From contig NZ_AMRL01000014.1 in the NCBI RefSeq assembly GCF_000299935.1, positions 1-64,000 on the forward strand: a stretch of DNA of 64,000 nucleotides. The letters run 5' to 3'. Below the pieces are notes generated by a model. The model saw nothing but the letters and a program-made list of their open reading frames with translations, was not told the origin of the DNA and ran no database searches. This stretch comes from Oceanibaculum indicum P24. Lineage in GTDB: Bacteria; Pseudomonadota; Alphaproteobacteria; Oceanibaculales; Oceanibaculaceae. Every line of letters starts with the position of its first letter. Within the stretch, counting starts at the first letter, position 1. Of the stretch, positions 1 through 64,000 are shown in pieces. The position numbers and the translations under genes were made by a program.

Positions 1-1034
1 AGCCGGTCCAGCGCGGCGCGGGCATCGCCGGCCAGCGCGGCCTCGCGCCCGGCATCGCTGTCGAGCTGGCGCAGCCGCTGTTCGGCCAGCGCCTTGGCGT
101 CGGCAATCCGGCGCTCCTCGGCATCCAGCTCGGTCTTCTTGATCGTCAGGTGCTGGAATTGCGCCCCGGCCTCGGCTTCGGCCTGCCGCAGGCCGGGCAG
201 CTTCTCCTGCGCCTCGGAGGCGAGGCGGGAGGCTTCCGAGACCTCGCCGGTCAGCTTCGCCACCGTGCGTTCGGCCTCGCGCAGCCGGGCCAACACCGTC
301 TCGCGTTCGGCCAGCGCCTGCTGCCAGCGCAGATGCAACAGGATCGCCTCGGCGCGGCGGATATGGTCGGAAAGGTTACGGTAGCGGCCAGCCTGCCGCG
401 ACTGGCGCTTCAGCGCCTGCAGCTGGCTGTCCATCGTCTTCAGCACATCTTCCAGCCGGGCGAGGTTGCCCTCCGCCGCCCGCAGCCGCAGCTCCGCCTC
501 ATGGCGCCTTGAATGCAGGCCGATGATGCCGGCGGCTTCCTCCAGCAGCATGCGCCGGTCAGCCGGCTTGGCGTTGATGATCGCACCGACCTTGCCCTGG
601 CTGACGAGGCCGGGGGAGCGTGCACCGGTCGAGGCATCGGCGAACAGCAGCTGCACGTCGCGGGCGCGCACCTCCTTGCCGTTCAGCCGGTAGGCCGAGC
701 CCTTGTCGCGCTCGATACGGCGGCTGATCTCGATTTCCAGATGGTCGTTGAAGCCGACCGGGGCGCGGCGCTGGCTGTTGTCGAGATGGACCGAGACCTC
801 GGCGATATTGCGCGGCGTGCGGCTGGAGGTGCCGCCGAAGATGACGTCATTCATCTCCCCACCGCGCATCTGCCGGGCGGAGGTCTCGCCCATCACCCAG
901 CGCAGCGCCTCGACAAGGTTGGACTTGCCGCAGCCATTGGGACCAACGATTCCGGTGAGGCCCGGCTCGATCAGCAGTTCGGTCGGATCGACGAAGGATT
1001 TAAATCCCGTAAGGCGGATTTTCCTGAACTGCAC
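1..1034 (-). CDS. smc: Chromosome segregation ATPase SMC (N-terminal part, truncated by window edge)
   Basis: This is the N-terminal head and start of the coiled coil of SMC, the condensin ATPase that organises and segregates the chromosome. It is not an intact ORF because the 3' end lies outside the window. The Walker A motif GPNGCGKS is at about residues 31-38, in the usual SMC context, followed by an alanine/glutamate/arginine-rich coiled coil from about residue 170. I chose a GTG start at 1034 because the product then begins at the typical SMC N-terminus (QFRKIRLTGFKSF) and a GGGGA ribosome-binding sequence lies 8-12 nt upstream. It sits directly downstream of dsbA on the same strand, the usual alphaproteobacterial order. 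Confidence 0.93.
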   Translation of the reverse strand, partial: MQFRKIRLTGFKSFVDPTELLIEPGLTGIVGPNGCGKSNLVEALRWVMGETSARQMRGGEMNDVIFGGTSSRTPRNIAEVSVHLDNSQRRAPVGFNDHLEIEISRRIERDKGSAYRLNGKEVRARDVQLLFADASTGARSPGLVSQGKVGAIINAKPADRRMLLEEAAGIIGLHSRRHEAELRLRAAEGNLARLEDVLKTMDSQLQALKRQSRQAGRYRNLSDHIRRAEAILLHLRWQQALAERETVLARLREAERTVAKLTGEVSEASRLASEAQEKLPGLRQAEAEAGAQFQHLTIKKTELDAEERRIADAKALAEQRLRQLDSDAGREAALAGDARAALDR

Positions 1035-1074
1035 CGATGCCCCATTCCCCGGATGATATCGCCGGCTGCTCCCG

Positions 1075-1710
1075 TCAGGAGCCGCCGACCAGCGGTTTCA
1101 GCACCTTCTCGAACTCGGCGAAGGGCTGCGCCCCGCTGATGACCGCCTTCTGCTCGCCATTCACCCGGACGATGAAGGTCGGCGTGGACTGGATGTTGTA
1201 AGCGTTCTGGCCGTCCAGCCGGATCTGCAGCACGCCATCGGCCAGCTTCTCGTCGGCCATGCAGGCCTCGAAGCGTTCCTTGCTCATGCCGCCCAGCCGG
1301 GCGATCTGCCCCAGCGCGCCAATCGGATCAGCCGCGCGGCTCCAGGCGTTCTGGTTGTGGAACAGCGTCTCCAGATAGGCGAAATACCGGTCCTCCGGCG
1401 CGCAGCGCGCCAGCATGGAGGCGCGCAGCGCCAGCCCGTCCAGCGGGAAGTCGCGGTAGGTCAGCTTCACCTTGCCGGTGTCGATGAAAGCCTTTTTCAC
1501 CTCGCCCAGGATTTCCCGGTGGAACTGCGCGCAGTGCGGGCAGGTCAGCGAGGAGAATTCGAGAATCTCTACGCTCGCCTCCGGATTACCGAGGACGCGG
1601 TCCTTCAGCATGGTCTCCAGCGATTGCTGGGCACTAGCCGCCACGCTCCAGGTCAGCAGCACGGCGCCCACTACAATTTGTGCAATTCGCTTCAAAATCG
1701 CCTCCGACAC
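1075..1710 (-). CDS. DsbA-family thiol:disulfide oxidoreductase
   Basis: A secreted thioredoxin-fold protein that probably forms or isomerises disulfides in periplasmic proteins. Residues 1 to about 27 are a signal peptide ending in AASA. The redox-active site CPHC is at residues 57-60, followed by the helical insertion typical of DsbA. The cis-Pro region (TPTFIV) is present near residue 180. The 211-residue length is normal. It lies 40 bp upstream of smc and downstream of the DUF721 gene, so it may be co-transcribed with them. Substrates cannot be read from sequence. Confidence 0.9.
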   Translation of the reverse strand: MSEAILKRIAQIVVGAVLLTWSVAASAQQSLETMLKDRVLGNPEASVEILEFSSLTCPHCAQFHREILGEVKKAFIDTGKVKLTYRDFPLDGLALRASMLARCAPEDRYFAYLETLFHNQNAWSRAADPIGALGQIARLGGMSKERFEACMADEKLADGVLQIRLDGQNAYNIQSTPTFIVRVNGEQKAVISGAQPFAEFEKVLKPLVGGS

Positions 1711-1805
1711 GCAAGATGTTGAGTGAGAATACCGGCCACCACCAGCCGGTGCAAGATTCGAATCCGCCCCGCCAATATGGCGAATTTGCGGGTGCCTTTC
1801 CGGGG

Positions 1806-2360
1806 CTAACGCCGGTCCGGGCCCGGTTTCGCCAGCACCGCCTGGCCGAGCCTGTCCAGCGCCTGGCGCAGCCCGTCATCGGCGATGCCCGAAATATCCT
1901 GATCCAGCTGCTGACGGGTCGGCGCTGCCAGCGGCGGAATCTGCGGCAGCCGGGGCTTTTCCTCGCGCAGCAGCTCGCCCTGATGCAGCGCCAGCCGGGC
2001 CACCGCCGGATAGCCCAGATAGCGGTTCACCCGCTCGACGATCTGCGCCGCGCTGTACTGGATTTCCAGCGCGAAGGGCGCATCCACCGTCAGATGCAGC
2101 GTCGCCGCCCCGGCATTGGCCCCGCGCCCGCGCGCCAGCTTGCGCGGCTGGCAGCGCTCCGCGATCTCCGTCCCGACGATGGCGGGCCAGTCCAGCATGA
2201 CCGAGGCCTCGACCGCCGCCTTGCCGCCCAGCAGCTTCTTGGCAAGGCCGCGCACCGGGGCCGCCACCGAGGACAGGCGCCGGTGCCGCACCGCCGCTGG
2301 TGGTGCGTTCTCCCCTGACGCACTCACTCCGGACTCAGGCTGGGTTTTGCGTTTCGTCAT
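1806..2360 (-). CDS. dciA: DUF721 / DciA-like protein
   Basis: A 184-residue protein of the DUF721 family, the family that contains DciA, the ancestral loader of the replicative helicase DnaB. The conserved core, a small KH-like domain, covers roughly residues 35-145 and includes the WPAIVG motif followed by a hydrophobic strand around residues 85-105. The N-terminus is basic (MTKRKTQ). It is divergent from mutY, with only 70 bp between start codons. The DciA role comes from the family and has not been shown for this protein. Confidence 0.8.
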   Translation of the reverse strand: MTKRKTQPESGVSASGENAPPAAVRHRRLSSVAAPVRGLAKKLLGGKAAVEASVMLDWPAIVGTEIAERCQPRKLARGRGANAGAATLHLTVDAPFALEIQYSAAQIVERVNRYLGYPAVARLALHQGELLREEKPRLPQIPPLAAPTRQQLDQDISGIADDGLRQALDRLGQAVLAKPGPDRR

Positions 2361-2430
2361 GTGACTGGCATATGGGAAGCGGGCGCCTATAGTCTAGCCG
2401 CAAACCGCCGCCCGACCCGAACCGAATTGC

Positions 2431-3504
2431 ATGGCCGCCCCTCCCATCGCCCCGCAAGAGCTGAACCGCCTGCTGCTGGACTGGTATGACCGGCACCGCC
2501 GCCGCCTGCCCTGGCGGGCGGAACCGGGGAAGCGCGCCGACCCCTACCATGTCTGGCTCAGCGAGATCATGCTGCAACAGACCACCGTAGCAACGGTCGG
2601 CCCCTATTTCCGGCGGTTCCTGGAGCTGTGGCCGACGGTGGAGGACCTGGCCGCCGCCGATCTGGATGCGGTCCTGCATTCCTGGCAGGGGCTGGGCTAT
2701 TACGCCCGCGCCCGCAATCTGCACAAATGCGCGCAGGCGGTCGCCGGACGCCATGGCGGGGTCTTCCCCGACACCGAGGCGGAATTGCTGACGCTGCCCG
2801 GCATCGGCGCCTATACAGCCGCCGCCATTGCCGCCATCGCCTTCGACCGCAAGGCCACCCCGGCGGACGGCAATTTCGAGCGTGTCTTCGCCCGGCTACA
2901 CGCGGTGGAAACGCCGCTGCCGGACGCCAAGCCGATCCTGCGCGGCCTCGCCGCAGCCCTGACACCGGAACGGCGGCCGGGCGATCATGCGCAGGCGGTG
3001 ATGGACCTCGGCGCCACCATCTGCACCCCGCGCAGCCCGAAATGCATGGCCTGCCCCTGGCACGAACCCTGCGAAGCCCGGAATCTCGGCATCGCCGCCG
3101 ACCTGCCGCGCAAGAGCCCGAAGAAGCAGAAGCCGACCCGGCGCGGCATTGCCTTCTGGGCTGTCACGCCCGGGGGTGCTGCACTGCTGCGCCGCCGACC
3201 CGAAAGCGGGCTGCTGGGCGGCATGATGGAGGTGCCCTCCACGGACTGGACCGAAGCCGATAGCGCGCTGGCTGAGGCAGAAGCACCGGTAAAGGGCGAA
3301 TGGCGGCTGCTGCCGGGGCTGGTACGCCATACCTTCACCCATTTCCATCTGGAACTGACGGTGGCATCCGCGTCTGTCGCAGAGCAGAAGGTCACCGACG
3401 GCGTCTGGGTGCCGCTCGACCGGCTGGGCGAGCACGCGCTGCCGACGGTCATGAAGAAGGTGGTGACCCATGCGCTGGCACAGGCAGGGAAGCAAAAGCG
3501 CTAA
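2431..3504 (+). CDS. mutY: A/G-specific adenine glycosylase MutY
   Basis: A base-excision repair enzyme that removes adenine mispaired with 8-oxoguanine. It has the helix-hairpin-helix segment LPGIGAYTAAAIAAIAF, the adjoining catalytic-Asp region (ADGNFERV), and a C-terminal [4Fe-4S] loop with Cys198, Cys205, Cys208 and Cys214 (C-x6-C-x2-C-x5-C). A Nudix-like C-terminal domain that recognises 8-oxoG follows from about residue 230. The 357-residue length is typical. It is divergent from dciA, and the intergenic palindrome at 3551-3652 follows it. Confidence 0.96.
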   Translation: MAAPPIAPQELNRLLLDWYDRHRRRLPWRAEPGKRADPYHVWLSEIMLQQTTVATVGPYFRRFLELWPTVEDLAAADLDAVLHSWQGLGYYARARNLHKCAQAVAGRHGGVFPDTEAELLTLPGIGAYTAAAIAAIAFDRKATPADGNFERVFARLHAVETPLPDAKPILRGLAAALTPERRPGDHAQAVMDLGATICTPRSPKCMACPWHEPCEARNLGIAADLPRKSPKKQKPTRRGIAFWAVTPGGAALLRRRPESGLLGGMMEVPSTDWTEADSALAEAEAPVKGEWRLLPGLVRHTFTHFHLELTVASASVAEQKVTDGVWVPLDRLGEHALPTVMKKVVTHALAQAGKQKR

Positions 3505-3550
3505 GCGCGGCACCGGACAAGTGCGCACCAACCGCCCCACATCCTCCATC

Positions 3551-3652
3551 CGTCACCCCCGCACTTGTTGCGGGGGTCCAGGCCTCCGCTAGCTGGATGA
3601 CCGCCCGAGCAAACTGAACCCTGGATTCCCGGGACAAGCCCGGGAATGACGG
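3551..3652. repeat. Dispersed composite palindrome, family A, copy 1
   Basis: A 102-bp element made of two hairpins. The left arm is CGTCA + CCCCCGCACTTGTTGCGGGGG-type stem + TCCAGG. The right arm is CCTGGA + TTCCCGGG/CCCGGGAA stem + TGACGG. The outer arms are inverted copies of each other, so the whole element is a palindrome of palindromes. Related copies are at 6663, 35260, 48800, 49400, 58720 and 61167. It fills the 221-bp gap after mutY. Confidence 0.9.
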
Positions 3653-3725
3653 TCTGAGTAAATGGCATCATCCGTCACCACATACGATCTGGTCCGGGCG
3701 GGCGGTCTCGCCTATCTTCCCTGCC

Positions 3726-4205
3726 ATGACAACCGAACCCTCTGCCTCTCCGCCGCTTCGCGCCCGCCTGTCCGACGTGCCGCTGCCCGCCCTGGTGCTT
3801 GGGCTGGGCGGGCTGATCCCGTTCCTCGCCGGCGCGGTTGCCGTCTGGCTGTTCGAGCCGATGGCGGCGCGCGTCGCGCAGGACATGCAGGTCGCCTACG
3901 CCACGGTCATCCTCTCCTTCCTGGGGGCGGTTCATTGGGGTGCAGCGCTCAGCCGGCCTGACGGCGCACGCAGCTGGGGCTGGATGGGCTGGTCGGTGAC
4001 GCCGGCGCTGCTCGCCTGGTTCTCCGTCATGATGGCGCCGGAGAGCGCGCTGATGGCGCTGATGGCCTGCTACCTCGCCGCCTTCGCGGTGGACATGCAG
4101 GCGGTGAAGAAGGGGCTGCTGCCGCTGTGGTATCTCAGCCTGCGCCGGGTGCTGACGACCGGCGCCTTCCTCTGCCTCGGTGCCACATTACTCAGGCTGG
4201 GCTAG
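3726..4205 (+). CDS. DUF3429 (TMEM69-like) inner-membrane protein
   Basis: A 159-residue polytopic membrane protein with about five hydrophobic segments (near residues 17-40, 53-75, 80-100, 103-120 and 135-155). The family hallmark FLGAVHWGAAL is at about residues 65-76. DUF3429 is found in many alphaproteobacteria and has a mitochondrial relative, TMEM69, but I know of no established function. It stands alone on the plus strand, upstream of the YciI gene. Confidence 0.8.
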   Translation: MTTEPSASPPLRARLSDVPLPALVLGLGGLIPFLAGAVAVWLFEPMAARVAQDMQVAYATVILSFLGAVHWGAALSRPDGARSWGWMGWSVTPALLAWFSVMMAPESALMALMACYLAAFAVDMQAVKKGLLPLWYLSLRRVLTTGAFLCLGATLLRLG

Positions 4206-4302
4206 GGGCTGGGCTGACCTTGCCTTGACGCGCCCCCGCGCGCTATTACCGATGGAAAGCCCGGCGAACGGGTATATCGGGGATGCAACACGGGAGGCGG
4301 AG

Positions 4303-4599
4303 ATGCAGTTTCTGGTCATTGCCTATGACGGCACCGACGATCTGGCGCTGGCGCGGCGCCTGGCTGTACGCGAGAAGCATCTGGAAGGCTGGTACAAGCT
4401 GGTGGCCGACGGGCACGGCATCACCGGCGGCGCCATCCTCGACGAGGAAGGCAAGATGATCGGCTCCTCCGCGCTGCTGGAGTTCCCCGACCGCGCCGCC
4501 TTCGACAACTGGCTGAAGAACGATCCCTACGTCACCGGCGATGTCTGGCGCGACATCACCGTGCACCCCTTCCGCGTCGCGCCCACCACCAAGAGCTGA
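4303..4599 (+). CDS. YciI-family protein
   Basis: A small 98-residue protein of the YciI (YCII) alpha/beta ferredoxin-like fold. It has the opening strand MQFLVIAYDGTD, an EKHLEGW segment, and the closing DNWLKNDPYV..DVW..ITVHPF pattern, in which an Asp of NDPYV is the conserved candidate catalytic residue. I chose ATG 4303 because GGGAGGCGG lies just upstream and the product begins at the family N-terminus; the reading frame extends further upstream without homology. It ends 6 bp before the acetoacetyl-CoA synthetase gene, so the two are probably co-transcribed. The reaction is unknown. Confidence 0.85.
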   Translation: MQFLVIAYDGTDDLALARRLAVREKHLEGWYKLVADGHGITGGAILDEEGKMIGSSALLEFPDRAAFDNWLKNDPYVTGDVWRDITVHPFRVAPTTKS

Positions 4600-4605
4600 G
4601 CGACC

Positions 4606-6573
<1,968 letters not shown>

Positions 6574-6602
6574 CGGGAGCCATTTTAAGCCGTTCCCTGT
6601 TT

Positions 6603-6662
6603 CACTGACCGTCGGTTCTCACAGACCGTCACGTTCTCTCGGGCCGTCACATTCTCTCGGAC
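6603..6662. repeat. Degenerate ~18-bp tandem repeat
   Basis: About three imperfect units of roughly 18 bp (GACCGTCACGTTCTCTCG-like) lead directly into the family A palindrome at 6663, whose first bases (ACCGTCAC) form the next unit. The track looks like serial duplication of the palindrome's end. Confidence 0.6.
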
Positions 6663-6762
6663 CGTCACCCCCGCATTTATTGCGGGGGTCCAGGCTTCCG
6701 TTTGCTGGATCATCGGCCGAGCAGGCTGAACCCTGGATTCCCGCAACAAGTGCGGGAATGAC
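6663..6762. repeat. Dispersed composite palindrome, family A, copy 2
   Basis: Same architecture as the copy at 3551: a CCCCCGCA/TGCGGGGG hairpin, then a TTCCCGCA/TGCGGGAA hairpin, with inverted flanks GTCA...TCCAGG and CCTGGA...TGAC. With the tandem track at 6603 it accounts for most of the 312-bp gap between aacS and the diguanylate cyclase. I see no gene there. Confidence 0.9.
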
Positions 6763-6885
6763 ATTCTTGAGTAAATACCGGCGCATTCCAGCACCCGTCT
6801 TTCCTAGGGCAATACCTCCCCGGTTGCCGATTATGCCGGCAAGCCAATATCATAGGGGGAACCGGAGCCCTGGACGGGACAGCGG

Positions 6886-7821
6886 ATGGCAGCGAGCGAA
6901 CAGCGATACGGGCAGATGCGGGGCGGTAAGGAACCGCCCGAGCCGCTGACCCAGGAAGATATCGTCCGCCAGCTCGACGCCGCGATCCTGGAGCATCTGG
7001 ACTGGATGCTGCGCTGGAACCGCTCTGCCGTGTGCAAGGTGCAGCCGGCCGGCGACATTACCTCCGAACACGCGCATTTCCTGTGCGGCTTCGGCAACTG
7101 GTACGATCTGCATCAGCATGATCCGCTGGTCGCCCAGCCCGCCTTCGAGGCGCTGGCGCTGGCGCATCGCGACCTGCACCGCAACGCCGCCTGGCTGGCC
7201 GCGCGCGCCTGGAAGGACGCGAAGATCCCGGTCGAGGAATATGACGTGCTGGTGGAGAAGGTGACTCGCTTCACCGACCTGGCGCGCAAGCTGCTGAAGG
7301 CGTTCCAAAAGGTCGCCTCCGACCTCGACCCGCTGACCGGGGCGCACACCCGCCAGACCATGACCAAGGAGCTGATGCGCGAGCGCGAGCGGTCCTTGCG
7401 TAGCGGTAAGCCCTGCATGGTTGCGATGGGTGACCTCGACCACTTCAAGAAGGTGAACGACACTTACGGCCACCAGGCCGGCGACATGGTGCTGCGGCTG
7501 GTCGCCGCCGCCTTCCTGGAGGCGCTGCGCCCCTATGACCGGCTCTATCGCTATGGCGGCGAGGAGTTCCTGTTCTGCCTGCCGGATGTCTCGGCGGAGG
7601 CGGCGAAGCAGGCGCTGGAGCGGCTGCGCCGCCGCATCGAGGAAATGCAGGTGCCGATCGGCGGCGGACGCACAATCCACGTCACCTGTTCCTTCGGCAT
7701 TGCCGCCCTGTCCGGCGACAGCTCCGTGAAGACCGCGACGCAGCGCGCCGACGCGGCGCTCTATGCGGCGAAGGAAGCCGGCCGCAACCGGGTCATCGCC
7801 TGGACGCCCGATATCGGCTGA
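6886..7821 (+). CDS. Diguanylate cyclase with N-terminal CZB zinc-sensing domain (DgcZ-like)
   Basis: Predicted cytosolic cyclic-di-GMP synthase. The N-terminal CZB domain (about residues 25-105) shows the candidate zinc ligands His37, Cys67 (in LCGFGNWY), His94 and His98 (HRDLH), as in E. coli DgcZ, where zinc inhibits activity. After a helical linker comes a GGDEF domain (about 150-305) with active site GGEEF at 224-228 and an intact inhibitory RxxD site, RPYD at 215-218. The enzyme should therefore be active and product-inhibited. There is no transmembrane segment and no linked phosphodiesterase. The zinc response is inferred from the family. Confidence 0.9.
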   Translation: MAASEQRYGQMRGGKEPPEPLTQEDIVRQLDAAILEHLDWMLRWNRSAVCKVQPAGDITSEHAHFLCGFGNWYDLHQHDPLVAQPAFEALALAHRDLHRNAAWLAARAWKDAKIPVEEYDVLVEKVTRFTDLARKLLKAFQKVASDLDPLTGAHTRQTMTKELMRERERSLRSGKPCMVAMGDLDHFKKVNDTYGHQAGDMVLRLVAAAFLEALRPYDRLYRYGGEEFLFCLPDVSAEAAKQALERLRRRIEEMQVPIGGGRTIHVTCSFGIAALSGDSSVKTATQRADAALYAAKEAGRNRVIAWTPDIG

Positions 7822-7827
7822 AGCCGG

Positions 7828-8025
7828 TCAGAAATCCGTCACCCGGCCCTTGAAGGCCCAGTCGCCATAGCGCGTCGGCTCCGGCCCGGCCGGCCCGCCA
7901 ATCTCCTTCGGCATGTCCTCAGGCTTGGGGGCCGTCTTGGCGGCTGCGGGCGGTACCTTGCCGCTCTCCAGCTTGCGCTCGCGGAAGGCCGGCTTGGGGG
8001 TCTGGTCAGGCTTGTTCTCGGTCAT
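7828..8025 (-). CDS. DUF1674 protein, succinate dehydrogenase assembly factor 4-like
   Basis: A 65-residue protein ending in the DUF1674 signature EIGGPAGPEPTRYGDWAFKGRVTDF-type C-terminus, the part that in SdhAF4 binds flavinylated SdhA during complex II assembly. I chose the ATG at 8025 (MTENKPD); an upstream in-frame start at 8103 would add 26 residues unrelated to the family. It is convergent with the diguanylate cyclase and divergent from htpX. The SDH structural genes are not in this window. Confidence 0.85.
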   Translation of the reverse strand: MTENKPDQTPKPAFRERKLESGKVPPAAAKTAPKPEDMPKEIGGPAGPEPTRYGDWAFKGRVTDF

Positions 8026-8169
8026 TGCCCTTATATGGCGCAGGGATGCGCAGCCGCCAAGTCTTGAGGGGCAAGTCTTGAAGCGCGTGCCTTTGCTGCG
8101 CATTTATCATCGGCTTCAGATGTATTCCCGCAATCGGGCGGGATCGGTTGAAAGGACGGGTTTCCGACG

Positions 8170-9036
8170 ATGGGTTTCACGCGCACCGCGATCTTGATGG
8201 CCGGGCTGACCGCGCTGTTCCTCGGCATCGGCTTCATGCTGGGCGGCGAGGGCGGCATGCTGATCGCGCTTGCCTTCGCGGCGGCGACCAACCTGTTCGC
8301 CTACTGGAATTCCGACAAGATGGTACTGCGCATGTACGGCGCCCGCGAGGCGACGCGGGAGAGCCAGCCCTGGCTGTTCGACATTGTCGCCCGCATGGCG
8401 GAGCGCGCCAGCCTGCCAATGCCGCGCGTCTATATCATCGAAACCGACCAGCCCAACGCCTTCGCCACCGGCCGCAACCCGGAGAACGCCGCCGTCGCCG
8501 TGACCACCGGCCTGATGCGCGTGCTGTCGCCGGAAGAGGTCGCGGGTGTGCTGGCGCATGAGCTGGCACATGTGAAGAGCCGCGACACGCTGATCATGAC
8601 GGTGACCGCCACGGTCGCCGGTGCGGTGTCCATGCTGGCCAATTTCGCGCTGTTCTTCGGCAACAACCGCAACAACCCGCTAGGCATCGTCGGCACCATT
8701 CTGGTGATGGTGCTGGCGCCGATGGCCGCGATGCTGGTGCAGATGGCGATCAGCCGCTCGCGCGAATACGAGGCCGACCGGGTTGGCGCGGAAATCTGCG
8801 GCCGCCCGCTGTGGCTGGCCTCGGCCTTGCGCAAGATCGAGCAGGCAGCTCAGGTGATCGACAACAACCCGGCCGAGAGCAACCCCGCGACCGCGCACAT
8901 GTTCATCATCAATCCGTTGCATGCGCATGCGGTGGACGGGCTGTTCACCACCCATCCGAAGACGGCGGAGCGTATCCGCCGGCTGGAGGAAATGGCCGGG
9001 CAGAAGCTGGCGGCCGCTGCCGGCCCCTGGGGTTAA
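8170..9036 (+). CDS. htpX: Membrane zinc metalloprotease HtpX
   Basis: A 288-residue M48-family inner-membrane protease that degrades misfolded membrane proteins. Two N-terminal transmembrane segments (about residues 5-25 and 30-48) are followed by the zinc site HELAH at 130-134 with the downstream glutamate ligand in [10 protein letters not shown], and two further hydrophobic segments between (about 145-165 and 175-198). It opens divergently from sdhAF4 and converges on the DUF2336 gene. Confidence 0.95.
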
Positions 9037-9058
9037 ACCTGATGGGGAAAGCGGTGGT

Positions 9059-10276
9059 TCAGCAAGCGATGGCCTGCGGTCCCTGCAGCCGGTCGATCTT
9101 GCGGATCAGGTAATCGACGTCCGCCTGGTCGAGGATATTGTCCGGGTTTTCATCCACCGCCGTCAGCACGCGCTCGATCATCCGCACGGCATAGCGCTCG
9201 CGGTCGCGCTCAAGCCCGTCGAACTGCGTCTCGTCGGCAACCTCCACGGCGGTCTGCAGCACGACGGCGAGCCGCCCCGGCAGATCGGCCTTCTTCAGCA
9301 GCGAGGCGAGGCCGCGCCGGCCGGCATCATGCACCAGCAGCCGCGCATTCTCGCGCGGGATGCCGGCAATGACCGCCAGCGAGGATTCCAGGAAATCGAT
9401 GTCGCCCAGCACGGCGGCACGCAGGATCAGCGATTCGGTGAGCCGGCCATTCTTGTGCAGCTGCTTCGCCAGCGCCTCGACCGCCAGGGTGGAGCGCGCG
9501 CCGCGCAGCAGCGACATGGTCGCCCGCTCGCGGCTTTCCAGCACAAGATCGGTCGCCATGTCGGGCGACAGGGCGTGATGCGTGACCAGCCGCTCGCGCA
9601 GCCGCTCGGACACCAGATTGACCAGCCGTTCGGCGATGGTCACCGGCAGCACCGGCCGGCTGACCAGCCCTTCCTTCACGGTCTCGCTGTTCGGGAAGGC
9701 GGCAAGCGCCCGCTCCATCGCGCGGTCACTCAGATCGGCGCCGGGATTGGACACCACGGTCGCCACCACGGCCTCGTTGCCGCTGTCCACCAGCGCGTCG
9801 GCGACGCTGCCCGGCACATGCTCGCGCTTGGCGATGGACAGCAGCTTCGCGGTGTCGCTGTCGCGCACCAGCATCAGCAGGTCGGCCTCGGTCAGCACCG
9901 AGGCGCTTTCCAGGATCGGCCCGGCCACCTCGGCCTCGTCGCTGGCCAGGATCATCGCCAGATCATGCGGCAGATCGGGAAGCGACTTCACGCTGGCGGC
10001 AAGCGCCGCGCGCACCCGCTGCTCGGCATCGCGCGCGAACATCTGGAACAGCGCCATCACCGCCTCGCGCTCGGCGGGCGACATCTCGCTCTCGGCATAG
10101 GTGGCGGCGAGCTTCTGGACAGTCGCCTGCCGGCTTTCGCCGGAACGGTCGGCGGCCAGCCGCGCCACATCCTGGGCGCTGAGGCCGTGGCCCGCGGATT
10201 CCTTGGCTTTAGGGCTCTCGCCCTTCGGGTCGCCGGATTTCGTCACCTTGTCCCTCACCCCGTCGCGGAATGACAT
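9059..10276 (-). CDS. DUF2336 domain-containing protein
   Basis: A 405-residue soluble, alpha-helical protein of the DUF2336 family, which is largely restricted to alphaproteobacteria. The family domain lies at about residues 60-320 and consists of HEAT-like helical repeats (LPHDLAMILASDEAEVAGPILE is typical). The N-terminal 35 residues are charged and low-complexity (KSGDPKGESPKAKES). It is divergent from the cytochrome c gene, with about 155 bp between start codons. The function is unknown, and no catalytic motif is visible. Confidence 0.82.
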   Translation of the reverse strand: MSFRDGVRDKVTKSGDPKGESPKAKESAGHGLSAQDVARLAADRSGESRQATVQKLAATYAESEMSPAEREAVMALFQMFARDAEQRVRAALAASVKSLPDLPHDLAMILASDEAEVAGPILESASVLTEADLLMLVRDSDTAKLLSIAKREHVPGSVADALVDSGNEAVVATVVSNPGADLSDRAMERALAAFPNSETVKEGLVSRPVLPVTIAERLVNLVSERLRERLVTHHALSPDMATDLVLESRERATMSLLRGARSTLAVEALAKQLHKNGRLTESLILRAAVLGDIDFLESSLAVIAGIPRENARLLVHDAGRRGLASLLKKADLPGRLAVVLQTAVEVADETQFDGLERDRERYAVRMIERVLTAVDENPDNILDQADVDYLIRKIDRLQGPQAIAC

Positions 10277-10431
10277 AAAATTTACATCATTATGCGCTTA
10301 ATCATGCATTCCATGCAATCCAGCGAATCTGGCCTGCGACCAACAGTCCGGTTGCCGCGCGGCCCGCAACAACTAGAATTAGTCCGCGTATGTGCCCTAA
10401 ACACATGCCCGTACATATGGGAGAAAACAGA

Positions 10432-10815
10432 ATGCTGATGAGGAAGCTAAGCCTGCCGGTCGTTGCCGCCGCGCTCGCCACCGTCATTTTCGCCCCCCAG
10501 GTTCAGGCCGGGGATGCCGCGGCCGGGCAGAAGGTCTTCAACAAGTGCCGCGCCTGCCACGTGGCGGACAAGGAGACCAACCGGGTCGGCCCGCATCTGG
10601 TCGGCATCATCGGCCGCAAGACCGCCAGCGTCGATGGTTTCAAGTACTCCGATGGCATGAAGGCGGCCGGCGAGAAGGGCCTCGTCTGGACCGAGGAGAA
10701 TTTCACCAAGTACATGAAGGACCCGAAGGATTTCGTGCCGGGCAACCGCATGGCCTTCGTCGGTCTGAAGAGCGACAAGGAAATCGAAGACCTGATCGCC
10801 TTCCTGAAGAAGTAG
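10432..10815 (+). CDS. Class I c-type cytochrome (c2/c550-like)
   Basis: A small periplasmic electron carrier of 127 residues. The signal peptide spans residues 1-26 (ending VQA), and the haem attachment site is CRACH at 39-43. The sixth ligand is likely the Met in GNRMAFVGL, about 20 residues from the C-terminus. I chose ATG 10432 because GGGAGA lies 8 nt upstream and the signal peptide starts there. It probably shuttles electrons between the bc1 complex and an oxidase, but no partner is encoded nearby. Confidence 0.9.
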   Translation: MLMRKLSLPVVAAALATVIFAPQVQAGDAAAGQKVFNKCRACHVADKETNRVGPHLVGIIGRKTASVDGFKYSDGMKAAGEKGLVWTEENFTKYMKDPKDFVPGNRMAFVGLKSDKEIEDLIAFLKK

Positions 10816-10844
10816 TCTGCACGACAGCACGTTAATGCGCGTTT

Positions 10845-11020
10845 CCCTCGCCCCGGAAGGGGAGAAGGATGCGAACGCTTACGAACGTAAGTGAGTTAGC
10901 GGAAGCCGGGTGAGGGGAGATTTGGTGCCACCCTTGTGCATGTCCCCCTCACCCAGCTTCGCCTAGCCTCGGCTTCGCCTAGCCAAGGCTGCGCAACCCT
11001 CTCCCCCAAGGGGGCGAGGG
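10845..11020. repeat. Dispersed inverted repeat, family B, copy 1
   Basis: A 176-bp element fills the gap between the cytochrome c gene and livF. Two inverted arms begin and end with CCCTCGCCCC / GGGGCGAGGG. Each arm runs through an AGCGGAAGCCGGGTGAGGGG-like segment (CCCCTCACCCAGCTTCGCC in the inverted arm) to a central spacer of about 25 bp. Other copies are at 14404-14565 and 24765-24938. Confidence 0.85.
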
Positions 11021-11049
11021 AATCACCAGAAAGCAATTATAGAAATCCC

Positions 11050-11754
11050 TCACACCGACAGATAGGCTTGGCGGGCGTCCTCGTCCGCCATCAGCTCGTC
11101 CATGGTGCCGGAAAAGCGGATGCCGCCCTTCTCGATGATGGTCGCGCGGTCGGCGACCAGCTTCGCGAAATGCAGATTCTGCTCCGACAGGATGAGCGTC
11201 AGCCCTTCCGCCTTCAGCGCCTTCAGCGTGACGGCCATCTGCTCCACGATCTTCGGCGCCAGCCCCTCGGACGGTTCGTCCAGCAGCACCAAAGAGGGGT
11301 TGCCCATCAGCGTGCGTGCGATGGTCAGCATCTGCTGTTCGCCGCCGCTCATCTGCCCGCCCGGCCGGCGCCGCATCTCCGCCAGGTTGGGGAACAGCGC
11401 ATAGAGCTTCTCCGGAGTCCATTCCGGCACGCCAGGCCGGGCCGGCTGGCGCCCGACCTCCAGATTCTCCTCGACCGTCAGCTCGGTGAATACACGGCGT
11501 TCCTCCGGCACGTAGCCGAGGCCCAGCCGGACGATCTCGTGCGGCGGCCGTCCCGCCACTTCCGTTCCCTCGAAACTGATGCTGCCCGATGTCGGCGGCA
11601 CCAGCCCGACGATGGATTTCATGGTGGTGGACTTGCCGGCCCCGTTGCGGCCCAGCAGCGCCAGCACCTCGCCACGCGACACTGACAGCGCCACATCGGC
11701 CAGGATATGGGCGCGGCCATAATGCGCATTCAGCCCTTCGACGGTCAGCATCAC
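11050..11754 (-). CDS. livF: Branched-chain amino acid-type ABC transporter ATP-binding protein LivF
   Basis: A 234-residue ATPase of a hydrophobic-amino-acid (HAAT) importer. Walker A is GRNGAGKST at about residues 35-43, the signature is MSGGEQQML, and Walker B is LVLLDEPSEGLAP. The SEGLAP form and short length identify LivF rather than LivG. The start overlaps the livG stop by 4 bp. It is the last gene of the transporter operon. Confidence 0.93.
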   Translation of the reverse strand: MMLTVEGLNAHYGRAHILADVALSVSRGEVLALLGRNGAGKSTTMKSIVGLVPPTSGSISFEGTEVAGRPPHEIVRLGLGYVPEERRVFTELTVEENLEVGRQPARPGVPEWTPEKLYALFPNLAEMRRRPGGQMSGGEQQMLTIARTLMGNPSLVLLDEPSEGLAPKIVEQMAVTLKALKAEGLTLILSEQNLHFAKLVADRATIIEKGGIRFSGTMDELMADEDARQAYLSV

Positions 11755-12518
11755 GAAGCCTCCCCCGCGAACATGGCGCCACTGCCGAGATAGGTTTCCT
11801 GCACCAGCGGATTGTCGCGCACCGCCGCCGGCGTGCCCTCGGCCAGCAGCCGGCCCCGGTTCAGCACCAGCACCCGGTCGGCATGGCCGAACACCACATC
11901 CATGTCATGCTCGGTGAACAGCACGGAGATGCCGCGCTGCTTCACGATACTGGCGGTCAGCTCCATCAGCCCGACGCGCTCGCGCGGGGCCATGCCGGCG
12001 GTCGGCTCGTCCATCAGCAGCAGCTTCGGCGCATTCGCCAGCGCCACCGCCAGCTCGACGCGCTTCAGGTCGCCATAGGCCAGCACGCCGCAGGCGCGCT
12101 CCGCCTGCTCCGCCATGCCGACGAGGGCGAGCAGCTCCATCGCCTCCTCCCGGTACTGGCGACCGGCATCGGCGAACAGCGACAGCAGGCGGTTATGGTG
12201 CGACAGCAGCGCCATCTGCACATTCTCGCGCACGCTCATCGAGCCGAAGGTGGCGGTGATCTGGAAGGTGCGCCCAACGCCCAGCCGCCAGATGCGGCGC
12301 GGCGCCATGCCGGCAATGTCACGGCCCAGCAGCCGGATGGTGCCGGCATTGGGCTTCAGCTGGCCCATCAGCATGTTGAAGCAGGTGGTCTTGCCGGCGC
12401 CGTTCGGGCCGATCAGCGCCAGCAGCTCCCCGGCATCCAGCGTGAAGGACACATCGCTGACGGCGTGGATACCGCCGAAGGATTTGGCGAGGCCCGCAAC
12501 CTCAAGCACCCGGCTCAT
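11751..12518 (-). CDS. livG: Branched-chain amino acid-type ABC transporter ATP-binding protein LivG
   Basis: A 255-residue ATPase, partner of LivF in a HAAT importer. Walker A is GPNGAGKTT at about residue 37. The LivG-type extended loop follows, then GVLAYGDLKRVELA in place of the canonical LSGGQ signature, as is common in LivG proteins, then LLLMDEPTAGM and the switch His in LFTEHDMDVVF. It overlaps its neighbours by 4 bp on both sides. Confidence 0.92.
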   Translation of the reverse strand: MSRVLEVAGLAKSFGGIHAVSDVSFTLDAGELLALIGPNGAGKTTCFNMLMGQLKPNAGTIRLLGRDIAGMAPRRIWRLGVGRTFQITATFGSMSVRENVQMALLSHHNRLLSLFADAGRQYREEAMELLALVGMAEQAERACGVLAYGDLKRVELAVALANAPKLLLMDEPTAGMAPRERVGLMELTASIVKQRGISVLFTEHDMDVVFGHADRVLVLNRGRLLAEGTPAAVRDNPLVQETYLGSGAMFAGEAS

Positions 12519-14386
12519 GCCGCATCCTCCCGGTCCATGAAGCGATGGCGCACGAAGCCGGCGATGCCCTGCGGGAAGGCCACCACAAGCCCGACTATGA
12601 CGAGGCCCAGCAGGATGCGCCAGTAATTGGTCAAGCTCACCAGCTCGGTCTTGATGGCGGTGAAGCTGACCGCGCCGACAATCGGCCCGGCCAGCGTCTG
12701 CACGCCGCCCAGCAGCACCATGACCAGCGCATCGACCGACAGCGGGATCGCCATTAGGTCGGGCGAGACGCTGCCCTTCAGGAAGGCGAAAAGCCCGCCG
12801 GCGATGCCGGCGAACAGCCCGGCCAGGGTGAAGCCGAACCAGCGCATGCGGCGCACATCGATGCCGATGGCATCCGCACGCAGCGGCGAATCACGGCCGG
12901 CCCGCAGCGCATAGCCGAAGGGCGAGAAGGCGGTGCGCCTGAGCGCCAGCAGCGCCAGCACCACGACGATGGCGGCAAAGCCGTAGAAGGCCGCCGCCGA
13001 GGACGCCCAGGAGGACGGCCAGATGCCCAGCATGCCATTGTCGCCGCCGGTGACATCGAGCCACTGGAAGGCGACCGCCCAGGCGATCTGCGCGAAGGCC
13101 AGCGTCAGCATGGCGAGATAGACGCCCGACAGCCGCACGCAGAACCAGCCGAACAGCAGCGCCCCCAGCGCGCCTCCGACCGGCGCCATGAACAGGGCGG
13201 CCTCCATCGGCCAGGCGAAATGCTTCACCATCAGTGCCGCCCCATAGGCGCCGAGGCCGAAATAGGCGGCATGGCCGAAGGAGATGACGCCGCCGATCCC
13301 CATCAGGAAATGCAAGGACGCGGCGAACAGCGCGAAGATCAGGATTTCCGTGGCGATGGTCAGCGCGTAATTGCCCGCCATGCCGGGCAGCGCCACCAGC
13401 AGGGCCAGGACCGCGAGGCCAAACCATTTCAGCGAGGCGGGGGCGGGCAGCAGCGGCGGTTCCACCGCGCCATGCGCGGCATGCAGTGTTTCCCGCCGGC
13501 CCAGCAGCCCCCAGGGCCGCACCACCAGCACCACCGCCATGACGGCGAAGATCAGCACCAGCTCGACCTGCCAGAACTGGATGCCCAGCACGCTCATATC
13601 CGCATTGGCGACGGCGAAGACGCGGATCAGCGCGATCAGCAGCGCCGCCAGATAGGCGCCGAGGATCGAGCCCATGCCGCCGACCACCGTGACGACGAAC
13701 ACTTCGGCGATGATGCCCAGATCCATGGTCAGGCTGGCATTGCCCTTGGGCAGCTGGATCGCCCCGCCCAGCCCGGCCAGTGCGGTACCCAGGAAGAACA
13801 CGCCGGTCAGCAGCCATTTCTGGTTCACGCCCAGCGCCGCCACCATCTGCCGGTCCTGCGTCGCGGCCCGCACCAGAATGCCGAAGCGGGTGCGGTGGAA
13901 CAGCAGCCACAGCCCGGCCAGTACCAGCGGCGCGAAGGCGATGAGGAAGAGATCATATTCCGGCAGGCGCTGCACGCCGAACGGCACGGCGCCGGTCAGC
14001 CCCGGTGCACGCGGGCCCAGCAGGTCTTCCGCGCCCCAGATATAGAGCGCGATATCCTGCACGATCAGCACCACACCGAAGGTGGCGAGCAGCTGGAACA
14101 GCTCCGGCGCGTGGTAGATGCGGCGCAGGATGGTCATTTCCATCGCCACGCCGATCAGCCCGACGGCGATGGCAGCCAGCAGCACCCCGCTCCAGAAGGC
14201 GAGCACGCCGCCGCCCATCCCCTCGATCAGCGTCCAGGCGATATAGGCGCCCAGCATGTAGAAGCTGCCATGGGCGAAATTCACGATCCGGGTAACGCCA
14301 AAGATGATGGTCAGCCCGCAGGCGACCAGAAACAGGGCAGAGGCGCTGGCAAGCCCGGTCAGCAACTGGGCGATGAACAGTTCCAA
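12515..14386 (-). CDS. Fused LivH-LivM permease of a HAAT-type ABC importer
   Basis: A 623-residue protein in which both permease subunits of a branched-chain-amino-acid-type importer form one chain. Residues 1 to about 290 are LivH-like (FGVTRIVNFAHGSFYMLGAY). Residues from about 320 are LivM-like (SFGHAAYFGLGAYGAAL). Each half carries about eight hydrophobic segments and an EAA-type cytoplasmic loop. In most such transporters these are two genes. It overlaps livG by 4 bp and is separated from the binding-protein gene upstream by a family B repeat. The substrate is unknown; proximity suggests the substrate of the catabolic operon. Confidence 0.9.
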   Translation of the reverse strand: MELFIAQLLTGLASASALFLVACGLTIIFGVTRIVNFAHGSFYMLGAYIAWTLIEGMGGGVLAFWSGVLLAAIAVGLIGVAMEMTILRRIYHAPELFQLLATFGVVLIVQDIALYIWGAEDLLGPRAPGLTGAVPFGVQRLPEYDLFLIAFAPLVLAGLWLLFHRTRFGILVRAATQDRQMVAALGVNQKWLLTGVFFLGTALAGLGGAIQLPKGNASLTMDLGIIAEVFVVTVVGGMGSILGAYLAALLIALIRVFAVANADMSVLGIQFWQVELVLIFAVMAVVLVVRPWGLLGRRETLHAAHGAVEPPLLPAPASLKWFGLAVLALLVALPGMAGNYALTIATEILIFALFAASLHFLMGIGGVISFGHAAYFGLGAYGAALMVKHFAWPMEAALFMAPVGGALGALLFGWFCVRLSGVYLAMLTLAFAQIAWAVAFQWLDVTGGDNGMLGIWPSSWASSAAAFYGFAAIVVVLALLALRRTAFSPFGYALRAGRDSPLRADAIGIDVRRMRWFGFTLAGLFAGIAGGLFAFLKGSVSPDLMAIPLSVDALVMVLLGGVQTLAGPIVGAVSFTAIKTELVSLTNYWRILLGLVIVGLVVAFPQGIAGFVRHRFMDREDAA

Positions 14387-14403
14387 GGGCGGGGTTCCCT
14401 ACT

Positions 14404-14565
14404 TCTCCCCTCTCCCCCAAGACTTACGCCCAGGGCGGGAGAGGGTTGACGAGGCTTGGCGAGGAACGAGGCTAGCCGAGGCTGGGTGAGGGGTAACCTT
14501 ATCGACACAAGCCCCCTCACCCGGTTCGCTATCGCTCACCACCCTCTCCCGCGAGGGGAGAGGGT
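14404..14565. repeat. Dispersed inverted repeat, family B, copy 2
   Basis: Inverted arms CTCTCCCCC...GGCTGGGTGAGGGG and CCCCTCACCCGGTTCGC...GGGGAGAGGG with a short spacer. The element lies between the substrate-binding-protein gene and the fused permease gene, where it could stabilise or attenuate the operon transcript. It fills most of the 229-bp gap; I see no gene. Confidence 0.8.
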
Positions 14566-14615
14566 GAGCAGGGCGGTTAGCCATCCCAGCGAGGGAAAAG
14601 GCCTACGATAAAAGC

Positions 14616-15830
14616 TTACTCCTTCGCGCGGAGCTTCTTCACCACCTCGTCGGGCGGCAGATAGTCCTCGCCCTTGCCGAAGCGCCAGTCGACCATGCGC
14701 GGCATGCCGTCCTTCACGGTCAGCGTGCCGACATAGGCGCCCATGGTGCTCTGGTTGTCGATGGCGCGGTAGGTGATCGGCCCCAGCGGCGTGCCGAGCT
14801 TCAGGTCGGCGAAGGCATCCACGACCTTCTCCGTCTCGGTCGTGCCGGCCTTCTCCATCGCCGCCTTCACCGAATACAGCGCGGCATAGCCGACCACCGA
14901 GCCGAGGCGCGGATAGTCGTTGAACTTCTTCTGGAAGGCCTCGCGGAACTTCACATGCTCCGGCGTCTCGATGGCGTACCAGGGATAGCCGGTGACCAGC
15001 CAGCCCTCCGGTGCCTCATCCTTCAGCGGGTCGATCCAGTCCGGCTCGCCGCCCAGCATGCTGGCCACGGTGCGCTTCTCCCACAGGCCGCGCACCTTGC
15101 CTTCGCGCACGAACTTCAGCAGGTCGCCGCCGAAGGTGACGTTGAAGATGGCGTCCGGATTGGCCGCCGCCAGCGCCTGCACGGCGGCACCGGCATCGAT
15201 CTTGCCCAGCGCCGGCCACTGCTCGGCGACGAACTCCACATCCGGCTTCTTCGCCTTCAAGAGCTCCTTGAAGGCGGCGACGGCGGACTGGCCATATTCA
15301 TAGTTCGGCGCGATGGTCGCCCAACGCTTGGCCGGCAGCTTCGCCGCCTCCTCCGCCAGCAGGGCCGCCTGCACATAGGTGCCGGGGCGCAGCCGGAAGG
15401 TGTAGCGGTTGCCCTTCTGCCAGGCGATCGAGTCGGACAGCGGCTCGGCGGCGATGAAGATCACCTTCTTCTGCTTGGCGAAGTCGGACACGGCAAGGCC
15501 GACATGCGACAGCAGCGTGCCGAACAGCAGGGTCGCGCCCTCGCGGCTGACCAGCTCGTTCGCCACGGTCACCGCGTCGGCCGGCTTGGCGCCATCATCG
15601 CGGCTGACCACCGTAACCTGTTTGCCGAGAATGCCACCGGACGCGTTGATCTCCTCCAGCGCCAGCTCCCAGCCCTGCTTGTAGGGGATCGTGAAGGAAG
15701 CGAAGCCGGTATAGGAATTCATATCGCCCAGCACGATCTTGTCGGCGGCGACAGCCGACCCGTTAGCCGCCAGTGCGGCGGTCATGCCGGCGGCGAGTGC
15801 CAGGCCGGAAAAGCGTCTGCGTGTCATCAT
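14616..15830 (-). CDS. ABC transporter substrate-binding protein (HAAT type, Tat signal)
   Basis: Periplasmic binding protein of the Leu/Ile/Val-binding (peripla_BP_6) family, 404 residues. The N-terminus MMTRRRFSGLALAAG is a twin-arginine-type signal peptide, cleaved near residue 29 (SAVAA). The mature protein begins KIVLGDMNSYTGFAS and has the two-lobed type I fold. An in-frame start at 15866 would add 12 residues ahead of the Tat motif, so I prefer 15830 (15827 is equally possible). It lies 48 bp downstream of the DUF1185 gene and so probably belongs to the catabolic operon. It is the likely receptor for the LivFG and LivHM proteins. Confidence 0.88.
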   Translation of the reverse strand: MMTRRRFSGLALAAGMTAALAANGSAVAADKIVLGDMNSYTGFASFTIPYKQGWELALEEINASGGILGKQVTVVSRDDGAKPADAVTVANELVSREGATLLFGTLLSHVGLAVSDFAKQKKVIFIAAEPLSDSIAWQKGNRYTFRLRPGTYVQAALLAEEAAKLPAKRWATIAPNYEYGQSAVAAFKELLKAKKPDVEFVAEQWPALGKIDAGAAVQALAAANPDAIFNVTFGGDLLKFVREGKVRGLWEKRTVASMLGGEPDWIDPLKDEAPEGWLVTGYPWYAIETPEHVKFREAFQKKFNDYPRLGSVVGYAALYSVKAAMEKAGTTETEKVVDAFADLKLGTPLGPITYRAIDNQSTMGAYVGTLTVKDGMPRMVDWRFGKGEDYLPPDEVVKKLRAKE

Positions 15831-15878
15831 CGTCGGTCCCCCAAACAAAGTGGATTGCTCTAACAACCTGGCCCGTTC

Positions 15879-16466
15879 TTAACGCAGGCCATCCTCTCCC
15901 TTGATCTCGCTGACCTGCAGGCCGCCGACACGGGCATGGATGCGCCCGCCGGTGGTCATGACCAGGCAATAGACGATCTCGTCGGCGCGCGGCGCGTCGT
16001 GAATGCCGACCTCCATCGCGTCGAAATGGCTGCGCACATAGGCAGCGTCCTTGTGGCCCAGCGCGACATCGAGGCGCGCGCCCGCCGACCCTACCTTGGT
16101 GGCGGACGGCACGATGGCCTTGGCGCTGCCCAGCAGCTCGCGCATCGCATAGCCGCCCGGCACATGCCAGCAGGCACCATGCTCCAGCTCGCCCGCCGTG
16201 CCGATGATCGAGCCCTTGCCGTAGCTCTCGATCTTCGCAACGTCGCCGCCCAGTGCTGCGATCAGCCGTTGCGACATCTCCAGCCCCAGCGGCTTCAGCG
16301 CCTCCATCAGCGGCGTGATGTCTGCGACATAGCGCCCGGCATAGGGATTCTTCAGCACCGCCAGACAGGCGGCGCGCAGGATCGGTCGTTCCGGCGCGGG
16401 GCCGCCCTCGTGGCGGATTTCCTCCACGGTCAGGACCATCTTGCGGATCTGGACCAGCTCGCTCAT
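15879..16466 (-). CDS. DUF1185 'amino acid synthesis family' protein
   Basis: A 195-residue protein of the DUF1185 family; the 'amino acid synthesis' label has no biochemical basis that I know of. A conserved central segment with GKGSIIGTAGELEHGA and HVPGGYAMRE supplies candidate active-site residues. The ATG at 16466 overlaps the UPF0280 stop codon (ATGA); a start 48 bp further up would fall inside that gene. It is the last of five translationally coupled genes, so it probably acts on an intermediate of the same pathway. Function unknown. Confidence 0.82.
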   Translation of the reverse strand: MSELVQIRKMVLTVEEIRHEGGPAPERPILRAACLAVLKNPYAGRYVADITPLMEALKPLGLEMSQRLIAALGGDVAKIESYGKGSIIGTAGELEHGACWHVPGGYAMRELLGSAKAIVPSATKVGSAGARLDVALGHKDAAYVRSHFDAMEVGIHDAPRADEIVYCLVMTTGGRIHARVGGLQVSEIKGEDGLR

Positions 16467-17332
16467 CTCGTCTCCGTCAGTTCGGGCAGTTCGGGGCTGA
16501 GGGCGGTGCCGCACAGGGCAAAACGTCCGCGCAATGACAGCACCGCCGCATGGATGTGTCCAGCCTCGCGCATCGCATGGGCCCGTTGCAGCCCGACGGC
16601 AAGCGCCTGGCCGATCTCGTCATCGCCCAGCGGCCCGACCTCCAGCGTCACCGGCAGGTCGCCGAGATCGCTGTCGGGGTCGAGGCTGCTGGCCGGCGCG
16701 CGGCGGATTTCGGGGTGGCCCGGCAGATCGACGGCATTGGCGATCAGCGTCGCCGCCGCATCCGCCGCCGCCGCATCGCGCGCGAGCACGGTCACCGCAT
16801 CGGCGATCCCCAGCGACAGCGACCGCCCGCCAGAACCGCTGGTGGCGATGCCGCGCACCGGCGTCTCGAAGGGGATTTCCGCCAGCCCATCCATCGCGCC
16901 CTGGGTGAGGTCGGGCACCAGTCCGGCGCGGAAGCTCTCACCCGGTGTCAGGTGGAAGGCGATATCGCCGCCATCATTCACATAGGCCTTTGTCAGTCGA
17001 CGGTCGCGCAGCATTGCGGCCAGCACATGATCCGCCACCGATCCCGCCACCGCCGCCATCGGCGTCACATAGAGGCCGCGGAACGGCCAGACCGCCGCCA
17101 GCATCCGCCGCGCCACCGGGCCGTGCAGCGCGGGCGGCGCCTCGCCCAGCGGGCGGCGCAGCAGGTGCAGTTCCAGCGTCAGCCTCTCCAGCAGCCCGTC
17201 GAAACCCTGCACCGCCTGCCAATAGGCGCGGCGCACCTCCGCCAGCGGACCGAACGCCTCGATCACCAGATCGATGGGGCCATGCTGCAGATGCAGCCGG
17301 CCATCGGGCAGGAAGGCGCGCTGCACGCTCAT
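16463..17332 (-). CDS. UPF0280 family protein (ApbE-like fold)
   Basis: A 289-residue UPF0280 protein, a distant relative of the FMN transferase ApbE. Visible family features are AYVNDGGDIAFHL, a Mg/flavin-nucleotide-binding-like segment, and RGIATSGSGGRSLSLGIADAVTVLA, which resembles the ApbE core with its conserved Asp. It overlaps the preceding hydroxynicotinate-reductase-like gene by ATGA. The characterised Eubacterium barkeri 6-hydroxynicotinate reductase carries covalently bound flavin, so I infer that this protein could install flavin on its neighbour. This is untested. Confidence 0.82.
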   Translation of the reverse strand: MSVQRAFLPDGRLHLQHGPIDLVIEAFGPLAEVRRAYWQAVQGFDGLLERLTLELHLLRRPLGEAPPALHGPVARRMLAAVWPFRGLYVTPMAAVAGSVADHVLAAMLRDRRLTKAYVNDGGDIAFHLTPGESFRAGLVPDLTQGAMDGLAEIPFETPVRGIATSGSGGRSLSLGIADAVTVLARDAAAADAAATLIANAVDLPGHPEIRRAPASSLDPDSDLGDLPVTLEVGPLGDDEIGQALAVGLQRAHAMREAGHIHAAVLSLRGRFALCGTALSPELPELTETR

Positions 17333-18816
17333 GTAAGCCTGTCCTGAGGGTCGAGAGGCCAGGGATTATCCGATGGCTGCGGCCATGACTGGCGGCGCGC
17401 CACCGCCTCCAGCACCGCTTCCAGCGGCTTCACTTCGCCGCTATGGCCGCCCAGCGCCTCGTAATCGGGCAGCGGCAGGGTGAATTCGATGGGCGCCACC
17501 AGCGCTGGGGTCGGCACATAGCCGAAGGAATTCTCCGGCATGCGGGTGACATCGACCATCAGGGTGATGCCGCCGCCCGGCCAGACATAGACCGGCGCGC
17601 CGCCACAGGTGACACGGGTGACCAGTTCCCGGACGGAGCGCGTGAGGCGTACCGGATTCTCGGTAACACCGGCGCGCAGGCTGCCGCCCGCGCCTGCCAT
17701 GAACAGCACGGAGGTCATGGCCGGCTCGCAATTCTCCTCGATGCGCCCGACCACCGGGTTCAGCCCCGGCGGCAGCGGCTGCGCCACCGGCACGAGGTTC
17801 TCGTCCAGCACGAAATAGGCATGGTCCTCACCGGTGGTGGAGACCATCAGCAGGCGCAGGCCGGGCCAGGCGGTCTTGGGATCGATCCTGTCGATGATCG
17901 ACAGCGGATCGGTGACATCCGTGCCGCCCCAGCCGCTGCCCGGATTGGCGACCTGGAAATAGCGGCCCGGCGTGGAGCGCCGCCCGCGCACCCGGATGCC
18001 CGCCGCCCGCACGTCCAGATACTTGCCGGCCTGATGTTCGGTGAAGACGCCGGTGATGTGGTCGTCCACCACGATCACCTCGTCGGCATGCTCATGCCAT
18101 TGCTTGGCGAAGATGCCGATGGTGGCCGACCCGCAGCCGACCCGCATGCGCTGTTCCTGCTTGCCATCGACGATGGGCGGCTTGCCGGCCTGGACGATCA
18201 GCGCGGAGCCGCCATCGACGGTCAGTTCCACCGCCTGCTTGTTGCACAGCGCCAGCAGCGCCGCGCAGGTGGCGTTGCCTTCCTTCTTCGACCCGCCGGT
18301 CAGGTGATGCACGCCGCCCAGGGAGAGCATCTGCGAGCCATATTCGGCGGTCGTCACATGGCCCACCGCCTCGCCCTCATGGCGCACGGCGGCCTGTTCC
18401 GGCCCCAGATAGCGGTCGGTATCGATCTTCAGCTTCACGCCGCAATAGCTGAAGATGCCCTCGGTCACCACGGTCACCGTATCGACGCCGCGATGCTGCG
18501 TGGAGACGATGAAGGGGGCCGGCTTGTAGTCAGGATAGGTGGTGCCGGAGCCGATGCCGGTCAGGAAGGTCGGCGCGCCGGCCACCAGCGATCCGTCCCA
18601 ATGCTCCTTCAGGAAAGGCACGACGGCACCCTTCTCCGCCGCCACCTGCTGGGTCACCACCAGCGGGTCGAGCCGCACCAGCTCGCCATCGACATTGCCA
18701 TAGCGGTCGCACGCCCCGCTGCGCCCCTTGCGGATGCGGCAGATCACCGGGCAGGCGTCGCAACGGACGATTTCGCCCTCATCCTGTTCCGCTGTCTTCG
18801 GCGTGGCGTCGTTCAT
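17329..18816 (-). CDS. 6-hydroxynicotinate reductase-like iron-sulfur protein
   Basis: A 495-residue protein resembling the 6-hydroxynicotinate reductase of nicotinate fermentation, which reduces the pyridone ring. The N-terminus has four cysteines, Cys19, Cys22, Cys26 and Cys36 (CDACPVICRIRKGRSGAC), suitable for an Fe-S cluster. Further conserved cysteines lie in VTEGIFSYCGVK, NATCAALLALC, VGCGSAT and VTCGGAP. Glycine-rich stretches (GPGS-like GCGSATIGIF, WPGGGITLMVD) suggest flavin binding; the GSAT stretch is the nearest thing to an ApbE flavinylation motif, but it is not canonical. It overlaps both flanking genes by ATGA. True substrate unknown. Confidence 0.72.
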   Translation of the reverse strand: MNDATPKTAEQDEGEIVRCDACPVICRIRKGRSGACDRYGNVDGELVRLDPLVVTQQVAAEKGAVVPFLKEHWDGSLVAGAPTFLTGIGSGTTYPDYKPAPFIVSTQHRGVDTVTVVTEGIFSYCGVKLKIDTDRYLGPEQAAVRHEGEAVGHVTTAEYGSQMLSLGGVHHLTGGSKKEGNATCAALLALCNKQAVELTVDGGSALIVQAGKPPIVDGKQEQRMRVGCGSATIGIFAKQWHEHADEVIVVDDHITGVFTEHQAGKYLDVRAAGIRVRGRRSTPGRYFQVANPGSGWGGTDVTDPLSIIDRIDPKTAWPGLRLLMVSTTGEDHAYFVLDENLVPVAQPLPPGLNPVVGRIEENCEPAMTSVLFMAGAGGSLRAGVTENPVRLTRSVRELVTRVTCGGAPVYVWPGGGITLMVDVTRMPENSFGYVPTPALVAPIEFTLPLPDYEALGGHSGEVKPLEAVLEAVARRQSWPQPSDNPWPLDPQDRLT

Positions 18817-21596
18817 TGCGCGGCCTCCGCCTCTCTGATCGCCTTCAGCACCCGGTGCGGCAGCGCCGGCACCTTGGCCACCACCGCCCCGGTGGCGTCG
18901 CGGATCGCCCCCAGGATGGCCGGCGCGGTCGGCACCAGCGCCGGCTCGCCGATGCCCTTGGCGCCATAGGGGCCAAGCGGCTCAGCATCCTCGATCAGGT
19001 GCATCTCGATATCCGGCACATCGCCGAAGGTGGGGATCAGGTAATCATGCAGATTCTCGGTGCGACCGGGGATGAATTCCTCCATCAGCGCCAGACCAAG
19101 GCCCTGCGCGATGCCGCCCTGGATCTGCCCTTCCACCAGCATCGGGTTGATCGACCGGCCGACATCATGCGCGGCGGCGATCAGCAGCGGCTTCACCGTG
19201 CCCAGCTCGATATCCACCTCGACCTCGGCGATCTGCGCGGCGAAAGCATAGGTGGCATAGGGCACGCCCTGGCCGTTCTCGTCCAGCGGGCTGGTCGGCG
19301 GATCGAAGGTGCCCTCGCCGGTCAGCACATCGCCTTCCTGGCCTTCCACCGGGATTTCCCGCAAATCGATGCGGCGCACCACGACCCCTTCCGCCACCAT
19401 CAGGATCGGACCGTCCAGCGACAGCACCGATTCAGGACCGGCATTGGCGAGGCGCAATATGGTCGCGCGCAGGTCGAGGCCCGCCAGCTCCGCCGCCTTG
19501 CCGGACACGAAGGTCTGGCGCGAGGCCGAGGTCTTGCCGGCATCCGCCGTGCGGTCGGTATCGGCATAGATCTGCTCCACCAGACCGACCGGCAGGCCCA
19601 GCGCATCGGCGGCGATCTGCGCCATGATGGTATAGCTGCCCTGGCCGATATCGTGCGCGCCGTTATACAGCGTCAGCCGCCCGTCAGCCTTCAGGCCAAT
19701 GCGCATGGTCGACGGGTTCGACATCGATGTATTGCCGCAGCCATACCACATGCACCCCACGCCGACGCCGCGCCGCAGCGGACCGCCCTTCGCCTTTTCC
19801 GCCGCGTTGAACGCCATGTTCTGGCCGACCAGCGCGCGCCAGCGCGGGCGCAGCGCCTCCAGGCAGGCGGCCATGCCGACCGACTGTTCGATGATTTGCC
19901 CGCAATGCGTCGCCTCGCCGGCGCGCAGCGCGTTCAGATGGCGGAATTCCAGTCGGTCGATACCCAGCGCCAGCGCCAGATCATCCATCGCCGCCTCATG
20001 CGCGATGGCGGCCTGCGGCACGCCGAAGCCCCGGAAGGCACCTGAAGGCGTGCCGTTGGTATAGACCGCGCGGCTGGTGCACAAGGCCGCCCCCACCTTG
20101 TAGGGGCCGGTCGCGTGGACCGGCACGCGGTTCGCCACGGTCGGCCCCCAGGAGGCATAGGCGCCGGTGTCGAAATCGCCATGGAAGCGGAAGGCGGTGA
20201 TCTTTCCTTCAGCATCCGCCGCCGCCTCCACCGCGATGGTCGCCGGGTGGCGCTTGGTGGTGGAGGCCATGGATTCCGGCCGGTGGTAGATCATGCGGAC
20301 GGGCCGCTCCAGCAGCCAGGCCGCCGTCGCCAGCAGCGGCTGCACCGACATGTCCAGCTTGCCGCCGAAGCCACCGCCGGTCGCCGTCGGGATGATCCGC
20401 ACATCGGCCTTCGCGATGCCCAGCACATGGGCAACCTCGTCGCGGTCCATATAGGGCGTCTGGGTGCAGGCGGTGATCTCCATGCGGCCGCCGACGCGCC
20501 GGGCGAAGCCGGCCTCCGGCTCGATATAGGCATGCTCGACATAGCTGGTCTCGAAGCGCCGTGCCGTGCGCGCCACAGCATTGGCGAAACCGGCCTCCAG
20601 ATCGCCACGCGCGACATGGCCCCGGATCAGCACATTGCCCGCACTGGCGGCGTGCAACTGCGCAGCGCCCTCGGCCAGCGCGGCCTCGGTGCCGATCAGT
20701 GCCGGCAGTTCCTGCCACACGATGGGGATATCCGCCTCGGCCACCCCTTCCAGCGCGGCGCGATCGCCGACCAGCGCCAGCACCGCCTCGCCCCGGAAGC
20801 GTACATAACCATCGGCCAGCACCGGCTGGTCCTTCAGGTCAGGATAGATGCCGAAACTGTTGCTGCCGGGCACGTCAGCGGCGGTGAAGATGCGCTCGAT
20901 GCCGGGATGGTTTTTCCGGAAGGCATCCAGATCGCCCAGCGTGAAGCGCGCATGGGCATGGGGCGAGCGGATCGCACGCAGCCACAGCGCATCGGCGGGC
21001 GCCTCGTCGGCGCCGAATTTCTCCTCGCCGGTCAGCTTCGGAATCCCGTCCTTGCGGGGAATGCGCGCGCCAACGGCGGCACCGCTCTTTGCCCCCACAA
21101 AAGCCCCGGACGCGCCGGCATCCAGTACGGCATCGACGATCTTGCGGTAGCCGGTGCAACGGCACAGCACGCCGCCCAGCGCATCCTCGACCTGCTGGCG
21201 GGTGGGCGCAGCGGTAACAGCCAGCAGCTCGCTCGCCGCCATCAGCATGCCCGGCGTACAGATGCCGCACTGCGCCGCGCCATGGCGATGGAAGGCCTGC
21301 TGCAGGCCGTTCAGCCGGCCCTCCTCTGCCAGCCCCTCTACCGTGACAATATCCGTCCCGTTCGCCTGTGCGGCCGGCACCAGGCAGGCACAGACCTGCC
21401 GCCCGTCCATCAGTACGGTGCAGGCGCCGCAATCCCCGGCATCGCAGCCCACCTTGGTGCCGGTCAGCCCCAGATTGTCGCGCAGCACCCGCGTCAATCG
21501 CCGGCCTGGCGGCACGGAGAGCGTCACCGGCTGGCCATTCACCGTCAGGCGGATGCGGCTGTCACTCGCGTGTGACATGGCGATGGGCGCGTTCAT
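18813..21596 (-). CDS. Xanthine dehydrogenase-family hydroxylase, fused [2Fe-2S] and molybdopterin subunits
   Basis: A 927-residue molybdenum hydroxylase that fuses two usually separate subunits. Residues 12 to about 165 are the small subunit, with a plant-type cluster (CDAGDCGACTVLMDGRQVCAC) and a second cluster (CGICTPGML...CRCTGYRKI). Residues from about 175 are the large subunit, with GGGFGGK, FRGFGVPQ and the catalytic glutamate Glu884 in KGIGEP. The FAD subunit is the gene just upstream (ATGA overlap). The substrate is probably a heterocycle hydroxylated with water. The classic xanthine-oxidase substrate residues cannot be assigned by eye, and purine activity is not implied. Confidence 0.9.
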   Translation of the reverse strand: MNAPIAMSHASDSRIRLTVNGQPVTLSVPPGRRLTRVLRDNLGLTGTKVGCDAGDCGACTVLMDGRQVCACLVPAAQANGTDIVTVEGLAEEGRLNGLQQAFHRHGAAQCGICTPGMLMAASELLAVTAAPTRQQVEDALGGVLCRCTGYRKIVDAVLDAGASGAFVGAKSGAAVGARIPRKDGIPKLTGEEKFGADEAPADALWLRAIRSPHAHARFTLGDLDAFRKNHPGIERIFTAADVPGSNSFGIYPDLKDQPVLADGYVRFRGEAVLALVGDRAALEGVAEADIPIVWQELPALIGTEAALAEGAAQLHAASAGNVLIRGHVARGDLEAGFANAVARTARRFETSYVEHAYIEPEAGFARRVGGRMEITACTQTPYMDRDEVAHVLGIAKADVRIIPTATGGGFGGKLDMSVQPLLATAAWLLERPVRMIYHRPESMASTTKRHPATIAVEAAADAEGKITAFRFHGDFDTGAYASWGPTVANRVPVHATGPYKVGAALCTSRAVYTNGTPSGAFRGFGVPQAAIAHEAAMDDLALALGIDRLEFRHLNALRAGEATHCGQIIEQSVGMAACLEALRPRWRALVGQNMAFNAAEKAKGGPLRRGVGVGCMWYGCGNTSMSNPSTMRIGLKADGRLTLYNGAHDIGQGSYTIMAQIAADALGLPVGLVEQIYADTDRTADAGKTSASRQTFVSGKAAELAGLDLRATILRLANAGPESVLSLDGPILMVAEGVVVRRIDLREIPVEGQEGDVLTGEGTFDPPTSPLDENGQGVPYATYAFAAQIAEVEVDIELGTVKPLLIAAAHDVGRSINPMLVEGQIQGGIAQGLGLALMEEFIPGRTENLHDYLIPTFGDVPDIEMHLIEDAEPLGPYGAKGIGEPALVPTAPAILGAIRDATGAVVAKVPALPHRVLKAIREAEAAQ

Positions 21597-22438
21597 GCTG
21601 TTGCTCCAAGCTCGGCAAGGCAGCGTTTCACCAGCACCAGCGCCGCCTCAAGGCGGTAGCCGGCATCGGCACGGATATCATCGATCGGTGCCAACGCGGC
21701 CAGATGCTCCGTCGTGACCATACTGGCGAGGCCCGCATCGGCAGGCTGTCCGACCAGTGCGACTTCCAGCACCGGCAGGCGCTGCGCCACGGCGGAGCAG
21801 GCGCCAACCGCGATGCGCGCGGCGGCGACCCTGCCCTCCTTCACCTCCAGCAGGCCAGCGACCATGGTGATGGAGATGACCAGATATTTGCGCGCACCCA
21901 GCTTCAGGAAGCTGGCGCGGGCGGCCTCCGCCGGCTTCGGCACCAGAATGGCGGTCACCAGCTCGTCCGGCCGGCGGGCTGTCTTTCGGTTGCCGAGGAT
22001 GAAGCCACCCAGCGGCAGCACCCGCACCCCGTCGGCCGAGGCCAGCTCCACCGAGGCGTCCAGTGTCAGCAGCGGCGGCACGCCATCGGCGGCGGGCGAG
22101 GCGTTGCAGAGATTGCCGGCGATAGTGGCGCGGTTCTGGATCTGCGCGCCGCCAACCTCCCGCGCCGCGCGGCGCAGCCCGTCGAAGCAGGGCGGCAGGT
22201 CGCCTTCGGCAATATCAGACCAGCGCGTCAGCGCGCCGATGCGGAAATGATCGCCGGCATCGGCAATGCCACGCAGCCCGGCAAGGCCGGTAATATCGAG
22301 AATATCCTCAGGGCGCTGCGCGGTGACGCGCGCCGGGTAATGGTCGGTACCGCCGGCAAGCAGGGTCCAGCGTCCCTCGCGCAAGGCGGAAACCGCGTCC
22401 TCGAGCCGCTCCGGGCGCAGATATTGGCCGTCGCTCAC
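21593..22438 (-). CDS. FAD-binding subunit of the xanthine dehydrogenase-family hydroxylase
   Basis: A 281-residue flavoprotein of the CO-dehydrogenase/XDH medium-subunit family that passes electrons from the Fe-S clusters to an acceptor. The FAD motifs LLAGGTDHYP (about residues 28-37) and ATIAGNLCNASPAAD (about 105-120) are present. I chose GTG 22438 because GGGAGA lies 6 nt upstream; an in-frame ATG at 22471 would add 11 atypical residues without a visible ribosome-binding site. It is the first gene of the catabolic operon and divergent from the SdhA-like flavoprotein. Confidence 0.88.
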   Translation of the reverse strand: MSDGQYLRPERLEDAVSALREGRWTLLAGGTDHYPARVTAQRPEDILDITGLAGLRGIADAGDHFRIGALTRWSDIAEGDLPPCFDGLRRAAREVGGAQIQNRATIAGNLCNASPAADGVPPLLTLDASVELASADGVRVLPLGGFILGNRKTARRPDELVTAILVPKPAEAARASFLKLGARKYLVISITMVAGLLEVKEGRVAAARIAVGACSAVAQRLPVLEVALVGQPADAGLASMVTTEHLAALAPIDDIRADAGYRLEAALVLVKRCLAELGATA

Positions 22439-22728
22439 CCGTATTCTCCCAATCTGCTGGCCGCCCACCACCCTTAACAGTGCCGGGACGCTTGCTGCCA
22501 GGAAACCCTGTTACCCTGTTCGCCGCCGGGTTGGTCCCAGTCAGCTATTCATTTGTGTACATATGTTTTCTTGCATAGTGAGACCGCCCGACCCCACCCG
22601 TCAAGAGGGGAGAATCAGTGGCAACTCCTGTACGGCCGCTTCGCGGCCGCAGACCACATTCGCTTCTGCATGCGGCCTTGCATCAGCAGCATGTTGTGCA
22701 GCGCCGTAATGCCGGCCATCATACACTT
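22439..22728. other. Divergent intergenic region between the two halves of the catabolic island
   Basis: 290 bp separate the FAD-subunit start (minus) from the flavoprotein start (plus) and must hold both promoters. The stretch at about 22545-22580 is AT-richer than its surroundings and contains a short TGTACA palindrome (22557-22562). I see no convincing operator or -35/-10 pair. An in-frame extension of the flavoprotein to 22618 crosses this region but has no family similarity. Confidence 0.5.
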
Positions 22729-24420
22729 ATGCGCACACTTGAAACCGACATCGCGATCATCGGTGCGGGCGGGGCCGGGATGGCCGCCGCCATCGCCGCC
22801 TCGGAAGCGGGCAGCCGCTCCATCCTTATCGACCGCAGCCTGATCGGCCGCGGCGGCGCCACGGTGATGGCGCAGATGACGGTGGCCGCCGCCGTCGGCG
22901 AGCAGACCGAGGATCACTGGACACACCATCTGAAGGACACGCTGGCCGCCGGGCGCGGGCTGTGCGACGAGCGGCTCGCCCGGCTGCTCTGCGAGGAGGG
23001 CGTTACCGCCATCCGCCGCCTGCAGGACTGGAAGGTCGGCTGGGCCGCCGAGGACGGGCATCTGAAGCAGGTGCAGGCACCGGGCCATGACCGGCCGCGC
23101 TGCGTCTATGTCGATTTCCTGAATACCGGCCCCGCCGTGTCCAAGACGCTGCGCACGCAGGTCATCCGGCACGAACCGGTACGCCGGGTCGGCGATCTCT
23201 ATGCGGTGGACATCGTGCAGCGCGACGGCGCGGCGGTCGGCGTGCTGTGCCTGCATCTCCACACCGGCGAGCCGGTGCTGGTCTCCGCCCCTGCCACCAT
23301 CATCGCCACCGGCGGGCTGACCCGGCTGTACCGGCGCAACAGCGCCTCGCTGAACATGGGCGGCGATGGCTACGCGCTGGCGCTGCGCGCCGGGGCCAGC
23401 CTGATCGATATGGAATTCGTGCAGTTCTTCCCGATCGGCCATCTGGCGCCGCGCCTGATCGGCATGGACCCGATCATGTGGGACCCGTTCCGCTACAAGC
23501 TGGGCGGGCGGCTGCTGAACGGCAACCGCGAGGAGTTCACGCAGAAGTACGGCGTCGCCGATGGCGGCCGCTACCAGATCACACGCGATCAGGCGACCTA
23601 TGCCATCACCAAGGAGGTCGAGGCCGGGCGCGGCAGCCCGGCCGGCGGCGCCTATCTCAGCTTCGAGCATGTGCCGGAATCGGAGCTGCGCAAGGCCTTC
23701 GGCCCGATCATCGACAAGCTGGCGAAGAATGGCATCGACCTGACCAGGACCGCCATCGAGGTCGCCCCCATCGCCCATTACCATATGGGCGGGGTACAGG
23801 TCGGCCCCGACATGGAGACCGAGGTGCCGAACCTCTATTGCGCGGGCGAGGCGGTCGGCGGCGCGAACGGCGCCAACCGGCTGTCCGGCAACGCCATCAC
23901 CGAGGCGCTGGCCTTCGGCTTCGTCGCCGGGCGCAGCGCCGCCAGCCGCGCCAAGGCCACCGGCCCGGTCGGCGATATTGCGTCAGACGCGGCAGAAGGG
24001 CTGGCGCTGCTGCGGGCCGACGGTCCCAAGAACGCGCCGAACAGCGCCGCCCTGATCGCCGAATTGCAGGACCTGATGCAGGATTATGTCGGCCCGTTCC
24101 GCACGGCGGAGAAGCTGGCCCATGCGCTGGCCGAACTGCGCCGGATGAAGGCCGATCTTGGCGCTGTGCCGTTCGGCAGCGGCGCTGCCTACGATCCCGA
24201 GCGGCTGGACTGGCTCGACCTGCGTACCATGCTGACCGTCGCCGAGGCGGTCACGCTCTCCGCCCAGGCCCGCACCGAGAGCCGCGGCGCGCACCAGCGC
24301 GAGGATCACCCCGGCCTCGACCCGGCCTGGGAGCTGAACCAGATCGTGCAGCTGAAGAATGGCGGTCTCTCGCTGGAACGCCGCGCCGTCATCCGCCAGG
24401 AAATGGAGGCCGCCTCGTGA
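22729..24420 (+). CDS. SdhA/FrdA-like FAD-binding oxidoreductase lacking the covalent-FAD histidine
   Basis: A 563-residue flavoprotein of the succinate dehydrogenase/fumarate reductase/aspartate oxidase family. The Rossmann motif GAGGAG is at 12-17. Where SdhA has R-S-H-T-V with the flavin-linked His, this protein has G-G-A-T-V (Ala44), so FAD should be non-covalent. The FrdA-type QFHPTG is QFFPIG here. HYHMGG, the second FAD motif GANRLSGNAITEA and RGAHQREDHP are kept. I chose ATG 22729 by homology; the frame is open up to 22618. It overlaps the [2Fe-2S] gene by 4 bp. It is likely a dehydrogenase or reductase for a dicarboxylate-like intermediate, but its substrate is unknown. Confidence 0.82.
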   Translation: MRTLETDIAIIGAGGAGMAAAIAASEAGSRSILIDRSLIGRGGATVMAQMTVAAAVGEQTEDHWTHHLKDTLAAGRGLCDERLARLLCEEGVTAIRRLQDWKVGWAAEDGHLKQVQAPGHDRPRCVYVDFLNTGPAVSKTLRTQVIRHEPVRRVGDLYAVDIVQRDGAAVGVLCLHLHTGEPVLVSAPATIIATGGLTRLYRRNSASLNMGGDGYALALRAGASLIDMEFVQFFPIGHLAPRLIGMDPIMWDPFRYKLGGRLLNGNREEFTQKYGVADGGRYQITRDQATYAITKEVEAGRGSPAGGAYLSFEHVPESELRKAFGPIIDKLAKNGIDLTRTAIEVAPIAHYHMGGVQVGPDMETEVPNLYCAGEAVGGANGANRLSGNAITEALAFGFVAGRSAASRAKATGPVGDIASDAAEGLALLRADGPKNAPNSAALIAELQDLMQDYVGPFRTAEKLAHALAELRRMKADLGAVPFGSGAAYDPERLDWLDLRTMLTVAEAVTLSAQARTESRGAHQREDHPGLDPAWELNQIVQLKNGGLSLERRAVIRQEMEAAS

Positions 24421-24749
24421 ACCAGACCGCCCGCCTCATCCTCCAGCGCGGCCGGCCCGGGGAAGCGCCCCGCGCCGAGGCCCATGACGTACCGTTCGAG
24501 CCCGGCCAGTCGGTGCTGGATGGGTTGCGCTGGATACGCGCGCACCGCGACCCGGCGTTGGCCTTCCGCTTCTCCTGCATCAACGCCAATGCCTGCAAGG
24601 AATGCATGATGCATCTGGACGGCAAGGTGATCTATGCCTGCACCGAGCGGCTGCGCGAGGGCGACATGACTCTGGCGCCGCTGCCCAACAAGGCGCTGAT
24701 CCGCGACCTCGTCACCGAGATCGCCCCGCCCGACGAACGGCTGGAGTAG
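24417..24749 (+). CDS. Stand-alone [2Fe-2S] protein equivalent to the N-terminal half of SdhB
   Basis: A 110-residue ferredoxin-like protein that aligns with the N-terminal [2Fe-2S] domain of the SDH/FRD iron-sulfur subunit, up to the motif NKALIRDLVTEI, and then stops. The C-terminal domain with the [4Fe-4S] and [3Fe-4S] clusters is absent. The ligands are Cys54, Cys60, Cys63 and Cys75 (C-x5-C-x2-C-x11-C), one residue longer in the first loop than the usual C-x4-C. The GTG start at 24417 overlaps the flavoprotein stop (GTGA), so the two are translationally coupled and probably form a complex that hands electrons to a soluble carrier rather than to quinone. Confidence 0.82.
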   Translation: MNQTARLILQRGRPGEAPRAEAHDVPFEPGQSVLDGLRWIRAHRDPALAFRFSCINANACKECMMHLDGKVIYACTERLREGDMTLAPLPNKALIRDLVTEIAPPDERLE

Positions 24750-24764
24750 GGATTTGGGTATTCC

Positions 24765-24938
24765 CCCCTCACCCAGCTTCGCCTAGATCGCTTCGCTCAC
24801 AAGGCTGCCCATCCCTCTCCCCTTCCGGGGCGAGGGAAGAAAAAAGAGACATCAAAAAGAAATCCCTCGCCCCGGAAGGGGAGAGGGTTGCGAAAGCTTG
24901 GCGAACGTGAGTGAGCCTAGCGGGAGCTGGGTGAGGGG
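24765..24938. repeat. Dispersed inverted repeat, family B, copy 3
   Basis: Arms CCCCTCACCCAGCTTCGCC...CCTTCCGGGGCGAGGGA and CCCTCGCCCCGGAAGGGG...GAGCTGGGTGAGGGG flank an A-rich spacer of about 25 bp. The arm order is reversed compared with copy 1. It fills the gap between the [2Fe-2S] gene and the convergent CCA transferase gene, where it may act as a bidirectional transcription stop. Confidence 0.85.
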
Positions 24939-24951
24939 AGATCGATATCCC

Positions 24952-26211
24952 CTACCCCGCCAGTTCCTTCAGCCGGGCGAGGCAGGCGGCGCGGTCGGGG
25001 CGGAAATCCGCCTCCATCCACCAGCCCTCAACCTGTTTCAACAGCTTCCCGACCGCCGGGCCGGTGGGGATGCCGAGCGCCATCGCATCCTCGCCATTGA
25101 CCGGCAGCTTCGGGCGCACCCAGCCATCGGCAGCGGCAAGCTGCACGCGGTAGCCCGCCTCCACCCAGGCCGGCACCGCGCCCGGCTGGTCGGCCAGCCG
25201 CCGCGCCCAGTCCAGCAGCACCAGATCGCGGTAGGTTTCATCCCCGATGGCGTAGAGCAGGCGGCGGCGGTCCTGCGGCCCGGCGGCGGGGTCGATATCG
25301 GCCGCCGGTTTCAGCATGGCGGTCAGACGGTCGCGCTCCGCATTGGACAGGCGCAGCCGCGTGGCCACTTCCTTTCCCGCCTTCGCATCCGGCAGGATCG
25401 AGGCAAGCCGGCGCAGCGGATCCGGGGCGGCCTCCTCCATCTCGCCGGTCAGCAGGGTCAGCGCCGCCAGCCGTCGCAGATGCGTCGCCTCCGGCAGGGC
25501 GTGGGAAAGAACGCCGGCCTGCCGCATCAGATAGAAGGTCGGGGCCGGGTCGCGCGCCGCCAGCAGCTTCAGCAGCTCGTCGCGGATACGCTCCCCGGCG
25601 AGGTTCGGCAGCAGCGGCGCGAAGCGCTTGCAGGCGGCCAGCCCCTCCTCGTCCGGCGCCATCCGCCCGTAATGCGCGTGGAAGCGGAAGAAGCGCAGCA
25701 GCCGCAGCACATCCTCCTGGATGCGGCGTTCCGCCTCGCCGACGAAGCGCACCCGCCCCGTTTCGATATCGGCCAGACCGCCAACCGGGTCATAGAGCGT
25801 GCCATCGGGATCGAGGAACAGCGCGTTCATGGTGAGGTCGCGGCGCTTCGCATCCTCGGCCCAATCGTCGGTATAGGCGATGCGCGCGCGCCTGCCATCC
25901 GTCTCCACATCGACGCGCAGGGTGGTGATCTCCACCTTCACATGATCCTTCACCGCCGTGACCGTGCCATGGTCCAGCCCCGTCGGCACAGCGCGGATGC
26001 CGGCGGCCTCGATCCGGCGCATCACCTCTTCCGCTTGCACATCGGTGGCGGCGTCGATATCGGCGACCGGCAGCCTCATCAGGCTGTTGCGCACGCAGCC
26101 GCCGACGAAGCGCACGCGCCCGCCGCCTGCCATGGCCGCCTGCATGATGGAAATGACCGCGGGATCGGATACCCAGTCGGGCAGTGGGTCGAGGCGCCGT
26201 ACAGGCTGCAT
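24952..26211 (-). CDS. CCA tRNA nucleotidyltransferase / poly(A) polymerase family
   Basis: A 419-residue class II nucleotidyltransferase that adds or repairs the CCA end of tRNAs. It has the flexible-loop motif FVGGCVRNSLM and the catalytic aspartates in VADIDAATD. Next comes RRDLTMNALFLDPDGTLYDPVGGLADIETGRVRFVGEAERRIQEDVLRLLRFFRF, the conserved head/neck region (quoted for position: about residues 105-160), followed by a helical body. It lies 15 bp downstream of the DUF6111 gene in a probable three-gene operon with the CoA pyrophosphatase. Confidence 0.92.
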   Translation of the reverse strand: MQPVRRLDPLPDWVSDPAVISIMQAAMAGGGRVRFVGGCVRNSLMRLPVADIDAATDVQAEEVMRRIEAAGIRAVPTGLDHGTVTAVKDHVKVEITTLRVDVETDGRRARIAYTDDWAEDAKRRDLTMNALFLDPDGTLYDPVGGLADIETGRVRFVGEAERRIQEDVLRLLRFFRFHAHYGRMAPDEEGLAACKRFAPLLPNLAGERIRDELLKLLAARDPAPTFYLMRQAGVLSHALPEATHLRRLAALTLLTGEMEEAAPDPLRRLASILPDAKAGKEVATRLRLSNAERDRLTAMLKPAADIDPAAGPQDRRRLLYAIGDETYRDLVLLDWARRLADQPGAVPAWVEAGYRVQLAAADGWVRPKLPVNGEDAMALGIPTGPAVGKLLKQVEGWWMEADFRPDRAACLARLKELAG

Positions 26212-26226
26212 GGTCCGCGCCGCCGG

Positions 26227-26535
26227 TCAGCGGCTCGGCGCGGCAGGCGCATCGCTGTGCCCCGGCGCGATCTGCCCGTCGATCAGCTTCGGCGGCGTAT
26301 AGACATCGCCCGGATGCCCGCCTTCCTGAAAGAACAGCGCGCCGGCGCCCAGCACCAGCAGCATGAGGCCGACGCCGAAGGCCGCCAGATAGACCCAGGG
26401 CGCATCGCCCAGCTTCGGTGCTGAGTCCGGCGTGCCAGCCGCCATCGCCTTGCGGCGGGCATGGCTGAACCACAGGAAATACAGGATGGTCGGCGTCAGG
26501 ATCGGCAGCAGCACCATAAGGGCGACGCGCAGCAT
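26227..26535 (-). CDS. DUF6111 family small membrane protein
   Basis: A 102-residue protein with an N-terminal membrane segment (about 4-22) and a second one (about 48-70), separated by a basic cytoplasmic loop and followed by a polar tail containing YTPPKLIDGQIAPGH, the conserved family end. In Rhodospirillales it usually sits, as here, between the CoA-pyrophosphatase and CCA-transferase genes. Function unknown. Confidence 0.75.
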   Translation of the reverse strand: MLRVALMVLLPILTPTILYFLWFSHARRKAMAAGTPDSAPKLGDAPWVYLAAFGVGLMLLVLGAGALFFQEGGHPGDVYTPPKLIDGQIAPGHSDAPAAPSR

Positions 26536-26537
26536 GA

Positions 26538-27209
26538 TCAGTCCTCGCCCGTACGGAGCACGATATTGGCCAGATTGACCAGCATCGCCGCCGTAGCGCC
26601 CCAGATGTAGTAATCCATGTAGGGCAGCACATAGAAGGAGCGCTTCACCCCATCGCCCTCGCGGCTGTGCACCTGATGGTTGGCCCGGTCCAGGATGAAG
26701 GACAGCGGCACCTCGAAAATCTCCGCAACCTCGAACGGGTCGGGCCGCGTCTCGAAGGGCGGGGTCAGCAGGCCGATGACCGGCACCACGGAAAAGCCGG
26801 TGCGGGTGCGATAGGGCGACAGCCGGCCGATAACCTCCACCACATCGCGGGGGATGCCGGTCTCCTCCTCCGTCTCGCGCAGGGCGGCGGACACCGGATC
26901 GTCGAGGTCGTCCGCCTCGATCCGCCCGCCGGGAAAGCTGATCTGCCCCGGATGATGATAGAGATGGTCAGTGCGCTTGGTCAGCAGCACGGACATCTCG
27001 TCGGGACGCTGCACCAGCGGCACCAGCACGGCGGCGGGGCGGCCGGGGATAAAGCCAGGCGCGGTTTCGGGCAGGCCGGGGCTCATATCGCCATCGCCGG
27101 TCAGCAGCCCGCCATGCCGCGCATCGCCGCCGAACAGCGTGCGCAGCCGGACCGCATCGACGGTCAGCCGTTCAGGCTGCCCAGCGTGAAGAATGTTCCC
27201 TTGCTCCAT
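26538..27209 (-). CDS. CoA pyrophosphatase (Nudix hydrolase)
   Basis: A 223-residue Nudix enzyme of the CoA-diphosphatase subfamily. The Nudix box is at about residues 115-137 (GGRIEADD..DPVSAALRETEEETGI), and LLTKRTDHLYHHPGQISFPGG just before it is the CoA-specific NuCoA signature (positions about 85-115). The start at 27209 overlaps the DUF1285 gene by 46 bp, so a later start is possible, but no better candidate with a clear ribosome-binding site was seen. It is followed at 2 bp by DUF6111. Confidence 0.9.
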   Translation of the reverse strand: MEQGNILHAGQPERLTVDAVRLRTLFGGDARHGGLLTGDGDMSPGLPETAPGFIPGRPAAVLVPLVQRPDEMSVLLTKRTDHLYHHPGQISFPGGRIEADDLDDPVSAALRETEEETGIPRDVVEVIGRLSPYRTRTGFSVVPVIGLLTPPFETRPDPFEVAEIFEVPLSFILDRANHQVHSREGDGVKRSFYVLPYMDYYIWGATAAMLVNLANIVLRTGED

Positions 27210-27859
27210 ACGCCCAGTCGCGGTGTTCCGCCCTCTTCGGTTTCCTCGCCGATCTCGACAAGCTGGTAGAATATCGGCCGCAAGATCAAGGCCTCAAGCC
27301 TGTCCCTCACCAATATATAGGGGCTCGGCTCTCCCGTCGCCGCATTAGTCTCCACCCGGATGGGATGATCCGGCCCGGCCTCGACCCAATCGTCCAGATT
27401 GGTGCGGAAGCGCAAGACCTGGTCCCGGCCCGTGCCCTCGACCTGCAGTTCCACGGCGGTGAAGGGCGCGTCCTCGACCTCGATCAGGCCGCGCTCCACC
27501 GGCGTCACCAGCCAGTAGCTGCCGTCATCTTCTCGCCGTAATACCGTCGAGAATAGCTTTACCAGTGGCTTCCGGCCGATTGGCGAGCCAAGATAGAACC
27601 AGGTGCCATCGCGGGCGATCCGAATGCCGAAATCTCCGCAGCTTTCCTCCGGTCCGTCGCCCTTCGGCGAAGGGCCGGGATTTGCGCTGCCGGATGCACT
27701 GGCGTTGTTTCCGGCTTTTTCACGCCCCGGCACTGTGCGCGCCGCCCCCAGATGCCTAAGTATCTCTTCAGGAGCCTTGTTCCCTGACAGCCGGTCCTGT
27801 GGCGTGTCCGGGGCAGAGGATCGCGTCGGACGGTCAGGGTCGGGGTTCGCGCCAGTCAT
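27164..27859 (-). CDS. DUF1285 domain-containing protein
   Basis: A 231-residue cytosolic protein. The DUF1285 domain occupies about residues 75-225 (CGDFGIRIARDGTWFYLGSPIGR and LVTPVERGLIEVEDAPFTA are characteristic). The first 70 residues are a disordered, Pro/Gly/Ser-rich extension. Two starts are possible, 27874 and 27859; I prefer the latter (MTGANP). The 3' end overlaps the Nudix gene. It is divergent from the MoxR operon. Function unknown. Confidence 0.82.
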   Translation of the reverse strand: MTGANPDPDRPTRSSAPDTPQDRLSGNKAPEEILRHLGAARTVPGREKAGNNASASGSANPGPSPKGDGPEESCGDFGIRIARDGTWFYLGSPIGRKPLVKLFSTVLRREDDGSYWLVTPVERGLIEVEDAPFTAVELQVEGTGRDQVLRFRTNLDDWVEAGPDHPIRVETNAATGEPSPYILVRDRLEALILRPIFYQLVEIGEETEEGGTPRLGVWSKGTFFTLGSLNG

Positions 27860-27978
27860 TTCCTGTCCTTCCATCTGGCTTTCTGGCTATTCGGCCTTCT
27901 GTCGGGTCGGCGTGCCGCGCCAAAGAATATTGATGGTTCCGGCAGCTTCGGCGCCAACAGCTTAGGGAGAATATTGGC

Positions 27979-29004
<1,026 letters not shown>

Positions 29005-29023
29005 GACGGCGGACCCGGACCGC

Positions 29024-29923
29024 ATGCTGCGCCAGCGCGCTGAACAGCTCGCCTCTACCCTGCCGCCGCTGCTGGTCGCGGCGGAGCGGGTGGCCTCGAC
29101 CGTGGCGCAGGGCGTCCACGGCAGGCGGCGCGTCGGCCAAGGCGACAGTTTCTGGCAGTTCCGGCATTACACCTTCGGCGATTCGGTGCGCAGCGTCGAT
29201 TGGCGGCAATCCGCCAAGGGCGACCATGTCTATGTCCGCGAGACCGAGTGGGAGGCGGCGCAGAGCGTGTGGCTGTGGCGCGACGCCTCGCCCTCCATGC
29301 GCTACCGCTCCGACCGCAAGCTGCCGGAAAAGCTGGAGCGCGCGGAACTGCTGTTGGCGGCCCTGGCAGCATTGCTGGCCGGCAGCGGCGAGCAGGTGGC
29401 GCTGCTGGGCGGCGTGCATGCCCCCTTGCGCGGCCAGAGCGCCCTGCCCCGGCTGATCGGCGAGCTGGAGCGCACGCGGGATGCCGTCGATGTCGCGGCC
29501 AGCCTGCCGCCGGCCATTCCGCTGCCGCGCCATGGAGCGACCGTCTGGATCGGCGATTTCCTGTCGCCGGTCGCAGAGATCGAGGCGCGGATCGCCCGCG
29601 ATGTCGGGCGTGGCGTGCGCGGCTTCCTGCTGCAGGTGGTGGACCCGGCGGAGGCCGGCCTGCCGTTCCGCGGCCGGGTGCGCTTCGACGGGCTGGAGGG
29701 CGAGGCCTCGACCCTGATCAGCCGGGTGGACACTGTCCGCGCGGATTATCACCGGCGCTTCGCCGAACATCAGGCGGCGCTGCGCCACCTCGCCCGCACC
29801 GCGGGCTGGCATTTCGCCCAGCACCAGACCGACCAGCCGCCGGAAAAGGCGCTGCTCGACCTCTATATCGGACTGTCGCAGCCAGCCGGTGCCGGCGGCA
29901 ACCGCGACCGGATGAGGGGCTGA
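29024..29923 (+). CDS. DUF58 domain-containing protein
   Basis: A 299-residue protein with the DUF58 signature DWRQSAKGDHVYVRETEWEAAQSVWLWRDASPSM, centred on residue 80 and resembling a degenerate VWA/MIDAS site (DASPSM). DUF58 proteins are the usual partners of MoxR ATPases in Bat-like (aerotolerance) operons. No membrane segment was seen. The stop codon is one base from the next start. Substrate or client unknown. Confidence 0.88.
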   Translation: MLRQRAEQLASTLPPLLVAAERVASTVAQGVHGRRRVGQGDSFWQFRHYTFGDSVRSVDWRQSAKGDHVYVRETEWEAAQSVWLWRDASPSMRYRSDRKLPEKLERAELLLAALAALLAGSGEQVALLGGVHAPLRGQSALPRLIGELERTRDAVDVAASLPPAIPLPRHGATVWIGDFLSPVAEIEARIARDVGRGVRGFLLQVVDPAEAGLPFRGRVRFDGLEGEASTLISRVDTVRADYHRRFAEHQAALRHLARTAGWHFAQHQTDQPPEKALLDLYIGLSQPAGAGGNRDRMRG

Positions 29924-29924
29924 C

Positions 29925-32684
29925 ATGCTGACGCTCGGTCCGCTCGCCTTCGCCACGCCCTGGATCCTGGTCGCCCTCGCCGCGCTGCCGGTGCTGATCT
30001 GGCTGCTGCGCGTGGTGCCACCGGCCCCGCGCCGTGTCGCCTTCCCGGCGATCCGGCTGCTCTACGGGCTGAAGCCGCGCGACGAAACCTCCGCCACCAC
30101 GCCCTGGTGGCTGATCCTGCTGCGCGTGCTGCTGGCCGCCCTGATCATCCTGGCGCTGGCGCATCCTCTGCTGAACCCGCGCGCGCCGCTGGTGGGCGGC
30201 GGGCCGCTGGTGCTGGCCATCGACGATGGCTGGGCGGCGGCGCGCGACTGGCCGCAGCGCCAGCAGGCCGCCGAGGAACTGCTGGACCAGGCCGAACGCG
30301 CCGGACGGCCGGTGCTGCTGCTGACCACCGCGCCCTCCTCCGCCGGCCTGCCGGACCGGCTGTCGCCGCTGCGCGCGGGGGAGGCCCGCAGCCTCGTGCA
30401 GGCTCTGCAGCCGAAACCCTGGGCTACCGACCGCGCGGCGCTGGCGACCTGGCTGCGCAGCCAGGAACTGCCGGCCAGCGCGGAGAGCTTCTGGCTGTCC
30501 GACGGGCTGGGCGGCGAAGGCACCGCGGCGCTGGCCGAAACCCTGCAGCGGCTGGGTGCGCTGACGGTGATGACCACCCCGCCCTCCACCGTGCCGCAGC
30601 TGGCCTTCCCGCCGGAAAGCGAGATTGACGGGCTGATCGCCAGCCTGGCCCGCGCCGATGACCGGGGGGCGCTGGACAGTGCCGTGCGCGCGGTGGCCGC
30701 CGATGGCCGCATCCTGGCGCGCGAGGCGATCCGCTTCGAGGATGGCGAGACACGCGCCGAGGCGCGCATCGTGCTGCCCAGCGAGCTGCGCAACGAAATC
30801 GCCCGGCTGGAGATCGAGGATCAGGCGACCGCCGGCGGCGTGGCGCTGATCGACGAGCGCTGGCGCCGGCGCCCGGTCGGGCTGGTGTCGCAGACCAGCT
30901 TCAGCGCCTCGCAGCCGCTACTCTCCGAACTGCATTATCTGGATCAGGCGCTGAGCCCGTTCAGCGAGGTGCGGCGCGGCCCGCTGGAAACGCTGCTGGC
31001 GCGCGAGCTGGCGGTGATCCTGCTGCCCGACAGCGGCACGCTGAGCACCGCCGAGCAGGATATTCTGCGCCGGTGGGTCGCCGATGGCGGCGTGCTGCTG
31101 CGCTTCGCCGGGCCGATCCTGGCCGCCGCCGAGCCGTCCGGGCAGGCGCTGATCCCGGTGCCGCTGCGCCAGGGCGGCCGGCTGCTGGGCGGTGCCCTGT
31201 CCTGGAGCCAGCCGGCCCGGCTTGCCGCCTTCCCGCCGGAGAGCCCGTTCGCCGGCCTTGCCATCCCACCGGAAGTGACGGTGCAGCGTCAGGTGCTGGC
31301 GCAGCCCACTCTCGACCTGGCGGAACGCAGCTGGGCAACGCTGGAGGATGGCACGCCGCTGGTGACGGCGGCGCGCGAAGGCGATGGCTGGGTCGTGCTG
31401 GTGCACACCACCGCCAACCCGGACTGGAGCAATCTGCCGCTGTCCGGCCTGTTCGTGCAGATGCTGCAGCGGATCGTGGCGCTGAGCCAGGGCATCCGGG
31501 GCGGGCGCGGCGAACAGCCACTGCCGCCGGTCGAAACACTGGATGGCTATGGCCGGCTGGTGACACCGCCGAACAGTGCGCAGGCGCTGCCACCCCACAC
31601 AGATCCGGGCGCTGGCCCCGGCGACACGCCGATCCGCCCCGGCCCGTCCCTGCCGCCTGGCTTCTACGGTACCGATCAGGCGCGCGTCGCGGTGAACCTG
31701 GCCCCCGCCATCACCGAGTTCCAGCCGCTGGGCGCACTGCCCTCCGGTGTCGCCGTGACCGGCTATCAGCAAGGCGAGGAAGTGGATTTGCGGCCCACCC
31801 TGTTCACCGGCGCGCTGCTGCTGCTGCTGGCGGACCTGCTGATTTCCATGTTGCTGCGCGGGCTGGTCCCTAGCGCGGGCCGCGCCCCTGGCCGCGCCGC
31901 CATGCTGCTGCTGGCGTTCGGACTGGCAGCGGCGATGCCCGCCACCGTGCAGGCCCAGCAGGGTGACGACAGTTTCGCCCGCGCCGCCAGCCTCAGCACG
32001 CGGCTGGCCTATGTGCGCACCGGCGACCGCCAGCTCGACACCGCCAGCGAGGCCGGGCTGGCCGGGCTGACGCGCATGCTAGAACGCCGCACGGCGGTCG
32101 AGCCGGGCCCGCCGATGGGGGTCGATCTGGAGCGTGACGAGCTGATGTTCTTCCCGCTGCTCTACTGGCCGGTCGGCACCAGCCAGCAGCCGCTGAGTCC
32201 GGCCGCCATCGCCCGGGTGAACAGCTACATCAAGACCGGCGGCACTATCCTGTTCGACACCCGCGACCAGGGCGAGGTCGGCTTCGGCGGCGCCACGCCC
32301 GGCATCGAGCGGCTGCGCGTGCTGGCGCACGGCCTCGACGTGCCGCCGCTGGAGCCGGTACCGCCGGAGCATGTGCTGACCAAGGCCTTCTACCTGATGG
32401 ACAGCTTCCCCGGCCGCTGGACCGGCGGCACGGTCTGGGTGGAACGCGCCGATACCGCGCGCGACGACGAGGTGTCCTCGATCATCATCGGCGGGCATGA
32501 CTGGGCCGCCGCCTGGGCGATGGACGAGGGCGGGCGACCGATGTTCCCGGTGGTGCCCGGCGGCGAGGTGCAGCGTGAATGGTCCTACCGTTTCGGCGTG
32601 AACCTCGTCATGTACGCGCTGACCGGCAACTACAAGGCCGACCAGGTGCACATCCCCTCCATCCTCGAACGGCTGGGGCAATAG
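29925..32684 (+). CDS. BatA-N / DUF4159 membrane protein
   Basis: A 919-residue membrane-anchored protein. The N-terminus is the aerotolerance-type BatA domain with two hydrophobic segments (about residues 10-28 and 62-82). A long periplasmic region with a degenerate VWA-like part (LVLAIDDGWAAARDW) follows, then two more membrane segments near residues 625-645 and 655-675. The C-terminal DUF4159 domain (about 685-915) begins RLAYVRTGDRQLD. DUF4159 resembles a class I glutamine-amidotransferase fold. It lies between DUF58 and another long membrane protein, with 1-bp gaps. Probably an envelope-quality or assembly machine, by analogy with Bat operons. Confidence 0.85.
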   Translation: MLTLGPLAFATPWILVALAALPVLIWLLRVVPPAPRRVAFPAIRLLYGLKPRDETSATTPWWLILLRVLLAALIILALAHPLLNPRAPLVGGGPLVLAIDDGWAAARDWPQRQQAAEELLDQAERAGRPVLLLTTAPSSAGLPDRLSPLRAGEARSLVQALQPKPWATDRAALATWLRSQELPASAESFWLSDGLGGEGTAALAETLQRLGALTVMTTPPSTVPQLAFPPESEIDGLIASLARADDRGALDSAVRAVAADGRILAREAIRFEDGETRAEARIVLPSELRNEIARLEIEDQATAGGVALIDERWRRRPVGLVSQTSFSASQPLLSELHYLDQALSPFSEVRRGPLETLLARELAVILLPDSGTLSTAEQDILRRWVADGGVLLRFAGPILAAAEPSGQALIPVPLRQGGRLLGGALSWSQPARLAAFPPESPFAGLAIPPEVTVQRQVLAQPTLDLAERSWATLEDGTPLVTAAREGDGWVVLVHTTANPDWSNLPLSGLFVQMLQRIVALSQGIRGGRGEQPLPPVETLDGYGRLVTPPNSAQALPPHTDPGAGPGDTPIRPGPSLPPGFYGTDQARVAVNLAPAITEFQPLGALPSGVAVTGYQQGEEVDLRPTLFTGALLLLLADLLISMLLRGLVPSAGRAPGRAAMLLLAFGLAAAMPATVQAQQGDDSFARAASLSTRLAYVRTGDRQLDTASEAGLAGLTRMLERRTAVEPGPPMGVDLERDELMFFPLLYWPVGTSQQPLSPAAIARVNSYIKTGGTILFDTRDQGEVGFGGATPGIERLRVLAHGLDVPPLEPVPPEHVLTKAFYLMDSFPGRWTGGTVWVERADTARDDEVSSIIIGGHDWAAAWAMDEGGRPMFPVVPGGEVQREWSYRFGVNLVMYALTGNYKADQVHIPSILERLGQ

Positions 32685-32685
32685 A

Positions 32686-34752
32686 ATGATTTCATCGGGC
32701 CTCGATATCGCTTTCGCGCCGATGCTGCCGCTCTGGGCGCTGGCGGCGCTGGCCGTCTTGTCCGTGCTGGTGCTGGCCGCTGGCCTGTGGCGGCGGGCGC
32801 GCGGCATCTGGCTGCGCGCGGCGGCGGTCGCCGTGCTGCTGCTGGCGCTGGCCAACCCGGCGATCATCGCCGAGCAGCGTGAGGACCAATCCGATATCGC
32901 CCTGCTGCTGACCGACCGCTCGCCCAGCCAGCGCATCGGCGAACGCCCGCAGCAGACCGATGCGGTGCTGGAGGCCCTGCGTGCCGAGCTGGCCCGCCAG
33001 CCCAATCTGGAGGTCCGCGAGGTTACGGTGGAGCCGGCCGGCGCCAACCGCGAGGGCACGCAGCTGTTGGCGACGGCGCAGCAGGCGCTGTCCAACATTC
33101 CGCGCCGCCGGCTGGCCGGCATCATCGCGCTGACCGACGGGCAGGCGCACGATGCCGACACGATGTCCGAAACCCTGCCCGCCCCGTTCCATGCGCTGAT
33201 CACCGGCGAGAAGGACGAACAGGACCGCCGCCTGGTGATCCGCCAGGCTCCCAGCTTCGGCATGGTCGGCAAGGAGGTCACCATCCGGCTGGCGGTCGAG
33301 GATGCCGCTGCCGCCGAGGGCACGCCGGTCTCGCTCCGGCTGCGCCTGAATGGCGAGCGCGAGGAGGTGATCGCCGTGCCCGCGAACAGCGAGGAAGAGA
33401 TTGCCTTCACGCTGGACCGCGGCGGCCAGAGCGTGCTGGAGATCGAGGCCGCCCCCGGCGAGCGCGAACTCACGCTGATCAACAACCGCGCGGTGCTGAG
33501 CATCAACGGCGTGCGCGACCGGCTGCGCGTGCTGCTGGTCTCCGGCGAGCCGCATGCGGGGGAACGCACCTGGCGCAACCTGCTGAAGGCCGACCCGTCG
33601 GTCGATCTGGTGCATTTCACCATCCTGCGCCCGCCGGAGAAGCAGGACGGCACGCCGATCCGTGAGCTGTCGCTGATCTCCTTCCCGATCCGCGAGCTGT
33701 TCGAGGTGAAGATCGACGAGTTCGACCTCATCATCTTCGACCGCTACAAAAGGCGCGGCGTGCTGCCCCGGCTCTATCTCGGCAATATTGCGGAATATGT
33801 GCGCAAGGGCGGCGCGCTGCTGATGGCGGTGGGGCCGGATTTCGCCTCGCCGGTCAGCCTGTTCCAAACCCCCATCGGCGATATATTGCCGGCCGAGCCC
33901 AGCGGCGACGTGCATGAGGAGGGCTACCGCCCGACCCTGACAGCGATGGGCCGCCGCCACCCCGTCACCGCCGATCTGGCCGGCGCCGGGCCCGAGGGCG
34001 GCGTGCCGGGCTGGGGCCGCTGGTTCCGGCTGGTCGATACCCAGCCGCGCAGTGGCACCGTGGTCATGCAGGACGAGCGCGCCCGCCCGCTGGTAGTTTT
34101 GGACCGCGTCGGCGAGGGCCGCGTGGCGCAGATCAACAGCGACCATATGTGGCTGTGGACGCGCGGCTTCGAGGGCGGCGGCCCGCAGGCCGAGCTGCTG
34201 CGCCGGGTCGCGCACTGGCTGATGAAGGAGCCGGACCTGGAGGAGAATGATCTGCGCGCCACCGTGCGCGGCGACCGCATGGAGATCGAGCGCCGCTCGC
34301 TGGAGCCGGCGGCGGAAACGGTGGAAGTCACCGGCCCGTCCGGCGAGACCATCACCGTGCCGCTGGCGGAATCCGGCGAGGGCCGCGCCACCGGCACGCT
34401 GACCGTAGAGGAACCCGGCCTCTACCGCCTGTCCGACGGGGAGCGCACCCGCCTGGTCACGGTGGGCGCGGTCAATCCGGTGGAATATGCCGATGTCCGC
34501 GCGACCGACGCGGTGCTGGCCCCGGTCGCCGAAGCTTCGGGCGGGTCGGTCCACTGGCTGGCCGACGGCATGCCCGATCTGCGCCGCGTCGATGCCGACC
34601 GCCGCGCCACGGGCCGCAACTGGATCGGGCTGCGCGCCAACAACGACTATATCGTGACCGGCGTGCTGGAAGTGCCGCTGCTGCCCGCCCTGCTCACCCT
34701 GCTGCTGGCGCTGGGCGCGCTGATCGGCGGCTGGCTGCGCGAGGCGCGATGA
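32686..34752 (+). CDS. Large membrane protein with GATase1-like domain, MoxR operon
   Basis: A 688-residue protein with two N-terminal membrane segments (about 8-30 and 38-58) and one at the extreme C-terminus (about 662-683). The large segment between is probably periplasmic. Its first part (about 65-180) looks like a degenerate VWA domain (IALLLTDRSPSQRIGERP). The middle (about 275-520) has the amidotransferase-like fold seen in related proteins (LLVSGEPHAGERTWRNLLKADP, FDLIIFDRYKRRG). No catalytic Cys-His-Glu triad is evident. It overlaps DUF454 by 4 bp. Function unknown. Confidence 0.75.
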   Translation: MISSGLDIAFAPMLPLWALAALAVLSVLVLAAGLWRRARGIWLRAAAVAVLLLALANPAIIAEQREDQSDIALLLTDRSPSQRIGERPQQTDAVLEALRAELARQPNLEVREVTVEPAGANREGTQLLATAQQALSNIPRRRLAGIIALTDGQAHDADTMSETLPAPFHALITGEKDEQDRRLVIRQAPSFGMVGKEVTIRLAVEDAAAAEGTPVSLRLRLNGEREEVIAVPANSEEEIAFTLDRGGQSVLEIEAAPGERELTLINNRAVLSINGVRDRLRVLLVSGEPHAGERTWRNLLKADPSVDLVHFTILRPPEKQDGTPIRELSLISFPIRELFEVKIDEFDLIIFDRYKRRGVLPRLYLGNIAEYVRKGGALLMAVGPDFASPVSLFQTPIGDILPAEPSGDVHEEGYRPTLTAMGRRHPVTADLAGAGPEGGVPGWGRWFRLVDTQPRSGTVVMQDERARPLVVLDRVGEGRVAQINSDHMWLWTRGFEGGGPQAELLRRVAHWLMKEPDLEENDLRATVRGDRMEIERRSLEPAAETVEVTGPSGETITVPLAESGEGRATGTLTVEEPGLYRLSDGERTRLVTVGAVNPVEYADVRATDAVLAPVAEASGGSVHWLADGMPDLRRVDADRRATGRNWIGLRANNDYIVTGVLEVPLLPALLTLLLALGALIGGWLREAR

Positions 34753-35204
34753 GCGTGCAGGAGGATGCTCCCGGAAATCCGCCCCCTACGAAACAGCTGG
34801 AGTTCCACGAGGCCGGGCTGATCGAGAACCGGCTGCTGCGGGTCACGCTCTACGCGCTGGGCTGCATTTTCGCCGCGCTGGGGCTGATTGGCGCCTTCCT
34901 GCCGGTGGTGCCGACCGTGCCTTTCCTGCTGGTCGCAGTGTGGTGCTTCGCGCGCTCCTCCCCGCGGTTCCACCACTGGCTCTATACCCATCCGACCTTT
35001 GGCCCGCCGATCCGCAACTGGTTCCAGCACGGCGTGGTGCCGCTGAAGGGCAAGCTCTACGCCGTCGGCGGCATGGCATTCAGCTGGATGATGACCGTCA
35101 TTTTCGTGTTCGACGACTGGCTGAAGCCGGCGCTGATGGGCGGCACGATGGTTCTGATCGGGATCTATGTCTGCACCCGCCCCAGCCGCGTGCGGGCGGA
35201 GTAG
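34749..35204 (+). CDS. DUF454 (YbaN-family) membrane protein
   Basis: A 151-residue inner-membrane protein with hydrophobic segments at about 30-50, 53-72, 100-118 and 121-139. The DUF454 hallmarks GLIGAFLPVVPTVPFLLVA and FARSSPRFHHWLYTHPTFGPPIRNW are present. It is the last gene of the MoxR operon (ATGA overlap with the preceding gene). The molecular function of YbaN is not established. Confidence 0.85.
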   Translation: MSVQEDAPGNPPPTKQLEFHEAGLIENRLLRVTLYALGCIFAALGLIGAFLPVVPTVPFLLVAVWCFARSSPRFHHWLYTHPTFGPPIRNWFQHGVVPLKGKLYAVGGMAFSWMMTVIFVFDDWLKPALMGGTMVLIGIYVCTRPSRVRAE

Positions 35205-35259
35205 CTACCAGCCAGCTAGCTGATTGTTGCGCTAGTGGCAGCGCTAGAGTTCCTCTGTC

Positions 35260-35359
35260 CGTCACCCCCGCACTTGTTGCGGGGGTCCAGGCTTCAGCTA
35301 ACTGGATCGTCGGTCGAGTAAGCTGAACCCTGGATTCCCGGGACAAGCCCGGGAATGAC
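35260..35359. repeat. Dispersed composite palindrome, family A, copy 3
   Basis: Near-identical in plan to copy 1 (CCCCCGCA stem, then TTCCCGGG stem, inverted TCCAGG/CCTGGA junctions). It fills the gap between the DUF454 gene and the methyltransferase gene. Confidence 0.9.
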
Positions 35360-35445
35360 AGATGAGAGAAAGCCGGAAGGCCGTAATCTCTCCAATCTCC
35401 CTTTCCGCTTGCGGGCCGGGCGGGAAGCCCGCATATCTCGGCTCC

Positions 35446-36855
35446 ATGAAACGCAGCCAGCCACCCCGACATCCCCTCGGCAAGCAAATGGGCAAGTCGC
35501 ACCGCGCCGCCGGCACGCCCGCCCGCCCGTTCGAGAAGCGTCCTGACCGGAAGCCGGCGCGCGCCGCCCGCAAGCTGCCGGCTAACACGCCGCCGGTCGA
35601 GCTGACCGTCACGGCGCTGGGCGTGCGCGGCGACGGGCTGGCGGAGGCCGGTGGCAAGCGCTATTTCGTGCCGCTGACCGTGCCCGGCGACCGGCTGCTG
35701 GTCCGCCCGGTCGAGGAGACCGGCGACGGCGTCCGCGCGGAAATCCTGGAGATGCTGGAACCCGGCGCGGACCGGCGCGAGCCGCCCTGCCCCTCTTTCG
35801 GGCGCTGCGGCGGCTGCACGCTGCAGCATCTGACAGACACCGCCTACCGCGCCTACAAGCAGGCGCTGCTGCTGGACGCGGTGGCGCGCGAAGGTATCGA
35901 CCCGGAGCTGATCGCCGAACTGGTGACGGTGCCGCCGCACAGCCGGCGCCGCGCCATCCTGGTGGCCCGCAAGCTGGCGCAGGGCACGGTGCTGGGCTTC
36001 CATGAGCATCGCGGCCATTTCATCGTCGATATCGAGGAGTGCACCGTCCTCGCCCCGGCGCTGATGGCAGTGCTGCCGCCCTTGCGCGCCCTGCTGGACA
36101 GGCTGCTGCCGGCGGCCGGCAATGCCCGCGCGACCATGCTCAGCCTCGATGGCAGCGTCGATCTGCTGCTCGACCTGCCGGAAATGCCGGACCTTACCGG
36201 ACGCGAAGCTCTGGCCGGCTTCGCGGCGGAGGCCAACCTCGCGCGGCTGTCGATCACCATCGAAGGCGGCACACCGGAACTGCTGGCCGAGCGCCGCGCC
36301 GCCACCCTCTCCTTCGCCGGCATACCGGTCGCGGTGCCGCCGGGCGCCTTCCTGCAGGCCACGCCGGAGGCCGAAGCCGCGCTGCTGGAGGCCGTGCTGG
36401 CCGGCGTCGGCGAGGCGAAGAATATCGCCGACCTCTATGCCGGCTGCGGCACCTTCAGCCTGCCGCTGGCGGCAAAGGGGGCCGCGGTGCATGCGGTGGA
36501 AGGCCACGCCCCGGCGCTTGAGGCACTGGCGGCGGCGTCCCGCAAGGCCGGCCCGTCCGTGAAGCTGAGTGTCGAGAAGCGCGACCTCGCCGGTGACCCG
36601 CTGGCGGAGGATGAGCTGGACCGGTTCGATGCGGTGGTGTTCGACCCGCCGCGCACCGGCGCGCGGTCCCAGGCAGCGGCTCTGGCGAAGAGCCAGGTGC
36701 CGGTGGTCGTGGCCGTCTCCTGCAACCCGGCCACCTTCGCGCGCGACATGCGGTTGCTGCTGGAGGGCGGCTACCGGCTGGAGCGCATCACCCCGGTGGA
36801 CCAGTTCCTGTGGTCAGCGCATCTGGAGCTGGTGGCGGTGTTCCGGCGCGCATAA
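35446..36855 (+). CDS. TrmA/RlmD-type 23S rRNA (uracil-5-)-methyltransferase
   Basis: A 469-residue class I SAM-dependent RNA m5U methyltransferase. After a basic tail comes a TRAM-like domain (about 45-100), then the Fe-S cysteines CPSFGRCGGC with a fourth Cys in IEECTV, then the Rossmann domain with DLYAGCGTFSLPLA, FDPPRTGA and the catalytic-Cys motif VSCNPATFARD. I chose ATG 35446; the frame is open to 35362 but without homology, and another ATG at 35488 is possible. Whether it corresponds to RlmC, RlmD or TrmA is not decidable by eye. A strong terminator follows. Confidence 0.9.
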   Translation: MKRSQPPRHPLGKQMGKSHRAAGTPARPFEKRPDRKPARAARKLPANTPPVELTVTALGVRGDGLAEAGGKRYFVPLTVPGDRLLVRPVEETGDGVRAEILEMLEPGADRREPPCPSFGRCGGCTLQHLTDTAYRAYKQALLLDAVAREGIDPELIAELVTVPPHSRRRAILVARKLAQGTVLGFHEHRGHFIVDIEECTVLAPALMAVLPPLRALLDRLLPAAGNARATMLSLDGSVDLLLDLPEMPDLTGREALAGFAAEANLARLSITIEGGTPELLAERRAATLSFAGIPVAVPPGAFLQATPEAEAALLEAVLAGVGEAKNIADLYAGCGTFSLPLAAKGAAVHAVEGHAPALEALAAASRKAGPSVKLSVEKRDLAGDPLAEDELDRFDAVVFDPPRTGARSQAAALAKSQVPVVVAVSCNPATFARDMRLLLEGGYRLERITPVDQFLWSAHLELVAVFRRA

Positions 36856-36891
36856 GAAAAACCCCCTCGCTGCCGGCAGCGAGGGGGTTTT
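36856..36891. terminator. Bidirectional rho-independent terminator
   Basis: The stem CCCCCTCGCTGCC/GGCAGCGAGGGGG at 36862-36887 is perfect, flanked by an A-rich run before and a T run after. It lies between convergent genes, the m5U methyltransferase (plus) and the ornithine decarboxylase (minus), and can serve both. Confidence 0.93.
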
Positions 36892-36904
36892 CCGTTCAGA
36901 CGCC

Positions 36905-38038
36905 TCAGATGTAGTAGGAGGCCAGCGGCTTGAAGCCGTTGAAGGCCACCGCCGAGTAGGTGGTGGTGTAGGCACCGGTGGAGCCGATGCGCACCCGGTC
37001 GCCGATGGCGAGGTCGAGCGGCAGCTTGTACTCCTCCTTCTCGTACAGCACGTCAGCGCTGTCACAGGTCGGGCCGGCCAGCACCACTGAGTCGCCCTCG
37101 CCGGTCAGCTCGCGGTCGAAGGTCAGCGGGTACTTGATCGCCTCGTCCATGGTCTCGGCCAGACCGCCGAACTTGCCGATGTCGAGATAGACCCAGCGCT
37201 TCGTCTCGGCCGCCGACTTGCGCGAGATCAGCACCACCTCGGATTCGATGACGCCGGCATTGCCGACCATGCCGCGGCCCGGCTCCACGATGGTCTCCGG
37301 GATGCGGTTGCCGAAATGGCGGCGCAGCGACTCGTCGATGGCCTGGCCGTAATCGGCCGGGGTCGGCATGTCCTTCATGTAGCGGGTCGGGAAGCCGCCG
37401 CCCAGATTGACCATGCGCAGCAGGATGCCGCGATGCTCCAGGTCCTGGAACAGCTTGGCGCAGCTGGCAATGGCCGCATCCCACTGCTGCGGATCGCGCT
37501 GCTGCGAGCCGACATGGAACGAGATGCCATAGGGGATGACGCCCTTCTCCGCCGCCTTCAGGAGAAGATCGAACGCCATCTCCGGCTCGCAGCCGAACTT
37601 GCGCGACAGCGGCCAGTCAGCACCCTCGCCCGAGGTCAGGATGCGGCAGAACACGCGCGCCCCCGGCGCCGCACGGGCGATCTTGTCCAGCTCCGCCTCG
37701 CTGTCGAAGGCGAAGAGACGGACACCCAGCGCATGGGCGCGCGCGATGTCCGTCTCCTTCTTGATGGTGTTGCCGTAGGAGATGCGCGACGGCGTGGCGC
37801 CGGCCGCCAGGGCGTCCTCGATCTCCGCCACGCTCGCCGTGTCGAAATTCGACCCCAGCCCGGTCAGCCGCTTCAGGATCTCCGGCGCCGGATTGGCCTT
37901 TACCGCATAGAAGATCTTGGCGTTCGGCAGGGCCGAGGCCAGGGCGCGGTAATTTTCCTCCACGACGTCCAGATCGACGACCAGGAACGGGGTCTCGACT
38001 CGTCGCTCGGCGAGGAAGCGGGCAATCTTTTCGTTCAT
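36905..38038 (-). CDS. Ornithine/lysine decarboxylase, fold type III PLP enzyme
   Basis: A 377-residue decarboxylase of the alanine-racemase fold that makes putrescine (or cadaverine) for polyamine synthesis. The PLP lysine is Lys47 in FYAVKANP. GISFHVGSQQ, the PLP-phosphate loop LGGGFP, EPGRGMVG and the catalytic Cys325 in GPTCDSAD are all present. The sequence matches the short alphaproteobacterial type. It is followed by a strong terminator, and homospermidine synthase lies 77 bp upstream on the same strand, so its putrescine presumably feeds that enzyme. Confidence 0.93.
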   Translation of the reverse strand: MNEKIARFLAERRVETPFLVVDLDVVEENYRALASALPNAKIFYAVKANPAPEILKRLTGLGSNFDTASVAEIEDALAAGATPSRISYGNTIKKETDIARAHALGVRLFAFDSEAELDKIARAAPGARVFCRILTSGEGADWPLSRKFGCEPEMAFDLLLKAAEKGVIPYGISFHVGSQQRDPQQWDAAIASCAKLFQDLEHRGILLRMVNLGGGFPTRYMKDMPTPADYGQAIDESLRRHFGNRIPETIVEPGRGMVGNAGVIESEVVLISRKSAAETKRWVYLDIGKFGGLAETMDEAIKYPLTFDRELTGEGDSVVLAGPTCDSADVLYEKEEYKLPLDLAIGDRVRIGSTGAYTTTYSAVAFNGFKPLASYYI

Positions 38039-38115
38039 CTCTCTACTCTCCCAAACCGCTGATTAGGCGGCATTAAAGTACGGTTCAGGTACGCAACACT
38101 CGTATCGGTGCCGGA

Positions 38116-39546
38116 CTAGACGACCAGCACGTTCTTGAACTGCCAGGGATCGTCGTAATCGACGTCCTCGGCGAACAGAACCCCCCGGCTTTCCAGCGGC
38201 GTCCAGTCGCTGTAGGCCCCGACCACCGGGCCGAGATAGGGCATGCAGACATCCAGAACCCGCTGGAAGTCCATCTCGTCGGGTTCGACGATGCCTTTCT
38301 CCGGGTTCTCCATCGCCCAGACCAGGCCGCCGAGCACGGCGACGGTGACCTGCAGCGAGGTGGCGTTGTTGTGCGGGCACAGCTTGCGCGCTTCCTCGAT
38401 GGAGAGCTGCGATCCGTACCAGTAGGCATTCTTCTTGTGACCGGCGAGCAGCACGCCCAGCTCATCAATGCCGCTGACGACCTCGTCAACGATCAGCCGC
38501 TGGTTCGGCTGCTGCTGCCAGTTCTTACCCGCCAGCTCGTGCACCGACATGACCGCGTCGTCGCACGGGTGGTAGGCGTAATGCACGGTCGGCCGGTAGG
38601 TCACCGCCTTAGCCGCGCCGGTCTCTTCGGTCACCGTGAAATAGTCGGCGATGGAGATCGCCTCGCTATGGGTGATGAGGAAGCCGTGGAAATGGCCCTC
38701 GGTCGGCGTCCAGGTGCGCACCCGCGTGCTGGCCCCCGGCCGGTTCAGGAAGATCGCCGCGTCGCAGCCAAAGGCATGCCGGCTGGCGTTGTACGGCCAG
38801 TGCTTCTCGTGCGTGCCCCAGCCCAGCTCGGTCGGCTGCGAGCCTTCCGAGACGAAGCCGTCGATCGACCAGGTGTTCACGAATTCGCCGACCTTCTTCG
38901 GGTTATTCGTCACCTGGGTGTCGCGCTCGGCGATGTGAATGACCTTCACGCCGAGGGTCTTGGCCAGATTGCCCCAGCCCGCGCGGTCCGCCGGCACATC
39001 CGCCTTCACGCCGGTATCCTTGGCGATGTTCAGCAGCGCCTGCTTCACGAAGTGGGACACCAGACCCGGATTGGCGCCATGGGTGATAACCGCCGTCGGG
39101 TCCTTCTTGCCGGGCCGGCGCTGCGCCAGGAATTCCTCCCGCAGCGCGTAGTTGGAGCGCAGCGAGGGCGGCAGCGAGGTATCGGTATAGCCGCCGACCC
39201 AGGGCTCGATGCAGGTGTCGAGATAGAGCGCACCCTTGTCGCGCGCCAGCTCGGCCAGCGCGATGGAGGACACATCGACCGACAGGTTCAGCAGGAAGTC
39301 GCCCTTGCCGATCTCCTTGCCCACCAGATCCTTGTAGTTCTCGCGCGTGACCGGGGCGACCCGGAATTCCACGCCATACGCGTCGGCAACTTCCTTGCCC
39401 TTCTCCTCGGCGGTGATGATGACGATCTTGTCCTTCGGCATGTCGATATGCCGCAGGATCAGCGGCAGCACGCCCTGGCCGATGCTGCCGAAGCCGATCA
39501 TCACGATACGTCCGCCGAAGGCGGTATGGCGCTTATAGTCCGTCAT
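38116..39546 (-). CDS. hss: Homospermidine synthase
   Basis: A 476-residue NAD+-dependent enzyme that joins two putrescines (or putrescine and spermidine) into sym-homospermidine. The N-terminal Rossmann motif is IVMIGFGSIGQGVLP (about residues 14-28). Next come DTCIEPWVGGYTD, HGANPGLVSHFVKQAL and the substrate-site region SEGSQPTELGWGTHEKHWP, all typical of bacterial HSS. It lies between two decarboxylase genes, all on the minus strand. Sym-homospermidine is a common alphaproteobacterial polyamine. Confidence 0.95.
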   Translation of the reverse strand: MTDYKRHTAFGGRIVMIGFGSIGQGVLPLILRHIDMPKDKIVIITAEEKGKEVADAYGVEFRVAPVTRENYKDLVGKEIGKGDFLLNLSVDVSSIALAELARDKGALYLDTCIEPWVGGYTDTSLPPSLRSNYALREEFLAQRRPGKKDPTAVITHGANPGLVSHFVKQALLNIAKDTGVKADVPADRAGWGNLAKTLGVKVIHIAERDTQVTNNPKKVGEFVNTWSIDGFVSEGSQPTELGWGTHEKHWPYNASRHAFGCDAAIFLNRPGASTRVRTWTPTEGHFHGFLITHSEAISIADYFTVTEETGAAKAVTYRPTVHYAYHPCDDAVMSVHELAGKNWQQQPNQRLIVDEVVSGIDELGVLLAGHKKNAYWYGSQLSIEEARKLCPHNNATSLQVTVAVLGGLVWAMENPEKGIVEPDEMDFQRVLDVCMPYLGPVVGAYSDWTPLESRGVLFAEDVDYDDPWQFKNVLVV

Positions 39547-39632
39547 TCTTTGTCACACTCCGTTCAGTTTCGATGCGGGCCGGCTCCTGTTCCCGGCCCC
39601 GCCGCACATAAGCGCTGACTTTTATTGTTTCC

Positions 39633-40910
39633 TCAAGCCACGGCACGCAGCTTCGCGCGCCGCCGCACCACACGGGCCGGATGGCTGACCTGCACCGGTG
39701 CTTCCTGACCCGCGCCCGCCTGACCTGAGCCGGGGTGGCCGGCGGTCGCCAGCAGCGGCCCGTCGGACACGGCAACCGTGCCGATCCGGTCAAAGCCGTT
39801 GAACTGGGTGCGCAGGCAGGCACCGTAGGCGCCCAGCTGGCCGATCTCGATCCAGTCGCCCTCGCGCAGGTCGGCCGGCAGCCAGAACGGGCCTTCCATG
39901 CGGTCCGCGCTGTCGCAGGTCGGGCCGAAGAAGACGTAGGGCAGCATCTCGGACGAAGCGGCTTCACCTTCGGGACGGATCACCCGCACCGGGAAGCGGA
40001 AGGCCGGCACACCGGCATCCGACAGCGTGCCGTACACGCCGTCATTGATGAACAGCTCCTGCCCGCGGCGGTGGTTCACCTGCACGACCAGCGAGGTGCC
40101 GGCGGCGACCAGCGCACGGCCCGGCTCGCACCACAGCTCGCAATTCGCGAGGTCCAGCCGGCGGAAGGCGCGGTTGATGGCCGCCATGTAGAGCCACAGC
40201 GCCGGCGGGTTCACGTCCGGATAGGCAACCGGGAAGCCGCCGCCGACATCCAGCACGTCGGGCGTCACGCCGGACAGGCGGATGACCTCGCCGGCGATCT
40301 CCATGGCGCGCTCATAGGCGGACGGGTCCAGGCACTGGGAACCGACATGGAAGCACAGGCCGACGCGGCGGCCGGCATCGCGCGCGGCACGCAGCAGGGT
40401 GACCGCCTGCTCCACCGGGGCGCCGAACTTGCCGGACAGGTCATAGACCGCGCCGCCCTTCGGCAGCTTCAGGCGGATGAACAGGCCCAGATCGTCGGCA
40501 TGGCCGGTCTCGGTCACGATCTTCGCCAGTTCCTCCATGGAATCCAGCGAGAAGTCGCGCACGCCATGCTGCATGTAGGCAGCCCGGATCGAAGCCCGCG
40601 GCTTCACCGGATGCATGTAGGCGAGGCGCGCGTCCGGCAGCAGCCGGCGCACGGTCTCGATCTCGGTCAGCGAGGCGACGTCGAAATTGGCGACACCACC
40701 AGCCGACAGGGCGCGCAGCACCGCCACATCCGGATTGCACTTCACGGCATAGAAGACACGGCCCGGAAACAGCGACACGAAGGTGCGCGCGGTCGCCTCC
40801 ATGAGGGCCGGACGCACGCACAGCACGGGCTCTTCCGGACGGGAGGCGGCAATCACGCCATCGACCGTCAGGCCGGCAATCTCGCGGTTTGCATCGAAAC
40901 CAAGGAACAT
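39633..40910 (-). CDS. Second fold type III PLP-dependent decarboxylase (divergent ODC-like)
   Basis: A 425-residue paralogue-like decarboxylase. The PLP lysine is Lys57 (FYAVKCNP), with LCFHVGSQ, VGGGFP, EPGRALVA and the catalytic Cys332 in GPTCDSAD retained, so it should be active. It carries about 45 extra C-terminal residues, basic at the end (RRRAKLRAVA). I chose ATG 40910 with GGGAG 8 nt upstream; an in-frame TTG 15 bp earlier is less likely. The gene is preceded by a roughly 300-nt leader with a candidate upstream ORF. The substrate could be ornithine, lysine or another diamine precursor. Confidence 0.85.
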   Translation of the reverse strand: MFLGFDANREIAGLTVDGVIAASRPEEPVLCVRPALMEATARTFVSLFPGRVFYAVKCNPDVAVLRALSAGGVANFDVASLTEIETVRRLLPDARLAYMHPVKPRASIRAAYMQHGVRDFSLDSMEELAKIVTETGHADDLGLFIRLKLPKGGAVYDLSGKFGAPVEQAVTLLRAARDAGRRVGLCFHVGSQCLDPSAYERAMEIAGEVIRLSGVTPDVLDVGGGFPVAYPDVNPPALWLYMAAINRAFRRLDLANCELWCEPGRALVAAGTSLVVQVNHRRGQELFINDGVYGTLSDAGVPAFRFPVRVIRPEGEAASSEMLPYVFFGPTCDSADRMEGPFWLPADLREGDWIEIGQLGAYGACLRTQFNGFDRIGTVAVSDGPLLATAGHPGSGQAGAGQEAPVQVSHPARVVRRRAKLRAVA

Positions 40911-41101
40911 CGCACCAACTCCCAAAAACTGATCGCGCCCTTACCGGACACGCCAAGAACACGCGCGGATGCCGACGCACCGGTTGAGGTGCAGGAACCC
41001 GCTGGCCTGCCCGAAAACCGGGACAGGTCACGACGAAAGCTTGCCCGCCCCCGGCCCGCAAAAGAGCTGGCGGCGATATCGAAAGCCTATGAAGTGAGAC
41101 G

Positions 41102-41187
41102 TGCTTGGCGGGTTCAGCGGCCTTCCCTCTGCGGGAGGCCTGTGGGACCGCTCAAGGTTCGTTTTTCAGGGGGGTGTCTCAGCCCCC
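41102..41187 (-). promoter_or_regulatory. Candidate structured leader RNA upstream of the second decarboxylase
   Basis: On the minus strand, a GGGGG/CCCCC hairpin at 41187-41169 has the loop CUGAGACA. It is followed by two mutually exclusive stems: AGCGGUC pairs with GGCCGCU as the outer stem, or GGCCUCCC pairs with GGGAAGGCC (one bulged A) as the inner stem. This could be a switchable structure. Alphaproteobacterial ornithine decarboxylase genes are known to carry the speF leader motif, but I cannot confirm membership by eye. Confidence 0.4.
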
Positions 41188-41208
41188 GGTGGTACAGGAC
41201 GCAATCAT
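41179..41208 (-). CDS. Candidate leader peptide (9 residues) upstream of the second decarboxylase
   Basis: The ORF ATG...TGA encodes MIASCTTGG. An AGGGG Shine-Dalgarno sequence lies 8 nt before the ATG. The last two glycine codons form the 5' strand of the GGGGG/CCCCC hairpin and the stop codon sits in its loop, so a ribosome finishing this ORF would melt the hairpin. That is a plausible attenuation device, but nothing beyond position and layout supports translation. Confidence 0.35.
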   Translation of the reverse strand: MIASCTTGG

Positions 41209-41656
41209 AACAGGACCCCTTCGGACCAGAGCGGCAGCGCCGCCAGATGAGCCAAAAGAGACGCGTTACGTCGTTACTTAACCACGGTGGGCCATTGGTA
41301 CGTGCGAATACGCTCTGGGGCGTCATATATGCCCAACAATCTCCCCACGCAAGCCCGAATTTTCCCTGTAAGGCCCGACACTTAGCGGCAGGGCAGCAGA
41401 TCGCCCGCCGACTGTTCGAACGCTCAGCGAAATTAAACGCCAAGTATCTGATTAGAAGCCTTTTTTGCGATATTTTTCGGGATAATTTTTAACTGCCGCC
41501 GGAATTATGAAATTTTTCGGGCGCATCCCGGCCCGCCTGTAACAATCGGCATGACAAGCGGCAATGCCCCGGCATCCAACGGCCCCATCGCCAAGACAAT
41601 GGAATTCGCGCATGATAGGTGCGGTTGCAGCAACGGGACGCAAGAGCCTTGGAACC
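41209..41656. other. Divergent intergenic region, no protein gene seen
   Basis: About 450 bp lie between the decarboxylase leader and the binding-protein gene on the other strand. Positions 41440-41500 are clearly AT-rich for this genome. The region must hold the promoters for both genes. A plus-strand extension of the binding protein to 41564 is open but lacks signal-peptide character. No tRNA or other recognised RNA was seen. Confidence 0.5.
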
Positions 41657-42439
41657 ATGACGATCATCCGCCGACTAACGCTGCTGAGTTTCATCGGGCT
41701 GTCCGGCCTGGCCGCACCCCTCCTCAACCCTGTCCTCGCCGCCGAGACCATCCGCATCGGCGGCTACCCCTTCCCGCCCTTCGTCGAGGTGATCGATGGC
41801 CAGCCGGGCGGGCTGACGCTGGATCTGATCGCCGCCGCCAACAAGGCGCAGACGCGTTACCGGCTGGAGTTCGTGCCCACGGCCGCGGAGCAGCGCTATG
41901 CCGATCTTGAGAAGGGAAGTTTCGACCTGATCCTGTTCGAGAGCGCCGACTGGGGCTGGCCGCGCGGAAAGATCGCCTCCGCCGCCACCCTGCATGAGGG
42001 CAGCGAGATCTATGTCGCTCTGGCGGAACCCGGCCGCGATCAGGGCTTCTTCAGCCCGCTGTCGGAGCGCCGCATCGCCATCGTCAGCGGCTTCCATTAC
42101 GGCTTCGCCGGCATGGAGACGGACAGTGCTGCGCTGGCCAGGCGCTTCGACATTCTGGAAACACCGGAACCGGGCGACAGCCTGCAGGCGGTGCTGGATG
42201 GCGAGGCCGAGGTCGCGGTGCTGAACGATGTGTTCCTGAAACGGCTGCTGGCCGAAGTGCCGGAGATGAAAGAGACGCTGCTGATCGGCGATACGCCGGA
42301 CCAGCGCTACAGCCAGGCCGTGATCGGCAGCGCGCGGCGGGCGGAGATGGCGACCGCCATCGGCCGGCTGCTGCTCGACACCATGCGCGCGCCCGCGTTT
42401 CAGGAGGTACTGCGCGGCTACGGGCTGGGCACACCGTAG
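41657..42439 (+). CDS. Periplasmic amino-acid-type substrate-binding protein (SBP_bac_3)
   Basis: A 260-residue secreted protein of the type II solute-binding fold. The signal peptide is at residues 1 to about 28 (ending PVLAA), and the mature protein starts ETIRIGGYPFPPFVEVIDGQPGGLTLDLI, typical of amino-acid receptors. There is no adjacent permease or ATPase, so it is an orphan receptor or serves a transporter elsewhere. I chose ATG 41657 because the signal peptide begins there; 41612 and 41564 are in-frame alternatives. A terminator follows. Ligand unknown. Confidence 0.8.
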   Translation: MTIIRRLTLLSFIGLSGLAAPLLNPVLAAETIRIGGYPFPPFVEVIDGQPGGLTLDLIAAANKAQTRYRLEFVPTAAEQRYADLEKGSFDLILFESADWGWPRGKIASAATLHEGSEIYVALAEPGRDQGFFSPLSERRIAIVSGFHYGFAGMETDSAALARRFDILETPEPGDSLQAVLDGEAEVAVLNDVFLKRLLAEVPEMKETLLIGDTPDQRYSQAVIGSARRAEMATAIGRLLLDTMRAPAFQEVLRGYGLGTP

Positions 42440-42441
42440 GC

Positions 42442-42475
42442 AAAAGAAAAGGGCAGGCCCGATGGCCTGCCCTTT
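42442..42475. terminator. Bidirectional rho-independent terminator
   Basis: The stem GGGCAGGCC/GGCCTGCCC at 42451-42472 with a 4-nt loop has an A-rich run on the left and TTT on the right. It lies between convergent genes (binding protein and cold-shock protein). The run on the minus strand (TTTTCTTTT) makes it stronger in that direction. Confidence 0.9.
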
Positions 42476-42499
42476 CCGGTGCACTCATTGTTCCCGACG

Positions 42500-42706
42500 T
42501 CAGGCCAGGGTGAGGGAACCCGCCGACATCTTGCCGTTGCGGCCCTGCTGCAGGTCGTAGCTCAGGCGCTGCCCCTCGGCCAGATCGGCCAGTCCGGCCT
42601 GCTCAACCGCACTGATGTGCACGAACACATCGGCCCCGCCCTCATCCGGCTGGATGAAACCGTAGCCCTTGGTACGGTTGAACCATTTCACGATGCCAGT
42701 ACTCAT
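42500..42706 (-). CDS. Cold-shock domain protein (CspA family)
   Basis: A 68-residue single cold-shock domain that binds single-stranded RNA/DNA. RNP1 is KGYGFIQP and RNP2 is VFVHIS. It begins [17 protein letters not shown], the family N-terminus. A run of about 190 bp upstream, without another gene, is long enough for the structured 5' leader common to csp genes, but I could not assign a fold. It ends just before the bidirectional terminator. Confidence 0.95.
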
Positions 42707-42899
42707 AATCTTTCTCCTTCATCGCCACGCGTCCGCGGCGACACACCTTCGCAAGTGCATGCGGACTCGTCGGGAACGAAGGGAAATCTGCGTCACTCAA
42801 CGGCGGCCAAACGTCTTTGCCGCTCCACACAACGCATTATCCTATGCGCAAAGCCTATTGGCGCGCAATCGACGCCGCGCGCCGGAATTGCCCACCGGT

Positions 42900-43106
42900 T
42901 TACTTCGTCAGGATCAGCTTGCCCTTGCGCGTCAGGCGCAGCCGGTAGAACTCCTCGGCGTGCTGGATCAGCACCTCGCGCCCGGCGGTGAACAAATCGC
43001 CGCTGTCGAGGATGCGTTGGGCCGCCGGCACCGGCTGGACCGGGCGGTAGCCGTCGAGGCCGGGATGGGCCGGACCCGGCATGGAAGGTTGGCGCATGAC
43101 GCTCAT
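42900..43106 (-). CDS. hemP: Hemin uptake protein HemP
   Basis: A 68-residue protein whose C-terminal half (SGDLFTAGREVLIQHAEEFYRLRLTRKGKLILTK, about residues 35-68) matches HemP, a small protein of haem-iron uptake loci. In some proteobacteria it is a regulator or co-activator of haem receptor expression. No haem transporter gene is adjacent. A 17-bp inverted repeat that looks like a Fur box lies about 50 bp upstream, consistent with iron control. Confidence 0.88.
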   Translation of the reverse strand: MSVMRQPSMPGPAHPGLDGYRPVQPVPAAQRILDSGDLFTAGREVLIQHAEEFYRLRLTRKGKLILTK

Positions 43107-43154
43107 AGCCTGTCTCCTCTGTGCGTGTCAGCAGTACGCGCGCTTAAAACTAAT

Positions 43155-43171
43155 TTGCGAATAACTCGCAA
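43155..43171. promoter_or_regulatory. Candidate Fur box upstream of hemP
   Basis: TTGCGA-ATAAC-TCGCAA is a perfect 6-bp inverted repeat around a 5-bp AT-rich centre, close in form to the iron-regulator (Fur) sites of alphaproteobacteria. It is 49-65 bp upstream of the hemP start, a normal operator position. Confidence 0.6.
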
Positions 43172-43235
43172 TAGCAAGACTGAAGGCTAAAACCGCCCTT
43201 GTCAACGCCGATCCGTCATCCCGATGGGGCATAAG

Positions 43236-43268
43236 AAAAACCCTCCCGGCCAGAGCCGGGAGGGTTGT
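43236..43268 (-). terminator. Rho-independent terminator of the chemoreceptor operon
   Basis: The stem CCCTCCCGGC/GCCGGGAGGG at 43241-43264 with loop CAGA is followed on the minus strand by a T run (AAAAA on the plus strand at 43236-43240). It lies 32 bp beyond the chemoreceptor stop. Confidence 0.92.
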
Positions 43269-43295
43269 GTAGAACCATAGCAGTGCGGCGCCCGG

Positions 43296-45968
43296 TCAGC
43301 CGGTCCGCACCTGCGTCAGGAACTGGTCGACCTGGTTGCGCAGGCGCTCGCTCTGTGACATCAAATCGTTGGCGGAGTTCAGCACCTCGTGCGCCGTGGT
43401 GCCGCTCAGCTCCGCCGCCGTGCTGACGCCGACGATGTTGGAGCTGACCTCCTGCGTGCCCGAGGCCGCCTGCTGCACATTGCGGGCGATTTCCTGGGTG
43501 GCGGCATTCTGCTCCTCCACCGCCGAGGCGATCACCGTGGCGATCTCGTTGATCTCGCCGATAATGCTGGCGATCTCGGTGATCGCGCCCACCGCCTCTT
43601 CCGTGGTGCCCTGCATGACCTCGATCTGACCGGACACATCCTCGGTCGCCTTGCCGGTCTGGTTGGCCAGGTTCTTCACCTCCGAGGCCACGACGGCGAA
43701 ACCCTTGCCCGCCTCGCCGGCGCGCGCTGCCTCGATGGTCGCGTTCAGCGCCAGCAGGTTGGTCTGCTCGGCGATGCCACGGATCAGCTGCACCACCTCG
43801 CCGACCTGCTGGGCGGCCTTCATCAGTTCCTGCACCGTGCCGTTGGTGCGCTGCGCCGCGCTGACCGCACGCTGGGCGATGGTCGCGGATTCGCTGACCT
43901 GGCGCCCGATCTCGCTGATCGAGCTGGACAGCTCCTCCGCCGCCACGCCGACGGTCTGCACATTGCTGGAAGCCTGTTCCGAGGCCGCCGCGACGGTGGT
44001 GGCCTGGGTACGGGTCTCCTCCGCCGTGTGAGCCATGCTCTCCGCCGAAGTCTTCAGGCCGGAAGCCGCCGTGGCCACCGCCTTCACGACATCGCCGATC
44101 TTCGCCTCGAAATCGTCGGCCAGCTGATACATCATCTTCCGGCGTTCCTCGGCCGCCTGCCGGCGTTCCTGATCGGCGGCAGCGCGGCTTTCCTCCAGCG
44201 CCACCGCATTGTCGCGGAACACCGCCAGCGCATCGGCCATGCGGGCGATCTCGTCACGGCCGCTGTTCGGAATCTCAGCGGTCAGGTCGCCCTGGCTGAT
44301 CGATTCCATCGCCGTGGTCAGGCGCATCAGCCTGCCGACGACGGCGCGCCCGACATAGAGCCAGCCCAGCAACACCGCACCGATGATGCTGGCGCCGACA
44401 ATGACGAGCATTGCCGTGGTGCTGGCCATAATGACGTCGTTGGTGGCGGCCTTCGCGTCCTCGATCTTGCCGGAGGCTTCATCGACCAGCGCATCGACGG
44501 CGAACTGCAATGCGGTCGCCTGCACCTTGCCGGCGGCAAGCGCCTCGCTGGCCTTTTCACCCAGGGCCAGCTCCTGCCGGCGCAGGTCGAACAGATTGCC
44601 ATCGGCGGTGCCATATTCGATCAGCATGTTGACCGTGCTGGCCAGCATGGCGACGTCCTGCCCGCCATTCTGCAGCTCTTCCAGATAGGCGTTCACGCGC
44701 GAGGCGGCACCGGCGAAGCGGCCGGACAGGGCGTCGATCTCAGCCGTGCGGCTTTCATTTGACGCCGCCGCCAGCACGCCGGCCAGCAGATTGGCCTCGC
44801 CCTGGATGGACAGCAGCGCGCGCAGCATGCTGACGTCCTTCTCCATCAGCCGGGTGATGATGAAGCTGTTGTCGGCGATGGTGACCTCGGAACTCAGCAC
44901 CAGGTCGAAGCCGGTATCGTCAACCAGCGTGACCAGCGCCAGGGTCAGATTCTCATAGAGCGCCAGCAGTTCGCGCATCAGCTCGACACGGCGGCTGCGC
45001 ATCGCCTCCAGCTTCTGGAAGTCGGAGCCGGTCAGCTCATCCATGCGGGTGGCGAACAGCCCGTTGGCATCGCGCCCCTTGGCGACCATCTCCTCGACCA
45101 GCATCACCACATTGGCGCCACTACCCAGATCCCACAGCTTTTCCAGATTGGGGGCGATCCGCCGCGCCGTGGCGTCGAACTGGTCGCGCAGGGGACGCAG
45201 ATGCGTGGCATCCTGCGCCGAGGCAACCTGGGTATAGATGCCGAGCAGCGAGTTGACCTCGGCCTTGACCTCCAGCGCCGCCCGCAGCGCGCCGACTTGG
45301 TTTTCCAGCAAATCGGTGATTGTGCGCCCGCTGTTCGCCGTCGCCTCCTCGGCGGCGGAGACAAGGCCGGTACGCGCGCTTTCCACCTTGGGGTCGATAT
45401 CGGCCAGGATCGCGCCATGCGCCAGATTGGCCTCGTCCACCATGTCCTGGCGCTTGCGCTTGATTGCAAGCGACTCCTTCACGATCTGGTCGATGCTCTG
45501 CAGCCGGCTGGCCAGCGTCTCGACGCTGGTGCGCAGCCCCTGCACCTGCTGTTCGCCAGCCTCGCCCAGCACCCGGGCCAGGTCGATGATGTCGCTGTTC
45601 AGCAGGTTGGTGCGCTCGTCCAGCGCCGCACGGGCATCCTCGCGCTCCTTTGGCGTCGTCGCGGCCTGCAGCGCCGGGGCCACTGCCAGGAAGCCGTTCA
45701 CGTCGGCGGCGATCTTCAACGCCGCTTCCGACATCGGCACGGCCTCGTCGGTGATCGTCGCCAGGCTGTCCTTCACACGCTCGAAGGAGAACCAGGCGAC
45801 ACCGCCGGCCAGCACCGTCATGATAGCCGCGCCACCGAACGCCATCAGCAGCTTCTCGCGGATGCCGAGGCCGCGCCCGCGCCGCTTCGCCTGCCGGGCC
45901 GTGTTTTCCGGGTCGTTTCCGGCTTCGGTATCGACCTCAGCCTCAATCGCTTCGTTATTCTCTGTCAT
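43296..45968 (-). CDS. Methyl-accepting chemotaxis protein with very large sensory region
   Basis: An 890-residue chemoreceptor. A short cytoplasmic N-terminus is followed by TM1 at about residues 38-60, a periplasmic region of about 460 residues that looks like stacked helical bundles with internally similar segments, and TM2 at about 520-545. A HAMP domain follows, then the MCP signalling domain with the hairpin tip [28 protein letters not shown] at about residues 760-790. There is no C-terminal CheR/CheB pentapeptide. I chose ATG 45968; a GTG 27 bp upstream is in frame. It lies 31 bp downstream of a binding-protein gene, which suggests the binding protein presents ligand to it. Confidence 0.92.
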
Positions 45969-45999
45969 GACTTGCCCCCGTCCCTTCCTGGACACAGCT

Positions 46000-47205
46000 T
46001 CAGCCGCCAGCGGCGGCCAGGCTTTCTACCTTCTTCACTGTTCCGTCATCCTGGATCACGGTCAGTGTCACCGTGTCCGACCCTTGATTGTCGCCCTTCC
46101 CGAAGGTCAGCGTGAAGCCACCCAGATCGAAGCTGCCGACCTTGTACAGCGTGTCGACAAAGGCGCGCTGCGTCGGCTCGCCCTCGATCTTGCGCAGCAC
46201 CTCCAGGAACAGCCGCCCGGCGACATAGCCTTCCAGCGACACCGTGTCGGGGCGCGCCTTGTCGCTCACCGCCATCATGGCGGCCTGATATTGCTGCACC
46301 AGCGGCAGCGACTCATCCTGCGGCAGCGGCATGACCTGCGTGACGGCCACACCGGTGCGCTGCGCCGCCAGCGCCTGCGAGAACACCTCACCACCAACGA
46401 AGGAGGTGGTCAGGAAGCGCGGGTCCATGCCCAGGCTGCGCGACAGCTTGATGAATTCCGCCGCCGGACGGTAGGCGCCGACGATCAGCACCGCCTCCGG
46501 GTTGGCCTTGCGGATGGTCAGCAGCGCGGTCTTCACCGCCGTGGTGTTGCGGTAGTAGCTGCCTTCCGCGACCAGCGTCAGACCGTGCTTCTCCAGCGCC
46601 TTCTTCACCGCCCGCACGCCGGAAATGCCAAAGGCGTCATCCTGATACAGGATCGCGATGCGCTTGGCCTGAAGGTCGGCGGTCAGCCGTTCGATCCACA
46701 GCTCGGCCTCCTGATCGTAGGAGGCGCGGATATTGATCACATAGTCGAGTTCCGGCTGGCGCAGGGCCGGCGCGCCGGTGAAGGCGCCGATGAAGGGGAT
46801 GCCCATGTCATTGGCCAGCTGCATGGCCGACATCGACGGCGCGGTACCGACCGAGCCGATCATCGCGAAGACGCCCTCGGTCAGGATCAGCTCCTCCGCA
46901 TTCGCCAGCGCGCGGTCGGCGCGGTACTCGTCGTCCTTTGTCATCAGCTCGATCTTGCGGCCCTTCACGCCGCCGGCATCGTTCGCCTCCTTGAAGGCGG
47001 CGAGCAGCCCCTCGCGCATCGCCATCCCCAGTTCGGCGACCGAGCCATTCAACGCGGCACTCTGCCCGACCACAATGCGGTCGGCATAGACGCCGGAGGC
47101 GGCAGCCAGGGCTGGCGCCGCGCTGGCGGCGATGATTCCCAACCCCAGGACCGCGCCCAGGACAGTACCCCGAACAGTGGCGGCGGCTTTCGGTACGAAG
47201 CGCAT
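46000..47205 (-). CDS. HAAT-type periplasmic substrate-binding protein, orphan, paired with chemoreceptor
   Basis: A 401-residue secreted protein of the Leu/Ile/Val-binding fold. The signal peptide is at residues 1 to about 33, and the mature protein starts [44 protein letters not shown]-type receptor motifs (here [17 protein letters not shown]) are present. An excellent ribosome-binding site, AAGGAGGGG, precedes the ATG at 47205. No permease or ATPase is linked; the next gene in the same direction is the chemoreceptor. It is probably a sensory binding protein. Ligand unknown. Confidence 0.87.
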
Positions 47206-47346
47206 GGACCCCTCCTTAATATCCTTCGTTTTTAACCTTACTCCCGCTCCTTTAAAAAGAGGTTACTCTTTGCTTCCATTTGGGGAAATTAACCCTCAAT
47301 TTTTATCTTATTATTCATGCACATATACTAATCACCCACATGGCCT
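47206..47346. promoter_or_regulatory. AT-rich promoter region of the binding protein-chemoreceptor operon
   Basis: These 141 bp are strikingly AT-rich compared with the flanks and separate the binding-protein start from the MFS stop on the same strand. The promoter for the chemosensory operon must lie here. I could not pick a single -35/-10 pair or a sigma-54 site with confidence. Confidence 0.5.
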
Positions 47347-48636
47347 TCAGCTGGCCCGCTCCACCGCGCCGGAAACGGCCTTGCCGGACATTGCCGGACG
47401 CATCCGGAACACCAGCCCCAGCACGATGACCAGATTGACCAGGTTGAAGCCAACCCCGGTCAGGAAGGCGATGCGGTAACTGCCGGCCAGGTCGAAGACC
47501 AGCCCGCCCAGATAGCCGCCGCCGGCCATGCCCAGCGTGCCGCACAGCAGGATCACGCCGATCCGCCAGCCGACCTCGCCCAGCGGGAACACCTCGCGCG
47601 CGACCAGCGAATAGGTCGTGACCAGCCCGCCAAAGGCGAGACCGAAGGCGAGTGCGGAGAGGTACAGGCCGGTCAGCCCGTCCACCCAGACGAACAGCGA
47701 CAGGGTGGCGGCCTGCCCGATGGAGCCGATCAGGATGGTGCGCAGCCCGCCGATGCGGTCCGCCAGCAGGCCGAATCCGAGGCGGCTGACAAAGCCGCCG
47801 GCCAGCAGCAGCGACAGCATTTCCGCCCCGCGCGCGGCGGAGAAGCCGAGATCGATGGCGTGCGACATTAGATGCACGATGGGCATCGCCATCGCCACGC
47901 AGCAGCCGATGATCGCCAGGCACAGCAGCGCATGCAGGAGATGGAGCGACGGCACCGCGCGCCGCACGAACGCGACCGCGTCATCGCCCGGCAGGGTAAT
48001 GGGCAGCGGTGTAGCTTGAGGTTCAGATGCGGACACCGACACCGGTGCGGGCCGGCGCAGCAGCAGCGACAGCGGCAGGATGACGGCAAGGCAGGCAATG
48101 CCGTAGCCGATCATCACGCTGCGCCAGCCGGCCTCGTCCATGGCGTATCGGAACAGTGGCGGCAGCAGCATGCCGGCAATCGACTGGCCGCTGCCGACCA
48201 CCGCCAGCGCAAAGCCGCGGTTGCGGTCGAACCAGCGTGTCGCGTTGCTGAGCAGCGGCACCATCAAGGCACCCTTGCCGAATATGCCGAGCAGCAGCAG
48301 GTGCGAGGCGTAGAGCGACCATTCCCCCTGCATGCTGCCGGCCAGCACGCAGCCGGCGGCCAGCGAAAGGGCGCCGATGATCGCGCTGCGGCCCGCGCCA
48401 TAGCGGTCGGCGAACCAGCCCATCAGCACCCCGCCGATGCCGGCGCCGGCCCAGTTCAGCCCGTTCGCCAGCGAGGGTACGCTGCGCGGCCAGCCCATTT
48501 CCTGGCTGACCGGCACCATGCCGACGACGATCAGATACATGGCGCCGAACGCCATCGAGACCATCGCCATCGAGGCGATGACGACGAGCCAGCCATAGGG
48601 GCGCTCAATGCTGGTTTCCGCAGCCTTGTCGGCCAT
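47347..48636 (-). CDS. MFS transporter (oxalate/formate- or monocarboxylate-like)
   Basis: A 429-residue major-facilitator permease with about 12 transmembrane segments. The N-terminal region YGWLVVIASMAMVSMAFGAMYLIVVGMVPVSQEMGWPRS is typical of the OFA/monocarboxylate branch, and the loop between TM2 and TM3 carries GWFADRYGAGRS. I chose ATG 48636 because GGGAGGAA precedes it; the open frame to 48786 has no membrane or family features. It stands alone on the minus strand. Substrate unknown, possibly a carboxylate. Confidence 0.85.
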   Translation of the reverse strand: MADKAAETSIERPYGWLVVIASMAMVSMAFGAMYLIVVGMVPVSQEMGWPRSVPSLANGLNWAGAGIGGVLMGWFADRYGAGRSAIIGALSLAAGCVLAGSMQGEWSLYASHLLLLGIFGKGALMVPLLSNATRWFDRNRGFALAVVGSGQSIAGMLLPPLFRYAMDEAGWRSVMIGYGIACLAVILPLSLLLRRPAPVSVSASEPQATPLPITLPGDDAVAFVRRAVPSLHLLHALLCLAIIGCCVAMAMPIVHLMSHAIDLGFSAARGAEMLSLLLAGGFVSRLGFGLLADRIGGLRTILIGSIGQAATLSLFVWVDGLTGLYLSALAFGLAFGGLVTTYSLVAREVFPLGEVGWRIGVILLCGTLGMAGGGYLGGLVFDLAGSYRIAFLTGVGFNLVNLVIVLGLVFRMRPAMSGKAVSGAVERAS

Positions 48637-48799
48637 GCCGGACGTTCCTCCCGCTTCTTCTTTTGTCTCGACGCTAGCATGCGCCTGTCCGTAAAGACAA
48701 AGTGGCCGTAAAGACAAAGCGGCAAGACCCTGTCTGCGTGTCGATATGAAGTGCGACTTGATTAGTGCCTTATACTCAAACCGCACCCGGCACTCAGAC

Positions 48800-48900
48800 C
48801 GTCACCCCCGGTCCTGTACCGGGGGTCCAGGGTTCAGCCCACTTGGGCGATGCCGAAGCGAGCCGAGGCCTGGATTCCCGCAACAAGTGCGGGAATGACG
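48800..48900. repeat. Dispersed composite palindrome, family A, copy 4
   Basis: Left hairpin CCCCCGGT/ACCGGGGG, right hairpin TTCCCGCA/TGCGGGAA, with the standard TCCAGG/CCTGGA-type junctions. It lies 23 bp before the hypothetical gene at 48924. A second copy in the same orientation follows that gene. Confidence 0.9.
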
Positions 48901-48923
48901 GACAGAGGAAACTGAAATTCAGC

Positions 48924-49376
48924 ATGACGCCCCCGTCTCCACCGCCAGTTAAAGCCGTTATCGTCCGCACGCTGGACGAGGCGCTGGCCGCACTCGATGC
49001 GGCGCGGGAGGCCGGCGTCGCCGTCACGCTGCTTAGCCCGCCGGGCGCCGCCGGGACGATGGGGGCGGGATTCTGGCAGGCGCTGATTGAGGCTGCTGCC
49101 GAAGAACGCCCGGATGCCCGCTTCACGGCATTGCTGGATTGCGGCCCCTGGCCCGGCTTCGCGATGGCCGCCCTGCGCCAGGGCGTTAAGGGACTGGTCT
49201 TCACTGGTGACGCCCAAACCCTCATGCGCCTGCGCGGCATCGCCGAAGCCAGTGGCGCCACGATCCTGGACCGCGCGCCTGCCGCCCTCGACCCCGCCGC
49301 CCTTGACCCCGACGCCAGCCGGAACCAGCCCGCCGCCCTGCGCGTTTGGCTGGCAGGAGAGAGGCGCGATGGTTAA
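48924..49376 (+). CDS. Hypothetical protein bracketed by two family A repeats
   Basis: A 150-residue soluble protein that I do not recognise. Alternating strands and helices (AVIVRTLDEALAALDAAREAG, VAVTLLSPPGAAG, FTALLDCGPWPGFAMAALRQG, GLVFTGDAQTLMRLRGIAEASG) suggest a small flavodoxin- or Rossmann-like alpha/beta fold with a single cysteine. No signal or membrane segment. The start at 48924 avoids translating the repeat just upstream. It precedes the class I aldolase gene by about 290 bp on the same strand. Confidence 0.65.
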   Translation: MTPPSPPPVKAVIVRTLDEALAALDAAREAGVAVTLLSPPGAAGTMGAGFWQALIEAAAEERPDARFTALLDCGPWPGFAMAALRQGVKGLVFTGDAQTLMRLRGIAEASGATILDRAPAALDPAALDPDASRNQPAALRVWLAGERRDG

Positions 49377-49399
49377 GGCGATCTGACAACCTCTCCGCC

Positions 49400-49498
49400 C
49401 GTCACCCCCGGGCCTGACCCGGGGGTCCAGGGGCCACATGCCGAAACGATGCAGGCAGAGCACCGCCCCTGGATTGCCGGGTCAAGCCCGGCAATGAC
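49400..49498. repeat. Dispersed composite palindrome, family A, copy 5
   Basis: A subtype with left hairpin CCCCCGGG/CCCGGGGG and right hairpin TTGCCGGG/CCCGGCAA. The same subtype, inverted, recurs at 58720. With the aldolase leader it accounts for the 287-bp gap; no other gene was seen. Confidence 0.9.
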
Positions 49499-49663
49499 AA
49501 AAGAGTGTGGCCCAGGTCAGAACTCAAACTGGCCGACCGCCACCCCCCGCCCCAGATTGCAAAAGCGGGGCGTATCGGCTATTTCGTGGGCGCGATAACG
49601 CCGTCGCGCCGAAACTGGCCGCGATGCGCCCCAGGAAACCGCACCCCGAAAGGATTTCGCCCG

Positions 49664-50593
49664 ATGAAGATGACCCAGCGCGTCAAGAAGATCCTCGACA
49701 ATTACGAATCCGATTCGCCGGGCGTGAAGGCCAACCTCGCGCGCATCCTGATGCAGGGCAAGCTGGGCGGCACCGGCCGTCTGGTCATCCTGCCGGTCGA
49801 TCAGGGCTTCGAGCATGGCCCCGCGCGCAGCTTCGCGCCGAACCCCGAGGCCTATGACCCGCACTATCACTTCAAGCTGGCCATTGATGCCGGCCTGTCG
49901 GCCTATGCCGCCCCGCTCGGCATGCTGGAAGCCGGCGCCGATACCTTCGCCGGCCAGATCCCGACCATCCTGAAGGTCAATTCCTCCAACTCGCTGTCGC
50001 GCGAGAAGGAAGCCGCCAACCAGGCCGTCACCGGCTCCATCGGCGATGCGCTGAAGCTGGGCTGTTCGGCCATTGGCCTGACCATCTATCCGGGCTCCGA
50101 CGCCGCCTTCGACATGATGGAAGAGGCCCGCGAACTGGCCGAGGAGGCGAAGTCGGTCGGCCTTGCCGTCGTCATGTGGTCCTATCCGCGCGGCGGCGAC
50201 CTGTCGAAGCCGGGCGAGACGGCAGTGGACATCTGCGCCTATGCCGCGCATATGGCAGCCCTGCTGGGCGCCCACATCATCAAGGTGAAGCCGCCGACGG
50301 CCGCCCTGGAGCTGGACGCCGCCAAGAAGGTCTATGAGAGCAAGAAGATCCCGATCGGCACCATGACCGAGCGCATCTCCCACGTCGTGCAGTCCTCCTT
50401 CAACGGCCGCCGTCTGGTCGTCTTCTCCGGCGGCGAGGCGAAGGACCTGGACGGGCTGTACAACGAGATCCGCGAAATCCGCGATGGCGGCGGCACCGGC
50501 TCGATCATCGGCCGCAACACCTTCCAGCGTCCGCGCGCCGATGCGCTGGCGATGCTGGACACCATCGTGAAGATCTATCAGGGGAAGGCCTGA
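49664..50593 (+). CDS. Class I fructose-bisphosphate aldolase (DhnA/archaeal type)
   Basis: A 309-residue Schiff-base aldolase of the DeoC/LacD-related family that cleaves fructose-1,6-bisphosphate. It has [19 protein letters not shown] near the N-terminus, the catalytic-lysine segment HIIKVKPP at about residue 210, and the phosphate-binding C-terminal strands RLVVFSGG and [13 protein letters not shown] chose ATG 49664 (MKMTQRVKK) with AAAGGA about 10 nt upstream; the frame is open to 49505 without homology. It is followed directly by thiE. Confidence 0.92.
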
Positions 50594-50595
50594 CC

Positions 50596-51264
50596 ATTCG
50601 CACCAGGCTGTATCTCGTAACGCCGCCGGAGATCGATCTGGCGGCGTTTCCCGACCGGCTCAGCCAGGCGCTGGAAGCGGGCGATGTCGCCTGCCTCCAG
50701 CTGCGGCTGAAGACCGGCGACGGCCCGGCTGACGAAGCGGTCATCCGCAAGGCGGTCGAGCGGCTGCGGCCGATCTGCCACAACCATGATGTGGCGCTGA
50801 TCCTGAACGACGACCCCGCCCTCGCCGCCGAGCTGGACTGCGACGGCGTGCATGTCGGCCAGGAAGACACGCCCTACGCCGAAGCCCGGCAGATCGTCGG
50901 CCCCGACGCCATCGTCGGCGTCACCTGCCACAATTCCCGGCACCTCGCCATGAGTGCCGCCGAGCAGGGTGCGGACTATGTCGCCTTCGGCGCCTTCTTC
51001 CCGACCCACACCAAGCAGGCCAAGACCCAGGCCGATATCGAGCTGCTGTCCTGGTGGGCCGAGCTGATGGAAGTGCCCGTCGTCGCCATCGGCGGCATCA
51101 CGGTCGAGAATTGCCGGCCGCTGGTCGAGGCCGGGGCGGATTTCCTGGCCGTGGTCGGCGGGGTGTGGAACCACAAGGACGGCCCCGCCGCCGCGGTATC
51201 CGCCTTCAACCGCATCTTCGACGAGGTCGAGGCGGCGCAAAAGGGCGGCAAGACGCGGAAATAA
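50596..51264 (+). CDS. thiE: Thiamine-phosphate synthase-like protein with apparent non-canonical start
   Basis: A 222-residue TIM-barrel protein of the ThiE family, which joins the pyrimidine and thiazole phosphates of thiamine. LYLVTPP opens the first strand. [41 protein letters not shown] and [11 protein letters not shown] follow in order. No ATG, GTG or TTG exists in frame between the aldolase stop and residue 66; the first is GTG 50791, which would delete strands 1 and 2. An ATT at 50596 lies 7 nt after AGGGGAAGG, and I take it as the start (CTG 50590 or 50608 are alternatives). Some ThiE-like proteins have other roles. Confidence 0.8.
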
Positions 51265-51296
51265 CCGCCCAGCCGCCGAATAGTTGAGGCGCCCTT

Positions 51297-52460
51297 CTAT
51301 TCCGCAAGCTCGCGCATGACCTTGATGAGGTCGGACTTGCCCTCGAAGCCGATGCCCGGCAGGTCCGGCATCACGATATGGCCGTCCTCGACCTTCACCC
51401 CGTCCGGGAATCCGCCATAGGGCTGGAACAGGTCGGGATAGCTCTCATTGCCGCCGAGGCCGAGGCCTGCCGCGATGTTCAGCGACATCTGGTGGCCGCC
51501 ATGCGGGATGCAGCGCGACGGCGACCAGCCGAACTGGCGCAGCACATCGAGCGTGCGCAGATATTCGACCAGCCCGTAGGCCAGCGCGCAATCGAACTGC
51601 AGCCAGTCGCGGTCGGGGCGCATGCCGCCATAGCGCAGCAGGTTGCGGGCATCCTGATGGGAGAACAGATTCTCGCCCGTCGCCATCGGCGCGTCATAGA
51701 ATTCGGAGATTGCCGCCTGAAGGGCATAATCCAGCGGATCGCCGATCTCCTCGTACCAGAAGATCGGATAATCGCGCAGCATCTTGGCGTAGGCGATGGC
51801 GGTCTCCAGGTCGAAGCGGCCATTGGCATCCACGGCGAGCCGGGCCTGCGAGCCGATCTCCTTCAGGACGGATTCGATGCGGCCGCGATCCTCATCGAGC
51901 GAGGCGCCGCCGATCTTCATCTTCACGACGGTATAGCCCCGGTCGAGATAGCTGCGCATCTCCGCGCACAGGGCGGAATTGTCCTTGCCCGGATAATAAT
52001 AGCCGCCGGCAGCATAGACGAAGACCCTCGGGTCGGCCTCGCGCCCCTTCATCTCGGCCAGCAGGCGGAACAGCGGCTTGCCCTCGATCTTGGCGATGGC
52101 ATCCCAGACCGCCATGTCGATGGTGCCGACCGCGACCGACCGCTCGCCATGCCCGCCGGGCTTCTCGTTGGTCATCATCCTGGCCCAGATCTTGTGCGGG
52201 TCGAGATTGGTGCCGGCCTCGTTCAGCAGGCTCTCCGGCGATGCTTCGAGGATACGGTCGCGGAAGCGTTCGCGGATCAGCCCGCCCTGCCCGTAGCGCC
52301 CGTTCGAGTTGAAGCCGTAGCCGACCACGCGGCGGCCATCGCGCACCACATCGGTGACGACCGCGACCAGGCTGGCCGTCATCTTCGAGAAATCGATATA
52401 GGCGTTGCGAATGGGCGAGGCGATCGGCTTGGTCACCTCGACGATATCGACGATCCGCAT
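51297..52460 (-). CDS. tarD: D(-)-tartrate dehydratase
   Basis: A 387-residue enolase-superfamily dehydratase. The sequence closely resembles the characterised Bradyrhizobium TarD, which converts D-tartrate to oxaloacetate: MRIVDIVEVTKPIASPIRNAYIDF at the start, then NEKPGGHGERSVAVGTIDMAVWDA, the KxK acid/base pair in VVKMKIGG, Mg ligands in VDANGRF, WYEE and ATGEN, and the general-acid His in CIPHGGHQMS (motifs in order). I chose ATG 52460; the frame is open 84 bp further up. It is a single gene, divergent from the GNAT. Confidence 0.92.
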   Translation of the reverse strand: MRIVDIVEVTKPIASPIRNAYIDFSKMTASLVAVVTDVVRDGRRVVGYGFNSNGRYGQGGLIRERFRDRILEASPESLLNEAGTNLDPHKIWARMMTNEKPGGHGERSVAVGTIDMAVWDAIAKIEGKPLFRLLAEMKGREADPRVFVYAAGGYYYPGKDNSALCAEMRSYLDRGYTVVKMKIGGASLDEDRGRIESVLKEIGSQARLAVDANGRFDLETAIAYAKMLRDYPIFWYEEIGDPLDYALQAAISEFYDAPMATGENLFSHQDARNLLRYGGMRPDRDWLQFDCALAYGLVEYLRTLDVLRQFGWSPSRCIPHGGHQMSLNIAAGLGLGGNESYPDLFQPYGGFPDGVKVEDGHIVMPDLPGIGFEGKSDLIKVMRELAE

Positions 52461-52646
52461 GGGGGCGCTCCTGTACTTGCTTTTGCCGGCATTGACGTTT
52501 GCGCGCGACACTAGCGCCGCACCCCGCCGCCGTCCAATGCCCATGGCGGATCAGGCCATGCCGGAACGGGATGGCTTATAACCGGCGAGTGCGTGGTGTG
52601 GATGAAACGGCGCTATATTCGCCCAGACCATCGGTGGGTATTGAAC

Positions 52647-53180
52647 ATGGCCATCTTGCAGACGACACGATTAACGCTCAGCCCCTGCCGCCCGGATGAC
52701 CGGGCTGACTTCATGGCACTTGAGCTTGACCCGGAGGTGATGCGCTTTCTGAACGGCGGATACGCCGTCGATCATCAGCGAATTGATGAGAACGCAACCT
52801 TTCTGATGCCCAGAGGAACGGAGCCTTACGTCTGGACGGCGCGCCGCAAGACCGACGGCGCGTTCGTCGGATGGTTCTGCCTGTCGCCAGAAGGCGATCA
52901 TTCAGCCGAACTCGGATATCGGCTGCGCCGGAATGAGTGGGGTCAGGGACTGGCTTCGGAAGGGGCTTCGGCGCTCGTCGACTGGGGCTTCAGGAACGGC
53001 GGATATGACAGCATCGTGGCGACCACGATGGCGGTGAATCTGGGATCGCGCCGCGTCATGGAAAAGATCGGCATGAAGTACATTCGCACCGTCTTTGCCG
53101 ATTGGCCCGACCCCATACCGGGCAGTGAGCAGGGCGACGTCTGGTATGAGATGACGCGCCAGGATTGGCGTGGCGGCTGA
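52647..53180 (+). CDS. GNAT N-acetyltransferase (RimJ/RimL-like)
   Basis: A 177-residue acetyltransferase of the GNAT_3 group. It has ETxRLxLxP-like QTTRLTLSPCRPDD at the start, ELGYRLRRNEWGQGLASEGASALVDWGF as the acetyl-CoA-binding motif A, and NLGSRRVMEKIGMKYIRT as motif B. I chose ATG 52647; TTG 52641 and an ATG at 52593 are in frame. It is slightly less GC-rich in codon third positions than its neighbours. The acceptor is unknown. Confidence 0.88.
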   Translation: MAILQTTRLTLSPCRPDDRADFMALELDPEVMRFLNGGYAVDHQRIDENATFLMPRGTEPYVWTARRKTDGAFVGWFCLSPEGDHSAELGYRLRRNEWGQGLASEGASALVDWGFRNGGYDSIVATTMAVNLGSRRVMEKIGMKYIRTVFADWPDPIPGSEQGDVWYEMTRQDWRGG

Positions 53181-53309
53181 CCACCCCCAAACCCGAAATC
53201 CCCCCGTTTCACCGCTCCCCGCCCGCACGCTTGCCCTTATCAGGCCAAGCTGATAGCTTCCGCGCGCCCGGCACCGGGTGAAACCCGAACATCTAATGGA
53301 ATCGAAGCG

Positions 53310-53876
53310 ATGAAAATCGACGGCAACGCCATCCGCCCCGGCTACGTCATCGAATACAACAACCGCCTGTGGGTGGCGGTGAAGACGCAGCATGTGAAGC
53401 CGGGCAAGGGCGGCGCCTACATGCAGGTCGAGCTGAAGGACATCCGCGACGGCACCAAGCTGAACGAGCGCTTCCGCTCCGCCGATACGGTGGAACGCGT
53501 GCGGCTCGACCAGAAGGACATGCAGTACATCTTCGGCGACGACACCACCCTGACCTTCATGGACATGGAAACCTACGAGCAGGTCTCCATCGCCCGCGAG
53601 CTGGCCGGCGACCCCGCCGTGTTCCTGCAGGACGGCATGAAGTGCGTGGTCGAGTTCTATGAGGAAGAGGCGCTGTCGGTGCAGCTGCCGGAAACCGTCA
53701 TCATGACCATCGTCGAGGCCGACCCGGTGGTGAAGGGGCAGACCGCCGCCTCCTCCTACAAGCCGGCGATCCTGGAAAATGGCGTGCGCGTCATGGTGCC
53801 GCCGCATGTCGAGAGCGGCACCCGCATCGTGGTGCGCACCGAAGACCAGACCTATGTGGAGCGCGCGAAGGGCTGA
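53310..53876 (+). CDS. efp: Translation elongation factor P
   Basis: The 188-residue three-barrel factor that relieves ribosome stalling at polyproline. The loop KPGKGG carries Lys33, the position equivalent to the beta-lysylated Lys34 of E. coli EF-P. The C-terminal OB domains ([27 protein letters not shown]) are intact. The modification genes epmA/epmB are not in the window. It is followed by an inositol monophosphatase gene 48 bp downstream. Confidence 0.97.
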
Positions 53877-53923
53877 CCGCCTTTCGCCGCCCTTTCCCTA
53901 CGTTTCAAGACTTTCAGGACATC

Positions 53924-54730
53924 ATGGCCGTTCGTTCCCCCCTCATCAATGTCATGGTCAACGCTGCCTACAAGGCGGCGCGCGGCCTGGTCCGCGATTT
54001 CGGGGAGGTCGAGCAGCTCCAGGTCTCCAGGAAGGGCGTGGCCGACTTCGTCTCCACCGCCGACCTGAAGGCGGAGAAGGTGCTGAAGCAGGAGCTGGGC
54101 AAGGCCCGGCCGCGCTTCTCCTTCCTGATGGAGGAAAGCGGCGCCACCGCCGCTGCCGCCGGTGGCGACCAGGAGCCGGAGGGCCGCTGGATCGTCGATC
54201 CGCTGGACGGCACCACCAACTTCCTGCACGGCATTCCGCATTTCTGCATCTCCATCGGCGTCGAGAAGGCCGGCGAGATCGTGGCCGGCGTGATCTACGA
54301 GCCGGTGCGCGACGAGCTGTTCTGGGCCGAGAAGGGCGCCGGCGCCTTCCTGAATGACCGCCGCCTGCGGGTTTCCGGACGGCGCAACCTGAACGAGGCG
54401 CTGTTCGCCACCGGCATTCCCTTCGCCGGGCGGCCGGGTCACGAAAAGCTGCTGACCGAGATGGCCGCGGTGATGAAGGTGTCGTCGGGCATCCGCCGTT
54501 TTGGCGCCGCCGCGCTGGACCTCGCCTATGTCGCCGCCGGGCGCTATGACGGCTACTGGGAAACCGGCCTGAACCCCTGGGACATCGCCGCCGGCATCGT
54601 CATCGTGAAGGAGGCGGGCGGCTTCGTCACCACCATCTCCGGCACGGGCGACCCGCTGGACAGCGGCGACATCCTCGCCGCCAACCGCGAGCTGCACGCC
54701 CCGCTCGGCAAGATCGTGCGCGAGGCCTGA
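53924..54730 (+). CDS. Inositol monophosphatase family protein (SuhB-like)
   Basis: A 268-residue Mg-dependent phosphatase of the IMPase fold. Metal-site motifs are MEEESG-like LMEESG, IVDPLDGTTNFLHGIPHF and YWETGLNPWDIAAGIVIVKEAGG, all complete. It probably hydrolyses inositol-1-phosphate or a related sugar phosphate; the SuhB family also has an RNA-polymerase role. Probably co-transcribed with efp. Confidence 0.92.
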   Translation: MAVRSPLINVMVNAAYKAARGLVRDFGEVEQLQVSRKGVADFVSTADLKAEKVLKQELGKARPRFSFLMEESGATAAAAGGDQEPEGRWIVDPLDGTTNFLHGIPHFCISIGVEKAGEIVAGVIYEPVRDELFWAEKGAGAFLNDRRLRVSGRRNLNEALFATGIPFAGRPGHEKLLTEMAAVMKVSSGIRRFGAAALDLAYVAAGRYDGYWETGLNPWDIAAGIVIVKEAGGFVTTISGTGDPLDSGDILAANRELHAPLGKIVREA

Positions 54731-54921
54731 GGCCGCTTATCCCGCTACCGTTTTCCCGCCACCTCCGGCGGGCAAGCGAGTTGTTCTCCCCCGTGCCATG
54801 CGATATGGTCGCAGCAGCCGGCAGCGGACCGCTTGCAGGAAGCGGTCGCATAAACGCGTGCATGGTCAAGAGGCTATGAGCCAAAAGGGCTATGGGCCAC
54901 GGCAGAGGGGGACACTGACGC

Positions 54922-55944
54922 ATGGACCAACGCAAACACGGTTTGAAACCTGCGCTCATGGCGGCGACGGCAGTGTTCGCGCTGTTGCTCGTCACGCCAG
55001 CGACCGCGCAGATCGTCATCGGCGGCGACGGCAATTCCTCCGTGACCGTGAACATGGATGTGCTCGATGGCGGCACGCGCGGGCGCCTCACCACGCCGGG
55101 CAGTGACGGCCGCATCCTGCTGATGCCGAACGCACCGCGCGAAGGCCAGGAGCGTATCGTCCTGAAGCCGCCGGCCTCGATGCGCGGCGCGGCACAGCCT
55201 GCTGCCCCCTCCTCCAGTGCACCCGCCCTGGCGGCAGCCCCGCAGCTGACCCCGCCCGCTTCGATGCGGAGCACTTCCCGTCCTGTTGCGGCACCAGCGG
55301 CCCCAAGCGTAACGCCGCCCACCGCCCCGGCAGTGCGCGCGCCGACCGCGCTGCAGCCCCAGAAGCCGGAAGCCCCGAAGGTCGCAGCACCGCAGATAGC
55401 AGCCCCCAAACCCGCCGAGACGCCGAAGCCGGCGGCCCCCGCCGCCAGCACCGAAAAGCCGCAGCGCACCGCCGCCCTGCCCTCGGCCAAGCCGGAACCG
55501 GTAACGCCGCCCGCGCCAAAAGTGGAAGCGAAGCCTGAGCCGAAAGCTGAAACCCAAACTGCGCCAAAACCCGCCGAGCAGCGCGTCGCCGCACTGCCGC
55601 CGCAGAGCAGCGCCCCCAGCCAGCCGGCACCGGCCGGCATCACCCGGCTCTCCTTCGGCTTCAATCAGGCGGAGATGGACGAGGCGGCGCGCACGCAGCT
55701 TCAGGCCGTCGCCAAGCGCCTGCAGGACAATGAATCGCTGCGCGTGCAGCTGCTGGCCTATGCCGGTGGCGAGGGCGTGTCCTCCAGCCAGGCGCGGCGG
55801 CTGTCGCTGTCGCGCGCGCTGGCCGTGCGCTCGCAGCTGATCGAGCAGGGCATCCGCAGCACCCGCATGGATGTCCGCGCGCTCGGCGATACCGACAAGG
55901 ACGGCCCGGCCGACCGCGTCGATATCCGCATCGTTGACCGCTAG
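54922..55944 (+). CDS. Exported OmpA-domain protein with long Pro/Ala-rich linker
   Basis: A 340-residue protein with a signal peptide at residues 1 to about 30 (ending TPATA-Q). A short N-terminal segment (VIGGDGNSSVTVNMDVL) is followed by about 160 residues of Pro/Ala/Lys low complexity that could span the periplasm, then a C-terminal OmpA-like peptidoglycan-binding domain (about 235-340). That domain starts LSFGFNQAEMDEAARTQL and ends DGPADRVDIRIV. It lies just upstream of a MotA/TolQ-type gene; together they form a small envelope cluster. Confidence 0.82.
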   Translation: MDQRKHGLKPALMAATAVFALLLVTPATAQIVIGGDGNSSVTVNMDVLDGGTRGRLTTPGSDGRILLMPNAPREGQERIVLKPPASMRGAAQPAAPSSSAPALAAAPQLTPPASMRSTSRPVAAPAAPSVTPPTAPAVRAPTALQPQKPEAPKVAAPQIAAPKPAETPKPAAPAASTEKPQRTAALPSAKPEPVTPPAPKVEAKPEPKAETQTAPKPAEQRVAALPPQSSAPSQPAPAGITRLSFGFNQAEMDEAARTQLQAVAKRLQDNESLRVQLLAYAGGEGVSSSQARRLSLSRALAVRSQLIEQGIRSTRMDVRALGDTDKDGPADRVDIRIVDR

Positions 55945-56089
55945 GGGGAATGACGGCGCGCCTTGCCGCCTCACAGCACCGGGCACGCCGCCATGACCCC
56001 GCCAAATTCCGGCTGTTAGCTGCCCTTCCCCGGCGCTGCACCACCCCATCATCAGGCCGCCGACGCCGCGGCGCGAAAGGCTGTAAACG

Positions 56090-57220
56090 ATGAGTACGCC
56101 CAAACGCTTCCTCACCCGCATGGCGCTGTTCCTCGTCGCGGTGCTGGTCGCGGTGGCGCTGCTGTTCCCGGCCCTGCAGGTGGCTTTCCTGGCGGCGCCG
56201 ATCCTGAACGGCATGATCATCGCGGTGCTGCTGATCGGCATCGTGTACAGCTTCCGCCAGGTGCTGATGCTGGGGCCGGAAGCGGCCTGGATCGACTCCT
56301 TCCGGCGCGGCGGCGCCAGCACCACCGTGCAGCGCCAGCCCCGGCTGCTGGGGCCGATCGCCAATCTGGTGACCGAACGCCAGGGCCGCGTCAGCCTGTC
56401 GGCGATGACCCTGCGCTCGCTGCTCGACGGCGTGTCCTCCAGGCTCGACGAATCGCGCGACCTGTCACGCTACATGGTCGGGCTGCTGATCTTCCTGGGC
56501 CTGCTGGGCACCTTCTGGGGGCTGATCCAGACCATCGATTCGGTCGGCAGGGTGATCTCCGGCCTGTCCTTCGCCAGCGGCGATCTGGCCACCGTGTTCC
56601 AGGAGCTGCAGGCCGGGCTGGAGGCGCCCTTGAGCGGCATGGGCACGGCCTTCAGCTCCTCGCTGTTCGGCCTGTCGGGCTCGCTGATCCTGGGCTTCCT
56701 CGATCTGCAGGCGGGCCAGGCGCAGAACCGCTTCTACAACGAGCTGGAGGACTGGCTGTCCAGCCTGACGCGCCTCGGCTCCGCCGGCCCGGTCAGCGAG
56801 GGCGACGCCTCGGTGCCGGCCTATGTGCAGGCGCTGCTGGAGCAGAGCGCGGACACGCTGGACCGGCTGCAGCGGACCATCGAGCGCGGCGAGGAAAGCC
56901 GGCGCGGCGCCAACACCAACCTGATCGCGCTGACCGAGAAGCTGAGCATGCTGACCGACCAGATGCGCGTCGAGCAGTCGCTGATGCAGAAGATCGCCGA
57001 GGGGCAGGTTGAGCTGCGCAGCGTGCTGGCGCGGCTGGCCGATGGCGGCATCGGCGCCGACGAGCAGACCCGCTCGCACATCCGCAATATGGAACTGTAT
57101 CTGGCCCGCCTGCTGGAAGACAGCGCCAGCGGCCGCAACCAGGCCATCGAGGAGGTCCGCAGCGAGATCCGCCTGCTGGCCCGCACCATCGCCGCCATCG
57201 CCGAAGAAAGCCAGCGATGA
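56090..57220 (+). CDS. MotA/TolQ/ExbB-type proton-channel subunit
   Basis: A 376-residue inner-membrane protein. TM1 and TM2 lie at about 10-30 and 38-60, with TM3 at about 124-146 (YMVGLLIFLGLLGTFWGLIQTI) and TM4 at about 182-208 (GMGTAFSSSLFGLSGSLILGFLD). The last two carry the MotA/TolQ/ExbB motif. A cytoplasmic tail of about 150 residues, largely coiled coil, follows (AYVQALLEQSADTLDRLQRTIERGEE). It overlaps the MotB-like gene by 4 bp. There are no flagellar genes nearby, so a non-flagellar envelope motor is more likely. Confidence 0.85.
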   Translation: MSTPKRFLTRMALFLVAVLVAVALLFPALQVAFLAAPILNGMIIAVLLIGIVYSFRQVLMLGPEAAWIDSFRRGGASTTVQRQPRLLGPIANLVTERQGRVSLSAMTLRSLLDGVSSRLDESRDLSRYMVGLLIFLGLLGTFWGLIQTIDSVGRVISGLSFASGDLATVFQELQAGLEAPLSGMGTAFSSSLFGLSGSLILGFLDLQAGQAQNRFYNELEDWLSSLTRLGSAGPVSEGDASVPAYVQALLEQSADTLDRLQRTIERGEESRRGANTNLIALTEKLSMLTDQMRVEQSLMQKIAEGQVELRSVLARLADGGIGADEQTRSHIRNMELYLARLLEDSASGRNQAIEEVRSEIRLLARTIAAIAEESQR

Positions 57221-58671
57221 GCATGGCCCGCCGCCAGCGCCGGCATCTGGATATCTGGCCGGGCTTCGTCGATGCGCTGGGCGCGCTGCTGGCCGTCATC
57301 CTGTTCCTGCTGATGGTGTTCATCGTCGCCCAGTTCTACCTGACGCAGGCGCTGTCCGGGCGCGAGCAGGCCTTGCAGCGGCTGGAACGGCAGATCGTCG
57401 AGCTGACCGACATGCTGGCGCTGGAACGCGAGACCAATGCCGATTTGAAGCTGAACATCGCCCAGCTCTCGGCAGACCTGCAGGGCTCGGTATCGGCGCG
57501 CGATGACCTGACCGCGCGCATCAGTCAGCTGACCGAACAGCGCGACACGATGGAAAGCCGGCTGGCCACGGCGTTGGCCGACCTGTCAGGCGCGCGCACC
57601 AGCCTCGATGCCGCCGAAGCCGAGCGCGGCCGCGCGATGGCCGGGCTGGAGGAGGCCTACAAGACCATCCGCGCCGACAAGGAAACCATCGAGGCGCAGC
57701 TGCGCGACCTGGAACGGCTGAACCGCGACATCGCCTCGCTGCGCAAGACGCGCGAGCAGCTGGAAGCGCGGGTGACGGAGCTGGCCGGCGCGCTGAAGGC
57801 CGCCGAGGACAAGGCCGTCGATCTGACCAAGCAGGCGGAGGTGAGCGCGGCCGAGAAGGAAGCCCGCATCCAGGCGCTGATTGCCGACCTGACGGTGGCG
57901 CGCGACCGCACGCGGGAGCTGGAAGCCCGGCTCAGCACCTCGGAAGAGCGCACCGCCCTGGCGCAGAAGGAGATCGACGAGCGCGACACGCGGCTCTCCG
58001 CGCTGCGCGGCGAACTGGATTCCGAGAAGCAAATCTCCACCGAGGCGCAGCGCCAGGTGGAACTGCTGAACCGGCAGCTGCTTGCGCTCCGCCAGCAGCT
58101 GGCCCAGATCAGCGCCGCCCTTGACGCCTCGGAGGCCAAGTCGGCCGAACAGCAGGCGCAGATCGTCGATCTCGGCCGCCGCCTGAATCTGGCGCTGGCC
58201 AGCAAGGTGGAGGAGCTGGCGCGCTACCGCTCGGAATTCTTCGGCAAGCTGCGCGAGGTGCTGGCCGACCGGCAGAACATCCGCATCGTCGGCGACCGCT
58301 TCATCTTCCAGTCTGAAGTGTTCTTCGATTCCGGCTCGGCCACGCTGGGGCTGGAAGGCCAGACGCAGCTGACCCAGCTGGCCAGCGTGCTGCTGGATAT
58401 CTCCAAGCAGATTCCCGACAATATCGACTGGGTGCTGCAGGTCGAGGGCCATACCGACAATGTGCCCATCGCCACCCTGCAATTTCCGTCGAACTGGGAG
58501 CTGTCGGCGGCGCGCGCCATCCAGGTGGTGCGCCAGCTGATGGCCGCCGGCATTCCGGCGAAGCGTCTCGCCGCCGCCGGCTACGCCGACAATTACCCGA
58601 TCGCCAGCAATGCGACCGATTCAGGCCGCCGGCAGAACCGCCGCATCGAGCTGAAGCTGACGCAGCGGTAG
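57217..58671 (+). CDS. MotB/TolR-like protein with coiled coil and OmpA domain
   Basis: A 484-residue protein with one N-terminal membrane segment (about 20-42) starting at WPGFVDALGALLAVILFLL. Asp19 is at the position of the proton-carrying Asp of MotB. A coiled coil of about 290 residues follows, then an OmpA/MotB peptidoglycan-binding domain (about 345-484) with FFDSGSATLGLEGQTQL and VEGHTDNVPI. It pairs with the MotA-like protein upstream (ATGA overlap) to form a probable ion-driven complex spanning the periplasm to the cell wall. Confidence 0.87.
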   Translation: MSMARRQRRHLDIWPGFVDALGALLAVILFLLMVFIVAQFYLTQALSGREQALQRLERQIVELTDMLALERETNADLKLNIAQLSADLQGSVSARDDLTARISQLTEQRDTMESRLATALADLSGARTSLDAAEAERGRAMAGLEEAYKTIRADKETIEAQLRDLERLNRDIASLRKTREQLEARVTELAGALKAAEDKAVDLTKQAEVSAAEKEARIQALIADLTVARDRTRELEARLSTSEERTALAQKEIDERDTRLSALRGELDSEKQISTEAQRQVELLNRQLLALRQQLAQISAALDASEAKSAEQQAQIVDLGRRLNLALASKVEELARYRSEFFGKLREVLADRQNIRIVGDRFIFQSEVFFDSGSATLGLEGQTQLTQLASVLLDISKQIPDNIDWVLQVEGHTDNVPIATLQFPSNWELSAARAIQVVRQLMAAGIPAKRLAAAGYADNYPIASNATDSGRRQNRRIELKLTQR

Positions 58672-58719
58672 AAGGGACTAAGCGCCTGCTTTTGGCGTCG
58701 GCGTCTGCTTCCTCTCCTT

Positions 58720-58816
58720 GTCATTGCCGGGCTTGACCCGGCAATCCAGAGCGGCTGGCTGAAGCGCCTCAGGCAAGGCGCCGCCCCTGGACCCCCGGGT
58801 CAAGCCCGGGGGTGAC
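58720..58816. repeat. Dispersed composite palindrome, family A, copy 6 (inverted)
   Basis: The reverse orientation of the 49400 subtype: TTGCCGGG/CCCGGCAA hairpin first, then CCCCCGGG/CCCGGGGG. It lies between the MotB-like gene and the convergent dgcA gene. Confidence 0.9.
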
Positions 58817-58856
58817 AACAGAGGGTATCATCCCGAAGCATCAGGCCGCTGAGCGC

Positions 58857-59837
58857 TCAGCCCCACAGCTCCCGGCTGGGCGGGTGCACGAGGCTGCCCT
58901 CGTAGGTGAGGCCACCCGGACGGTCGGCAGCCAGCAGCAGCGGCGCGTCGAGATCGACCACCTTTGCCCCCTGGCCGGCGACAATGCCCGGCGCCATGGA
59001 GAGCGAGGTGCCGATCATGCAGCCAACCATAACGCCGAGACCGGCCTGCTCCGCCGCCTGCTTCAGCCGCAGCGCCTCGGTCAGGCCGCCGGTCTTGTCG
59101 AGCTTGATGTTGATCATCTCGTACTTGCCGACCATGTGCTCCAGCGAGCGCAGATCGTGGCAGCTCTCGTCGGCACAGACTGGCAGCGGATGCTCGGCAC
59201 CGGCCAGCGGCGCATCGTCGGCCGCCTTCAGCGGCTGCTCGATCATCTCCACGCCAAGTTTCACCAGCGCCGGGGCATAGCGCAGGTAATGCTCCAGGCT
59301 CCAGCCTTCATTGGCATCGACGATCAGCCGGGCCTTCGGCGCGTTGCGGTGGATCGCCTCGACCCGCTCCAGATCGCCGTCGCCGGTCAGCTTCAGCTTC
59401 AGCAGCGGCCGGTCGGCGTTCTCCGCCGCGTTGCGGCCCATCGCCTCCGGCTCGTCCAGGCTGATCGTATAGGCGGTGATCAGCGGCTTCGGCGCCGGCA
59501 GGCCCGCCAGCTCCCAGACCCGCTTGCCGGCCTGCTTCGCCTCCAGGTCCCACAGCGCGCAATCGACCGCGTTGCGGGCCGCCCCGTTCTTCATGACGGT
59601 CAGCAGCTCTTCCCGCCCGATCCCGGATTCGATCAGCGGGCGCACCGCCTCGATCTCGGCGATGACGCTGTCGATGGTCTCGTCATAGCGCGCATAGGGC
59701 ACGCATTCGCCGCGCCCCGCAACGCCGCCATCGGTCAGCGTGACGGTGACGACATGGGCCTCGGTGCGTGCCCCGCGCGAGATGCGGAACACGCCCCGGA
59801 TCGGGAAACTCTCCCGCTGGATGGCAAGCTGGCGCAT
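58857..59837 (-). CDS. dgcA: N-acetyl-D-glutamate racemase-type epimerase DgcA
   Basis: A 326-residue enolase-superfamily enzyme of the dipeptide-epimerase branch. Acid/base lysines sit in LLKLKLTGD and NIKLDKTGG, and Mg ligands in IVDANEGW, MIEQPL and CADES. It overlaps the dgcN gene as TAATG. In described marine D-glutamate catabolism, DgcN acetylates D-glutamate and DgcA epimerises N-acetyl-D-glutamate. Without that context it would be called an L-Ala-D/L-Glu epimerase. The start at 59837 follows from the overlap; an open frame runs further up inside dgcN. Confidence 0.88.
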   Translation of the reverse strand: MRQLAIQRESFPIRGVFRISRGARTEAHVVTVTLTDGGVAGRGECVPYARYDETIDSVIAEIEAVRPLIESGIGREELLTVMKNGAARNAVDCALWDLEAKQAGKRVWELAGLPAPKPLITAYTISLDEPEAMGRNAAENADRPLLKLKLTGDGDLERVEAIHRNAPKARLIVDANEGWSLEHYLRYAPALVKLGVEMIEQPLKAADDAPLAGAEHPLPVCADESCHDLRSLEHMVGKYEMINIKLDKTGGLTEALRLKQAAEQAGLGVMVGCMIGTSLSMAPGIVAGQGAKVVDLDAPLLLAADRPGGLTYEGSLVHPPSRELWG

Positions 59838-60844
59838 TACAGCCTGGCGACGAAATCGACGATCTTGCCGACGCCGAACCGCACCGGATCGGTGGCCGGC
59901 AGACCAGTCTCGTCCTCGGCGCGCTTCAGGAAGTCCTGCGCCTCGGCCTCCGACAGCATGGAGGTGTTGGCGGTGATGCCGCCGGCCTTGATCGCCGGGT
60001 TGGTCAGGCTGCCGCAGCGCAGATTCAGCTCGATGGTCTCCTTCAGGCTGGGCAGCTTGTAGGTCGGCAGGCCGCGCATGTGCGGGCGGTTCGCCTCGGT
60101 GCCGATGACGATGACGTCGGCCTGCGCGCCATGCAGCAGGCCCAGCGACACGCCGGCATAGGAGGCGTGGTAGAGCGAGCCCTGGCCCTCGATCAGGTCC
60201 CAATGATCCGGATCATGCGCCGGGGCCAGCCATTCGACCGCGCCGGAGATGAAGTCGGCGATCACCGCATCGACCGACACGCCGTCGCCGGCGATGAAGA
60301 TACCGGTCTGGCCGGTGGCGCGGAAATCGGCCTTCATGCCGCGCTTCTTCATTTCCGCCTCAAGGGCGAGCGAGGTGAACATCTTGCCGACCGAGCAGTC
60401 GGTGCCGACGGTCAGCAGGCGCTTGCCCGGGCGCTTCACGCCGCTGGCGACGTCGAAGTCGCGGGTCGGGTGGCGCACATCGGTAATCTTGCGGCCATTG
60501 GCGGCGGCGGCTTCCTTCAGCGCCGGCACGTCGGCAACCTTCTTGTGCAGGCCGGACGAGATGTCCATGCCCAGCTCCAGGCCCTTCTTCAGCGGATCGA
60601 TCCAGCTCTGCCCCATCACGCCGCCGCGGTTGGCGACGCCGACGATGATGGTCTTCACCCCGGCCTTGGCCGCTTCCTCGATGGTCATGTCGGGCAGGCC
60701 CAGATCGGCCTTGCAGCCCGGCAGGCGGAACTGGCCCAGGCACTTTTCCGGGCGCCAGAACTTCACGCCGAAGGCCGTCTTGGCGGCCAGCTGGTCGGGC
60801 GCATCGCCCAGGAACATGAGATACGGCGCTTCGATGGCGGACAC
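59837..60844 (-). CDS. dgcN: D-glutamate N-acetyltransferase DgcN (DUF1611)
   Basis: A 335-residue DUF1611-family protein. The P-loop GTDCSVGK is at about residue 147, with YLMFLGDAPDQLAAKTAFGV at the N-terminus and EGQGSLYHASYAGVSLGLLHGAQ in the core, as in the family. It is paired with dgcA by TAATG overlap, the arrangement described for the DgcN-DgcA D-glutamate pathway. The enzyme probably acetylates D-glutamate released from cell walls or taken up. The 467-bp region upstream consists of repeats. Confidence 0.87.
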   Translation of the reverse strand: MSAIEAPYLMFLGDAPDQLAAKTAFGVKFWRPEKCLGQFRLPGCKADLGLPDMTIEEAAKAGVKTIIVGVANRGGVMGQSWIDPLKKGLELGMDISSGLHKKVADVPALKEAAAANGRKITDVRHPTRDFDVASGVKRPGKRLLTVGTDCSVGKMFTSLALEAEMKKRGMKADFRATGQTGIFIAGDGVSVDAVIADFISGAVEWLAPAHDPDHWDLIEGQGSLYHASYAGVSLGLLHGAQADVIVIGTEANRPHMRGLPTYKLPSLKETIELNLRCGSLTNPAIKAGGITANTSMLSEAEAQDFLKRAEDETGLPATDPVRFGVGKIVDFVARL

Positions 60845-61025
60845 GGGCCTGATCCTTCTTGCAGAAAAGGTGGATGGTCACGGCACCGCGCCGCGACCCG
60901 CTTGTAAGCGGATGAAACAACTACCGCAGGATAACGGACTCTTCAATCGGCTGCTTCAGGGGCGAGTGTCCCTGACCGGCCCACCGGCAGGCAAGGGGTA
61001 AGCTTCCCTCGTCACGCGGCCATAT

Positions 61026-61146
61026 GCTTCGAGACGCCGCCCATAGTCATGGGCGGCTCCTCAGCATGAGGTCACCAGGAGGCACCGCCAGCATTCCCAT
61101 TCTCCCCTCGCCCTGAGGAGCCGGCGTCAAGCCGGCGTCTCGAAGG
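61026..61146. repeat. Dispersed inverted repeat, family C
   Basis: Arms GCTTCGAGACGCCGCCC...GGGCGGCTCCTCAGCATGAGG and CCCTGAGGAGCCGGC...GCCGGCGTCTCGAAGGGC are inverted relative to each other, each with its own internal hairpin. Only one copy was seen in the window. It and the family A copy at 61167 fill the gap between dgcN and pgeF. Confidence 0.75.
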
Positions 61147-61166
61147 GCATGGCGGCAAACTCCGCC

Positions 61167-61265
61167 CGTCACCCCCGGCCTTGTGCCGGGGGTCCAGGCT
61201 TCCGCTTGCTGGAGATTCGCCGAGCAGGCTGAACCCTGGATTCCCGGGACAAGCCCGGGAATGAC
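61167..61265. repeat. Dispersed composite palindrome, family A, copy 7
   Basis: Left hairpin CCCCCGGC/GCCGGGGG, right hairpin TTCCCGGG/CCCGGGAA, with TCCAGG/CCTGGA junctions. It lies 46 bp beyond the pgeF stop codon, and no gene overlaps it. Confidence 0.9.
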
Positions 61266-61311
61266 AGCCAGAGAATGCGGCAAGGTCGCGTTTCTCTGGA
61301 AAGCCTTCCCC

Positions 61312-62073
61312 CTACTCCAGCGCGATGGCGGCGAGCGCGCGGCCGTAATCCTTCTCGCCGGTCAGGCAGGCGCGGCGGTAGCTGAAGAAATTCACCCGGT
61401 CGGCGCAGGTGTCGCGGTCCAGCCGCAGCACCTCGCCCAACGCCAGCCGCGACAACCGGCGCGCGACATAGCCGCCAAGGTCGAACATGAACTTTCCTTC
61501 CGCCTTGCCGGCGGAGAAGAACAAGGCGTTGGAGCGGTCCTCCTCCAGGAAGGGCGTGGGGAATTCCGGGCCGACCTCGTAGGATTCCACGCCGATGCAC
61601 GGGCCGATGGCAGCGATGATGTTGGACGGTCGGGCGCCAAGCTCCACCATCGCGCGCACGGTCGATTCCAGCACGCCACCCTTCGCCCCCTTCCAGCCGG
61701 CATGGGCGGCGCCGATCACCTTCGCATCGGGATCGACCAGCAGCACCGGCGCGCAATCGGCGGTCAGCACGCCAAGGGCAATGCCCGGCACGGAGGTCAC
61801 CATGGCGTCCGCCTTCGGCCCCTCGCCCGGCGCCCAGGGCTCGTTCACCGTCACCGCCTCGGCGCTGTGGATCTGGTGGCAGGTGATCAGCGCTTCCAGC
61901 GGCAAATCGAGCGCGGCCATCGCCCGCAGGCGGTTGGATGTCACGTCCTTTGGCTTGTCACCGGAGCCGAGGCCGCAATTCAGCGAACTGTACATGCCGC
62001 CGGAAACGCCGCCGCGCCGCGTGAAGAAGGCATGGCGGATACCGGGGATTTCCAGCTCGTCCAGAATGATCAA
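61312..62073 (-). CDS. pgeF: Peptidoglycan editing factor / polyphenol-oxidase-family protein (PgeF, YfiH)
   Basis: A 253-residue YfiH-family protein. It has HAFFTRRGGVSGGMYSSLNCG at the start, CHQIHSAEAV, TADCAPVLLVD and IGAAHAGWKGAKGG, carrying the conserved His/Cys metal or catalytic residues. The family acts in peptidoglycan precursor quality control and as purine nucleoside phosphorylase in some members. It is downstream of the MidA-type methyltransferase and lgt on the same strand, an arrangement often seen in alphaproteobacteria. Confidence 0.9.
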   Translation of the reverse strand: MIILDELEIPGIRHAFFTRRGGVSGGMYSSLNCGLGSGDKPKDVTSNRLRAMAALDLPLEALITCHQIHSAEAVTVNEPWAPGEGPKADAMVTSVPGIALGVLTADCAPVLLVDPDAKVIGAAHAGWKGAKGGVLESTVRAMVELGARPSNIIAAIGPCIGVESYEVGPEFPTPFLEEDRSNALFFSAGKAEGKFMFDLGGYVARRLSRLALGEVLRLDRDTCADRVNFFSYRRACLTGEKDYGRALAAIALE

Positions 62074-62115
62074 GGGGCGGCCTTTCGCCTGTACAGCTTG
62101 CGCGCCGCCGCCCGA

Positions 62116-63201
62116 TCAGCCCCCGAAACCCGGCAATGGGCCGTCAAGGGTCGGGCCGGTCAACGCCAATATCTTGAACAGACTGCCCATTTCCCGGGCA
62201 TCGATCAAGCGGCGCAACGCGGCATCCACATCCGCTGCACCTGATTGCCTTAAGGTTTCGGCGCGCGCCTCGATCCCCAGCGCCGTCAGGAAGGTGCCCT
62301 GCTCGACCGGGCCATGCGCCACGGCACCAGCCTCCACAGCGGCGCGGGCCAGCGCCTGGAAATCGACATGGGCGGTCAGGTCCGCCGTCCCGGGATCGGC
62401 CAGCGGATCGTGGAAGCGATGCGCCTTCAGCGCCTGGAAACTGTCGCCCGGCGCACTGCGCGCGGTGCCGTAATCGATCAGCAGCGCCGCCCCGCCCTCC
62501 GCCTTCAGCCGCGCGCCGATGGTGGCGGAGATCGCAAGGCCGGCGGGGCAGATTTCCGCAATGGCGCCAACGGGCGCAGTCTCCCGCACGCCGGGATCGA
62601 GCAGCGCCGCCCCGGTCGAGCGGCCGGGCGAGACGACGAAGCGGAAGCCCGTTCCAGCCTCATCCAGATCGACCAGCCTTTCGTGCCAGCCACCCGGCAG
62701 CCGTTGCAGCTGGCGGATTGGCAGCGCGTCGAAGAATTCGTTGGCGATCAGGATCATCGGCCCGTCCGGCACCGAGGCGATATCGTCATGCCATTCGACT
62801 GCCACGCCGGAGGCGGCCAGCGCCTGCTTCTGCCGGTCGCGCAGGGGACGGCTGGTCTCCACCAGATGCAGGCGGATCGATTCCCGAAAGCCCGGCACAA
62901 GGCGGGCGGCGCGCAGGAAATCCGCCATCAGCATACCGCGCCCCGGCCCCAGCTCGACCAGCCGCACCGGGTCTGGGCTGCCCATCTGCTGCCAGACCAC
63001 GGCGGCCCACAGGCCGATCAGCTCGCCGAACATCTGGCTGATTTCCGGCGCGGTGGTGAAATCGCCCGCCGCCCCCAGCGGATCGCGGCTGCGGTAGTAG
63101 CCATGCACCGGGTGGCCCAGCGCTTCGGCCATGTAATCGGCGACCGTGATCGGCCCGTTGGCCGCGATGCGCCGCGCCAGCAGGGCCGCTACAGGCGTCA
63201 T
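62116..63201 (-). CDS. MidA/NDUFAF7-type SAM-dependent methyltransferase
   Basis: A 361-residue class I methyltransferase. The family signature GDFTTAPEISQMFGELIGLW is at about residues 45-65 and is followed by the SAM motif LVELGPGRGMLMADFLRA. The mitochondrial homologue NDUFAF7 methylates a complex I subunit. The ATG at 63201 overlaps the lgt stop as ATGA; a longer open frame to 63315 lies inside lgt and is not coding. The bacterial substrate is not known to me. Confidence 0.9.
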   Translation of the reverse strand: MTPVAALLARRIAANGPITVADYMAEALGHPVHGYYRSRDPLGAAGDFTTAPEISQMFGELIGLWAAVVWQQMGSPDPVRLVELGPGRGMLMADFLRAARLVPGFRESIRLHLVETSRPLRDRQKQALAASGVAVEWHDDIASVPDGPMILIANEFFDALPIRQLQRLPGGWHERLVDLDEAGTGFRFVVSPGRSTGAALLDPGVRETAPVGAIAEICPAGLAISATIGARLKAEGGAALLIDYGTARSAPGDSFQALKAHRFHDPLADPGTADLTAHVDFQALARAAVEAGAVAHGPVEQGTFLTALGIEARAETLRQSGAADVDAALRRLIDAREMGSLFKILALTGPTLDGPLPGFGG

Positions 63202-64000
63202 GCCCGCTTCGGCGTATCGTCGGACGGCTCGGCGGTCAGCGCATGGCGGACGAGCAGCAGCCCCAGCAGGATCATCGGCAGGGAGAGCAGCTGCCCCATG
63301 GTCGCCCCGAACCACAGGAAGCCGAGGAAACTATCCGGCTCCCGGAAGAATTCGCCGATGCAGCGCGCCACGCCATAGCCGGCGAAGAAGCTGCCGGCCA
63401 GCAGCCCCGGCCGGCGCTTGGCATTGAAGCCGAAGATCAGCACCGCCATCAGCACGAACAGCGCCAGCCCTTCGAGGCCGGCCTGATAGAGCTGGCTGGG
63501 ATGGCGCGGCAGCGGCCCGCCATGCGGGAACACCATGCCGAGTGCGGCGTCGGTCACCCGGCCATACAGCTCGCCATTGATGAAATTGGCGATGCGCCCG
63601 AAGAACAGCCCGATGGGGGCGGCGGCGCAGATGATATCCGCCAGCGCCAGCAGCGGCAGCTTGTTGCGGCGCGCGAACAGGAAGGTCGCAGCGACCACGC
63701 CCAGCAGCCCGCCATGAAAGGCCATGCCGCCCCGCCAGACCATCATGATCTGCAACGGCTCGGCGAGGTAATAATCGGGCCGGTAGAACAGCACATAGCC
63801 CAGCCGCCCGCCGATCACCACGCCCAGCGTCGCCCAGACGATGAAATCGTCCAGCAAGCGCGGCTCGAAATGCACCGGCTCGCGCCGGGCGAGCAGCAGC
63901 GCATAGCGCCAGCCGCCGATCAGCCCGACGATATAGGCCAGCGCGTACCAGCGGATGACGAGGGGGCCAAGCTCCAGCGCGACCGGATCGATGGCGGGGA
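63198..64000 (-). CDS. lgt: Prolipoprotein diacylglyceryl transferase (5' end outside window)
   Basis: An inner-membrane enzyme that adds diacylglycerol to the lipobox cysteine of prolipoproteins. The frame is open to the window edge, where it reads FPAIDPVALELGPLVIRWYALAY, the family N-terminus, so probably only a handful of codons are missing. The Lgt signature GRIANFINGELYGR is present, and about seven membrane segments can be seen. An internal GTG at 63875 is not the real start because the conserved first membrane segment lies before it. Confidence 0.95.
   Translation of the reverse strand, partial: PAIDPVALELGPLVIRWYALAYIVGLIGGWRYALLLARREPVHFEPRLLDDFIVWATLGVVIGGRLGYVLFYRPDYYLAEPLQIMMVWRGGMAFHGGLLGVVAATFLFARRNKLPLLALADIICAAAPIGLFFGRIANFINGELYGRVTDAALGMVFPHGGPLPRHPSQLYQAGLEGLALFVLMAVLIFGFNAKRRPGLLAGSFFAGYGVARCIGEFFREPDSFLGFLWFGATMGQLLSLPMILLGLLLVRHALTAEPSDDTPKRA

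Follow-up and report, generated by a model that had tools for sequence, protein, structure and literature searches.

A nicotinate-type operon in Oceanibaculum indicum P24 with a predicted ATP-dependent lactamase in place of enamidase

The operon found in Oceanibaculum indicum P24 is best explained as a whole by nicotinate utilization through 1,4,5,6-tetrahydro-6-oxonicotinate (THON), with the lactamase pair HyuAB replacing enamidase, and we regard this reading, based on sequence, as quite probable. The window analyzed here is a 64,000-nucleotide stretch, positions 1 to 64,000 of contig NZ_AMRL01000014.1. In the proposed pathway, a HAAT transporter would bring in nicotinate, a Mo enzyme of the xanthine dehydrogenase family would convert it to 6-hydroxynicotinate, and an Hnr-like Fe-S protein would convert 6-hydroxynicotinate to THON, with the ApbE-fold protein UPF0280 as the constant partner and probable maturation factor of Hnr. 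The delta-lactam ring of THON would be opened by the ATP-dependent lactamase HyuA/HyuB instead of enamidase, HyuA using ATP to activate the lactam oxygen and HyuB performing the hydrolysis at a metal site, and the carbon would go onward to glutarate and glutaryl-CoA. We infer all of these catalytic steps, as well as what HyuAB acts on and what UPF0280 and DUF1185 do, from homology and gene distribution. By its make-up the island belongs to a published nicotinate cluster type. The initial annotation had presented it as uncharacterised and left its substrate unassigned; this has to be revised, as PMC3511419 already describes the cluster type as a nicotinate cluster and the nearest solved relative of the Mo subunit is a nicotinate dehydrogenase.

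The gene content was read directly from coordinates and domain matches, and all operon genes lie on the minus strand. The first gene, as in the relatives in which the operon order is kept, encodes the FAD subunit of the Mo hydroxylase, a predicted nicotinate dehydrogenase (21593..22471; PF00941 139.8 bits, PF03450 54.6 bits). It is followed by the fused [2Fe-2S]/Mo subunit of the same predicted enzyme (18813..21596; PF00111, PF01799, PF01315, PF02738, and PF20256), and by the Hnr-like protein, the predicted 6-hydroxynicotinate reductase (17329..18816), which did not match any Pfam or NCBIfam model. The next genes encode UPF0280, of ApbE fold and the predicted maturation partner of Hnr (16463..17332; NF003322 379.5 bits, cut-off 290), and the DUF1185/PF06684 protein (15879..16466, ATG at 16466; PF06684 238 bits). 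Four exact 4-base overlaps join these genes (21593-21596, 18813-18816, 17329-17332, and 16463-16466), and exactly 48 bp separate the DUF1185 gene from that of a HAAT-type periplasmic binding protein of the Peripla_BP_6 family, the predicted nicotinate binder (14616..15830, ATG at 15830; PF13458 220.7 bits). The genes named in the initial annotation, the four overlaps and the 48 bp gap were thus all confirmed, but the operon does not end where had been supposed. It runs on to 11050 with a fused LivH/LivM permease (12515..14386; two stretches of PF02653, the halves each matching UrtB/UrtC-like proteins), a LivG ATPase (11751..12518; PF00005, PF12399) and a LivF ATPase (11050..11754; open frame and order conserved in relatives). 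Because these three genes follow the binding protein, the transporter is a complete HAAT set (15830-11050) and the island is larger than first stated. The full transporter in the operon supports the earlier proposal that the substrate would be imported.

A nicotinate cluster with a similar composition has been published for Azorhizobium caulinodans and Bradyrhizobiaceae SG-6C. It holds an Hnr homologue 42% identical to the Hnr of Eubacterium barkeri, the genes of the first steps including a Mo hydroxylase, an ABC transporter and a further two proteins that are conserved but of unknown function, and its route leads from nicotinate through 6-hydroxynicotinate and THON to glutarate (PMC3511419). 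One strain with this cluster type grows on nicotinate with 6-hydroxynicotinate appearing transiently (PMC3511419). UPF0280 and DUF1185 fit the description of the two conserved proteins and may correspond to them. The THON route is also summarized in PMC9304392. In the fermentation cluster of E. barkeri (PMC9304392, PMC10331938), the nicotinate dehydrogenase likewise belongs to the xanthine dehydrogenase family and is followed by Hnr, but its enzyme has two Mo chains, whereas the window encodes a single Mo chain fused to the Fe-S domain. Among all solved structures, the Mo subunit best matched the nicotinate dehydrogenase of E. barkeri (3hrd; 271 bits to chain A, 231 bits to chain B), and the next-best reached 158 and 141 bits. 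Xanthine is disfavoured as the substrate, the nicotinate dehydrogenase outscoring xanthine dehydrogenase by far. The published cluster of the same make-up and the nicotinate dehydrogenase match support the hydroxylate-then-reduce logic that had been proposed for the island.

The same logic could serve another N-heterocycle, such as picolinate, isonicotinate or a pyrimidine carboxylate, in which case HyuAB would open a different lactam. The Mo hydroxylase family is broad and the substrate is not fixed by sequence alone; moreover, the Rhodopseudomonas (L072) and Xanthobacter (L049) loci keep the set of Hnr, UPF0280, DUF1185 and transporter with a hydroxylase unlike that of the window. The L072 hydroxylase, when scanned, showed C-terminal cytochrome c domains, which the hydroxylase of the window lacks, and its form resembles NicB of Pseudomonas putida. 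Despite the exchanged hydroxylase, loci of the L072/L049 type remain similar in Hnr (67-71%) and in the binding protein (59-61%), and we therefore argue for one shared substrate. The wide margin of the nicotinate dehydrogenase match, the Hnr and transporter in common with the published nicotinate-type clusters, and the position of hydroxylase genes of the window's type beside enamidase in several loci all speak against another heterocycle, which we consider unlikely.

The nicotinate operon is conserved well beyond O. indicum. With the Hnr-like protein as query, at least 592 confirmed stretches were obtained, and 80 loci were kept for comparison. The identity of Hnr to its relatives was 66-89% in the 80 kept loci and about 65-89% over 40 aligned relatives. 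Most of the 80 loci, all from other genomes, have the same gene order: UPF0280 follows Hnr directly in nearly all of them, the FAD and Fe-S/Mo genes lie upstream of Hnr in most, and DUF1185 and the transporter lie downstream in many. This arrangement is far beyond chance. Orthologues of Hnr were present in 76 of the 387 alphaproteobacterial genomes sampled. About 20% of the sampled Alphaproteobacteria would therefore carry the route, making it a common means of vitamin B3 consumption.

In E. barkeri the ring is opened by enamidase (PMC9304392, PMC10331938), whereas the O. indicum genome contains no enamidase orthologue (best match, 35% over 71 residues). Its absence would be accounted for by HyuAB, a pair of the ATP-dependent lactamase family that is unrelated to enamidase and appears to replace it. 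In O. indicum, hyuAB is located on the same contig (C14:91806-96225), about 71 kb from Hnr, and the encoded HyuA and HyuB are 61% and 73% identical to the cluster-linked forms. The position of hyuAB outside the operon was counted against the main reading. It also marks a difference from the Azorhizobium/Bradyrhizobiaceae cluster (PMC3511419), O. indicum having no enamidase in cluster or genome and its HyuAB elsewhere on the contig. For the missing ring-opening genes, the initial annotation had allowed that the later steps are encoded elsewhere or that the substrate differs; HyuAB on the same contig favours the former. HyuAB thus probably solves the "missing" step.

Co-occurrence was observed both in the loci and in whole genomes. 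Among the 80 kept loci, an amidohydrolase, read as enamidase from context and family since no curated model names it, was present in 18, HyuA in 27 and HyuB in 17, and the amidohydrolase and HyuA were never found together (0/80). At the whole-genome level, with enamidase called at 64% or more identity to the query and HyuB orthologues at 66% or more, the 76 Hnr genomes divided into 32 with enamidase and 43 with HyuB; none had both, and the single genome with neither is a fragmented assembly of 770 contigs. This mutual exclusion has a Fisher's p of 1.2e-20, a value not corrected for descent, and the lack of independence from descent was counted against the main reading. The Hnr tree calls for about 10 switches between enamidase and HyuB, and well-supported branches hold 3 of these; when restricted to these 3 independent pairs, a test gave p 0.25, so few switches placing significance out of reach. 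Both types occur within one genus, with enamidase in two genomes (G165 and G245) and HyuB in a third (G372). Outside the Hnr genomes both are rare, which was counted in favour of the main reading: enamidase was found in 2/311 and HyuB (at least 66% identical) in 4/311, the latter all of one family; these four were counted against the main reading as well.

The sequences of HyuAB are consistent with a lactamase. HyuA of O. indicum carries the ATP motifs DVGGTFTD, DMGGT, and GANPGP and HyuB the metal-tetrad motifs SDG, GGTHLMD, and NTGHW, and these ATP motifs and the Asp-His-Asp-His tetrad match those described for CapAB (PMC8453981). HyuAB also shares a two-subunit organization with CapAB and OplAB (PMC8453981, PMC11033972). 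OplAB, a related enzyme, opens delta-valerolactam with ATP (PMC11033972); THON, the predicted substrate of HyuAB, is also a delta-lactam, and we counted this in favour of HyuAB acting on THON. Caprolactamase is the named enzyme nearest to HyuAB, but HyuAB is not itself a caprolactamase of the CapAB type, its relatives scoring 493 and 343 bits against CapA/CapB cut-offs of 1000 bits, and this low score was likewise counted against the main reading.

Alternatively, nicotinate could be the substrate while an unrecognised enzyme opens THON and HyuB hydrolyses, for example, 5-oxoproline or hydantoin. This would fit the location of HyuAB, which in nearly half of the cases is far from Hnr or not linked to it (it lies within 15 kb of Hnr in 23 of the 43 HyuB genomes), and the close HyuB in the four genomes without Hnr. 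The one-of-two rule in 75 of the 76 Hnr genomes, the state switches on the tree and the direct linkage of HyuAB to the operon in many loci make it quite unlikely. The replacement of enamidase by HyuAB would mean that O. indicum, together with about half of the related bacteria that have the route, uses an ATP-consuming lactamase for ring opening and, if true, would assign a function to one set of genes whose annotation goes no further than hydantoinase/oxoprolinase. The sharp either/or distribution also makes a new lactamase activity on THON, a natural delta-lactam, directly testable. A search of the open-licence literature for a hydantoinase linked with nicotinate degradation, 6-hydroxynicotinate or THON gave no match; within that literature the swap appears unreported, though it may be described elsewhere.

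For the last steps, the O. indicum genome encodes a glutaryl-CoA-dehydrogenase-like protein and a CoA-transferase that are 74% and 58% identical, respectively, to a pair found near Hnr in another locus (L017), and these genes fit the published glutarate route.

The distribution of UPF0280 coincides exactly with that of Hnr: all 76 Hnr genomes have it, and the 311 others lack it. The two genes are on the same contig and at most 160 bp apart in 74/76 genomes, 1.5 kb apart in one, and on different contigs in one, a fragmented genome. The predicted model of UPF0280 (pLDDT 94.8) gave DVU1097 as the top Foldseek match, followed by ApbE/FmnB flavin transferases, and the matches to FmnB/ApbE had a Foldseek probability of 1.00 with E-values down to 1.7e-6. 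The alignments with ApbE/FmnB show 11-15% identity, and no histidine is invariant among 53 UPF0280 sequences (the best, H14, in 44/53). The Hnr of E. barkeri is said to carry a covalent flavin and several Fe-S clusters. Given this flavin, a dedicated flavin transferase is a natural reading for UPF0280. Hnr itself has eight cysteines that are each shared by at least 40 of 41 sequences, among them a CxxCxxxC...C arrangement at 19, 22, 26, and 36. A canonical ApbE target motif of the [S/T]GAT type was not convincing in Hnr, CGSA being invariant and the next Thr being replaced by Ala in 5/41. Since no histidine is invariant in UPF0280 and no target motif is strictly conserved in Hnr, the flavin-transferase role is put forward as a hypothesis, and UPF0280 may be a dedicated maturation factor for Hnr. 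The predicted fold of Hnr was a mediocre model (pLDDT 79) with no match in the PDB and was therefore not used for any claim. As far as the open-licence literature goes, the strict pairing of Hnr and UPF0280 is new, and it makes the role of this unassigned family testable. The broader proposal, that two unrelated THON openers, enamidase or HyuAB, were swapped several times and never both kept, and that UPF0280 is a dedicated, non-canonical flavin transferase of the ApbE type for Hnr, is advanced tentatively, with a chance of holding in full that we put slightly below even.

DUF1185, of which 3byq and 2qtp are solved relatives, was considered as a general substitute for enamidase. Of the 18 enamidase-type loci, 17 carry it, 14 of them in two copies; of the 28 HyuAB-type loci, 11 lack it, 16 hold one copy and 1 holds two. 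Because this distribution is the opposite of that expected for a substitute, the role was rejected. The DUF1185-related proteins TgnF and HcdD belong to trigonelline and coumarin catabolism (PMC7913881).

On the opposite strand, divergent from the operon, lie the gene of the SdhA-like flavoprotein (ATG 22729 to 24420) and, after it, that of a short [2Fe-2S] protein (about 24417-24749). The initial annotation had located this pair correctly, but its inclusion in the island does not stand, the pair being unlinked from Hnr in most carriers. A function for the pair within the island, for example as electron donor or ring reductase, is very improbable: the two genes are side by side in most other genomes examined and diverge from the operon in O. 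indicum P24 and one sister genome, but they lie on contigs other than that of Hnr in two same-genus and three more distant genomes, and a search of 32 Hnr genomes found no close copy in 25. All four genomes of the genus carry the pair, which adjoins the island in two of them, and its neighbours elsewhere include phosphoglycerate kinase, GAPDH, and transketolase.

The Hnr-like family, represented in the window by the predicted 6-hydroxynicotinate reductase Hnr (17329-18816), is highly conserved and widely distributed. A scan of this protein against Pfam and NCBIfam returned no match, and its predicted structure, a model of mediocre quality, did not match any of the solved folds with which it was compared.

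Loci encoding Hnr differ in the predicted ring-opener, and the DUF1185 copy number mostly follows this difference. Since a tandem pair of differing DUF1185 genes accompanies the enamidase (L028, L034, L040, L049, L072, L084, L086 and other enamidase-type loci), whereas loci with the lactamase pair HyuAB usually harbor one copy or none, the second DUF1185 copy is suggested to be a partner of the enamidase route. HyuB was also found where Hnr is absent, in four genomes of one family (G097, G185, G260 and G324), with 66-70% identity to the HyuB of O. indicum P24; it may open another lactam there, or the upper pathway may have been lost.

As read from the sequences, genes resembling a two-subunit 2-oxoacid:ferredoxin oxidoreductase adjoin Hnr on its upstream side in five loci (L011, L017, L018, L024 and L079), and a ferredoxin-NADP reductase-like gene also adjoins Hnr in four of them. 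The products of these genes could provide the ring reduction with reduced ferredoxin.

The SdhA/TfrA-like flavoprotein and the short SdhB-like [2Fe-2S] protein form a two-gene unit (22729-24749) that stays paired in distant genomes, with differing neighbours. Elsewhere in the window, at 43296-47205, a chemoreceptor (43296-45995) comes immediately after another binding protein of the HAAT type (46000-47205) on the same strand; this second binding protein possibly feeds the chemotaxis receptor as its ligand-binding protein.
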